IMG/VR virus record: IMGVR_UViG_3300001720_000002
Span: 1 to 35,963 of that record
DNA length: 35,963 nt
Reading direction: 5' to 3' (one strand)
DNA from: a virus
Part shown: in pieces, positions 1 to 35,963 of the stretch
How the letters are laid out: each line of letters begins with the position of its first letter
Numbering within the stretch: the first letter of the stretch is position 1
Program-made: the position numbers and the translations under genes
Notes under the pieces: generated by a model
Told to the model about the DNA's origin: nothing
The model's input: the letters and a program-made list of their open reading frames with translations, nothing else
The model's database searches: none

Positions 1-97
1 ATTTATCAATATACGCAGACAAATCAAAAGATTTTGAAGCGTTTAAATACATTGAAAGAAGCAAAACAAACCCTTTGCAAGTTTCATATATTAAGCA
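1..97. repeat. Terminal direct repeat, left copy (contig overlap)
   Basis: The first 97 bases match the last 97 bases (35867-35963) exactly. The reading frame of the gene that starts at 35830 continues without interruption into the frame open at position 3, so this is the overlap of a circular or circularly permuted assembly. It could be an assembly k-mer overlap or a true terminal repeat; the sequence alone cannot tell these apart. Circular unique length is 35866 bases. Confidence 0.95.
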
Positions 98-1076
98 GGA
101 GAAAATAGAAAGTTTGTTAGAATATACAGGCTTAAAAATAAAAGGAACAGACGAACAAAGAAAAAAATATTTTGTTAATACCTCAATCAATAAACTTTTG
201 AACTCTATGTTTTTAAATGAACATTCAAGGATTCAAGATGTAAGCCAAGACATAGACACCCAATTTCGTAAAGATTTTACAGGTAATGCAGATTTTTTTA
301 TGACTGATGATGTAGTAGGCTATTACAGCCAAGAGAATAAAGACTATATATATAACAGGAACGGGAGTTGTATGGAGGGGAAACCCTCAAATTATTTTAA
401 GATATATGACCATTTTTTAAATATCAAAACTCAAATAGTAGGTTTAAAAGTTGGAAATTCGGTTGTTGCTCGTGCTATGCTATGGACTAAAGGAACGGAG
501 GAAAAAAAGTTTTACCTAGATAGAATTTATATATCATCAGAATTTAAGAACTCAAACGAGGAAGAACTGCAATTAAAATTACACACTCTAGTTAAGAGAA
601 TGTTAAGAGTAAAAAAATTGGATTGCTATTCTGCCTACCATTTGAACAGACATATACAAAACAACTTAATTTCTTCTAGTAATTCAGTTAAGTACATCAT
701 TGGAGATACTGAGCCACCGTTTACAGTTCAAATTGATGCAGACACATTTGAAAATTTAGATGCTTATCCTTACGCAGACACTTTTCGCTACGGTAAAGAA
801 CTAAATAATAATATAAAATTTTCAACTGATGAAGATGATTATTATTATATTTTAGATAATACAGACGGAGAATATACAGAAGGAAGAGGAAATATCTGCG
901 ATTGTTGCGACGATAGAGTACAAGAAGACTACGGAAGTTATTCTGAATGTGAAGATGAGTTTCTTTGTGAAGATTGCTCAATATATTTAGAAGATAGAGA
1001 AGACGTTTGCAGAGAATCATCAGCAATTTATGATTCATACAGGGAAGTTTATCTACTTGACTCAGATATACAATAA
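1..1076 (+). CDS. Early phage protein of unknown function, Cys-rich C-terminus (3' part; gene starts at 35830)
   Basis: This is the main part of a 370-residue protein whose true start is ATG 35830 at the other end of the contig. A TTG at 75 is only an internal Leu codon. The central part holds a GSCM motif (near 360-375) followed about 50 residues later by ARAMLW and YLDRIYI, a pattern I associate with uncharacterised proteins of other phages. The last 70 residues are very acidic and carry paired cysteines (CDCC, then ECEDEFLCEDC), suggesting a zinc-binding knuckle. It is the third gene of the small operon from P3 (35363-35393). I do not recognise a function. The Cys-rich tail resembles in style the 90-residue protein at 28028. 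Confidence 0.85.
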   Translation, partial: LSIYADKSKDFEAFKYIERSKTNPLQVSYIKQEKIESLLEYTGLKIKGTDEQRKKYFVNTSINKLLNSMFLNEHSRIQDVSQDIDTQFRKDFTGNADFFMTDDVVGYYSQENKDYIYNRNGSCMEGKPSNYFKIYDHFLNIKTQIVGLKVGNSVVARAMLWTKGTEEKKFYLDRIYISSEFKNSNEEELQLKLHTLVKRMLRVKKLDCYSAYHLNRHIQNNLISSSNSVKYIIGDTEPPFTVQIDADTFENLDAYPYADTFRYGKELNNNIKFSTDEDDYYYILDNTDGEYTEGRGNICDCCDDRVQEDYGSYSECEDEFLCEDCSIYLEDREDVCRESSAIYDSYREVYLLDSDIQ

Positions 1077-1109
1077 TTTAATTTAATTACTAACAAAACA
1101 ATACACAAA

Positions 1110-1250
1110 ATGAAAAATTTTACAACTACATTAGATGATATTTATAATTATATTTATACAAATTACAACAATAAACTTTATAAGATAAAAAAAATATTAT
1201 CTTTAATAGATGAATTGCAAAACGAACTAGAAAATTTAAAACAAAGGTAA
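1110..1250 (+). CDS. Small hypothetical coiled-coil protein (46 aa)
   Basis: A short ORF of 46 codons, MKNFTTTLDDIYNYIY to NLKQR, follows the 370-residue gene after 33 bases. The start ATG 1110 is preceded by an A-rich leader containing TACTAAC, the same motif that precedes several other early genes here. The sequence is Lys/Tyr/Asn-rich at the start and ends in a likely amphipathic helix (ILSLIDELQNELENLK) that could be a coiled coil. No function can be assigned. It is the last gene before the terminator at 1400-1451. Confidence 0.6.
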   Translation: MKNFTTTLDDIYNYIYTNYNNKLYKIKKILSLIDELQNELENLKQR

Positions 1251-1399
1251 ACGCCAAGCCTTTTTAATTTTGGCATAATTAATACATTTTTTATATGATA
1301 AAATACTTTTAACAATTTCAACAAAGTCCCATTAAATGAGGCAACAATAACAATTTTATTCTTATTATTTTTGTTGTTCAGTTGCTAACCAAATAAATT

Positions 1400-1451
1400 G
1401 TTGATAGTTTAAATTATTTTTACGAAATGCTTTAAATTATCAACTTTTTTT
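1400..1451 (+). terminator. Rho-independent terminator of the P3 early operon
   Basis: A 14-bp stem (1400-1413 with 1431-1444, one G-U pair, no mismatches in RNA) encloses a 17-base loop and is followed directly by seven T. It lies about 150 bases after the last gene of the P3 operon and points in the transcribed direction. The stem is AT-rich, but long and perfectly placed. Confidence 0.75.
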
Positions 1452-1918
1452 CTTTTCTTACGCAAGAATTTAGTCAGAAACTTTTAAAAAAACTTTTTTT
1501 AATTGTTAAATCTGAGAAATTACTAATAATTTGCGTAATTTTTGGATATTTTGGGGATTCTGAGCAAAAAACGCTAATTTTTGATAAATGTGATATTGAG
1601 CATCCACACATACACAGAAAGATTTTAAATCCAATTTCATAATTAAAACTTCCAAGTTATCTTGAATGGGATTAGTTGTATATAGACATTACCAATTCTG
1701 AATTTAAACATAATATATATTGTTAAGTTATAAGGTTATTAAATATGCTAGTTGCGATATGAGCAACAGTATATTCTATAGGAAGTAAAGGTATAGTAAA
1801 TAAAATAGAATATTCAGCAGTTTTTGGAAGCAAAAAAAAATTATAAAAAAATTTGAAATGGAGATATATCTTTTATTGTAATAGTATTATAATTAATAGT
1901 ATTTATTAGTTCATAATT

Positions 1919-1991
1919 ATGAATAGGCTTTGAATCAATATGAATAGGCTTTAAATCAATATGAATAGGCTTTAAATGGAAATGAATAGGG
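1919..1991. repeat. 21-bp tandem direct repeats (iteron-like)
   Basis: Copies at 1919-1939, 1940-1960 and 1961-1981 share the core ATGAATAGGCTTT; a fourth partial copy (ATGAATAGGG) starts at 1982. The period is exactly 21 bases, two helical turns, so a bound protein would occupy the same face of the DNA in each repeat. Such arrays are typical of initiator or repressor binding sites. There are no CRISPR-like unique spacers. Function is inferred. Confidence 0.85.
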
Positions 1992-1998
1992 TATGTTA

Positions 1999-2056
1999 AG
2001 GGTATCTTATACTCTTAAAGATAAAGAACAAGATAAAGAGTAAGATAAAGATATGA
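1999..2056 (+). promoter_or_regulatory. Inverted-repeat/GATAAAG regulatory element, copy A
   Basis: An inverted repeat GGGTAT-N3-ATACTC is followed by CTTAAAGATAAAGA and further GATAAAG words (near 2033 and 2045). The 29 bases 1999-2027 match 27846-27874 at 26 positions, and all three differences fall in the 3-base centre of the inverted repeat. Copy A lies about 50 bases upstream of the first late promoter and copy B upstream of early promoter P1. A protein-binding site shared by the two regions is the simplest reading. Confidence 0.6.
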
Positions 2057-2077
2057 AGAAAGACAGGTTAATAAAAT

Positions 2078-2121
2078 TTCCTTAAGTTTCGTAGGTTATT
2101 TAAAATATTTTGCTTTATTTG
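2078..2121 (+). promoter_or_regulatory. Late promoter A (packaging genes)
   Basis: TTCC (2078-2081), six bases, then TTCGTAGGTT (2088-2097) and a -7-like element ending TTTATTTG at 2121. The same arrangement precedes the genes at 5270 and 19868, and in all three the distance from the first T of TTCC to the final G is exactly 43 bases. The likely transcript start is about 5 bases past the G, ten or fewer bases before the ATG at 2136. Confidence 0.65.
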
Positions 2122-2135
2122 TGCAAAAGAAAATT

Positions 2136-2555
2136 ATGGCTACTTACCATCCACCTAAAATAATAACTACACAAGCTTCTCCTGCTATAACTGCAGATTT
2201 GGCTTATGAAGCTCATGGAAAGTGTGGTAGAACTAGGATTTTAACTTCAACAAATATTGGTGGTAGTGTTGAATCTATGGTTTTTAATGCAAGAGCAGAG
2301 AAAAATGGAAATGCATACAAGATGGTTGTTCTTAGGTTGGGAGATAAAGCTCCTAATAAAGAATGTCCTTGTGATTATGGAGGGGTTTTTGAAAAAATTG
2401 TATGCAGTAATATAAGTGATACTGATTTACAAGCCTTGATAAATCTTCCGATTACACAACCATTTGAACTGTATGGAGATTTTGAATTTGTAGCATTAAG
2501 TCCAAGTCTTCCGGGATTTGTTGTAGCGTTGTATATGGATTGCACACAGTCATAA
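2136..2555 (+). CDS. Hypothetical late protein (139 aa), first of the packaging transcript
   Basis: I chose ATG 2136 because the alternative GTG at 2121 lies inside the promoter -7 element; the ATG has an AAAGAAAATT leader typical of this genome. The protein begins MATYHPPKIITTQASPAI and contains scattered cysteines (KCGRTR, ECPCDYGG, IVCSN) and a hydrophobic C-terminal strand pattern. It looks like a small, mainly beta-sheet soluble protein. No family recognised. Its place as first gene of a late transcript, just before the terminase genes, suggests a virion or head-associated role, but this is inference from context only. Confidence 0.75.
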   Translation: MATYHPPKIITTQASPAITADLAYEAHGKCGRTRILTSTNIGGSVESMVFNARAEKNGNAYKMVVLRLGDKAPNKECPCDYGGVFEKIVCSNISDTDLQALINLPITQPFELYGDFEFVALSPSLPGFVVALYMDCTQS

Positions 2556-2589
2556 AAAAAAATATAAAAAAAATTAAAAAATAGAAAAT

Positions 2590-3033
2590 ATGCCTTGCGA
2601 AGAATGTGGAGAAGGAATGTATAAATGGGGAGAGAATGGAGAGTGTATGTATGAAACTCTTGAGGACTGCCAATTAGCTAATCAAGAGGAATATCTTGAT
2701 GAAACTATAAAGAAACCAAGATATGAAGAAGAAATTGATTGGACTTATAACTTTACTGAAGAACAAATGAAAGAACTTCATGAAAATGGAAAGCTTATTG
2801 TTAAAGTTGAGAAGGAAGAACAAGAATCAATGACTTTGCTTTTTACTTATGACAGAGAAGAAAAAGAAGAAGAAAGAGAGGAGGAGTTAGAGGAAGATAA
2901 GAGAGAAGATGATGAGAGAATTGATATTGAGGAAGAAAAAGAAAGAGAATACGCTAAATTAACTGTCGCTATGTTAGATGGAGAGTTAGATGAATACATT
3001 GATAAACTTACTGCTTCAATTAAAAAACTCTAA
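2590..3033 (+). CDS. Acidic coiled-coil phage protein with N-terminal Cys motif (147 aa)
   Basis: The N-terminus MPCEECGEGMYKWGENGECMY is a Cys-rich module (C3, C6, C19 and a later C) of a type I recall from other Bacteroidota phages near head genes. Residues about 85-125 are an extremely charged Glu/Arg/Lys run (REEELEEDKREDDER) that would form a long helix. The C-terminus is a regular helix ending KLTASIKKL. It overlaps the next gene by one base (TAATG), so the two are probably translationally coupled. Function unknown; a scaffold or adaptor role before the terminase is possible but unsupported. Confidence 0.75.
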   Translation: MPCEECGEGMYKWGENGECMYETLEDCQLANQEEYLDETIKKPRYEEEIDWTYNFTEEQMKELHENGKLIVKVEKEEQESMTLLFTYDREEKEEEREEELEEDKREDDERIDIEEEKEREYAKLTVAMLDGELDEYIDKLTASIKKL

Positions 3034-3365
3034 TGGCAGAAACTTATAATGACTATCCTCAATCTGCAACTAATAATGCAAAGAGAGCTATAAAATATAA
3101 GGAAGAAAATGGAAGTTCTTGTGGAACTAATGTTGGTTGGACAAGAGCAGGACAATTGGCTAGGAGAGAAAAACTATCAAGAAGTACAATAGCTAGAATG
3201 GCTAGTTTTAAAAGACATCAGCAACATAAAGATGTTCCCTACTCTGAAGGATGTGGAGGTATAATGTGGGATGCTTGGGGAGGAACAAGTGGAGTGGAAT
3301 GGGCTATAAAAAAACTAAAGCAAATTGATGGGCTTAGTGCTTTGATAAAAAAAATAAATATATGA
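3033..3365 (+). CDS. Conserved phage protein, CGT-VGW / EGCGGxMWDAWGG type (110 aa)
   Basis: Distinctive motifs are YPQSATNNAKRAIKYKEENG, then CGTNVGWTRAGQLA, LSRSTIARMASFKRH and EGCGGIMWDAWGGTSGVEWA. I recall this module from many tailed phages, where it occurs either alone or attached to head-morphogenesis proteins; I do not know its biochemical role. The basic, helical middle part (TIARMASFKRHQQHK) could contact nucleic acid. It is coupled to both neighbours: TAATG with the gene before and ATGA with the gene after. It sits directly before the putative small terminase, so a packaging or head role is plausible. Confidence 0.8.
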   Translation: MAETYNDYPQSATNNAKRAIKYKEENGSSCGTNVGWTRAGQLARREKLSRSTIARMASFKRHQQHKDVPYSEGCGGIMWDAWGGTSGVEWAIKKLKQIDGLSALIKKINI

Positions 3366-3766
3366 GTGAAGATGAAAGGTACAAGCTTAAAGAAAGCAAT
3401 ATAAATAAATTAAATCCTTATAAAGAAACTACAGATAAGTTTTTCCCTAATGGTGGTAAGATAAATACAGACGGAAGAAAAAAAGGAGAGAAAAATAATG
3501 TTGTAGTCAATAAAATTAGCAGAAATGCTTTAACTTGGGCATTAGAAGGTCATTCAACTAAAATAAGAATGGCGTTAGATAAATTATTTGACCAAAATCC
3601 TGAAGCTTATATAAATGCAGTTTCAAAACTACTTAACTATACAGTTCCAAAATTATCATCTTCTGAAATAACTGATAACACTACAAAAAAAGTTAAAATA
3701 GAATTAAATGATGATGTAAGTATTGAGGAGCTAAGAGCAAAACTCAATGACATTGACAACAACTGA
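3362..3766 (+). CDS. terS: Putative terminase small subunit (134 aa)
   Basis: It would recognise phage DNA and hand it to the large subunit for packaging. Support is mainly positional: it directly precedes and overlaps the large terminase by 20 bases. The sequence fits: an N-terminal basic stretch (FFPNGGKINTDGRKKGEKNN) like the GRxxGxxN region seen in small subunits of Bacteroidota phages, a helical middle (NALTWALEGHSTKIRMALDK) and a C-terminal acidic tail. It starts within an ATGA overlap with the preceding gene. The DNA-binding fold cannot be proven by eye. Confidence 0.7.
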   Translation: MSEDERYKLKESNINKLNPYKETTDKFFPNGGKINTDGRKKGEKNNVVVNKISRNALTWALEGHSTKIRMALDKLFDQNPEAYINAVSKLLNYTVPKLSSSEITDNTTKKVKIELNDDVSIEELRAKLNDIDNN

Positions 3767-5204
3767 TGAAGCACTTAGATTTGCGTTAGAAAAGAGGTTA
3801 TGCGAATTATCATTCTATGAATTTTTCCAAAAGGCTTGGCATATTGTTGAACCTTCTATTGAGCTTTCTACTAATTGGCATCATAAATATCTATGTGATA
3901 TTTTACAAGAAGAAGCTGAGAGGATAATATCCAATAAACCTAAAACGAAAGATATTGTAATTAATATACCATTTCGTTCTACAAAATCACTTTTAGTTAC
4001 CGTTATGTTTCCTGTATGGGCTTGGATTAAGAATCCTAAGTTCAGATTCATAACAGCATCTTATTCTGCAGAACTTTCAATAGAACATTCAACAAGAAGT
4101 AGAGATATAATAAACTCAGAGTGGTTTAAAGAAAGATGGGGAGATTTATTCTTCATAAAAAAAGACCAAAATCTAAAATCAAGATACGAGAACAATTTTC
4201 TAGGAGTTAGGAGAGCAACATCAGTAGGAGGGACTGTTACAGGGCAAGGAGGGGACTTTCTACTTGTTGATGACCCTGTTTCCCCACAACACGCTGCATC
4301 AGAGATAGAGAGAGAGAACGCAAATGAGTGGTATAGGACAACATTCTACTCTAGGCTTAATAATCCTCTAACAGGAGTTAGGATAATTATTATGCAGAGA
4401 ATACATGATGATGATTTAAGTGGATTTTTGCTATATGGAAAGGAAAGTAGGTTAAAATACCAACATATTTGCATACCTGCAGAACTTTCAGAGGATGTTA
4501 AACCTAAAATGCTAGAGCATAACTACGATAAAGATGGATTATTTTGGACAGATAGGTTCAGTAAGGCTATTTTAGATGATTACAAACAAGCTTTAGGAAG
4601 TTATGGATATGCAGGGCAACTTATGCAAACTCCTACACCTCTAAACTCAGGAATGATAAAATCTGAATGGATAAATATAGATAATCATAAGATGGGGGAT
4701 ATTGGAGAGCAAATAACAGTTGATTTTGTTATTGACCCTGCATATACTGCAAATGAGAAGAACGACCCATCTGCATTACTAGCGTACATATTTAAAAACA
4801 ATAAATGGCAGATAATTGATTGTATCAATGTTTATAAAGAATTTCCTGAATTAATTAAGTTTATTCAGCAATGGGTAGCTAAAAATGGATATACAAGTAG
4901 AAGTAGGATTTATGTTGAGCCTAAAGCTTCAGGTAAATCTATTGTTCAGACACTAAGAAAAGAAACAGGACTGAATGTAAAGGAAGATAAGCCGCCATCT
5001 AAAGATAAGGTTGCAAGAGTGCAAGACATTTCTGCTTCTTTAGAATCAGGTAGAGTAAGTTTGCTCAAAGGGAAATGGAACGAGGAGTTTTTACAGCAAT
5101 TAGTGAGGTTTCCCTCTGCAAAGCATGATGATATGGTGGATTGTTTGGTTATGGCTGTAAATAAAAATATGTGGAGTGGGTCTAAGGTAGTTTATTTTTC
5201 TTAA
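3747..5204 (+). CDS. terL: Terminase large subunit (485 aa)
   Basis: This is the packaging motor ATPase and nuclease, working at the portal. The N-terminal ATPase has a variant Walker A at about residues 75-81 (PFRSTKS) and a Walker B FLLVDDP at 171-177, preceded by GGTVTGQGGD. The C-terminal nuclease shows the first acidic motif VIDPAYT (Asp330), the middle YVEPKASGKS and the last motif HDDMVDCL near 465, as expected for an RNase H-like terminase nuclease. The length is normal for the family. It is the last gene of the first late transcript; promoter B begins two bases after its stop codon. Confidence 0.95.
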   Translation: MTLTTTDEALRFALEKRLCELSFYEFFQKAWHIVEPSIELSTNWHHKYLCDILQEEAERIISNKPKTKDIVINIPFRSTKSLLVTVMFPVWAWIKNPKFRFITASYSAELSIEHSTRSRDIINSEWFKERWGDLFFIKKDQNLKSRYENNFLGVRRATSVGGTVTGQGGDFLLVDDPVSPQHAASEIERENANEWYRTTFYSRLNNPLTGVRIIIMQRIHDDDLSGFLLYGKESRLKYQHICIPAELSEDVKPKMLEHNYDKDGLFWTDRFSKAILDDYKQALGSYGYAGQLMQTPTPLNSGMIKSEWINIDNHKMGDIGEQITVDFVIDPAYTANEKNDPSALLAYIFKNNKWQIIDCINVYKEFPELIKFIQQWVAKNGYTSRSRIYVEPKASGKSIVQTLRKETGLNVKEDKPPSKDKVARVQDISASLESGRVSLLKGKWNEEFLQQLVRFPSAKHDDMVDCLVMAVNKNMWSGSKVVYFS

Positions 5205-5205
5205 C

Positions 5206-5249
5206 TTCCAAAAACTTCTAGGTTAATATAAAAAAAAGTCATATAATTG
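5206..5249 (+). promoter_or_regulatory. Late promoter B (tail genes)
   Basis: TTCC (5206-5209), AAAAAC, TTCTAGGTT (5216-5224), then the -7-like TATAATTG (5242-5249). The distance from the first T to the last G is 43 bases, the same as in promoters A and C. The block TTCCAAAAACTTC is identical to that of promoter C. It lies in the 65-base gap after the large terminase and would drive the tail gene block from 5270. Confidence 0.65.
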
Positions 5250-5269
5250 CGAAAGAATAGGAATAAATT

Positions 5270-5698
5270 ATGGATGTAAGTAGTTTAAATCAGAAGCACG
5301 AAGATATATTGCACAAATACTTGAAGTTTGTTCAGGGAACTGTTTATACAGCTACAGAGGGATATAGCAGTGATAAATTCCTAGATTTCAATGAGATACT
5401 AGAAAACATTCTAAAATATACCAATGCTTTTAATAAATTAATCAAGACTCCTAGCAGAAGGGCTGAGTGGGCATATATGACTCCTAATTTAATGCTTTAT
5501 GCGACTATAGGCTTCTTGTCAGGAGTTAAAAATGATGAAAATAGCGAGTTAATAGATGAATTATCTGAAGATTTATTTGACACAACAGTAGATTTTGTAG
5601 GAGAAACAACAGATATTTTAGAAGATATTAAGATAAAAGAAGATATGCAGAATAAAATACTAACTAATCGTAAAACACACAATGAGCATAACAATTAA
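5270..5698 (+). CDS. Hypothetical protein before the tail assembly chaperone (142 aa)
   Basis: First gene behind promoter B. The protein is helical (DILHKYLKFVQGTVYTATEG; NEILENILKYTNAFNKLIK), with one moderately hydrophobic segment (LMLYATIGFLSGV, about residues 76-88) too short and polar-flanked to be a sure membrane span, and an acidic C-terminal half. No known motif. It overlaps the next gene by 17 bases, so the two are probably translated together; a helper of tail assembly is a reasonable guess from position only. Confidence 0.7.
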   Translation: MDVSSLNQKHEDILHKYLKFVQGTVYTATEGYSSDKFLDFNEILENILKYTNAFNKLIKTPSRRAEWAYMTPNLMLYATIGFLSGVKNDENSELIDELSEDLFDTTVDFVGETTDILEDIKIKEDMQNKILTNRKTHNEHNN

Positions 5699-6368
5699 TA
5701 TTAAATCGCAATCTAGAGATGTAGATGTTGATATACCAACAGAATGGAGTGAAATGTCTATTGATTATTGGGTTGGACTTTCTAGTGTAATAAGAGAAAA
5801 CCAAAGTAATAATAAGTTAAAGAATGATTCTCTTTTAGAAAATCATGAAGAAAACGAAAGGTTAGACGAAATCTTAACTGAAGTTGCTTTTTTTGATGAA
5901 TTGAAGCTAAATAAAGATATATTCTGTTATGTTACAGGGATGAGTAAAGAAGAAGTGATGAATGTTGATGTAGATAAAGTTACTGAGGTTGTAAATGTAT
6001 TGGGAATCTTAACTGAAGAATACAAGCCATTAGGTACCCGTTCATTTGAATTTGAAGGGGAGGAATATTTCTTTCCATCAGAAAACTTAAAGAAAAACAC
6101 TTATGGGGATTTTATTGAGTCTACTCAGTTAGAAATGACTGAAAATTCAATGAAAAACGGAAGATATGATGTATTGCCTGAGCAGATGGCTATATTATGC
6201 AGGAGAGAGGGGGAGAATTATGATGAAGATTTAATAGCTGAAAAATCTGAAAGATTTAAAAAATTAAAAATGGATTCAGTATTTGAGTTCGCTTTTTTTT
6301 TGACCAATCAAAGCAACATATTGCTAAATCTTTTCAATATGTATTCGGAGAAAAATCTCAAGGAATGA
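5682..6368 (+). CDS. Putative tail assembly chaperone, short form (gpG-like, 228 aa)
   Basis: The protein is acidic and helical, with motifs IPTEWSEMSIDYWVG near the start, YFFPSENLKKNTYGDFIE in the middle and LPEQMAILCRREGENYDED later, a layout I associate with chaperone-like genes of Bacteroidota phages. The decisive evidence is at its 3' end. A run of nine T (6293-6301, codons GCT TTT TTT TTG) provides a perfect -1 slip site T-TTT-TTT, and the -1 frame stays open through 21 codons straight into the 6365 ORF. In siphophages such G and GT products coat the tape measure before the tail tube is built. A small hairpin (AGCAA 6312-6316 with TTGCT 6321-6325) lies 9 bases past the slip site. Confidence 0.75.
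   Translation: MSITINIKSQSRDVDVDIPTEWSEMSIDYWVGLSSVIRENQSNNKLKNDSLLENHEENERLDEILTEVAFFDELKLNKDIFCYVTGMSKEEVMNVDVDKVTEVVNVLGILTEEYKPLGTRSFEFEGEEYFFPSENLKKNTYGDFIESTQLEMTENSMKNGRYDVLPEQMAILCRREGENYDEDLIAEKSERFKKLKMDSVFEFAFFLTNQSNILLNLFNMYSEKNLKE
6291..6302 (+). promoter_or_regulatory. Programmed -1 ribosomal frameshift site
   Basis: GCTTTTTTTTTG: in the zero frame it reads GCT TTT TTT TTG, allowing P- and A-site tRNAs to slip back one base onto identical codons. The -1 frame continues GAC CAA TCA AAG and joins the ORF at 6365 without a stop. The fused product would be about 308 residues. The nearby 5-bp hairpin at 6312-6325 may help pausing. Confidence 0.75.
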
Positions 6369-6607
6369 GCGCTGTCAAAACTAATGGGCTTTATAATGTT
6401 TATATTAAGCCATTCGGTTGGCTTAACAGCCTTTATGTTCTTGCAGAGAAGAAAGTATTTGATGAGGATGGTAAGAACAGTATAGAAAGCGTTAAAGAAA
6501 CTAATTTATACAAGGTTTTAACTTATTTAAGTTGGATTACAGCAAGAAATGAGTATGAATCAAAGGTTAGTGAGAAAATTGCTAACCCTAATCAAATAAC
6601 AGGGTAA
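6365..6607 (+). CDS. Tail assembly chaperone frameshift extension (gpGT-like T part, 80 aa from its ATG)
   Basis: The ORF can be read from ATG 6365 (ATGA overlap with the stop of the upstream gene), but its frame is open back to the T-run at 6293, adding 21 residues (DQSKQHIAKSFQ to EKSQG). It is most likely translated as the C-terminal domain of a -1 frameshift fusion. The sequence contains two aromatic helical segments (FGWLNSLYVLAEKKVF; VLTYLSWITARNEYES), typical of the T domain that contacts the tape measure. Separate translation from the ATG cannot be excluded. It overlaps the next gene by one base (TAATG). Confidence 0.7.
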   Translation: MSAVKTNGLYNVYIKPFGWLNSLYVLAEKKVFDEDGKNSIESVKETNLYKVLTYLSWITARNEYESKVSEKIANPNQITG

Positions 6608-8529
6608 TGATAATAAAATTAACAGACATAGTACAAATAATGAAAAGCAAATGGACTTATGGGGATAAGTTCTTTGGATATACAGAAGAATTTAATGACA
6701 ACCATAATACACAATACCCTTCATTACTTATAACTCCACCTACATCAGTATTCCCTGAGATATTCTCAAATAATGGATGGGAAAACTATACTTTTGAAGT
6801 TTATTTTTCAGATTTATATAACAGAACAAATCAATCAGGTCAAAGCATAGAGTCTAGGTGGCAGAACTTACAAGACTTAGGTACAGAATGGATGGATATG
6901 TTTTTAAAGCACTATCAATCAAATCCTAACAACTATAATCCTGCTCCTGTTTATGGATTTTTAGAGGATTCAAGCTTGACAATAGAAAGAGATAAGGAGG
7001 TTTCCAATGACCAACTATTGCAGATAAAAATGACATTTACTTGGAGGGTTATGAGTAAGTGCTTTAATCCTGTTTCTACATATCCGAATCAGATACCAAA
7101 TTTATCTTCTTGGTTGAGAGCAGATAGTGATGTTGATTTCAGCATACCAACTAAAAAAGTAAGTTCTATAGGAGATGGTTCAGGAAACTCTAATGGAGTT
7201 AGTCAGTCTGTAAGTGATAATAAGCCAAAAAGAATATCTTATGATGGAGCATCAGATAAGGTAAGGATAAATTTTAACGGAACTACTGATGAATTAGAAT
7301 CGGTTACTAACAGCCCTATTAATACAGACTTCACAATATTTACAGTTGCACAAGCAGAGCCTGTAACTCCTGCATTTACAAATACATACTCTACAAACTT
7401 TGAGGGGGCAGGAGATGTTGTTGATTGTGGTAATCCTGCAGGTGGTGCAGGAGGTCAGCTTTTCTCGTTTACAGATGGAGCAGGAAACGACCAACCATTC
7501 AGTCTTAGTGTTTGGGCAAATATAGACCCTACAGAACCTTGGAGGGGGTGGATAGAAAAGTTAGAATACACAGGCACTCAAAAGGAATATCAATTTAATC
7601 CTAACTATTCGGCAGGTTATGTATTTATTAAGCTACACGATAATGTAGCAGGGGGATATATAATGGCAAGGTTTACGGCTATTGAACAGAAAGGGGAATG
7701 GTCTTTATATACTGCAACTTATGATGGTAGTGGTCTTGCTGCAGGCCTGAAAATATATATAAATGGAGTTGAAGTTTTTACCACAAAACATACAGCAGGA
7801 GTTTATAATGGTATGAGTCTAACTACATCTAGTCTTGATTTAGGAAATGGTAATAGTAATTCTTATGTTGGAGATTTAGATGAGTGTAGTATTTATGATA
7901 AAGAATTATCTTCTACTGAAGTTTTTGAGATGTATAATTCAGGCAATCCAAACGATTTAACAACTTTAACAACTAGCTCTCCAAGTCTTATTGGTTGGTG
8001 GAGAATGGGAGATGGAGCAACATTCCCTACGATTCCTGATGTTAGTACAAACTCTAATGATGGTACTATGGTTGGTATGACTGCCGATAACATTAGAGCA
8101 TTTGCTCCTAATTCAGAAGAAAGCACTTATTTTAGTTATGAGTTTGGAAACGCAAAAATATCATTAGGAAGTTCTTCAGAGAGAATATATTGCCATTTAG
8201 CTGATAGCTCTCAGTCATCAGGAGAGTGGAACGCTAGGAGAATATGGGATGGAGATAGCTCAAAGTATCATATATCAACTATGAAGCTAGAATCATCTAC
8301 AGCTAATTTAAGTCTGCAATATAATAACACTCCCGAACAACAAGACACTATGTCTAATTACGATAACACTCAAACATATAACTCGGCTAAATTTAAAATA
8401 GGAAACGGAACTCATTTAGGTAATTTGGATGGAAATATTCAAGAAGTAATTATTTACAATAGAGCATTAAATTCATACGAGGTGGTAAAGATACAAGATT
8501 ACTTAAACAAAAAATATAGAATATATTAA
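6607..8529 (+). CDS. Tail protein with nested LamG/concanavalin-like lectin domains (640 aa)
   Basis: Residues 1-160 form a distinct N-terminal domain without a recognised name; its position next to the chaperones suggests attachment to the tail. A LamG-like sandwich begins at about 163 (LSSWLRADSDV, then GDGSGNSNG and INFNGTTDELESV), stops near 250 (FTIFTVAQAEP), and resumes at about 505-640 (LDGNIQEVIIYNRALNSYEV, ending QDYLNKKYRIY). Between the halves, residues 255-500 make a second complete LamG unit (FSLSVWANID, TYDGSGLAAGLKIYINGVEV, LDECSIYDKELSSTEV, then GWWRMGDG and TNSNDGTMVGM). Such sandwiches bind sugars, so a receptor- or glycan-binding role outside the virion is likely. An unusual domain-in-domain insertion. 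Confidence 0.75.
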   Translation: MIIKLTDIVQIMKSKWTYGDKFFGYTEEFNDNHNTQYPSLLITPPTSVFPEIFSNNGWENYTFEVYFSDLYNRTNQSGQSIESRWQNLQDLGTEWMDMFLKHYQSNPNNYNPAPVYGFLEDSSLTIERDKEVSNDQLLQIKMTFTWRVMSKCFNPVSTYPNQIPNLSSWLRADSDVDFSIPTKKVSSIGDGSGNSNGVSQSVSDNKPKRISYDGASDKVRINFNGTTDELESVTNSPINTDFTIFTVAQAEPVTPAFTNTYSTNFEGAGDVVDCGNPAGGAGGQLFSFTDGAGNDQPFSLSVWANIDPTEPWRGWIEKLEYTGTQKEYQFNPNYSAGYVFIKLHDNVAGGYIMARFTAIEQKGEWSLYTATYDGSGLAAGLKIYINGVEVFTTKHTAGVYNGMSLTTSSLDLGNGNSNSYVGDLDECSIYDKELSSTEVFEMYNSGNPNDLTTLTTSSPSLIGWWRMGDGATFPTIPDVSTNSNDGTMVGMTADNIRAFAPNSEESTYFSYEFGNAKISLGSSSERIYCHLADSSQSSGEWNARRIWDGDSSKYHISTMKLESSTANLSLQYNNTPEQQDTMSNYDNTQTYNSAKFKIGNGTHLGNLDGNIQEVIIYNRALNSYEVVKIQDYLNKKYRIY

Positions 8530-8532
8530 GAT

Positions 8533-10695
8533 ATGGCATACGGAATAAACGGAACATTATTAAATTTTCAAGACCCTGGAGGTACTGACAGTACATCTAC
8601 CAATCTAAATGTAATTAGAAATTATGTAGGTAGGGGTTCTATTATAAATTCAGTTAATTTACCATTAACTCATAGCGTTAGGTGGCAGGGTAATTTGAAT
8701 GAGTTTGAGGAGCCTCAGGCTAGTAATTTTGTGAGCGCAACTGATAAAGGAGATATTGTTAATGTTATTTTTGATGTGTACCAAGTTAATGATTACTCGT
8801 ACTCCCCTTCATTTCCTCTTGATTATACATTGGTAGCTTCAGTTAGAAAATCAAGAGATATACCCAATATAAGTCAAGAGGATAAAATTTATGGTGGAGA
8901 TGGTGTTCAAACTATAAACTATCATACATTTACTTTAGATATATCTGAGATATGTAAAGACCTTTTAAGTTATGCGTTGCTTCCTCAAGGTAAAGGGACT
9001 ATGACTGATTGGAGGTATGGGGGTCTTAGTGGTGGAAACAGGCAACAATCAAATTTAGCTGAACCTGTTTGGAGTGATGATTTCGCTATTAAGAGAAACG
9101 GATGCGTTAGATGGATTAGAGTTCATTACAGAACCGAAATAATAGATGCTAATGGTATAATTAGAGAGGCTACTGCTTCAGGAAGCTACCTTAGTAGTCA
9201 GAAGCCTTATTCCATTATCAACTCTGCTCCTGATTTCGGTACAAGTCTTACTGCCTCTCAAGGCAGGTCTGCAGGTTGGTTAATACATTCAGGATGGGGA
9301 GCATCTAAGACATATCCTAGGCAGATGTGTACTAATGCTCCAAATAAATTATATTCAACTAGTTCTTCTCTAGGTATTAGAATAGCTAAAGATATTAGAA
9401 TGGAGGAAAGTAATGAGGTTTTTTATTGGATGCAATCTGATACTTCTAATCGTGGTATTTACTACAGTAATACTAATCCGGAAGGAGGCGATTATGCTAC
9501 AAATACATCTGATTTGATAGCTGACTTCCATATTAATATTAGAGCTTATAGTCCTACAGGAGCTTACTTAAGAAGTGCTAAACTTTATGATTTTAATGAA
9601 AATTTAAGGCCAAAAGAAACTTTAAATGGGGTTACAGGAGTATATCCTAGAACTCAAAATAGATATTGCACTCAGAACATCTCGCCTATATTTATAAATG
9701 CTAATGTAATACATAATTCAAGTACTGTTAAGGCTTCTTGGGAAAACGGAGGAACAACTTACACTAGATATAGGATAGATACGGATAATGCTGCTAAAAA
9801 TCAAAATTCATTATTTTTAAATGACGAAGTTGGTTATTATATGACTCAAGGAGTTATGACAACAACAACTCAAGGCAATGGAACGGGAGCAGCAAAAGGT
9901 TCTATATTTGAGTACAGGTGGTATAAAATAGATAGGGAGTCTGAAATAAAAACTACAACCCCTTTAAGTTCGTCTGTTACAAATACTGTATACGCAGGAA
10001 TATATTACACAGAGTTGCGTGATGACCAATTAACATTAGCCAAACCTGTAAGATATAAAGGGTTTAGAAACTTTAGTAGCAATCCTAAGTACCCAAGAAT
10101 ATATTGGTTAAACAAACTTGGAGGAATTGATTCTTATACCTTCAAAGGAAATCATACTGTGTCTTACTCAGCATCAAAGGACTTGATATTAACAAAGTCG
10201 CCTGACAGAACGGATATGAGTATAGGTGCATCACAGCCGACCTATCCTAATTATTATGGAGGAAATACGCAAGACCCTTTCGGTGCATATTCAAATGATG
10301 GGTTTAGAGGTTCAAATGTTTATGAAGGAGGAACAAGTGTTCTTAATGTAGATGGAGTAAAATCAGGTGTTCTTACCTCAAGGCCATTACATCAAGGAAA
10401 GGCAGAATGGTTAAGAGAACTTTTAACATCTCCAAATGTTTGGATGGAACATTGGCAAGTTCAATCAAATGTAGGGAGTGAATATATGATAGGACAAGCA
10501 GCGAATAGGAATCTTTCTAACTTAGAGTTAGGCTCGGGTGGATGGAAGCAAGATGGCCGAGCGCCTTTGAACTTTAACTATGTACCAATAATTATAACTA
10601 GTACTGATATAGAAACATACGATAGAGAAAAAGGACAGGTTACTATGACTTTAAATTACATGAACTCACATTCAATAGTAACTCAAAGAAACTAA
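8533..10695 (+). CDS. Large tail/baseplate structural protein, unknown family (720 aa)
   Basis: A long protein rich in Ser, Thr, Asn, Tyr and Gly, starting MAYGINGTLLNFQDPGG, predicted mainly beta. Recurrent aromatic and charged patches (RWIRVHYRTEI, FEYRWYKIDRESEIK) suggest repeated beta-sandwich units. I see no catalytic motif, signal peptide or membrane segment. The C-terminal part mentions a conserved-looking stretch VWMEHWQVQSNVGSEYM. It is separated by three bases from the lectin gene and four from the next, so the three are one unit of the tail tip. Exact role unknown; distal tail or baseplate component is inferred from size and neighbours. Confidence 0.75.
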   Translation: MAYGINGTLLNFQDPGGTDSTSTNLNVIRNYVGRGSIINSVNLPLTHSVRWQGNLNEFEEPQASNFVSATDKGDIVNVIFDVYQVNDYSYSPSFPLDYTLVASVRKSRDIPNISQEDKIYGGDGVQTINYHTFTLDISEICKDLLSYALLPQGKGTMTDWRYGGLSGGNRQQSNLAEPVWSDDFAIKRNGCVRWIRVHYRTEIIDANGIIREATASGSYLSSQKPYSIINSAPDFGTSLTASQGRSAGWLIHSGWGASKTYPRQMCTNAPNKLYSTSSSLGIRIAKDIRMEESNEVFYWMQSDTSNRGIYYSNTNPEGGDYATNTSDLIADFHINIRAYSPTGAYLRSAKLYDFNENLRPKETLNGVTGVYPRTQNRYCTQNISPIFINANVIHNSSTVKASWENGGTTYTRYRIDTDNAAKNQNSLFLNDEVGYYMTQGVMTTTTQGNGTGAAKGSIFEYRWYKIDRESEIKTTTPLSSSVTNTVYAGIYYTELRDDQLTLAKPVRYKGFRNFSSNPKYPRIYWLNKLGGIDSYTFKGNHTVSYSASKDLILTKSPDRTDMSIGASQPTYPNYYGGNTQDPFGAYSNDGFRGSNVYEGGTSVLNVDGVKSGVLTSRPLHQGKAEWLRELLTSPNVWMEHWQVQSNVGSEYMIGQAANRNLSNLELGSGGWKQDGRAPLNFNYVPIIITSTDIETYDREKGQVTMTLNYMNSHSIVTQRN

Positions 10696-10699
10696 TTAT

Positions 10700-13600
10700 A
10701 TGCAAAAAAATATAAGAATAGAGCTTATTCAGCCTATTAAGACTACAGTAACAAGTGATAACCTGCTTAGTAATTATTCTTTCGCAACAACTTCTGATTG
10801 GGACACTTCTGCAGCAGTTCAAAGCAGTTGTACTTCTTTATGGGTTATAAGTGGTGGTATGATTTCTAAGACATCTACTGCAGATTGCTCACGCTTTGAG
10901 CAAACTATTGCTCTTACAGAGGGTTTTAGGTATAGAATGGTTATAAATATAAAAAATTATAATCGTTCAGGTTCAATACTTTTAGCTAATCATGGAGCTG
11001 CAGGAGCAAATGTTCTTGCAGTTAATGCAACTACTATGGCTAATGGAGAGCCGGGAAATACTTCTGATTCTTTAAGTGTGCCTGTTTATTGGACTCAAGG
11101 CTCAAGCAATACAGATGCCCTTCATATTTATGCCAATAGTAGCTTAACAGTAGATATAAATTACATTACCCTTGTAAGAGTTTCAAATGAAAAAAGTGCT
11201 GTTTTTGGAGTTTTAGACGCTACTACAACTGAAGATTTTCCACTAGCATTGACATTTGCTATTAATGACCCTTCAAATATAGACAATAGAAAGGGAGCCT
11301 ATAGTAAAACATTTCAAATACCTGCTACGGCTAATAATAATCAGGTTTTAAAAAACTTTAATATTCCTAACTCAACCTTAATGGGTTCTAGGTTGTTTGA
11401 AAAAATACCCTGCAGAATGTTGGTGGGAGATTTATATTCAGTAGCAGGATTAATTCAAATTCAAGATGTAGAAAGAGTTAATGATAAGCCTATACTTTAT
11501 AGCTGTGTCTTTCTAGGAGATAACTTAGGTTGGAGTACAGCATTAGAAGCAAAATATTTAAGCGACCTTCAACTTGCTAATTCTACTAATTTAGAGTTAA
11601 GTGCAAAATCTATAATAGAATCATTTTATGCAGATAACTGTGATACATATACAGCTAGAGATGGAACTGTAACTGTAAATGATTCTCCCATAGTATATCC
11701 TGTAACTACATACGGACAATCAAATCAGTATAGCCCTTTAGTTAATTTCTCTTTACAGCTTTTAAGAACTCAATATGAAGCTGATTATGCTGCATCTACC
11801 TCTCCTAATAGCTCTAATACAGGGTGTTATAATACAGGTACTTTTTGGGGAGCTACTACAGATACACCTCCCGTAGTTGATTGGCGACCACAGATTTGGA
11901 TAAAAAAAATGATAGAGAAAATATTTAGTGATGTTGGGTATAAAATAAGTTCTGTCTTTATGAATTCTGACGATTTCAAGAAATTAGTCTACGCAACCCC
12001 TAACTTTCTTTTTAACGAACCTCAGACTAGATTTGAAGCTAATTCATTTATGGGTAATTTTAAAGATGACTCTGTTTGTAGCGCTACGGCTTCTAACCTA
12101 AAGTTTTACGACAGGATTAAAACAAAATCTACTAATGTAGTTAATAATGCTTCTTACATAGGGTACACTACTAATAATAATGTTTTCGCTTCTAATATTT
12201 TGCTTGACTCAGGTAGTTGTGGTACTTCAAATGGAAGTAGGAGGTTTCAGCCTCAGAATGGTGTAAATATTCAAGGAGGCACGGTTAATCAGCAAGATAC
12301 AACTATGTCAGTTGCAACAAGCTCAATAACAGGAGATAGTTTTAGTCAATTTACAATAGGAGAGGCAGGTTATTATACTGTATCACTTTCTAACGTGATG
12401 TACTCTATAAATATACCTAAATGGACTAGTTCTGCAAGTCCTGGAGGATGGTCGGGAGCAGGTAGATTTAATAGTTCAACTTCTAGAGGGTATTTTCTTA
12501 ATCATGGTGGTATTTTTATACAGGTTCTTGCTCCGGGATATAGCAATACTGAAGACCAATGGTATTATGGTTCTAAGTGGAGTAATTACGATAATACTTC
12601 TCAAGATTTAGGTGTTGCATACTCAAATGCTAATTTCAATAGTGAAGGAACTTTTGATGGGTATGAGTATACAGGTTATTTCAATAAAGGGGATAGAGTT
12701 AGATTTGGAATTGAAACATACACCCAACACGCAGTATACAGGGGTATGGATAATTGGACTGCTAATTCAGGTAAGTCTTATGTTGAATATTCGCTAGATT
12801 TATTTGGGACTCAATATGCCCAATATACTGCATCTAATGCTGTATTAAAAATTGAGATGTATGAGCCTCAGAAACCTGCATTTGCGTGTACCTATAACCT
12901 TCAAGATGTTCTTCCAAATGACCAAAAACAATTAGACTTCGTAAAAGGAATTGCCCACTCATTTAACCTTCAATTCTATACAAGCGAGTCAGAAAAAACA
13001 GTATATATAGAGCCATTTACTCAATTTTACCTACCACCTAAAGATGCTATAGATTGGACATATAAATTAGACAGAGGACAGTCTGACAAAACAGCTTTCT
13101 TGAAATCAGATTTCACTAGAAGAATTATTTTTAAATATCAAACAGACGATAAGGACTACAACTTACAGAGAATGAGTGAAAATTATTTCCAAAATGTTGG
13201 AGATACTTATCCTCACATTAAAGATTTAGACAACACATATCCTGCAGGAGAAACAGTATTTGAAAATCCTTTCTTTGCAGGTACTTATGATTCTCAAACT
13301 ATGAGGATAGGAGAAAATTTTGTAACTGTAGACGCTAATGGTATGGTTGCTCAAAATATGTATGCTGCAGCATTATATAGGGGAGGCCCAAATTCTCAAA
13401 AGGGTTATGAATTTAAGCCTAGATTGCTGTATTATAATAAAAGAATTATGCCTTCAGTTCAATCCCCTCAATATCAAGGGTTCTCTGCTGAAACTCTAGG
13501 CTACCCCTATAATGCCACTAGTTTATTTTCATACTCTAAAAATCAAGTTTCTGATTTTACTACTTATACTTATGGGACTTTCCCTATTTATGATAATTTT

Positions 13601-14077
13601 GCAAATGCAGTTTATACATCATCTACATTTAATAATAGACATGATTACTCTAATCAGTTTGGATTGAGTTATGGTAATTATTGGGCTAAAGACTATGACC
13701 CTGCAACAAATATATATAGTGAAGTTGGTAATCAGGTTGGTAGAGGGCTATATTCAAGATATTATCAGCCAATGATTGATAATCTATTAGATAACCCCAA
13801 GTTAAGAGAGTGTTATATTGATTTAAAGATTAAAGATGTATTAAACTTAGACTTCAGAAAACTAGTTTATATTGATGGTGTTTATTATAGGTTAATAAAG
13901 GTTATAGACTTCAAGCCACACTTAAATGTACCTACTAAGGTTGAGCTTCATCAATGGCAGGTTGGAGAAGGGAGTGCATTACCACAAGAAGGAGTTTGGG
14001 TAAACCCTTCGGGTACAGGAATAGGTAATGGTAATGGAGATGGCTCTGAGCCTGATAACCCTACTCCTGATTTGTAA
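10700..14077 (+). CDS. Large baseplate/tail-hub protein with N-terminal carbohydrate-binding-like insertion (1125 aa)
   Basis: After a short strand (IRIELIQPIK) residues about 21-158 look like a jelly-roll carbohydrate-binding module (LLSNYSFATTSDWD, RFEQTIALTEGFRYRMVINI, ending VDINYITLVRVS). The remainder begins FGVLDATTTEDFPLALTFAI, then DPSNIDNRKGAYSKTFQIPAT, a pattern I know from large hub-like proteins of Bacteroidota phages in which the first strand normally runs directly into this motif. The C-terminal region (LDFVKGIAHSFNLQFYTSES, YIEPFTQFYLP; later LKIKDVLNLDFRKLVYIDGV) resembles a hub domain. It ends in a Gly/Asn/Pro-rich tail. Role: central tail tip protein, possibly with glycan binding. 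Confidence 0.75.
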   Translation: MQKNIRIELIQPIKTTVTSDNLLSNYSFATTSDWDTSAAVQSSCTSLWVISGGMISKTSTADCSRFEQTIALTEGFRYRMVINIKNYNRSGSILLANHGAAGANVLAVNATTMANGEPGNTSDSLSVPVYWTQGSSNTDALHIYANSSLTVDINYITLVRVSNEKSAVFGVLDATTTEDFPLALTFAINDPSNIDNRKGAYSKTFQIPATANNNQVLKNFNIPNSTLMGSRLFEKIPCRMLVGDLYSVAGLIQIQDVERVNDKPILYSCVFLGDNLGWSTALEAKYLSDLQLANSTNLELSAKSIIESFYADNCDTYTARDGTVTVNDSPIVYPVTTYGQSNQYSPLVNFSLQLLRTQYEADYAASTSPNSSNTGCYNTGTFWGATTDTPPVVDWRPQIWIKKMIEKIFSDVGYKISSVFMNSDDFKKLVYATPNFLFNEPQTRFEANSFMGNFKDDSVCSATASNLKFYDRIKTKSTNVVNNASYIGYTTNNNVFASNILLDSGSCGTSNGSRRFQPQNGVNIQGGTVNQQDTTMSVATSSITGDSFSQFTIGEAGYYTVSLSNVMYSINIPKWTSSASPGGWSGAGRFNSSTSRGYFLNHGGIFIQVLAPGYSNTEDQWYYGSKWSNYDNTSQDLGVAYSNANFNSEGTFDGYEYTGYFNKGDRVRFGIETYTQHAVYRGMDNWTANSGKSYVEYSLDLFGTQYAQYTASNAVLKIEMYEPQKPAFACTYNLQDVLPNDQKQLDFVKGIAHSFNLQFYTSESEKTVYIEPFTQFYLPPKDAIDWTYKLDRGQSDKTAFLKSDFTRRIIFKYQTDDKDYNLQRMSENYFQNVGDTYPHIKDLDNTYPAGETVFENPFFAGTYDSQTMRIGENFVTVDANGMVAQNMYAAALYRGGPNSQKGYEFKPRLLYYNKRIMPSVQSPQYQGFSAETLGYPYNATSLFSYSKNQVSDFTTYTYGTFPIYDNFANAVYTSSTFNNRHDYSNQFGLSYGNYWAKDYDPATNIYSEVGNQVGRGLYSRYYQPMIDNLLDNPKLRECYIDLKIKDVLNLDFRKLVYIDGVYYRLIKVIDFKPHLNVPTKVELHQWQVGEGSALPQEGVWVNPSGTGIGNGNGDGSEPDNPTPDL

Positions 14078-14107
14078 AAAATAATAAAATTTAATATTTC
14101 GTATAAA

Positions 14108-14824
14108 ATGAAAAGAATTTCAGATACATCTAGGATTAATTTAGAAACTTTATCTAGCTTTGATTTAGTTACATCAGCACCTATGCAGTTTTCTGAAACT
14201 GTTGTTATGAGGCTTTCAGCAACATCATCAGCTTCAAATGATTATCTAGCAAACTATCTCCATACATCTCAGTTTACATTTGATTCAGGGGCAGTATTAG
14301 CAAGTGGTTCAATTTACAACAATAATTTTGTTCCTAGATATTCTCAATTTATTTCTCCTGTAGACTGTTATATAAAAAATCTTAATGGATTCATAAATAC
14401 TGCAGGAGGGGGAGGTTGTAAGGGAGAACAAACTTTCACTATAAGTGTTTGGTCTAAACCTACTAATGTAGGTACGGCAAGTACAGCAATGACATTGCTT
14501 TTTAGTCAAGATTTTGTTTTTGGTGCTTCTAATAATTCCAATGCTTTAGCTATAGATGGAACTACAGATTCTAAAATTGGCAACAAGTTATATAAAATAT
14601 CTGCACAAGAAGGCGTAATTGTTTCTGTAAAAAGGGTAGGAGAGCCTTGTGCAAATATTCAGGCAACTTTTACTATGATTTTTGAAACTACAGGTAATCA
14701 AGCGACAACATCAACTTTTGATTTTAAAGCGAATATGAATGCATTTGGAGGCAATACTATGGATGTAATTAATAGACCTGATAGTAATAGCACAGGAAAT
14801 AAACCAACTCAAATAGAGCTTTAG
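14108..14824 (+). CDS. Hypothetical tail structural protein (238 aa)
   Basis: Starts at ATG 14108 after an AT-rich 30-base gap (leader CGTATAAA). Ser/Thr/Asn-rich beta protein, with FVPRYSQFISPVDCYIKNLNGFINTAGGGG and QTFTISVWSKPTNVG, and a C-terminal TMIFETTGNQ segment. The mixture of short strands and Gly-rich turns is like the fibre or tip domains of phage tails. No enzyme motif. Neighbours on both sides are tail proteins, so a virion role is likely, its exact one unknown. Confidence 0.7.
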   Translation: MKRISDTSRINLETLSSFDLVTSAPMQFSETVVMRLSATSSASNDYLANYLHTSQFTFDSGAVLASGSIYNNNFVPRYSQFISPVDCYIKNLNGFINTAGGGGCKGEQTFTISVWSKPTNVGTASTAMTLLFSQDFVFGASNNSNALAIDGTTDSKIGNKLYKISAQEGVIVSVKRVGEPCANIQATFTMIFETTGNQATTSTFDFKANMNAFGGNTMDVINRPDSNSTGNKPTQIEL

Positions 14825-14827
14825 GAT

Positions 14828-15358
14828 ATGTCAGAATTTAAAACAATAGATAAAGCATTAAGAACTGCAGGTATATTTTATATTGATTTACTTCAGGAGG
14901 AGCTTCAATATCAAGACCATATAGCATCAGGAAGATTAGCTCATTCTTTTAAGCCTAAGGTTTCGGAAAGAGGTGGAAATCTATACTTAGAGATTGTAAG
15001 TGATTCCAGCTATATGTGGGCTGTAAATGATGGTCTGCCTAATGGAGTTAAGTGGAGTTCATACGAAACAGGTTATTCGGATATTTTAGATTGGTCTAAA
15101 ACTAAAGGATTTACATTTGAAAATAAAAGGCACGAAAATTTAGTTATATCTAAAATAGTTGGAGAGCTATCAAGTAAATATCTTACTGAGGGTGGCGAGT
15201 TGGTTGCCAATAGAAGATATGGATTTATAGAGATGTCATTTGCAAAGGCAGATTCAATGGGGCTAAACCAAATGATAGAAGAAGATATATTAAAGCAGAT
15301 AGATGCAGTAATAGGAGAAGCAGGACAAAGTAAAGCAATACAATTAACGATAAGCTAA
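14828..15358 (+). CDS. Putative gp10-like tail completion / head-tail joining protein (176 aa)
   Basis: The N-terminal half shows the pattern of the HK97 gp10-like family: an amphipathic helix (DKALRTAGIFYIDLLQEELQ), then the ASGRLAHSFKPKV turn and an aromatic strand pair (LYLEIVSDSSYMWAVNDGLPNG) matching the SGxLxxS and Y-W-G-P signature. Such proteins cap or finish the tail tube at the head-proximal end. Its place three bases after a structural gene and 11 bases before the tape measure fits. The C-terminal part (EMSFAKADSMGLNQMIEED) is helical. The family call is by eye and tentative. Confidence 0.6.
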   Translation: MSEFKTIDKALRTAGIFYIDLLQEELQYQDHIASGRLAHSFKPKVSERGGNLYLEIVSDSSYMWAVNDGLPNGVKWSSYETGYSDILDWSKTKGFTFENKRHENLVISKIVGELSSKYLTEGGELVANRRYGFIEMSFAKADSMGLNQMIEEDILKQIDAVIGEAGQSKAIQLTIS

Positions 15359-15369
15359 AATAAAATTAT

Positions 15370-18300
15370 ATGGCATTAAAGAGTAGTAAGGTAGCAATAG
15401 AGGTAGTCATCAAAGACATAAAAAAGATTGCTGATTTAAAAAAGGGATTAAAGGAATTAAGAGCAGAGCAGAAAAAACAAGAAGCAAGGTCTAAGACAGG
15501 GCAAAAGCAATCTCACGCAAATGCAAAGGCATACAAAGAAAGAGCAAAGTCAATAAAAGAAAACTCAAAAGAATTGAGGACTCTTAATAAGGATATGGCA
15601 GGTGCTAATAAGAGAACTAAGGCTGTTACTAAATCATCTAATGGAATGGCGAAACAGTTCATTAAAGGTGCTGCAGCTATTGGCGTTGTTGTTGGTGCGT
15701 TTAGGCTAATAAACCAAGTAGTTAGTTCTGTGGTTATGACTTTTGCTGAATTTGAGTTTGTTATGGCTAAAGTTCAGGCAGTTTCAGGTGCTACTGATTC
15801 TGAGTTTAAACAATTAACTGAGTCTGCAGAGGAGTTAGGTAGAACAACATTCTTTACTGCAGCACAGGTAGGGGAATTACAACTAGCATTTTCTAAATTA
15901 GGTTTTACTGCATCTGAAATAATGGATGCACAGAAAGCAACACTAGATTTGGCTACAGCTACAGGAACAGATTTGGCTAGAGCAGCACAGGTAGCAGGTG
16001 CAGCAGTAAGAGGGTTTGGGTTAGATGCTAGTGAAACTGAAAGAGTGGTAGATGTTATGGCTGTTTCCTTTGCAAGTTCTGCTATGGATATTGAAAAGTG
16101 GAGTACATCTATGACTAAGGTTGCACCTATTGCAAAGTCGGCAGGATTCTCTATTGAAGATACTGCAGCTATGATGTCAAAGCTTACTGATTCAGGTATT
16201 GAAGCATCTATTGCAGGTACATCTTTAAGAAATATATTGCTTAAAATGCAAGACCCTACATCAGACTTATCAATGAACTTTGGAAAAACTATACATAGTT
16301 TAGATGAGTTAATTCCTGCTATGAAAGGGTTTATAGCAGATGGTGGGGATATGGCTGATATTTTAGAGGTTGTAGATTTAAGACAAGCAGCAGCCTTTGA
16401 GCAAATGCTTACTACTGCAGATGGAACTTTAGCGTTAAGAGATTCATTGAAAGAAGCTAACGGAGAAGGAGCAAGAATGGCAGGTATTGTTGGAGATACT
16501 TTGCAGGGTTCATTTTTGAAATTTACCTCAGCAGTACAGGGTGTGTCTATATCTGTTATGAAAGGATTTTCAGAAGGACTTCAAGGTGCTATAGAAAACA
16601 TAGCATCATTCTTTAATGTTATTGCTAAAAACAGTAAAACAATAGTAAGTATAATAAAAGGAATTACAACTCTAGCTAAATGGTTTGGTATATATAAGCT
16701 TACACTCATAGCAGTTACAGGTCTTACCATTGCTTACAATAAGGTTTTGGCAATACAAAGGCTTATGGCTATAAAGGCAGCTTCAGGAATGACAACGCTA
16801 TCTGCAGCAACTATGGTTGCAAAAAGGTCTATTAACGCACTTATGGGAAGTACAGGTATAGGACTTTTAATAGTAGGTCTTACAGAGTTAGTTCCTTGGC
16901 TAATGAGTACCAATAAAGAACTTGAGATTCAGCGAGGACTTGTTGATAAAGCTAAGGACAGCTATGAAAATTCATTGAAGCCTATAGAGGAACTTAAGAT
17001 TATAAGTGAAAATCTTATTAAAACTAAGAAGGAAATGAACAAGCTTTTAGATAGTGAAGGAAAGCTAATTGACAATTCTAAATTCGGTCAAAGGGTTTAT
17101 AATAAATTTAAAGGTCAGGCAGCTTTAGCTATTAAAAAATTAAATTCAGAACTTAAAGACAATAATCAAGATTTATTAACTCAAAAATCATCTGTCCTTG
17201 ATGTGGCTGCAGCAGTAGATATATTAACAAAAGCATTAACAGACAAAGCTTTAGTTTCAGGATTTAATAATCAGATTGAAAAGCTTGTAGAGGTTCAGGC
17301 AAATGCAGTTGTAACTAAAAAAAGACTAGAAGATTACTTTAATATAAATTTAGATGCAACTCCTTTTGACAATATGTCTGATGCCATTGCATTTCAATTA
17401 TCAACAATGGAAGAAGGTTTCCCCGGAATGGCTAACTCTATGATTCCTTTTGAAGAAAGAATGAGGTCTGTCAATAAAATTTTAGAAGATGGAGGGTTTA
17501 CTAACTTTGAACAAGCCATAACAGCACTAGAAGGAAAGGATGACAACATAAGGATAATAACTGAAGCTTTTGATGAATTAGCAGGGGAGGGAGGAATAGG
17601 AGGATTGATTTTATCATTAGATAAATCAAAAAAAGGCACAGGGGAGAATATCAAAACAATTAAGAATTGGGCTACTGAAACTACAGATGCTATAAATAAA
17701 GTCAAAAAAGAAAGGTTTGAGTTGGGATTGACAGAAGAACAATATACGGCAAAAGTGTTATCAGAAAGACTTAGACTTGTAAAGGAAGAAAGAGATGCTT
17801 ATGTAAATGGACTTGGAGATAAAAAAGCAAATGCAGATAAAATAGTTGCCTTTGAACAAAAGTTGGTAGAACTCCAATTAAAGATTCAGGCTAATTATTT
17901 TAAAGAAAAGAAAACTGCTTTAGATGATAAAAATATAGCTATGATTAACTCTATAAAAAATCAATATACTGTTGATGGTCAAATTACAGCACAAGGGCAA
18001 ACAGCATTGATAAACCAAGAGATATCATACCTGACAGCAAAGGGAGTATTGCATGATGATTACATGGTCAAAATACAAGGCAATAATGAGAAGATAGCAG
18101 AGAGTAATAGAAAGTTGCACGAACAACAAAAGATTGAGTTTCAAGAACAAGTGTCTGCTTACGCAAGTGTTGGTAGTTCTTTAACAACTCTAGCAGGAGA
18201 TAATGAGAAATTAAATGCAGTAAAAGAAGCAGGTAATGCTATATCTCAAGCTGCAAATATAATATCAACCATAACAACTTTAAAAGAAAATTTAAGCACA

Positions 18301-18936
18301 ATAGCTAAGGTAGGGAATACAGGAGCTGTAATTGCAAATACTGTAGCTGAAGGAGCTAACGCTACTGCAACGGGAGTTAGTACGGTAATGACTCTAGCCG
18401 ACACTCAAGCAAATATGGTTCAAATACCATTCTTAGCTACTAAAAGTATATTAAAGAGTGGTAGTTCGTTGCCTTTTCCTTTAAACCTTATCGCTATAGC
18501 AGCAACAATAGCAGTTATATCTAAGGTTATGAAAATGTTTGAAAGAGGAGGAATAGTTGACGGGGGAAGTAAGTTTGCTAAAGGAGGAGTTATTAGTAAA
18601 TTTGCAGATGGAGGTATGGTTAATGGCAAATCACACGCACAAGGAGGAGAGAAGTTTGCTGTAGGTGGTAGAGTGGTTGAATTGGAAGGTGGAGAAGCTG
18701 TAATCAATAAAAGAAGTACAGCTATGTATAGAGGTCAGTTATCACAAATGAACGCAGCAGGTGGTGGGGTTAAGTTCGCAGATGGTGGTATGCTAAATAA
18801 TCCTGCTTTTGCTCAGCAAAAATTCTCACAAGGTAATAATAGAAGTGGTTCTCCTCAAAAGGTTTTTGTTGTTGAGGCTGATATTTCTCAATCCCAAAAT
18901 TCTGTTAGCGTATTAGAGGCTGCAGCAACAATTTAA
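15370..18936 (+). CDS. Tail tape measure protein (1188 aa)
   Basis: The protein sets tail length and may help DNA entry. Residues 1-90 are a Lys-rich coiled coil. From about 95 follows the TP901-type core (IKGAAAIGVVVGAFRLINQV, then MAKVQAVSGATDSEFKQL, EELGRTTFFTAAQVGEL, TSMTKVAPIAKSAGFSIED, AGTSLRNILLKMQDP). Hydrophobic segments occur near 415-470 and 1030-1060; long coiled coils lie between. The C-terminus is rich in GG pairs (FERGGIVDGGSKFAKGG). With about 0.15 nm per residue (general rule), the tail would be around 180 nm, which fits a siphovirus. Notably the chaperone genes are not directly upstream but about 9 kb away. Confidence 0.93.
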   Translation: MALKSSKVAIEVVIKDIKKIADLKKGLKELRAEQKKQEARSKTGQKQSHANAKAYKERAKSIKENSKELRTLNKDMAGANKRTKAVTKSSNGMAKQFIKGAAAIGVVVGAFRLINQVVSSVVMTFAEFEFVMAKVQAVSGATDSEFKQLTESAEELGRTTFFTAAQVGELQLAFSKLGFTASEIMDAQKATLDLATATGTDLARAAQVAGAAVRGFGLDASETERVVDVMAVSFASSAMDIEKWSTSMTKVAPIAKSAGFSIEDTAAMMSKLTDSGIEASIAGTSLRNILLKMQDPTSDLSMNFGKTIHSLDELIPAMKGFIADGGDMADILEVVDLRQAAAFEQMLTTADGTLALRDSLKEANGEGARMAGIVGDTLQGSFLKFTSAVQGVSISVMKGFSEGLQGAIENIASFFNVIAKNSKTIVSIIKGITTLAKWFGIYKLTLIAVTGLTIAYNKVLAIQRLMAIKAASGMTTLSAATMVAKRSINALMGSTGIGLLIVGLTELVPWLMSTNKELEIQRGLVDKAKDSYENSLKPIEELKIISENLIKTKKEMNKLLDSEGKLIDNSKFGQRVYNKFKGQAALAIKKLNSELKDNNQDLLTQKSSVLDVAAAVDILTKALTDKALVSGFNNQIEKLVEVQANAVVTKKRLEDYFNINLDATPFDNMSDAIAFQLSTMEEGFPGMANSMIPFEERMRSVNKILEDGGFTNFEQAITALEGKDDNIRIITEAFDELAGEGGIGGLILSLDKSKKGTGENIKTIKNWATETTDAINKVKKERFELGLTEEQYTAKVLSERLRLVKEERDAYVNGLGDKKANADKIVAFEQKLVELQLKIQANYFKEKKTALDDKNIAMINSIKNQYTVDGQITAQGQTALINQEISYLTAKGVLHDDYMVKIQGNNEKIAESNRKLHEQQKIEFQEQVSAYASVGSSLTTLAGDNEKLNAVKEAGNAISQAANIISTITTLKENLSTIAKVGNTGAVIANTVAEGANATATGVSTVMTLADTQANMVQIPFLATKSILKSGSSLPFPLNLIAIAATIAVISKVMKMFERGGIVDGGSKFAKGGVISKFADGGMVNGKSHAQGGEKFAVGGRVVELEGGEAVINKRSTAMYRGQLSQMNAAGGGVKFADGGMLNNPAFAQQKFSQGNNRSGSPQKVFVVEADISQSQNSVSVLEAAATI

Positions 18937-18947
18937 AAAGTAAACAA

Positions 18948-19148
18948 ATGTTTGTTAGTAAAAAAGTAAAGAAAGATAGATTAGATACCTGTAAAAAGTG
19001 CGACTTTTACAGAAATTTTGCAATGTTAAAATATCCTAAATGGAATAAGGGAGCAAGGTGTGGAAAGTGCAGTTGCTTCTTAGACGCTAAAACAACTCTT
19101 ACTAAAGAGTATTTTGGAGAGTGTCCTTTGGATAAATGGAAAGAGTAA
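18948..19148 (+). CDS. Small zinc-ribbon-like protein (66 aa)
   Basis: Four cysteine positions form two pairs: CKKC (near residues 15-18) and CGKC followed by CF (near 38-43), with a late CPLDKW close to the C-terminus. This is a zinc ribbon arrangement common in small proteins lying just after tape measure genes in Bacteroidota phages. It is basic overall. It follows the tape measure by 11 bases and is presumably translated late. Role unknown; a structural or adaptor function is more likely than enzymatic because no other residues are notable. Confidence 0.75.
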   Translation: MFVSKKVKKDRLDTCKKCDFYRNFAMLKYPKWNKGARCGKCSCFLDAKTTLTKEYFGECPLDKWKE

Positions 19149-19166
19149 TAATTAAATAATAATAAT

Positions 19167-19502
19167 ATGGATTACCAATCAATTATCAAAAACTATAGTG
19201 AAGAAAGAAAAGATGCTGTGGTAAATTTTGCTAAAGCCAATAGAGATTCTATGACAGGAAATCTTTACCACAATAAAGCTTTAGATTTATTCTTTATGTT
19301 GTGGCATGAAAGCTTCCCTAGCAACCCTCAACAAAAAACCTGCATGGGTTGCAGACAGGCAGTTTCAAAGTTCTTTCATAATGTGGCTGATTTTATTTCT
19401 AGCGAAAGATTAAATGCTAAAGCAAAGTTAGATGAATTTAAAGAGATTACAGGCAAAAAAAAGAAATCTAAAAAAACTAAGAAATCTAAATATAATGTCT
19501 AG
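19167..19502 (+). CDS. Hypothetical protein with Lys-rich tail (111 aa)
   Basis: Starts MDYQSIIKNYSEERKDAV. The middle contains LYHNKALDLFFMLWHESFP followed by KTCMGCRQAVSKFFHNVADF, with one Cys pair, and the last 20 residues are almost all Lys, Ser and Thr (GKKKKSKKTKKS). The basic tail would bind nucleic acid or acidic proteins. It overlaps the next gene by 8 bases. No function recognised. The run of eight A in the tail (from about 19454) is a potential slippage spot, but the downstream frame is +1, so I do not propose a frameshift. Confidence 0.7.
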   Translation: MDYQSIIKNYSEERKDAVVNFAKANRDSMTGNLYHNKALDLFFMLWHESFPSNPQQKTCMGCRQAVSKFFHNVADFISSERLNAKAKLDEFKEITGKKKKSKKTKKSKYNV

Positions 19503-19812
19503 GCAAAATAAGTCCGATATAGTTTACGAGTATATCAAGGTTGCAGAAAATGAAATCAAAAAAAGATGGCACGAGCCAACCATTGTTGATATTTTAAGGC
19601 ATCTAACAGAAAGGGGTATAGTTGAGCCTAAAAGATTAAGAAACTATATGATAATATATGATTTTGATTGTATGCTTAGGTTTAATGATGGAAATAGAAC
19701 TCATACTTTTATGGACTTATCTATAAAATATGATATATCAGAAAGACAGGCTCAAAGTATAGTTTACAAAGAAAGAGTTAAGGAAAAGTGTACCGTAAAT
19801 ATCACTTATTAA
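19495..19812 (+). CDS. Small helix-turn-helix protein, candidate regulator (105 aa)
   Basis: I chose ATG 19495 (MSRQNKSDIVYEYIKV); an upstream in-frame ATG at 19432 would overlap the preceding gene by 70 bases. Near the C-terminus TFMDLSIKYDISERQAQSIVYKER has the spacing of a helix-turn-helix, similar in style to Mor/C-type or sigma-like HTH segments. The N-terminal half is helical and basic (EPTIVDILRHLTERG). Its gene ends just before late promoter C, so it might take part in late control, though it is itself in the late tail block. No closer family assignment is possible. Confidence 0.65.
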   Translation: MSRQNKSDIVYEYIKVAENEIKKRWHEPTIVDILRHLTERGIVEPKRLRNYMIIYDFDCMLRFNDGNRTHTFMDLSIKYDISERQAQSIVYKERVKEKCTVNITY

Positions 19813-19818
19813 AATTTG

Positions 19819-19862
19819 TTCCAAAAACTTCGTAAGATTGTCATAGTATAAAATTATTTTTG
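19819..19862 (+). promoter_or_regulatory. Late promoter C (capsid genes)
   Basis: TTCC (19819-19822), AAAAAC, TTCGTAAGATT (19829-19839), then the -7 element TATTTTTG (19855-19862), a full match to TAnnTTTG. The distance from the first T to the last G is again 43 bases. The -7 ends only five bases before ATG 19868, so the transcript would be leaderless or nearly so. Confidence 0.7.
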
Positions 19863-19867
19863 TGGCT

Positions 19868-20869
19868 ATGAATGAAAATTGGTACAACATAAATTCAAAA
19901 GCATCTAAAATAGTTGATGTTTATATTTTTGATGAGATAGGAATGGGTGGAGTAAATGCTCAAGGATTCATTGAAGAAATCAAATCTTTTAAGGACTCCC
20001 CAATGAATTTGCACATTAATTGTGTGGGTGGAGATGTATTTGATGGAATGGCTATCTATAATGTCATAAAGAAAAGAACTGCAAAAACTACAGTTTACAT
20101 TGAAGGTATTGCTGCTAGTATGGGTAGTGTTATTGCTTTAGCTGCAGATAGTGTGGTTATGGCTGAGAACTCTTTATTTATGATTCACAACGCTTGGGGT
20201 GGAGCAATGGGAGAAGCTAAAGAAATGAAAAAAACAGCAAATCTTTTAGATAAGATTAGTGGAGAGATTGCTGACATATATGTTAAAAAAACAAAACTAC
20301 CTTACGACAAGGTAAAAGAAATGATGGATGAAGAAACTTGGTTAAATGCTGAAGAAGCACTAGAACTAGGATTTATTGATTCTATCTCGGATGCTATTAA
20401 AGTGGCAGCCAAATATGATGTTTCTAAGTTTAGAAACATAACAAACGAAGAAGTTAAAAATAAATTAAGTAATAATCTAAAAAGTAAAAAAATGACTGAT
20501 GAGTTAAAAAATTGGTTTAATGGGAAAGTTGAGGATATTATCGCAAGAGTTAAAAGTGATGAGTCTAACGATTCTGTTGATTCAAAAAAAGTTGATGTTA
20601 GTATTTCTGATGAGGCTGAGATTTTAAATAAATTTTCAGATTTAGAAAGTAATGCTAATGAACTTAATGGGTCTATCGCTGAATTGACAGGAGAAAAAGA
20701 AACTCTTACTCAAGAAGTAGAAAGACTTAACGCTTTATTAAGCAAAGCAAGTGCAAAGGGAACTGAAATTTCTACAGATGGCGACCCTGCAGTAGTATTA
20801 GAAAACAAAGTAGAAGGTAATGATACGAAATTCTGGAATGGAATTGTATCTAAAATGAATTTAAAATAA
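19868..20869 (+). CDS. ClpP/SppA-type prohead protease fused to scaffold (333 aa)
   Basis: The head maturation protease cleaves scaffold and capsid precursors during head assembly. Residues 1-180 carry a ClpP-like fold: GGDVFDGMAIYN (54-64), the nucleophile Ser84 in AASMGS, the catalytic His107 in FMIHNAWGG and Asp154 in MDEETW followed by AEEALELGFIDSI. Residues about 190-310 are charged, with a heptad-like coiled coil (LESNANELNGSIAELTGEKE), which would act as built-in scaffold. I chose ATG 19868; a GTG at 19862 falls in the promoter. It is followed 18 bases later by the capsid gene. Confidence 0.9.
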   Translation: MNENWYNINSKASKIVDVYIFDEIGMGGVNAQGFIEEIKSFKDSPMNLHINCVGGDVFDGMAIYNVIKKRTAKTTVYIEGIAASMGSVIALAADSVVMAENSLFMIHNAWGGAMGEAKEMKKTANLLDKISGEIADIYVKKTKLPYDKVKEMMDEETWLNAEEALELGFIDSISDAIKVAAKYDVSKFRNITNEEVKNKLSNNLKSKKMTDELKNWFNGKVEDIIARVKSDESNDSVDSKKVDVSISDEAEILNKFSDLESNANELNGSIAELTGEKETLTQEVERLNALLSKASAKGTEISTDGDPAVVLENKVEGNDTKFWNGIVSKMNLK

Positions 20870-20887
20870 AAATAAAAAAGTAAAATT

Positions 20888-21994
20888 ATGGCAGCAGCAG
20901 ATATAGCACAAAATGGTTTAGGAGCAGCGTACAATGGTACTTATGCTTCTAAAATCTTATTGGAACCAATGTTCCATTCAGATGATATAATGAGAAATTA
21001 TACTATCTATCCAAATGTAAAGTACAAGCAAAATATTTTAATGGCACCATCTTTAAAGAGTATTACAGCTCTTAATTCAGGTTGTGTAGCAAATACTTGT
21101 GTTGGTACTCAATTTACAGTAACAAAAAAAACTATAACAGTTGAAAATGTTTCTGTAAAACAAACTCAATGTTGGGATGAGTTCAAATCAGAAGTAATTG
21201 TAGAGTCTTATAAGAATGGTATCAATATGCCTGACTTATCAGGAACTCAATTAGCTCAAGTTATTATTGACAGAGTTAGAAATGGTATCTCTAACGATAT
21301 GATTAGAAATATGTGGGCAGGAATGGCAACATTACCTGCAGTAGCAGACTGTACTTATCAGTCAATGGGAGCAGGTCTTTGGGACTTACTTGATGCAGAT
21401 GCAAACTTTGCTAATGCAGGAGCATTACAAAGAGTAACAGGTGGTGGAGCAGCAGCAGACTACAATGTAGTTGGAGGAACAATCGCTATTGTAGATGTTG
21501 CTTTATTATTAGACAAAGCTTTCGCTTCTGCACCTTCTGAATTACAGCAAGTAGAGGCATCAGCAAAAAGAATGTTTGTTACACCAAATGTTTATAACGC
21601 TTACTACGCTTCTTTAACTTTAGTTGCACAAGCAGGAGCAGTTGATTATGGACATTCTGAAGCACAAGCAGGAAAAACAAGATTATTCTACAGAGGAATT
21701 GAAGTAGTTGCAATGTATGAGTGGGACACAGCTTTAACTGCAAGAACAGGAGCAGATTTACCGGGTATCTTTACAGTAGTTGATTCAGCAGGAGCAGCTT
21801 TCCAAGCAACTAACGGAGTTATCTATACAGCTACATCTAACTTATTCATTGGTACAGATGTTACTGCACCTGAGAATGAATTAAAAATGTTCTATGACGA
21901 GGCTAGTGATAATATGCTTATTCGTTCTTACTTCACAATGGGCTTCCAATACGGATGGACTAACTTGATTTACGGAGTTTGTTTAACATCATAA
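20888..21994 (+). CDS. Major capsid protein (368 aa)
   Basis: The position directly after the protease/scaffold, a start with a strong A-rich leader (AAAAAGTAAAATT) and the composition (Ala/Thr/Val-rich, few Lys runs) fit the major head subunit. N-terminal helix then MFHSDDIMRNYTIYPNVKYKQNI, a helical spine-like part (DLSGTQLAQVIIDRVRNGIS) and a C-terminal region with KMFYDEASDNMLIRSYFTMGFQYGW. Codon choice is more even and uses more GCA/GTA than nearby genes, consistent with high expression. An HK97 fold is assumed for this phage type but cannot be shown by eye. Confidence 0.85.
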   Translation: MAAADIAQNGLGAAYNGTYASKILLEPMFHSDDIMRNYTIYPNVKYKQNILMAPSLKSITALNSGCVANTCVGTQFTVTKKTITVENVSVKQTQCWDEFKSEVIVESYKNGINMPDLSGTQLAQVIIDRVRNGISNDMIRNMWAGMATLPAVADCTYQSMGAGLWDLLDADANFANAGALQRVTGGGAAADYNVVGGTIAIVDVALLLDKAFASAPSELQQVEASAKRMFVTPNVYNAYYASLTLVAQAGAVDYGHSEAQAGKTRLFYRGIEVVAMYEWDTALTARTGADLPGIFTVVDSAGAAFQATNGVIYTATSNLFIGTDVTAPENELKMFYDEASDNMLIRSYFTMGFQYGWTNLIYGVCLTS

Positions 21995-22018
21995 TTAATA
22001 ACTTAAAAACAAAATAAA

Positions 22019-22300
22019 ATGGCAATAGATAGTGGAATTTTAGTAGACTGTGCAGATTTAAATGCAGTTGGTGGAGTTAGACAAATTATACTTACAGATT
22101 TAGATAATGTAGCAACTGTACTTCCTACAGCTTACTCAGGAGGAGTTTTAACAGGTGTTACAACAACTAATCCTTGGGCTAGATTTGAGAATAAGCAAGG
22201 GATGGCAGCTATGACAATAAATGGGACAAAAGAAAATGGAGCTACTAAGTACGAAGTGGGAGTTTCTTTTTATATTCCTAATTGTAATGGCGGCATTTAG
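22019..22300 (+). CDS. N-terminal part of a structural protein split by a frameshift (93 aa)
   Basis: Begins MAIDSGILVDCADLNAVGGV with a strong ACAAAATAAA leader. It stops at TAG 22298 after NCNGGI. The next ORF lies in the -1 frame and, if a single base were added at 22295-22298, the two would form one protein of about 192 residues (NCNGGI joined to LAALKALESACPVAIVEL). The combined protein looks like a tail-tube-like or head-decoration protein following the capsid gene in Bacteroidota phages. There is no classical slippery heptamer at the join (GCATTTA). Confidence 0.6.
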   Translation: MAIDSGILVDCADLNAVGGVRQIILTDLDNVATVLPTAYSGGVLTGVTTTNPWARFENKQGMAAMTINGTKENGATKYEVGVSFYIPNCNGGI

Positions 22301-22314
22301 CAGCTTTAAAGGCA

Positions 22315-22596
22315 TTGGAAAGTGCTTGTCCTGTAGCGATAGTAGAATTATTTAGTGGTACTAAATTTATCGTTGGATGGTCTTATGTATATCAAAATCA
22401 AGCAGAGGGTGCAACGCCTTGGATAAGAAGTCAGAATTATGCTAACTTAACTTCAATAGAAGGTGGTTCAGGTACAGCAATAACTGATGAGAATGGAGTA
22501 ACTGTTACATTAACTGCAACTCAATGGGAATTACCTCTTGAGTACACAGGAGAAATAACGACTGTTGCAGGAGATTTGACGGCTACAACAGCTTAG
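22315..22596 (+). CDS. C-terminal part of the same split structural protein (93 aa from TTG)
   Basis: The frame opens at 22288 after TAA 22285-22287; the first possible start is TTG 22315, with no good leader, so independent translation seems weak. The sequence (CPVAIVELFSGTKFIVGWSY, then ITDENGVTVTLTATQWELPL) reads as the second half of a beta-rich protein. The helix LAALKALESACPV falls exactly across the break. Either one base has been lost (true mutation or sequence error) or the long form arises by an unusual recoding event. It ends eight bases before a strong terminator. Confidence 0.6.
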   Translation: MESACPVAIVELFSGTKFIVGWSYVYQNQAEGATPWIRSQNYANLTSIEGGSGTAITDENGVTVTLTATQWELPLEYTGEITTVAGDLTATTA

Positions 22597-22603
22597 AAAA
22601 TTA

Positions 22604-22648
22604 AGATATGCAGGGGGTTATAAACATCCCCTGCTAATATCTTTTTTT
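22604..22648 (+). terminator. Rho-independent terminator after the capsid genes
   Basis: Stem GATATGCAGGGG (22605-22616) with CCCCTGC-TA-ATATC (22628-22641), twelve pairs with a two-base bulge, an 11-base loop, then seven T (22642-22648). The position just after the capsid and structural genes fits a stop for the promoter C transcript. The next gene starts one base later, so downstream head genes need read-through or another promoter. Confidence 0.85.
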
Positions 22649-22951
22649 ATGTGTAATTGTGGTTCTAATAAAAATGTGGTAGATTTGCCACATATAAATA
22701 TATATACAAAGATGGCAGAATACAAAGCAAAAAAAGTTTACTTGAACGGAATGGCTAATTTTGGTGGTGGAAAAAATGATATTTTTATAAATTTCAGCAC
22801 AGCAACTCAAGAGGAGTTAGCTTGGGTTTATGAGGAAGCTAATAATGGTTCTCATTATGTAGAAAAAATAAACAAAAAATCATCTAATGAAGAAAGCATC
22901 AACAAAGTCAGTAAAAAGTTCTCTAACAAGAAAGACTCAAAAGAAGAATAA
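22649..22951 (+). CDS. Small hypothetical protein, Cys N-terminus (100 aa)
   Basis: Begins MCNCGSNKN, a short Cys-pair start I recall in small proteins next to phage head genes. The middle KKVYLNGMANFGGGKNDIF and STATQEELAWVYEEANNG look like a small alpha/beta domain; the C-terminus is a Lys/Ser/Glu-rich tail. The start ATG directly follows the T-run of the terminator. The 3' end overlaps the portal gene by 65 bases. Function unknown; a possible internal head or portal-associated protein. Confidence 0.6.
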   Translation: MCNCGSNKNVVDLPHINIYTKMAEYKAKKVYLNGMANFGGGKNDIFINFSTATQEELAWVYEEANNGSHYVEKINKKSSNEESINKVSKKFSNKKDSKEE

Positions 22952-24203
22952 TACTTTTGAATTTGGTGTTTTTGATTTATCAGTTCCACCGAGTATTACT
23001 GAGGTAAAAGACCTTAATAGTCTTAATAATGAATGGGTTCCTTTTGGGGACGATAACTTGTTTCCTCAGTATTTAGCAGAATTAAAGAGAAAATCCTCTA
23101 CACACAGAAGTGTATTGGCTCAAAAGACTGTATTTACAAGTGGAGCTAAATTTGTTTGTGAGAACGAATCATTAAGAGAATTTATTGAAGATGTAAATGC
23201 TGATAAAGAATCTCTAAGAGATGTTTTTAAGAAATTAGCAGACGATTACTATACTTTTGGTAACGCTTATATGGAGTGTGTAATATATGATGGGGGTGTA
23301 AATCTTTACCATTTAGATGCTACGACAGTAAGAATGTCAAAAACCAAGAAAGAGGTTTATGTAAACCCTGATTGGTGTAAGTATTGGAATCAAGATAAAA
23401 AAATAAAAAGACTACCTATATACCCTAGAGTAGCACATAACAAGTTTGTAATTCACTTTAAGGATTACGAGCCTACATTTAACTTTTACGGACTTCCTGA
23501 CTATGTAGCAGCACTAGAGCATATCTGTGTTGATTACGAAATTGGAAAGTGGAATCACACTAAATTCTTAAACGGATTTCAGCCTTCAGCTATCGTTGAG
23601 ATTAGTGGGGATATGGGAGAGGAAGAAGCTCAAAAGATGGTTCATGAAGCTCAAAAGAAGTTTGTAGGAGAAGGAAATAATGGCAAGATATTATTTATTG
23701 TAAAGAATGGAGATACATCTCCTGCTAATGTTCAAGTCATTAAAGACGACCAAGAAGGAAGTTGGATTGATTTACAGCAAATTACTGACCAAAACATTAT
23801 AACTGCTAATAGGTGGCAACCCTCATTATCAGGGATTGTTAGTTCAGGTAAAATGAATAATTCAGGTAGTGAAATTAGGATTGCTTATGACTTAGTAATG
23901 ACTACAGTAATTAGAGATACTTCTGAGTTATTACTGAATGGTATAAGAACAGTTCTATATAACGAGTTGGGTTACGACCCTAAAGATTTAAAAATTCATT
24001 ATGAGCCACCAATCTCATACGCAAATGATGTAGATATAAAACAAGTTCTTACTATAAACGAGCAAAGAGCTTTAATTGACGAGGACTTACCAATGCTAGA
24101 AGATGGAGATATGTTTGTTGCAGACAGAGAGGTAATAGTAGTGGAAAAAGATGAAGATGGAGATGGAGAGGTAGAAAGAAAAGAAATAACTGTAGAGCAA
24201 TAA
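22887..24203 (+). CDS. Portal protein (438 aa)
   Basis: It forms the ring at the head vertex through which DNA passes and on which the terminase docks. Seen features are WVPFGDDNLFPQYLAELKRKS, a helix with HRSVLAQKTVFTSGAKF, then DYYTFGNAYMECVIYDGG and LYHLDATTVRMSKTK (wing region), NRWQPSLSGI, and a C-terminal helix with IRTVLYNELGYDPKDLKIHYEPP. These fit HK97/SPP1-type portals of Bacteroidota phages. The basic N-terminus (MKKASTKSVKSSLTRKTQKK) overlaps the preceding gene by 65 bases; no later Met is usable, so I keep this start. The C-terminus is very acidic. Confidence 0.85.
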   Translation: MKKASTKSVKSSLTRKTQKKNNTFEFGVFDLSVPPSITEVKDLNSLNNEWVPFGDDNLFPQYLAELKRKSSTHRSVLAQKTVFTSGAKFVCENESLREFIEDVNADKESLRDVFKKLADDYYTFGNAYMECVIYDGGVNLYHLDATTVRMSKTKKEVYVNPDWCKYWNQDKKIKRLPIYPRVAHNKFVIHFKDYEPTFNFYGLPDYVAALEHICVDYEIGKWNHTKFLNGFQPSAIVEISGDMGEEEAQKMVHEAQKKFVGEGNNGKILFIVKNGDTSPANVQVIKDDQEGSWIDLQQITDQNIITANRWQPSLSGIVSSGKMNNSGSEIRIAYDLVMTTVIRDTSELLLNGIRTVLYNELGYDPKDLKIHYEPPISYANDVDIKQVLTINEQRALIDEDLPMLEDGDMFVADREVIVVEKDEDGDGEVERKEITVEQ

Positions 24204-24206
24204 GAT

Positions 24207-24809
24207 ATGGGTAATACTAAACAATACGCAACGCTAGTAACAGCAGGAGAGGTAATTGACAAAACTTTTACTAATAAAAATACTGACCCTGTATTAGTTT
24301 CAGAAAACACCATTGTATTATCTGAACTTGCACATATACGGCCTTTACTTGGAGAAAAGTTTTATGCAGAATTAAAGCTTCAACACGACACAGGAACACT
24401 TAGTACTGATAATCAAGCCTTTATGACTTACTACTTAGAAGATACTTTGTCTTGGTTTGTTAGATTTGAGGTTGTTAATGATATTATGAGCAACATATCA
24501 TCTAGTGGTGTAGTTAATAATATAGATGAGTTCTCAAGAATAATCAGCCAAGATACTTACAATACATTTAAACAAGACACATACAGAAAGGCAGATATAT
24601 TTGCTAATGATATGATGGATTTTTTGAATGGTACTGACCAAGCAGGATTATATCCTACATTTGCTAGTAATAAGCCGCGAAGTATGAGTGATACATATAA
24701 GAATCATGGAATGATATTCTACGATAGTATATACGGTTACAATGGTATTGATGGATGCTTTAGTTGTGGAAATCCTTATTTAAGAGGGGAATCAAATTGT
24801 AATTGTTAA
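24207..24809 (+). CDS. Putative head-tail connector protein (200 aa, DUF6712-like)
   Basis: The sequence pattern (LAHIRPLLGEKFYAEL, then NQAFMTYYLEDTLSWFVRFEV, FKQDTYRKADIFANDMMDFL) resembles connector proteins following portal genes in Bacteroidota phages, which I remember under the name DUF6712; the assignment is from memory. It is mainly helical, like gp6-type adaptors that bind under the portal. The last 20 residues have a Cys cluster (CFSCGNPYLRGESNCNC), suggesting metal binding. It starts three bases after the portal stop. Confidence 0.65.
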   Translation: MGNTKQYATLVTAGEVIDKTFTNKNTDPVLVSENTIVLSELAHIRPLLGEKFYAELKLQHDTGTLSTDNQAFMTYYLEDTLSWFVRFEVVNDIMSNISSSGVVNNIDEFSRIISQDTYNTFKQDTYRKADIFANDMMDFLNGTDQAGLYPTFASNKPRSMSDTYKNHGMIFYDSIYGYNGIDGCFSCGNPYLRGESNCNC

Positions 24810-24820
24810 AATAAAATAAA

Positions 24821-25306
24821 ATGTCATCAAATCAACATAGAAATTTATTAGATGGAAACAGACATAACCCGTTGGGTTTTGAGTCTGCTGAGAACGATAC
24901 TTATTTAGGGAAGAATAGTGGTATACAATATGGGGATAGGACAGGCTCTTTAATTTGGAGTAATGTTTTAGAAACATTTATTTTGGGTGCTGAAGTTGTT
25001 AGGACAGGGGTTGCTGACTATATTAGGATTCCTTATAAATTTAGAATAACAGAGGTACGAGCTAGTCTATATACTGCAGGAGGAGTTCTCTCTATCAATA
25101 TACTAGAAAATGGAACTAGTATATTATCAACTGAACTAACTATAGATTCAGGAGAAAAAACATCTACAACGGCAGCAACTCCTGTTGTAATTTCAGATTA
25201 TGAGTTGTCAGATGATTCAGAGGTTACTATAGATGTAACAGGAACAGCAAAGGAGGTAGGTACTAAACTTAAAGTATACCTTATTGGGTATAGGATGACA
25301 TCATAA
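24821..25306 (+). CDS. Head fibre-like structural protein (161 aa)
   Basis: Starts MSSNQHRNLLDGNRHNPLGF, an N-terminal motif that I have seen at the start of fibre or head-fibre proteins in Bacteroidota phages (HRNLxDxNRHxPxGFExA). The remainder is a beta-rich tip domain (EVRASLYTAGGVLSINILEN, EVTIDVTGTAKEVGTKLKVYLIG). Preceded by three TAAAA-type repeats in the leader (AAAATAAAATAAA). The function is likely attachment or decoration of the virion; the binding partner is unknown. Confidence 0.65.
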   Translation: MSSNQHRNLLDGNRHNPLGFESAENDTYLGKNSGIQYGDRTGSLIWSNVLETFILGAEVVRTGVADYIRIPYKFRITEVRASLYTAGGVLSINILENGTSILSTELTIDSGEKTSTTAATPVVISDYELSDDSEVTIDVTGTAKEVGTKLKVYLIGYRMTS

Positions 25307-25316
25307 AAAAAATAAA

Positions 25317-25475
25317 ATGAAATCAAGTATGAAAGATACAACTGAGGTGTTAATTGCTAATGGAGGGGTTATAGGGTTAAGTCTAAGTGAGTGTAATGAA
25401 TTTTTACTTCTTATATCAACATCACTTGCTATATGTTTCACTATTTACAAATTTTTAAAATTAAAACAAAAATAA
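25317..25475 (+). CDS. Small single-span membrane protein, holin-like (52 aa)
   Basis: ORF from ATG 25317 (MKSSMKDTTEVLIANGG) to TAA 25475. One hydrophobic segment (FLLLISTSLAICFTIYKFL, residues about 29-47) followed by a Lys-rich end (KLKQK), the layout of a small membrane protein with cytoplasmic basic tail. It has a good AAAAAAATAAA leader and sits in the gap between two late genes close to the endolysin, so it may contribute to lysis. The evidence for function is only topology and position. Confidence 0.55.
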   Translation: MKSSMKDTTEVLIANGGVIGLSLSECNEFLLLISTSLAICFTIYKFLKLKQK

Positions 25476-25476
25476 T

Positions 25477-26010
25477 ATGGCTATTTCAACAACAACAACA
25501 ATAAAACCAACTACATTATCAGTTAGCATAAATGAACAAGTTAGTGTAAATGGCGTTCAATATGGAAATAATACAATAAAGGGTGTAGATAACTGTGGGA
25601 AGGTAGACCAAAGGGTTATGGCTACTTACTCTGATGTTTATACTCCATTTTTTGGTTGGGTAACTAGAGATGGTAAGGGAATAGGAACTCAGTCAGAGTT
25701 TGCATATCTAAGAATAACCAATACAGATTCTTTATTAGGTGTTACTATTTCTTTTAAGGATGGAACAGGAACATCTCGTTTTCTATATCTCCTTCCGGGT
25801 ACTAGTTATGTTTTATTCAGTCCTGATTCAGCTATTGGTGGTGATGAAGAAGTACCTTCAGTATTAAGAAAAATAACTGAGGTTTCTGCAAAATGTGATA
25901 AACCTGCTGTACCTGTTAAGGACGAGGTTTATCAGGTTTACATTGAGTATTTAGCTGTTTTCAAGGGTGGTTATGACGCTAATGATACATCTAATGCCAC
26001 ATCACAATAA
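25477..26010 (+). CDS. Hypothetical structural protein near lysis genes (177 aa)
   Basis: Begins MAISTTTTIKPTTLSVSINEQ, a Ser/Thr-rich N-terminus followed by beta-rich sequence (EFAYLRITNTDSLLGVTISFKDGTG without any enzyme motif). The C-terminal third (EVYQVYIEYLAVFKGGYDAND) includes several aromatic residues. It resembles a small virion surface or tail protein. It is one base after the small membrane protein gene and two bases before the endolysin start, so it belongs to the same transcript. Confidence 0.7.
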   Translation: MAISTTTTIKPTTLSVSINEQVSVNGVQYGNNTIKGVDNCGKVDQRVMATYSDVYTPFFGWVTRDGKGIGTQSEFAYLRITNTDSLLGVTISFKDGTGTSRFLYLLPGTSYVLFSPDSAIGGDEEVPSVLRKITEVSAKCDKPAVPVKDEVYQVYIEYLAVFKGGYDANDTSNATSQ

Positions 26011-26011
26011 A

Positions 26012-26413
26012 ATGCGTAAATGGTATAACGACAGACTAAGAAATATGAATATAAAACACTTTAATTTATCTGAATTTGATAGCCCTGATGAGGTTGGTTC
26101 AGGAGATAATATGGATATTAGTTTTATTAGAAAATTAGATGAAGCTAGGGAAATAGCAGGTGTTCCATTTAAAGTAAATTCAGGATATAGGACTCCATTT
26201 CATAACACAAAGGTTGGTGGTGTAAAAAACTCATCTCACATGAACATACCATGTAATGCTTGCGACATACATGTTGGAAGTAGTTCGGAAAGATATAAAA
26301 TAATAGAGGCCGCTATAAAAGTAGGCTTCAATCGTATTGGAATTGGTAAAAATTTCATACATTTGGACACAGATAAAAACAAAAGCCAAGAACTTGTTTG
26401 GCATTATTATTAA
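26012..26413 (+). CDS. Endolysin, peptidase M15 family (D,D- or L,D-carboxypeptidase-like, 133 aa)
   Basis: Cleaves peptidoglycan cross-bridges at lysis. The M15 signature is complete: NSGYRTPFHNTKVGG, SSHM with zinc ligand His76, ACDIH with Asp85, and FIHLD with His117. I chose ATG 26012 (MRKWYND), two bases after the previous stop; an in-frame ATG at 25967 would overlap the upstream gene by 44 bases and add an unlikely N-terminus. No signal peptide is seen, so export would need a holin. The size matches minimal M15 phage endolysins. Confidence 0.88.
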   Translation: MRKWYNDRLRNMNIKHFNLSEFDSPDEVGSGDNMDISFIRKLDEAREIAGVPFKVNSGYRTPFHNTKVGGVKNSSHMNIPCNACDIHVGSSSERYKIIEAAIKVGFNRIGIGKNFIHLDTDKNKSQELVWHYY

Positions 26414-26428
26414 TAAAAAAAAAGAAAA

Positions 26429-26611
26429 ATGAAAGATTGGTTAATTAAAGCAATGTTAAAAAGTAAAAAATTCTGGTATGCAATATCTGCAGTAGTAGTT
26501 CCTGCACTTGTAACTTATCTAGGAGTTGGCGAAGCAACAGCAACAGATTTATTTCATTCTATTCTAGTTTTAATTTTAGGACAAGGAATAGCTGATTCAT
26601 CAAAAAAATAG
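26429..26611 (+). CDS. Holin-like small membrane protein (60 aa)
   Basis: A basic start (MKDWLIKAMLKSKKFWYA) is followed by two hydrophobic stretches, AISAVVVPALVTYLGV and DLFHSILVLILGQGIAD, separated by a polar turn, and a Lys end. This is the layout of a two-span holin (class II type). It follows the endolysin by 15 bases and is the last gene before the terminator. Similar two-span proteins can also be general membrane adaptors, so the call rests on neighbourhood. Confidence 0.65.
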   Translation: MKDWLIKAMLKSKKFWYAISAVVVPALVTYLGVGEATATDLFHSILVLILGQGIADSSKK

Positions 26612-26667
26612 TGTATGTTTGTAATCCTTCTTTGAGTGTTTTCATTGTTGGATAGTTAGTAGTTAAG

Positions 26668-26700
26668 AGTGAGAGGTTAATAACTTCTCACTTTTTTTTT
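26668..26700 (+). terminator. Rho-independent terminator after lysis genes
   Basis: Stem AGTGAGAGG (26668-26676) with CTTCTCACT (26684-26692), nine pairs with one wobble, loop TTAATAA, followed by eight T. It follows the last late gene by about 55 bases. Confidence 0.85.
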
Positions 26701-26728
26701 GTATCAGTATTTTTTTTTAATAAATTTG
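26698..26728 (+). promoter_or_regulatory. Putative Bacteroidota promoter P4, overlapping the terminator
   Basis: TTTG (26698-26701, formed by the end of the terminator T-run plus G), 19 bases, then TAAATTTG (26721-26728), matching TTTG-N19-TAnnTTTG. The predicted transcript start is at or within a few bases of ATG 26732. The match is good but the region is T-rich and chance hits are more likely here. Confidence 0.4.
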
Positions 26729-26731
26729 AAG

Positions 26732-27817
26732 ATGAAAAATTACGGAAGAAGATTAAGGCTATCTATAGACGAGGAAAATCTTATCTATAAGTATAGAGCA
26801 AATTCAGTAGATAATATAAATGATAATACAGCTTTAGATATACACCTGTCTGAGAGAGGTATAGACAGAAAAGATGTTGTTTCTGTAAAGCATTGGCAGT
26901 CTGCTAGTGGAGATTTAAGATTTTCAATAGTAACCAAAGAGGATTGTGGTTTAGATGAGAACCAAATATTTGACAATGTAAATAAATTTATAGAAGGATA
27001 TTCTCCTGACTATGAAAAAATCAAAAGAAAAAAAGGAAATCATTTACTCGTAATAAATCCTGCAGATATTCATATTGGAAAGTATGCTAGTGCATTAGAA
27101 ACAGGAGAAGAATATGACTGTGAAACTGCCGTCATTAGAGTTTTGGAAGGGGTACAAGGGCTTATAAAAAAGGCTGAGGGTTTTGATATAGATAAGGTAT
27201 TATTCTGTATTGGTAATGACATACTCCACACCGATAATGTTATGTCAAGCACAACAAAAGGAACATTTCAAGATTCAGATGGTAAATGGTGGGAGCATTA
27301 TGAGATTGCTTTAATGCTTTATGTTAAATGCGTGGAGATGTTAAGGGAAATTGCTCCTGTAGATGTATTACATAGTATGAGTAATCACGATTATCAAAGT
27401 GGATTTCATTTGGCTCATACATTAAAATCTTGGTTCAGAAAAGCAGAAGATGTTAGGTTTGATGTTAGTGTTTCGGCTCGTAAATATTATCAATATGGGA
27501 AAAATTTAATAGGATTAGAACATGGAGATGGTGCTAAGATGGATAAATTACCTTTACTTATGGCTAATGAGAAGCCGAAGGAGTGGTCAGAAACAACTCA
27601 TAGGTATTGGTATCTCCATCATTTACATCATAAAATTAAACACAAATACTTAGATGCTAAAGATTATATAGGTGTTACAGTTGAATATATGAGAAGTCCA
27701 TCATCATCAGATTCTTGGCACTCAGCTAAAGGATTTTGTGGAGTACCTAGAGCTTGTGAAGCTTTCATTCACGATAAAGAAAGTGGTCAGGTGGCTAGAT
27801 TAACACATTATTTTTAG
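26732..27817 (+). CDS. Metallophosphoesterase-like phage protein (361 aa)
   Basis: I chose ATG 26732; a TTG at 26699 lies within the terminator. Residues 107-120 (LVINPADIHIGKYA) hold the DxH motif (Asp112, His114), then CIGNDILHTD (Asn162, Asp163), SMSNHD (Asn218, His219, Asp220), LEHGDGAKMD and WYLHHLHHK, the five metal-binding blocks of calcineurin-type phosphoesterases in order. The N-terminal 100 residues are a separate, partly helical domain (possibly DNA-related HTH: GRRLRLSIDEENLIYKYRA). Such proteins occur in many Bacteroidota phages; the substrate (nucleic acid or protein) is unknown. It has its own candidate promoter and no cotranscribed partner. Confidence 0.8.
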   Translation: MKNYGRRLRLSIDEENLIYKYRANSVDNINDNTALDIHLSERGIDRKDVVSVKHWQSASGDLRFSIVTKEDCGLDENQIFDNVNKFIEGYSPDYEKIKRKKGNHLLVINPADIHIGKYASALETGEEYDCETAVIRVLEGVQGLIKKAEGFDIDKVLFCIGNDILHTDNVMSSTTKGTFQDSDGKWWEHYEIALMLYVKCVEMLREIAPVDVLHSMSNHDYQSGFHLAHTLKSWFRKAEDVRFDVSVSARKYYQYGKNLIGLEHGDGAKMDKLPLLMANEKPKEWSETTHRYWYLHHLHHKIKHKYLDAKDYIGVTVEYMRSPSSSDSWHSAKGFCGVPRACEAFIHDKESGQVARLTHYF

Positions 27818-27845
27818 AATTTAACCCTTAAATAACCCTTTATAT

Positions 27846-27918
27846 AGGGTATTACATACTCTTAAAGATAAAGATAAAGATATGGTTAAAGATAAATACT
27901 AGGTTAAAGATAAAGTAT
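27846..27918 (+). promoter_or_regulatory. Inverted-repeat/GATAAAG regulatory element, copy B
   Basis: Inverted repeat GGGTAT-N3-ATACTC, then CTTAAAGATAAAGA and further GATAAA words up to about 27917. The first 29 bases match copy A (1999-2027) at 26 positions, with all differences at the three central bases. It lies 30-100 bases upstream of early promoter P1, consistent with an operator or enhancer-like site. What binds here is unknown. Confidence 0.6.
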
Positions 27919-27951
27919 TTGTATATTATTTAGAAAAAACATTGTAAATAT

Positions 27952-27982
27952 TTTGGTAGTTTAAAAAATTGTTGTATCTTTG
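27952..27982 (+). promoter_or_regulatory. Early promoter P1 (Bacteroidota type)
   Basis: TTTGGTAGT with TTTG at 27952-27955, 19 bases, then TATCTTTG (27975-27982) and, past it, CACAGAATTTAAGA. Shares TTTGGTAGT, GTATCTTTG and AGAATTTAA with promoter P2, so both are probably read by the same host sigma factor at the same time. The leader to ATG 28028 is about 40 bases and contains ACTAACTACTAACTAAA. Confidence 0.85.
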
Positions 27983-28027
27983 CACAGAATTTAAGACAGA
28001 CTAACTACTAACTAAACTCAAAACACA

Positions 28028-28300
28028 ATGTCAAAATTAACAAGCCCTTGTTGTAACTCAACTTACGAATTAGATACCTTAAGCTATTGCTGTGGTTCAC
28101 AAATATCAGAAAGTGGATTATGCTACGACTGCAAAGACCACGCAGAACCTGAAGGATATGTATGTGATGAGTGTGAAGATTACTTTGATACGCCTCAAGA
28201 TGAAACTTACAGTTGTGGGTTTTGTGGGGAAGATTTAATTGATGACATAAGTTATTGTTCAAGAGATTGCTCTGTTGCAGATAATTCAGAAAGAGTATAA
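28028..28300 (+). CDS. Small Cys-rich zinc-binding protein (90 aa)
   Basis: Thirteen or more cysteines are arranged in pairs: PCC, YCCGS, CYDC, CDEC, CGFCG, CSRDC. They suggest two or three zinc knuckles, for example CYDCKDH and CDECEDYF. No other motif. It is the first gene behind P1 and so is probably among the earliest products; such small zinc proteins often bind host proteins or nucleic acid. No specific function can be given. Its Cys pattern is of the same style as the C-terminus of the 370-residue protein at 1-1076. Confidence 0.75.
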   Translation: MSKLTSPCCNSTYELDTLSYCCGSQISESGLCYDCKDHAEPEGYVCDECEDYFDTPQDETYSCGFCGEDLIDDISYCSRDCSVADNSERV

Positions 28301-28323
28301 TTACTAACTAAAACTATTTTAAA

Positions 28324-28563
28324 ATGTTAAAAACACAAACGAGTGATATTCTACAACACTTAAAAGATGGTAGAAAGCTTACACAAAAAGAAGCTATTAA
28401 CGAATATGGAGCATATAGATTAGCTGCAATAATTCATTCACTAAGAAATCAAGGACACAATATAGAGTCTACAAGGCTAGACGTACTGACTAGATATAAG
28501 AAGAAAGATGGAACTAGAAAGAGTGCTAATATTGCCGAGTATAAATTAAAAGCAATATTGTAA
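28324..28563 (+). CDS. Small helix-turn-helix protein (79 aa)
   Basis: MLKTQTSDILQHLKDGRKLTQKEAINEYG is the start of a winged helix pattern (ILQHL, then LTQKEAINEYGAYRLAAIIHSLRNQG), with a wing-like end (TRYKKKDGTRKSANIAEYKL). Proteins of this kind are common in Bacteroidota phage early regions. It may be a DNA-binding accessory or regulator. The leader has the ACTAACTAAAA motif shared by other early genes. It overlaps the next gene by one base (TAATG). Confidence 0.75.
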   Translation: MLKTQTSDILQHLKDGRKLTQKEAINEYGAYRLAAIIHSLRNQGHNIESTRLDVLTRYKKKDGTRKSANIAEYKLKAIL

Positions 28564-29105
28564 TGGGTAGAATGAAAGAGGAATTTATGCAAATGCAAGA
28601 GCAGATACAATCACAAGAAATTAACACACTAACCGATATTGCAGAACAATATCACAATAATAACCAAAGTAATTTAAAAATGAAAAAAGTAGAAGAAGTA
28701 GTAATGGTAAAAGAAACCAAAGAAGAAACTCTTAAAAGATTATTCTTAGCTAACGGATTAGTTAAAGAGGATGTTCATAAAGACCCAAGAGGTTTTGTGA
28801 TTATCAAAAGGTCAGGCATAGATAAGATTGTTTCAAAGCAAAATATTCAGGTAGCTTATGAGCCTGTAACAATGACTCCTGAGTGGGTAGTTCTAAGAGC
28901 TACAGCTAGTATGAGAACAGGTAGTGGAGAGAATGATGTTAGAAATATGATGAGCTTTGGAGAAGCATCGGATAATAACTTAATGGGAGGTGCTAAGAAA
29001 TTCCCTGTTGCTATGGCTGAGAAAAGAGCTATGAGTAGGGTTGTTCTAAAGATTGCAGGATTCTATGAGCAAGGAGTATTCGGTCAAGATGAAATGGCTG
29101 ACTAA
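28563..29105 (+). CDS. Putative early protein of recombination/annealing-like type (180 aa)
   Basis: The C-terminal 130 residues have the pattern RGFVIIKRSGIDKIVSKQNI, then VVLRATASMRTGSGE, MMSFGEAS, and KKFPVAMAEKRAMSRVVLKI. The block MAEKRAxSRxxLKxxG is widespread in phage early proteins next to SSB and replication genes; I have seen it with Rad52/annealing-like labels but cannot confirm the fold. The N-terminal 45 residues are a charged helix. TAATG couplings link it to genes before and after. A DNA repair or annealing role is inferred from context. Confidence 0.6.
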   Translation: MGRMKEEFMQMQEQIQSQEINTLTDIAEQYHNNNQSNLKMKKVEEVVMVKETKEETLKRLFLANGLVKEDVHKDPRGFVIIKRSGIDKIVSKQNIQVAYEPVTMTPEWVVLRATASMRTGSGENDVRNMMSFGEASDNNLMGGAKKFPVAMAEKRAMSRVVLKIAGFYEQGVFGQDEMAD

Positions 29106-29365
29106 TGGATTGGATGGATGAGGTTCTTGATGGACAACCATTGGAAGCAGAGATGTGGAAGATAGGGTATATTGAGAACCTCTTGCATTATACTGCAATA
29201 CCTAGTTCAGAGCAAACTGAAATACTTAACTCTTTAGATATTCTTAGTGATATAGATGCAGATAAAATCATAAGATATATAAAAGAAAATGAAGTTTACT
29301 CTGACCCAAAACATCAGTACGAAGCAATGAGAAAAAATGGAATGTTTAACGAAAAAGAATATTAA
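29105..29365 (+). CDS. Hypothetical early protein (86 aa)
   Basis: Acidic, helical protein (MDWMDEVLDGQPLEAEMWKI, then SSEQTEILNSLDILSDIDADKI). It ends with DPKHQYEAMRKNGMFNEKEY. No motif recognised. It begins in the stop codon of the previous gene (TAATG) and overlaps nothing downstream. Likely an accessory protein of the early operon. Confidence 0.7.
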   Translation: MDWMDEVLDGQPLEAEMWKIGYIENLLHYTAIPSSEQTEILNSLDILSDIDADKIIRYIKENEVYSDPKHQYEAMRKNGMFNEKEY

Positions 29366-29366
29366 A

Positions 29367-29675
29367 ATGAAAAATGATTATGATAAAGTAAGAACTTCAA
29401 GAAATGAACTTGAAGCAATCCTCAGGATAAGAGGTATATCAAAACAAAGATTTGGGAGAATATTAAATATTAAAGGCTCAACTATAGAGAAATATTTAGA
29501 TAACCCATATCATTTAAGGTACTACCAAATGCAAAGACTAGCCCAATTTTTAAATATTAATGTTAAAGACATTATAGATATAATAGAGATTGATTTAAAA
29601 GATGGTATGATTATAGTGCAAGGGGAGGATAACTTTTCAGTAGTAGAATCTTTATCAACCAATAGACATGAATAG
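29367..29675 (+). CDS. Cro/CI-like helix-turn-helix regulator (102 aa)
   Basis: I chose ATG 29367, one base after the previous stop (leader ATTAAA); an earlier in-frame ATG at 29337 overlaps the previous gene. Residues about 14-55 follow the XRE-type HTH pattern (ELEAILRIRGISKQRFGRIL, then IKGSTIEKYLDN, MQRLAQFLNINVKDIIDII). A short C-terminal beta region follows. It could repress P1 or P2 or act as a switch; no operator was identified, although the shared inverted-repeat element (27846) would be a first candidate. It overlaps the next gene by 8 bases. Confidence 0.7.
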   Translation: MKNDYDKVRTSRNELEAILRIRGISKQRFGRILNIKGSTIEKYLDNPYHLRYYQMQRLAQFLNINVKDIIDIIEIDLKDGMIIVQGEDNFSVVESLSTNRHE

Positions 29676-30129
29676 GTATAAACTAGAGCTTACCCAAGAG
29701 AGAGATGAGAATATTATAAATGAAATATGCTGCAGGTATGGCGTTAAGTGGTTATCTATACTTTCAAAGAGCAGGGTTGGAGTTATTGTAGATGCTAGAA
29801 GGCTGTATTGTGGAATATTAAGAAATGTTTTTGGATTAACATTTCATGAGATAGGAAAAATACTTAATAAAAATCACGCAACAATAATACATAATCTTAA
29901 AATTCACGATAACTTTGTAAGGATTTTAAAGTCATACAAAAAAAACTATGAAGAAATAGAATCAAGCCTTATGTTAGGGGATAATTATTATGAGCATGAA
30001 GTTATATCAGTTGAAAGAAAAATGGATGAACTATCTGAAAGACTAAATGATTTAATAGAAAAGAAAAACGAATACAAATTAAAAATTAAAAAACAAAAAA
30101 ATGGCAGACAAGAATTATGTAGTAAGTAG
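29668..30129 (+). CDS. DnaA domain IV-like DNA-binding protein (153 aa)
   Basis: Residues about 31-80 match the DnaA C-terminal signature: SKSRVGVIVDARRLYCGILR, GLTFHEIGKILNKNH (helix before the signature) and the NHATIIHNLKIH block, close to the RDHSTV-type box-binding motif. There is no AAA+ ATPase part, so this is a stand-alone DNA-binding domain followed by a long coiled coil (MDELSERLNDLIEKKNEYKL). In this early operon a role in origin recognition or in blocking host DnaA boxes is plausible. The 3' end overlaps the next gene by 29 bases. Confidence 0.75.
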   Translation: MNRYKLELTQERDENIINEICCRYGVKWLSILSKSRVGVIVDARRLYCGILRNVFGLTFHEIGKILNKNHATIIHNLKIHDNFVRILKSYKKNYEEIESSLMLGDNYYEHEVISVERKMDELSERLNDLIEKKNEYKLKIKKQKNGRQELCSK

Positions 30130-30352
30130 TATCAAAAAGGTAACTACGCAGTATGGAGAATTATTTAACGCAAGTTTCAAGATGGATGAATTGCAAAAGA
30201 TGTCTAAGAAAGGTTGGGTAAATATTACAATAGCAGAAAGGAGAGAGCCTTCTGAAAAAGGAGCAACTCACTATGCTTATGAGAATACTTATGAGCCACC
30301 AAAAGAAACGACATCAGACAAGGTTAAGCAAGATGATGACTTACCTTTCTAA
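30101..30352 (+). CDS. Small SSB-like protein with DDDLPF tail (83 aa)
   Basis: The last six residues DDDLPF are the acidic-hydrophobic tip of bacterial single-strand binding proteins, which docks to host replication and repair proteins. The first 60 residues (KVTTQYGELFNASFKMDELQ, then GWVNITIAERREPSEKGATHYAY) resemble a compact OB-like beta protein known in Bacteroidota phages. It is shorter than a normal SSB (about 170 residues). The leader is A-rich (AAAAAACAAAAA). It is the last gene of the P1 unit. Confidence 0.75.
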   Translation: MADKNYVVSSIKKVTTQYGELFNASFKMDELQKMSKKGWVNITIAERREPSEKGATHYAYENTYEPPKETTSDKVKQDDDLPF

Positions 30353-30378
30353 ATAATATTAAATTAACTACTAAATTA

Positions 30379-30410
30379 TTTGGTAGTGTCAAATATTATT
30401 CGTATCTTTG
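30379..30410 (+). promoter_or_regulatory. Early promoter P2 (Bacteroidota type)
   Basis: TTTGGTAGT (TTTG 30379-30382), 20 bases, then TATCTTTG (30403-30410) followed by TATAGAATTTAAA. This is very like promoter P1, including the downstream AGAATTTAA. The expected transcript start is around 30415, immediately before the RNA structure at 30421. It serves the genes from 30534 to 34790. Confidence 0.85.
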
Positions 30411-30420
30411 TATAGAATTT

Positions 30421-30494
30421 AAAATAACACCCTAGAAGGTGTCCCGTTAATACCTCCTCAGGGACGAGGAGGAACCAAGAAGGAGTGTTATTTT
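30421..30494 (+). ncRNA. Structured leader RNA element of unknown type
   Basis: A perfect 10-bp outer stem (30421-30430 with 30485-30494) encloses a G+C-rich core. Core pairings are a 7-bp hairpin CCTCCTC (30453-30459) with GAGGAGG (30466-30472), loop AGGGAC, and a 5-bp pairing GTCCC (30441-30445) with GGGAC (30461-30465) in that loop. ACACC (30427-30431) can instead pair with GGTGT (30438-30442), so the outer stem and this local hairpin compete, as in switches or attenuators. The element begins about 5 bases after the probable P2 start and is absent from the otherwise similar P1 leader. It contains no ORF. Confidence 0.65.
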
Positions 30495-30533
30495 TATTCT
30501 AACTAACTAACTATTCACTAAAACACAAAACAC

Positions 30534-31649
30534 ATGAAGAAAGAGCTACTAGCACGAAAGGAATTATTGATTGAAGTTTTATCTGTTCAAACCACAAGTG
30601 GTAATGAATTTGATATGATTGCATACATACACAGGTTTTGCAGAGAGAATGTACCCTCAGCAGAAGTTGTAATTAAAAATAGTAATATATATGTAACTAA
30701 AGGAGAAGCAGAAGCATACCCTTGCATTGTTGCACATACAGATACGGTACACGATATACATAAATTTTATAAAGTATTTGATGATGATAATTGCTTATTT
30801 GCATTTAACTCAGAATCAGGTACTCAAGTTGGTGTAGGGGGAGATGACAAGGTAGGTATATGGTTAGCATTAGAGATGTTAATGATGAAAGACAATCTAA
30901 AATGCGCTTTCTTTCACTCAGAAGAAATTGGCTGCATAGGTAGTTCTGATGCAGATATGGATTGGTTTAAAGATGTAGGGTATTGTCTGCAAGGAGATAG
31001 GAGAGGTAACAATGACTTTGTTAATAATATATCAGGTAAATTGTTTAGTAAGGCTTTTAGTAAAGCTATAGCACCTTCATTGGCTTATCACGGCTACTCA
31101 GAAGCATCAGGTTCTATTACAGATGTAGGTCAGTTATCTGACAATGGTATTGGAGTTTGTGTAGCTAACATGAGTTGTGGTTATTATGCACCTCATTCAG
31201 ATGAAGAAATAGTAGAGTTCCTTGACTCTAATAATTGTTTAAATATGATAGATATGCTTGTTGAATCTTTAGGATGCAATAGGTATGAGTATCAGAGAGA
31301 GAAAACAAATTATGATTGGGGAGATTTTAATGGTGCTAATAGAAGCTATTGGTATGATAATTATAGCGAAACAGGTTCTGAGGTAGTTCTTGATGAAGGT
31401 GGTAATGAAACCTGCTACTACTGTGGATGTAGTAATATAATTCCTAGCGATTTTAAGGGGTATAAATACTGCTCAGATTGCGAAAGTGATATAATGATTT
31501 CTGATGAAGAAAAAGAATTAAGAGATTACAACGATTCTTATGGTACAGATGATGTTGATTTTGAAGATGTATCAGATGGTTATGATGGCTCAATGGAACA
31601 TAGGTCAATAGTAAACAATTATTTAACTAGCTACGCAAAAAACAAATAG
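30534..31649 (+). CDS. M20-type metallopeptidase with C-terminal zinc ribbon (371 aa)
   Basis: The di-zinc ligand set of M20 peptidases (PepT-like) is present: HTD (His68, Asp70), GGDDKVG (Asp104), HSEEIG (Glu130/Glu131), QGDRRG (Asp155) and APHSDEE (His221). It would hydrolyse small peptides or amide bonds in the cytoplasm. Two Cys pairs near the C-terminus (CYYC at 294-297 and CSDC at 313-316) form a zinc ribbon not found in PepT, followed by a very acidic tail. No dimerisation domain insertion is obvious, so the protein seems a compact version. It is the first gene behind P2. Which substrate it has in infection is unknown. Confidence 0.8.
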   Translation: MKKELLARKELLIEVLSVQTTSGNEFDMIAYIHRFCRENVPSAEVVIKNSNIYVTKGEAEAYPCIVAHTDTVHDIHKFYKVFDDDNCLFAFNSESGTQVGVGGDDKVGIWLALEMLMMKDNLKCAFFHSEEIGCIGSSDADMDWFKDVGYCLQGDRRGNNDFVNNISGKLFSKAFSKAIAPSLAYHGYSEASGSITDVGQLSDNGIGVCVANMSCGYYAPHSDEEIVEFLDSNNCLNMIDMLVESLGCNRYEYQREKTNYDWGDFNGANRSYWYDNYSETGSEVVLDEGGNETCYYCGCSNIIPSDFKGYKYCSDCESDIMISDEEKELRDYNDSYGTDDVDFEDVSDGYDGSMEHRSIVNNYLTSYAKNK

Positions 31650-31651
31650 AT

Positions 31652-32275
31652 ATGGCAAAGAGATTTACAGACACAGACAAGTGGAAGAAAGGTTTTATAA
31701 GAAGTCTTTCTCCAAAATTTAAACTGTTATGGCTATACATATTAGATGATTGTAACCACGCAGGAATATGGGAAACAGACTTTGAAGTTGCCTCAATAAG
31801 AATTGGAAGCAAAGTAACAGAGAAAGAAGCATCACAAGTATTTGCAAGTCAAATTAAAATATTTGACAATGGAGATAAATGGTTTATTGCTAAGTTCATT
31901 GACTTTCAATACGGAACTCTCAATGAAAACTCAAGGCCTCACGCTGCAGTTATAAAGCTTTTAGATAGGTATGATGTATATAACATTGAAGGTATAAGTC
32001 CTGTTGATGTAGCAGGTATGCCTAACGAGATAGAGAAGCCTATTATAAAGCGATTTAAAGAGCCTAATGCAGGAGATGTTGCTGACTACTGCATTGAGAG
32101 AAAAAATAATGTAGACCCTATGAAATTTATAAACTTCTACGATAGCAATGGATGGAAGGTAGGTAAAAATAAAATGAAGGATTGGAAGGCTTGTGTTAGG
32201 AGTTGGGAAGCTAATAGTCCTAAGGATAAAACAAGCAGAAAGCAATTAGATAATAAAAACTATACATCATTTTAA
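31652..32275 (+). CDS. Replication initiator / replisome organiser-like protein (207 aa)
   Basis: Begins MAKRFTDTDKWKKGFIRSLSPKFKLLWLYILDDCNHAG, a start common to phage replication initiation proteins with a winged-helix N-terminal domain (GIWETDFEVASIRIG, then KWFIAKFIDFQYGTLNENSR). The C-terminal part (EPNAGDVADYCIERKNN, FINFYDSNGWKVGKNKMKDW) is the helical segment seen before helicase loader genes. The next gene, two bases downstream, is a DnaC-like loader, so the pair probably opens the phage origin and recruits the host helicase. Confidence 0.75.
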   Translation: MAKRFTDTDKWKKGFIRSLSPKFKLLWLYILDDCNHAGIWETDFEVASIRIGSKVTEKEASQVFASQIKIFDNGDKWFIAKFIDFQYGTLNENSRPHAAVIKLLDRYDVYNIEGISPVDVAGMPNEIEKPIIKRFKEPNAGDVADYCIERKNNVDPMKFINFYDSNGWKVGKNKMKDWKACVRSWEANSPKDKTSRKQLDNKNYTSF

Positions 32276-32276
32276 T

Positions 32277-32855
32277 ATGAGAACACTAGAGGAAACACTA
32301 AAGAACGCAACTCACATAAAAGTGAGGGATTACAAGAGATATTCTTTTGGTAATATAGAGGAGTGTACTGCATTATTCTGTGAAGCATTTAGATTGGTTG
32401 ATAAAACTTTTACTAAATACAATCATCTACCTGAGTATGATGAGGTTATAAAGTGGTTGTCAGATACAGAGGGCAAGGGATTGTTTTTGCTAGGAAACTG
32501 TGGTAGAGGTAAATCTATAATAATAACAGGAGTGCTTCCGTTAATCTTTAATGCTAAGATAGGTAAGATATTAAAACCTATAGCTGCTAGGAAACTACAT
32601 ACAGTTACAGAATACAAAAGCCCATTCATTGTTATAGATGACATTGGTACTGAGGAAATAATAAATGATTACGGAACCAAGATAGATGCAGTAGAGAGCG
32701 CTATATTTGAAGCAGAAGATGATTTAAAAATGCTTTTATTAACATCTAATCTTGATGCTAGTTCTATTAAAGAAAGGTACGGAGAAAGGATATATGACAG
32801 GATTAAAAGACTTTGTAAGGTTGTGTTTATGAAGGGAGAAAGCTTAAGAAAATGA
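32277..32855 (+). CDS. DnaC-like helicase loader ATPase (192 aa)
   Basis: AAA+ ATPase that would load the host replicative helicase. Walker A GNCGRGKS (residues 73-80), Walker B FIVIDDIGTE (117-126), sensor 1 LLTSNLD (154-160) and the arginine finger region ERYGERIYDRI (167-176). The N-terminal helicase-binding part is short. It directly follows the initiator gene and overlaps by four bases (ATGA) with a tiny membrane protein. The phage has no helicase or primase gene of its own that I can see, which makes this loader the main link to the host replisome. Confidence 0.88.
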   Translation: MRTLEETLKNATHIKVRDYKRYSFGNIEECTALFCEAFRLVDKTFTKYNHLPEYDEVIKWLSDTEGKGLFLLGNCGRGKSIIITGVLPLIFNAKIGKILKPIAARKLHTVTEYKSPFIVIDDIGTEEIINDYGTKIDAVESAIFEAEDDLKMLLLTSNLDASSIKERYGERIYDRIKRLCKVVFMKGESLRK

Positions 32856-32941
32856 AGATATTAACAGCTATATGGGGAATAGTTATACTATTGTGTATAT
32901 TTGAAGCCTATTTTTGCACTAAATTTGTAGACAATGATTAG
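32852..32941 (+). CDS. Tiny membrane peptide (29 aa)
   Basis: ATG 32852 overlaps the stop of the loader gene (ATGA). Sequence MKILTAIWGIVILLCIFEAY then a short polar end: one membrane span. Its own stop region overlaps the start of the next gene (ATG 32934) by 8 bases. The couplings on both sides support translation. Function unknown. Confidence 0.55.
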   Translation: MKILTAIWGIVILLCIFEAYFCTKFVDND

Positions 32942-33176
32942 TAAATATACTAAAGATTATTACCTATCTCTTAGTTATGAGGATAGAATAAAAAAACTAA
33001 AGGACTTGATAATGAAAGACTTCAATTCATACCTAATTGTTGCTGATTATTATGGTTCTATGTCAGAGAATAATGGAGGTGTTCCCCACTCTTTAATTAA
33101 CAAAGAATTTGTTAGGGGATTAAAAAGAAGGTATTATTTTAAAAATAAAAAAAATAAAGAATGGCTGAAAAATTAA
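32934..33176 (+). CDS. Small basic hypothetical protein (80 aa)
   Basis: Lys/Arg/Tyr-rich, helical (YLSLSYEDRIKKLKDLIMKD, GLKRRYYFKNKKNKEWLKN). No known motif except a general nucleic-acid-binding character of its basic end. Overlaps the tiny membrane peptide gene by 8 bases and the next gene by 16 bases. Part of a packed row of small early genes whose functions are unknown. Confidence 0.65.
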   Translation: MISKYTKDYYLSLSYEDRIKKLKDLIMKDFNSYLIVADYYGSMSENNGGVPHSLINKEFVRGLKRRYYFKNKKNKEWLKN

Positions 33177-33346
33177 TAATTACTATTTCCTCTATATTTC
33201 TTTTATATATTGTTGTGGCTAATTTACTTTACTTAAGGAAGTATGACAATAAACTTGAGAAAAATATGAAAGAGTTTGACAAAAGAGATAAAGTTGTAAC
33301 ACGAACAGGAGGATTAGAAAACGACAGATTAAATGAAAGACAATAG
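33161..33346 (+). CDS. Small membrane-anchored protein (61 aa)
   Basis: N-terminal membrane span (LIITISSIFLLYIVVANLLY, about residues 5-24) then a charged helix (KLEKNMKEFDKRDK). Start ATG 33161 has an A-rich leader. It overlaps the following DUF3310-like gene by 14 bases. Possible coiled-coil anchor protein; no function recognised. Confidence 0.6.
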   Translation: MAEKLIITISSIFLLYIVVANLLYLRKYDNKLEKNMKEFDKRDKVVTRTGGLENDRLNERQ

Positions 33347-33551
33347 AATACCACACTACTACATAGGTAACAATGGATATGAAGCAAGGAAGGTTGTATC
33401 AGGATTTGATTTGTCCTACAACATAGGGACTGCCACGACATATTTGCTCCGTTGTGAGAGGAAGCACTCATCTCCTGTTGAGTGTATTAAAAAAGCAATA
33501 GCTCATTTAGAATTTGAGTTAGAAAAAATTGAAGAATTAAAACAAAAATAA
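33333..33551 (+). CDS. DUF3310-like protein (72 aa)
   Basis: The pattern is HYYIGNNGYEARKVVSGFDLSYNIGTAT, then YLLRCERKHSSPVECIKKAIAHLEFELE, matching the DUF3310 (nucleotide kinase-like) family: N-terminal HY, central GxA with Y-hydrophobic-R (YLLR), and a C-terminal helix with KA-H-L-E. This family is known from T7 gp1.7-type phage proteins linked to nucleotide metabolism. The ATG start overlaps the preceding gene by 14 bases. The family call is by eye but the motif order is convincing. Confidence 0.75.
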   Translation: MKDNRIPHYYIGNNGYEARKVVSGFDLSYNIGTATTYLLRCERKHSSPVECIKKAIAHLEFELEKIEELKQK

Positions 33552-33552
33552 T

Positions 33553-33777
33553 ATGGGATATTTAAGGCACATAAAAAGAAACAATCATTGTGAAACTTGC
33601 AGGTGGGTTGTTAAGTATGATAAAGAGGATTTAATAAGAGAGGTTAAATTAGTCTATGAGCCTACAGAGTATAGTAGGATTAACGCTAAAAGATATGGAT
33701 ATAAAGCTAGGAAGCTTCATAACAGAGAGCAACTGATAGCTGCACTAGAATGGGATAAAGAAAAGAGAAGTGTCTAG
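33553..33777 (+). CDS. Small basic hypothetical protein (74 aa)
   Basis: MGYLRHIKRNNHCETCRWVVKY: one Cys pair (CETC) near residues 13-16 in a basic context, then RRL-type repeats of Arg/Lys/Tyr. A DNA- or RNA-binding small protein is possible. It follows the DUF3310-like gene by one base and overlaps the next ORF by 8 bases. No function recognised. Confidence 0.6.
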   Translation: MGYLRHIKRNNHCETCRWVVKYDKEDLIREVKLVYEPTEYSRINAKRYGYKARKLHNREQLIAALEWDKEKRSV

Positions 33778-34009
33778 CCCTATTTATAGGGTTATCATAG
33801 AGTATGGCTACAGAAAGAAAGGGTCTGTAAGGCACTATAAGTACAAAAGAATTGATACATTTGTGCTGACTAATGATATTGAGATGATTAAGAAAGATGC
33901 TAATTTGAACTCAAGGATTATAAGACAGTTAAAGTCAGGCAATAAAGAAATGGACATTATGTTCAAGAGCATCTATATTGAAGGTCAATATGGAGATACT
34001 AATTATTAA
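33770..34009 (+). CDS. Small hypothetical protein, GTG start (79 aa)
   Basis: Start GTG 33770, overlapping the preceding gene by 8 bases. The first strand pair YRVIIEYGYRKKGSVRHYKYKRIDTF looks like a beta hairpin with basic tips, followed by a helix (LTNDIEMIKKDANLN) and a short C-terminal strand (IYIEGQYG). This is a ferredoxin-like small fold at most. No function recognised. Confidence 0.6.
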   Translation: MSSPIYRVIIEYGYRKKGSVRHYKYKRIDTFVLTNDIEMIKKDANLNSRIIRQLKSGNKEMDIMFKSIYIEGQYGDTNY

Positions 34010-34019
34010 ATAAAAAGAT

Positions 34020-34256
34020 ATGGAAATTATACTATTTGTTGTTGCATTGTTGTACTGCATCTACCTGAACCTAAGGCTTAGAGATGCTCAGGAAGAAATC
34101 ATTGAGTTAGGATTAGATGTTGGAGAGTTAGAAATCAAGGTCTATAATAAGATGATGTATATTCGCAAGGAAATTAAGGAAACATTTAATAAAACAAAAG
34201 TTGAGAAACCAAGAAGAAGAAGTACAAAAAAGCGTAGTCAAGTACCTAAAGCTTAA
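34020..34256 (+). CDS. Small membrane-anchored coiled-coil protein (78 aa)
   Basis: N-terminal membrane span (IILFVVALLYCIYLNL, residues about 3-18), then a long helix (DAQEEIIELGLDVGELEIKV, then IRKEIKETFNK) and a very basic C-terminus (PRRRSTKKRS). The topology is like an inner membrane spanin or an anchor. It overlaps the nuclease gene by 56 bases, so the nuclease start could lie inside it. Function unknown. Confidence 0.6.
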   Translation: MEIILFVVALLYCIYLNLRLRDAQEEIIELGLDVGELEIKVYNKMMYIRKEIKETFNKTKVEKPRRRSTKKRSQVPKA

Positions 34257-34593
34257 GTACCCTAAGGCTTGGTATTGTGCTAGTCTAGGAGGTATTAGAA
34301 CATCCTTTAAACAGGCTGTAAAGGCTAAGGCTACAGGATATATAAAAGGATTCCCTGACCTACAAATCTGTGTCCCTATGGAGAGGGGAGTAGAAGGGGA
34401 GGGGGGTACACCTAAGGGGGGGGTGTATCATGGATTATTCCTTGAAATAAAAAAGGACAAAAAATCCTACCCTACAAAAGAACAGAAAGAATGGATAGCA
34501 TACCTCAATGAGCAAGGGTATTGCGCTAGGGTTACTAAAGGGTTAGATGAGAGTATAGAGGTTATTGATAACTATTTTAATAAAACGATATGA
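34201..34593 (+). CDS. VRR-NUC domain nuclease (130 aa) with G-rich insertion
   Basis: The fold belongs to the PD-(D/E)XK nucleases used in repair or replication. The motif KGFPDL (residues 49-54, Asp53), the E-x-K pair in LFLEIK (Glu82, Lys84) and a Gln-containing helix (TKEQKEWIAYLNEQGY) fit. The stretch between PDLQICVPMERG and YHGLF is longer than I expect in the family and is coded by G-runs (34385-34423). No ATG lies before Met60, so a TTG at 34201 is the likely start, overlapping the preceding gene. It ends with a 4-base overlap with the next gene. Confidence 0.75.
   Translation: MRNQEEEVQKSVVKYLKLKYPKAWYCASLGGIRTSFKQAVKAKATGYIKGFPDLQICVPMERGVEGEGGTPKGGVYHGLFLEIKKDKKSYPTKEQKEWIAYLNEQGYCARVTKGLDESIEVIDNYFNKTI
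34385..34423 (+). other. G-quadruplex-capable sequence within the nuclease gene
   Basis: Four G-runs in the coding strand: GGGG at 34385-34388, GGGG at 34396-34399, GGGGGG at 34401-34406 and GGGGGGGG at 34416-34423, with loops of 7, 1 and 9 bases. This is a full match to the G4 motif with runs of four or more, in an otherwise AT-rich genome. The coded residues (MERGVEGEGGTPKGG) look like a flexible loop. Confidence 0.7.
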
Positions 34594-34790
34594 GTGTAAA
34601 TATATACGACAGAAAAGATATGAGAGGCGGAGGTTATGCAAAGCGTAAGTTCACTTATGAAGAAGCAGAGAAGGTTAGAGCTGATTATAAGACAGGTAAG
34701 TTTACTCAGCATCAGTTAGCATCAACCTATAGGGTTAGTCAGTCTATAATCAATAAGATATTAAGGTTTAAGACCTATGTAAAGGTTTAA
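34590..34790 (+). CDS. Small helix-turn-helix protein, last gene of the P2 operon (66 aa)
   Basis: Starts MSVNIYDRKDMRGGGYAKRK, then FTYEEAEKVRADYKTGKFTQ and HQLASTYRVSQSIINKILRF, a typical HTH (resolvase/transposase-type, tri-helical) with the turn near STYRVS. It overlaps the nuclease gene by 4 bases (ATGA). Because it is the last early gene before the terminator, it is a candidate for switching early to late transcription, but no target is proven. Confidence 0.7.
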   Translation: MSVNIYDRKDMRGGGYAKRKFTYEEAEKVRADYKTGKFTQHQLASTYRVSQSIINKILRFKTYVKV

Positions 34791-34840
34791 GGTAAAAGTG
34801 TTTTAATAGTTCACTCGTTTTATTTGTTAGTTTAAGTAAG

Positions 34841-34876
34841 TAGTCATTAGATAATATCTATTGGCTATTTTTTTTT
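34841..34876 (+). terminator. Rho-independent terminator of the P2 operon
   Basis: Inverted repeat of about 12 pairs with one mismatch and one wobble (TAGTCATTAGAT at 34841 with ATCTATTGGCTA ending 34867), then a run of nine T. It is 50 bases after the last early gene (34790). Confidence 0.75.
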
Positions 34877-34989
34877 ACTATAATATTTTTTCTTTTTTAA
34901 TCTTTTTTATTTTTTATTTTATTTTTTAAAATTTATTTTCTTTATTTTTTTTAAAATTTATTTTTATTTTATTTTTTAAAAAAATTTCT

Positions 34990-35040
34990 GAAACTGCCAA
35001 GCCTGTTGAAACTGCTAAAGCCCTGAAACTGCTCGGCCTG
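34990..35040. repeat. Three 17-18 bp direct repeats with GAAACTGC core
   Basis: GAAACTGC starts at 34990, 35008 and 35025, followed each time by three or four variable bases and GCC. Spacings are 18 and 17 bases. The repeat lies directly next to a very AT-rich tract on one side and a palindrome on the other. Possible initiator-binding iterons. Confidence 0.75.
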
Positions 35041-35051
35041 TATATATAGGC
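35036..35051. repeat. Palindrome GCCTGTATATATAGGC
   Basis: An eight-base arm on each side pairs with one G-U position (G5 with T12), centred on TATATA. It starts inside the last of the three repeats and could form a small cruciform or bind a dimeric protein. Confidence 0.6.
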
Positions 35052-35362
35052 TTGTGGTGGCAAAAAAAATGGAATTTTTTCAGATTTTCACAATTTAACA
35101 TAATATATATTATAGGACAAAATAATTTCTATATCAAAATTTTTGAATAAAAGTATAAAAAAATAAACTTTTTTTAATCTTTTTTTTATTATGTTGAATT
35201 ACAAATTATTTGTATGTTTTAAGCCTTTTTAAGCCATTCAAAACCCTTTTTAGTGTGGTAGTATTAAAAGTTTTTACTAATGCTTTAGCGTTAATTCACT
35301 AGGTTAAGCACCTAAAAAGTTATTAACAATTTGTAAATTATTTATATATTTGTTATAAATAG

Positions 35363-35393
35363 TTTGTTATTTCGGTTTATTCGTTTATCTTTG
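35363..35393 (+). promoter_or_regulatory. Early promoter P3 (Bacteroidota type)
   Basis: TTTG (35363-35366), 19 bases, TATCTTTG (35386-35393). Its -33 side lacks the GGTAGT extension of P1 and P2, but the -7 is identical to theirs. The leader (about 25 bases, with AACCAACTAAAAA) ends at ATG 35424. It should drive 35424 through the junction to 1250. Confidence 0.8.
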
Positions 35394-35423
35394 CGGTACA
35401 TTAACCAACTAAAAATTTATATT

Positions 35424-35651
35424 ATGCTCAATCAAAATTGGAACGAAAACAAGGACTTAAAAAACAATATCAAAAGAGAACTAAAAAAAGCGAGTTTCTT
35501 TTTAATGGAAGAAGAAATTTATCAAATGTATGACGATAGTAAAAGAACTTTTATGACTTTGGACTTTTATCTAAATAGTCAATTCAAAAACGAATTACAG
35601 ACAATTTTAAAAAATTGCAGATACTTAAACGAACTACAAAATAGATTTTAA
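35424..35651 (+). CDS. Small early protein (75 aa)
   Basis: I chose ATG 35424 (MLNQNWNENKDLK) about 25 bases after the expected P3 start; an upstream in-frame TTG at 35364 lies inside the promoter. The protein is helical and charged (NIKRELKKASFFLMEEEIYQ, RTFMTLDFYLNSQFKNEL). First gene of the P3 transcript, hence one of the earliest products. No known motif; possibly a host takeover factor. Confidence 0.7.
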   Translation: MLNQNWNENKDLKNNIKRELKKASFFLMEEEIYQMYDDSKRTFMTLDFYLNSQFKNELQTILKNCRYLNELQNRF

Positions 35652-35683
35652 TAATAAATAATAATAAAAAAAAGTAAATAATT

Positions 35684-35827
35684 ATGAAAAAGAAAAAAAC
35701 AATTTTCGCCAACAATGAAAGCCTTGAAGATGTAATTTGTCAAGCGTTAATTTTTGCAATCGGAACGGCAACAGCCTTAGTAATTGCATCAGGTTTAATA
35801 ATAATCACTTTAAATTTAATATACTAA
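35684..35827 (+). CDS. Small membrane protein (47 aa)
   Basis: ATG 35684 (MKKKKTIFANNESLEDV) to TAA 35827, preceded by a strongly A-rich leader. A hydrophobic segment (ALIFAIGTATALVIASGLII, about residues 21-40) forms one membrane span with a basic N-terminus. It is two bases before the next gene. Role unknown; superinfection exclusion or membrane targeting are common roles of such early proteins, but nothing specific shows this. Confidence 0.6.
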   Translation: MKKKKTIFANNESLEDVICQALIFAIGTATALVIASGLIIITLNLIY

Positions 35828-35829
35828 AT

Positions 35830-35963
35830 ATGAAAGCACAAAACACCACACTAAAAGCGATTAACTATTTATCAATATACGCAGACAAATCAAAAGATTT
35901 TGAAGCGTTTAAATACATTGAAAGAAGCAAAACAAACCCTTTGCAAGTTTCATATATTAAGCA
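35830..35963 (+). CDS. 5' part of the 370-aa early protein that continues at position 1
   Basis: ATG 35830 (MKAQNTTLKAINYLSIYADK) with leader ACTAAAT. The coding frame reaches the end of the window and is continued in the same frame from position 3, giving a full protein of 370 residues in the circular genome. The last 97 bases duplicate the start of the window. Confidence 0.85.
   Translation, partial: MKAQNTTLKAINYLSIYADKSKDFEAFKYIERSKTNPLQVSYIK
35867..35963. repeat. Terminal direct repeat, right copy (contig overlap)
   Basis: Identical to 1-97. See the left copy for interpretation as circular closure. Confidence 0.95.

What the first reader, a model, noticed from the sequence alone, without database searches (positions are those of the whole stretch)
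30421..30494. Compact structured RNA right after early promoter P2
In an AT-rich genome these 74 bases are clearly richer in G+C and carry a perfect 10-bp outer stem (30421-30430 with 30485-30494), a 7-bp hairpin (30453-30459 with 30466-30472) and a 5-bp pairing between GTCCC (30441-30445) and that hairpin's loop (30461-30465). The last two would knot or exclude each other: no bases separate the two 3' strands, so a full H-type pseudoknot is strained. ACACC can also pair locally with GGTGT, competing with the outer stem. The transcript probably starts about 5 bases upstream. Possible roles are a polymerase-binding antiterminator (compare HK022 put), a switch or attenuator for the operon led by the M20 peptidase, or a stable RNA. 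It also holds a sequestered GGAGG and an anti-Shine-Dalgarno-like CCUCC. I recognise no known family.
Basis: partly seen in the sequence, partly recalled or inferred. Interest (0 to 1): 0.78.

Follow-up and report, generated by a model that had tools for sequence, protein, structure and literature searches.

The report
Swappable hairpin capping phage mRNA start
Right after one promoter of a family of viruses that probably infect flavobacteria-like hosts, the messenger RNA begins with a hairpin whose foot ties up the very first base; the viruses keep this shape but exchange the hairpin's contents almost completely, which suggests a protective mRNA cap carrying interchangeable RNA modules.

Summary
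It reaches slightly further: with the flavobacterial rule that TAnnTTTG sits at -12 to -5 (PMC9723704), transcription starts at G30415, and GAAU (30415-30418) pairs with AUUC (30496-30499), so the stem starts at nucleotide +1. Comparison with 26 other leaders behind the same kind of promoter changes the interpretation. Promoter and A/C-rich ribosome-binding leader are nearly constant, but the 30-170 nt between them are different cassettes. What is shared is a stem starting at +1: 23 of 27 leaders against 5.7 expected, with arms that match each other far better than arms swapped between loci (0 of 20,000 permutations). The window's inner pseudoknot is possible but found only in this phage. Two other modules recur elsewhere between genes, one with clear covariation. 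No Rfam family matches. Best reading: a 5'-terminal base-paired, mRNA-protecting hairpin used as a mount for exchangeable RNA modules. Antiterminator/protein site, attenuator or anti-defence decoy remain possible. Protection is inferred, not shown.

The parts
30379..30410 (+). Bacteroidota sigma-A type promoter P2: TTTG 30379-30382, 20-nt spacer, TATCTTTG 30403-30410
   Evidence: Sequence; near-identical in related loci; box position rule from PMC9723704
30367..30387 (.). Palindrome ACTACTAAATTATTTGGTAGT over the -33 region, probable operator
   Evidence: Only such site in the window, expected 0.01; kept in many related loci
30415..30415 (+). Predicted transcription start (+1, G)
   Evidence: TAnnTTTG at -12 to -5 in F. 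psychrophilum (PMC9723704); not measured here
30415..30499 (+). 5'-terminal hairpin cassette: outer helix GAAU 30415-30418/AUUC 30496-30499 and AAAATAACAC 30421-30430/GTGTTATTTT 30485-30494, continued by CCU/AGG and GGU/ACC
   Evidence: Folds; +1 pairing shared by 23 of 27 leaders; arm-swap test
30438..30476 (+). Inner module of this phage: hairpin CCTCCTC/GAGGAGG and possible H-type pseudoknot GTCCC 30441-30445 with GGGAC 30461-30465
   Evidence: Sequence; pseudoknot scan 1 of 60 shuffles as good; not found in other phages
30500..30533 (+). Unstructured A/C-rich leader before the start codon, conserved among related phages
30534..31649 (+). Peptidase-like protein (371 aa, phrog_4191), first gene behind the leader
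   Evidence: PHROGs E 2e-54; relatives

Best explanation
The P2 transcript begins with a hairpin whose base pairs start at nucleotide +1, so the mRNA has no free 5' end. By analogy with 5'-terminal stem-loops of E. coli and B. subtilis this should hinder 5' pyrophosphate removal and 5'-end-dependent RNase attack, and so prolong the life of the peptidase operon mRNA, while the A/C-rich leader downstream stays open for ribosomes. Shown by sequence: the hairpin, its place relative to the promoter, pairing kept while sequence changes, and exchange of whole cassettes between phages with near-identical flanks. Inferred: the exact +1, mRNA protection, and that the inner modules (here a possible pseudoknot) are passengers with an added, module-specific role.
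For: Stem starts at +1 in 23 of 27 leaders against 5.7 expected. Own arms pair far better than swapped arms: -308.5 against -207.4 kcal/mol summed, sd 13.4, 0 of 20,000 permutations. Transcribed strand folds better than its complement in 21 of 27, p 5e-4. Bare perfect hairpins without inner module exist (L033, L041, L024, L010), as expected if the stem is what matters. Leaders of the other promoter class with the same first bases are unstructured. RppH and RNase E rely on single-stranded 5' ends (PMC3997798); Bacteroidetes have RNase E/G homologues (PMC3071783).
Against: No mRNA decay data. A plain hairpin would suffice, so conserved loops of recurring modules and large inserts need another reason. 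L022 and L042 lack any hairpin; L012, L013, L075 and L086 start the stem at +5 to +14. The leaders are related, so the counts are not independent; the format A start GAATTTAAG is itself constant. Whether 5'-end pairing protects mRNA in Bacteroidota is not known to me.
Confidence: 0.5

Rival explanations
1. Binding site: the inner modules are recognised by a phage or host protein (RNA polymerase for antitermination, as HK022 put, or a regulator of the operon), and the outer stem only presents them.
For: Loops of M1 and M3 hardly vary while the closing stem of M3 changes on both sides of three pairs; modules recur in different places; element lies at the start of an operon.
Against: At one and the same place the modules have unrelated sequences, and some leaders have none; a single ligand would be expected to conserve its site. 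Recent spread could also explain the constant loops.
Confidence: 0.2
2. Attenuator: the hairpin is a conditional intrinsic terminator that sets the level of the peptidase operon or releases a short RNA of about 85 nt.
For: The window stem is followed by UUAUUUUUA; format B leaders have AUUUCUUUU, L012 and L013 a run of seven U.
Against: Most format A leaders have only CUUAAUUC behind the stem; no + strand terminator was called by the scan, which however allows only short loops; no alternative antiterminator fold is shared.
Confidence: 0.13
3. Anti-defence decoy: the cassette is an early-made structured RNA that titrates a host defence factor, as pseudo-ToxI does for ToxN, and changes fast because hosts differ.
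For: Whole-cassette exchange between near-identical flanks; tandem and nested modules; precedent in phage PhiTE (PMC3475682).
Against: No match to any Rfam family; no tandem repeat of ToxI size in the window leader; M3 core absent from 84,980 prokaryote genomes, although mimicry need not copy the sequence.
Confidence: 0.1
4. DNA-level palindrome (replication or recombination site, or small mobile palindromic element) that merely happens to be transcribed.
For: Nested insertion and clean exchange of hairpins; replication genes nearby: DnaA C-terminal domain and DnaC-like loader.
Against: Fixed position at +1 of a promoter; strand asymmetry in stability and G-U pairs; no change of GC-skew direction here.
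Confidence: 0.07

Closest known systems
5'-terminal stem-loop mRNA stabilisers (E. coli ompA and papA leaders, B. subtilis aprE leader; reviewed in PMC3997798)
   Same: Stem at the extreme 5' end, sequence free, before an open ribosome-binding region
   Different: Here in a Bacteroidota-type phage; contents exchanged as cassettes with recurring structured modules; no decay data
HK022 put antiterminator RNA (from my own knowledge)
   Same: Structured RNA at the start of a phage transcript
   Different: put has a conserved sequence; here sequences behind the same promoter are unrelated
Phage pseudo-ToxI RNA (PMC3475682)
   Same: Phage-encoded small structured RNA that varies by recombination
   Different: Built of 36-nt tandem repeats resembling a host antitoxin; nothing of the kind found here
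Intrinsic attenuators
   Same: Hairpin early in the leader, in some relatives followed by U-rich sequence
   Different: U-run absent in many relatives; no shared alternative fold

Membership tests
5'-terminal stem-loop mRNA stabiliser | Base pairing begins within a few nucleotides of the 5' end | tested here: met
   First paired base +1 in the window and 23 of 27 leaders, given +1 inferred from PMC9723704
5'-terminal stem-loop mRNA stabiliser | Pairing matters rather than sequence | tested here: met
   Arm-swap test 0 of 20,000
5'-terminal stem-loop mRNA stabiliser | Longer mRNA half-life | not testable with these tools
   Needs infected cells or a reporter
HK022 put-like antiterminator | Conserved RNA sequence at the start of early transcripts | tested here: not met
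   Cassettes behind the same promoter are unrelated
HK022 put-like antiterminator | Makes RNA polymerase pass terminators | not testable with these tools
   Needs in vitro transcription
Intrinsic attenuator | G+C-rich stem followed directly by a U-run, kept among relatives | tested here: inconclusive
   U-rich in the window, format B, L012 and L013; poor in most format A leaders; none called on + strand
ToxI-type antitoxin or mimic | Tandem pseudoknot repeats of about 36 nt | tested here: not met
   No such repeat at 30300-30620
Any Rfam 15 family | Score at or above gathering threshold | tested here: not met
   Window and 18 related loci: none; relaxed scans give no credible match

The most novel reading that the evidence does not exclude
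The start of this phage transcript is a cassette site in which a family of phages exchanges structured RNA modules, held on a terminal stem, because each module binds or neutralises a different host factor (for example a defence nuclease): a fast-evolving RNA counter-defence locus.
Probability: 0.12. Interest if true: 0.85.

Novelty: new variant of a known kind. Interest (0 to 1): 0.55.

Why it matters
Conserved pairing from the first nucleotide, with free exchange of everything inside, is a clean natural test of whether 5'-end pairing protects mRNA in Bacteroidota. The recurring modules M1 and M3 appear, as far as Rfam and the searched collections show, to be undescribed structured RNAs of phages, and the covariation in M3 makes it ready for probing.

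Tried and rejected
Rfam at gathering and relaxed thresholds gave nothing usable; the best relaxed match at the element (MIR1514, minus strand, E 0.026, 23.6 bits against a gathering score of 90) is chance. A 17-base piece of the window module found only the same phage and a coding-like stretch of unrelated contigs. An H-type pseudoknot as the family's common feature was rejected: the scan found none in most modules; M4 of L014 and L019 has GGCAGG/CCUGCC crossing GUGGUU/AACCAC, read by eye, without covariation. M3 in host genomes: no exact core in 84,980 genomes and one weak match (E 9e-4, L096, not followed) in 299 genomes. Cellulophaga phages phi38:1 and Calle_1 carry the peptidase but not this promoter and leader. 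The last viral scan, with a downstream-leader pattern, was too strict and gave two known contigs. No paper on similar phage leaders was found, in a limited search. SD-like GGAGG as a ribosome site: no start codon near it, and flavobacterial initiation does not rely on Shine-Dalgarno (PMC9723704).

Full report
Observation. G+C is 45% against 33% for the window. Only 16 of 14,352 85-nt windows of the phage, both strands, fold more stably. Two things were missed. The stem is longer at its foot: GAAU 30415-30418 pairs with AUUC 30496-30499. And it continues inward through CCU/AGG, a symmetric AGAA/AAGA loop and GGU/ACC.

Where the transcript starts. The box TATCTTTG (30403-30410), with TTTG 20 bases upstream, is a Bacteroidota-type promoter. 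In Flavobacterium psychrophilum the TAnnTTTG box lies at -12 to -5 (PMC9723704), which puts +1 at G30415. That is the first paired base of the stem. This is inference from the promoter, not a measured start.

Relatives. The peptidase behind the leader found 17 viral contigs, the promoter alone 27, promoter plus first transcribed bases 31, a peptidase alignment 22; many are the same contigs. Between the conserved promoter and the conserved A/C-rich leader lies an insert that differs strongly. The window and L002 share 96% of the 80 bases upstream and nearly all of the downstream leader (88% in a comparison shifted by one ACTA repeat), while their cassettes are unrelated. Conversely L008 and L009 share 95% of the cassette but only 68% of the upstream 80 bases. 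L053 and L057 (99% and 97% flanks) differ by presence of one whole hairpin of a tandem pair. Cassettes are therefore exchanged as units. L022 and L042 have none.

What is conserved. In 23 of 27 leaders with an insert the predicted stem starts at +1 and covers at least 7 of the first 10 nucleotides; 5.7 are expected if all after nt 10 is shuffled. The arms of each leader bind each other far better than arms swapped among leaders: -308.5 against -207.4 kcal/mol in sum, sd 13.4, 0 of 20,000 permutations. The leaders are related, so these are not independent observations; near-duplicates on the other hand make the swap test conservative. Positions +9 to +14 carry G-C, A-U, U-A, C-G and G-U pairs. 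The transcribed strand folds better than its complement in 21 of 27 (p 5e-4) with more G-U pairs, as expected for selection on RNA. Leaders of the other promoter class with the same first bases are unstructured; unrelated promoters with the same motif pass the same criterion in 2 of 9 cases, both on one contig.

Inner modules. The window module was found only in this phage (contig L001/L049, with an identical peptidase, is the same phage or nearly so). A sterically possible H-type knot (GUCCC/GGGAC with CCUCC/GGAGG) is matched by 1 of 60 shuffles; with one sequence there is no covariation test. Other cassettes carry other motifs. M3, a closing stem around AAGWACAAAGGUCAGGUURAUUCUUGAG, is found in about ten contigs, with three pairs of its closing stem changed on both sides while the loops hardly vary. 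It lies in leaders, in another intergenic place in L019, and nested inside M1 in L085 and L088. M1 (GCAAACAYUGYACA, a variable hairpin, CGUAAACUKAA) lies in leaders of L005 and L053 and in terminator-like hairpins behind the small gene with an SSB-like tail in L089 and L090. The near-invariant loops argue that modules do something specific beyond capping, or that they spread recently; this work cannot separate the two.

Mechanism. A stem closing on nucleotide +1, free in sequence, placed before an open ribosome-binding leader, is the anatomy of 5'-terminal stabilisers. RppH and RNase E depend on single-stranded 5' ends (PMC3997798), and Bacteroidetes have RNase E/G homologues (PMC3071783). I therefore commit to mRNA protection as the shared role (0.5), with protein binding by the modules (0.2), attenuation (0.13), anti-defence decoy (0.1) and a DNA-level role (0.07) as rivals. 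Attenuation is weakened because many leaders lack a U-run and no + strand terminator was called, though the window's UUAUUUUUA keeps it open for this phage. A put-like antiterminator is weakened by the lack of sequence conservation.

Known or new. No Rfam family fits. As a functional class, 5'-terminal stem-loops are known; a cassette site with exchangeable, recurring structured modules at the start of a phage transcript is not something I found in the papers searched, but that search was limited. Hence: new variant of a known kind.

Noticed in passing
window 30367-30387: Palindrome ACTACTAAATTATTTGGTAGT overlaps the -33 region of P2 and is kept in many related phages: probable operator of a repressor or activator.
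   Followed up: partly
window 27975-28027: Second promoter of the same type (TATCTTTGCACAGAATTTAAG) with the same first transcribed bases but a short unstructured leader.
   Followed up: partly
window 29668-30129 and 30101-30352: A 153-aa protein with only the DnaA C-terminal helix-turn-helix domain (Pfam E 2.5e-12), followed by an 83-aa protein ending in DDDLPF like the tail of single-strand binding proteins.
   Followed up: no
L005:2560-2660, L007:2780-2870, L086 about 4240-4340 of the reverse complement: Another recurring motif, CAGCAGUUAUACUUUG, inside terminator-like hairpins behind the small gene with the SSB-like tail.
   Followed up: no
L085:2638-2717 and L088:733-812: Module M3 nested inside module M1 in an intergenic hairpin.
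   Followed up: partly
L096: Weak M3 model match (E 9e-4) in one of 299 genomes of the order of Fluviicola.
   Followed up: no
window 22606-22648 and 26664-26698: Two ordinary intrinsic terminators with runs of seven T, a contrast to the P2 hairpin.
   Followed up: no
window 30426-30443, minus strand: Terminator-like hairpin with a T-rich tail on the opposite strand, probably a by-product of the ACACC/GGTGT pairing.
   Followed up: no
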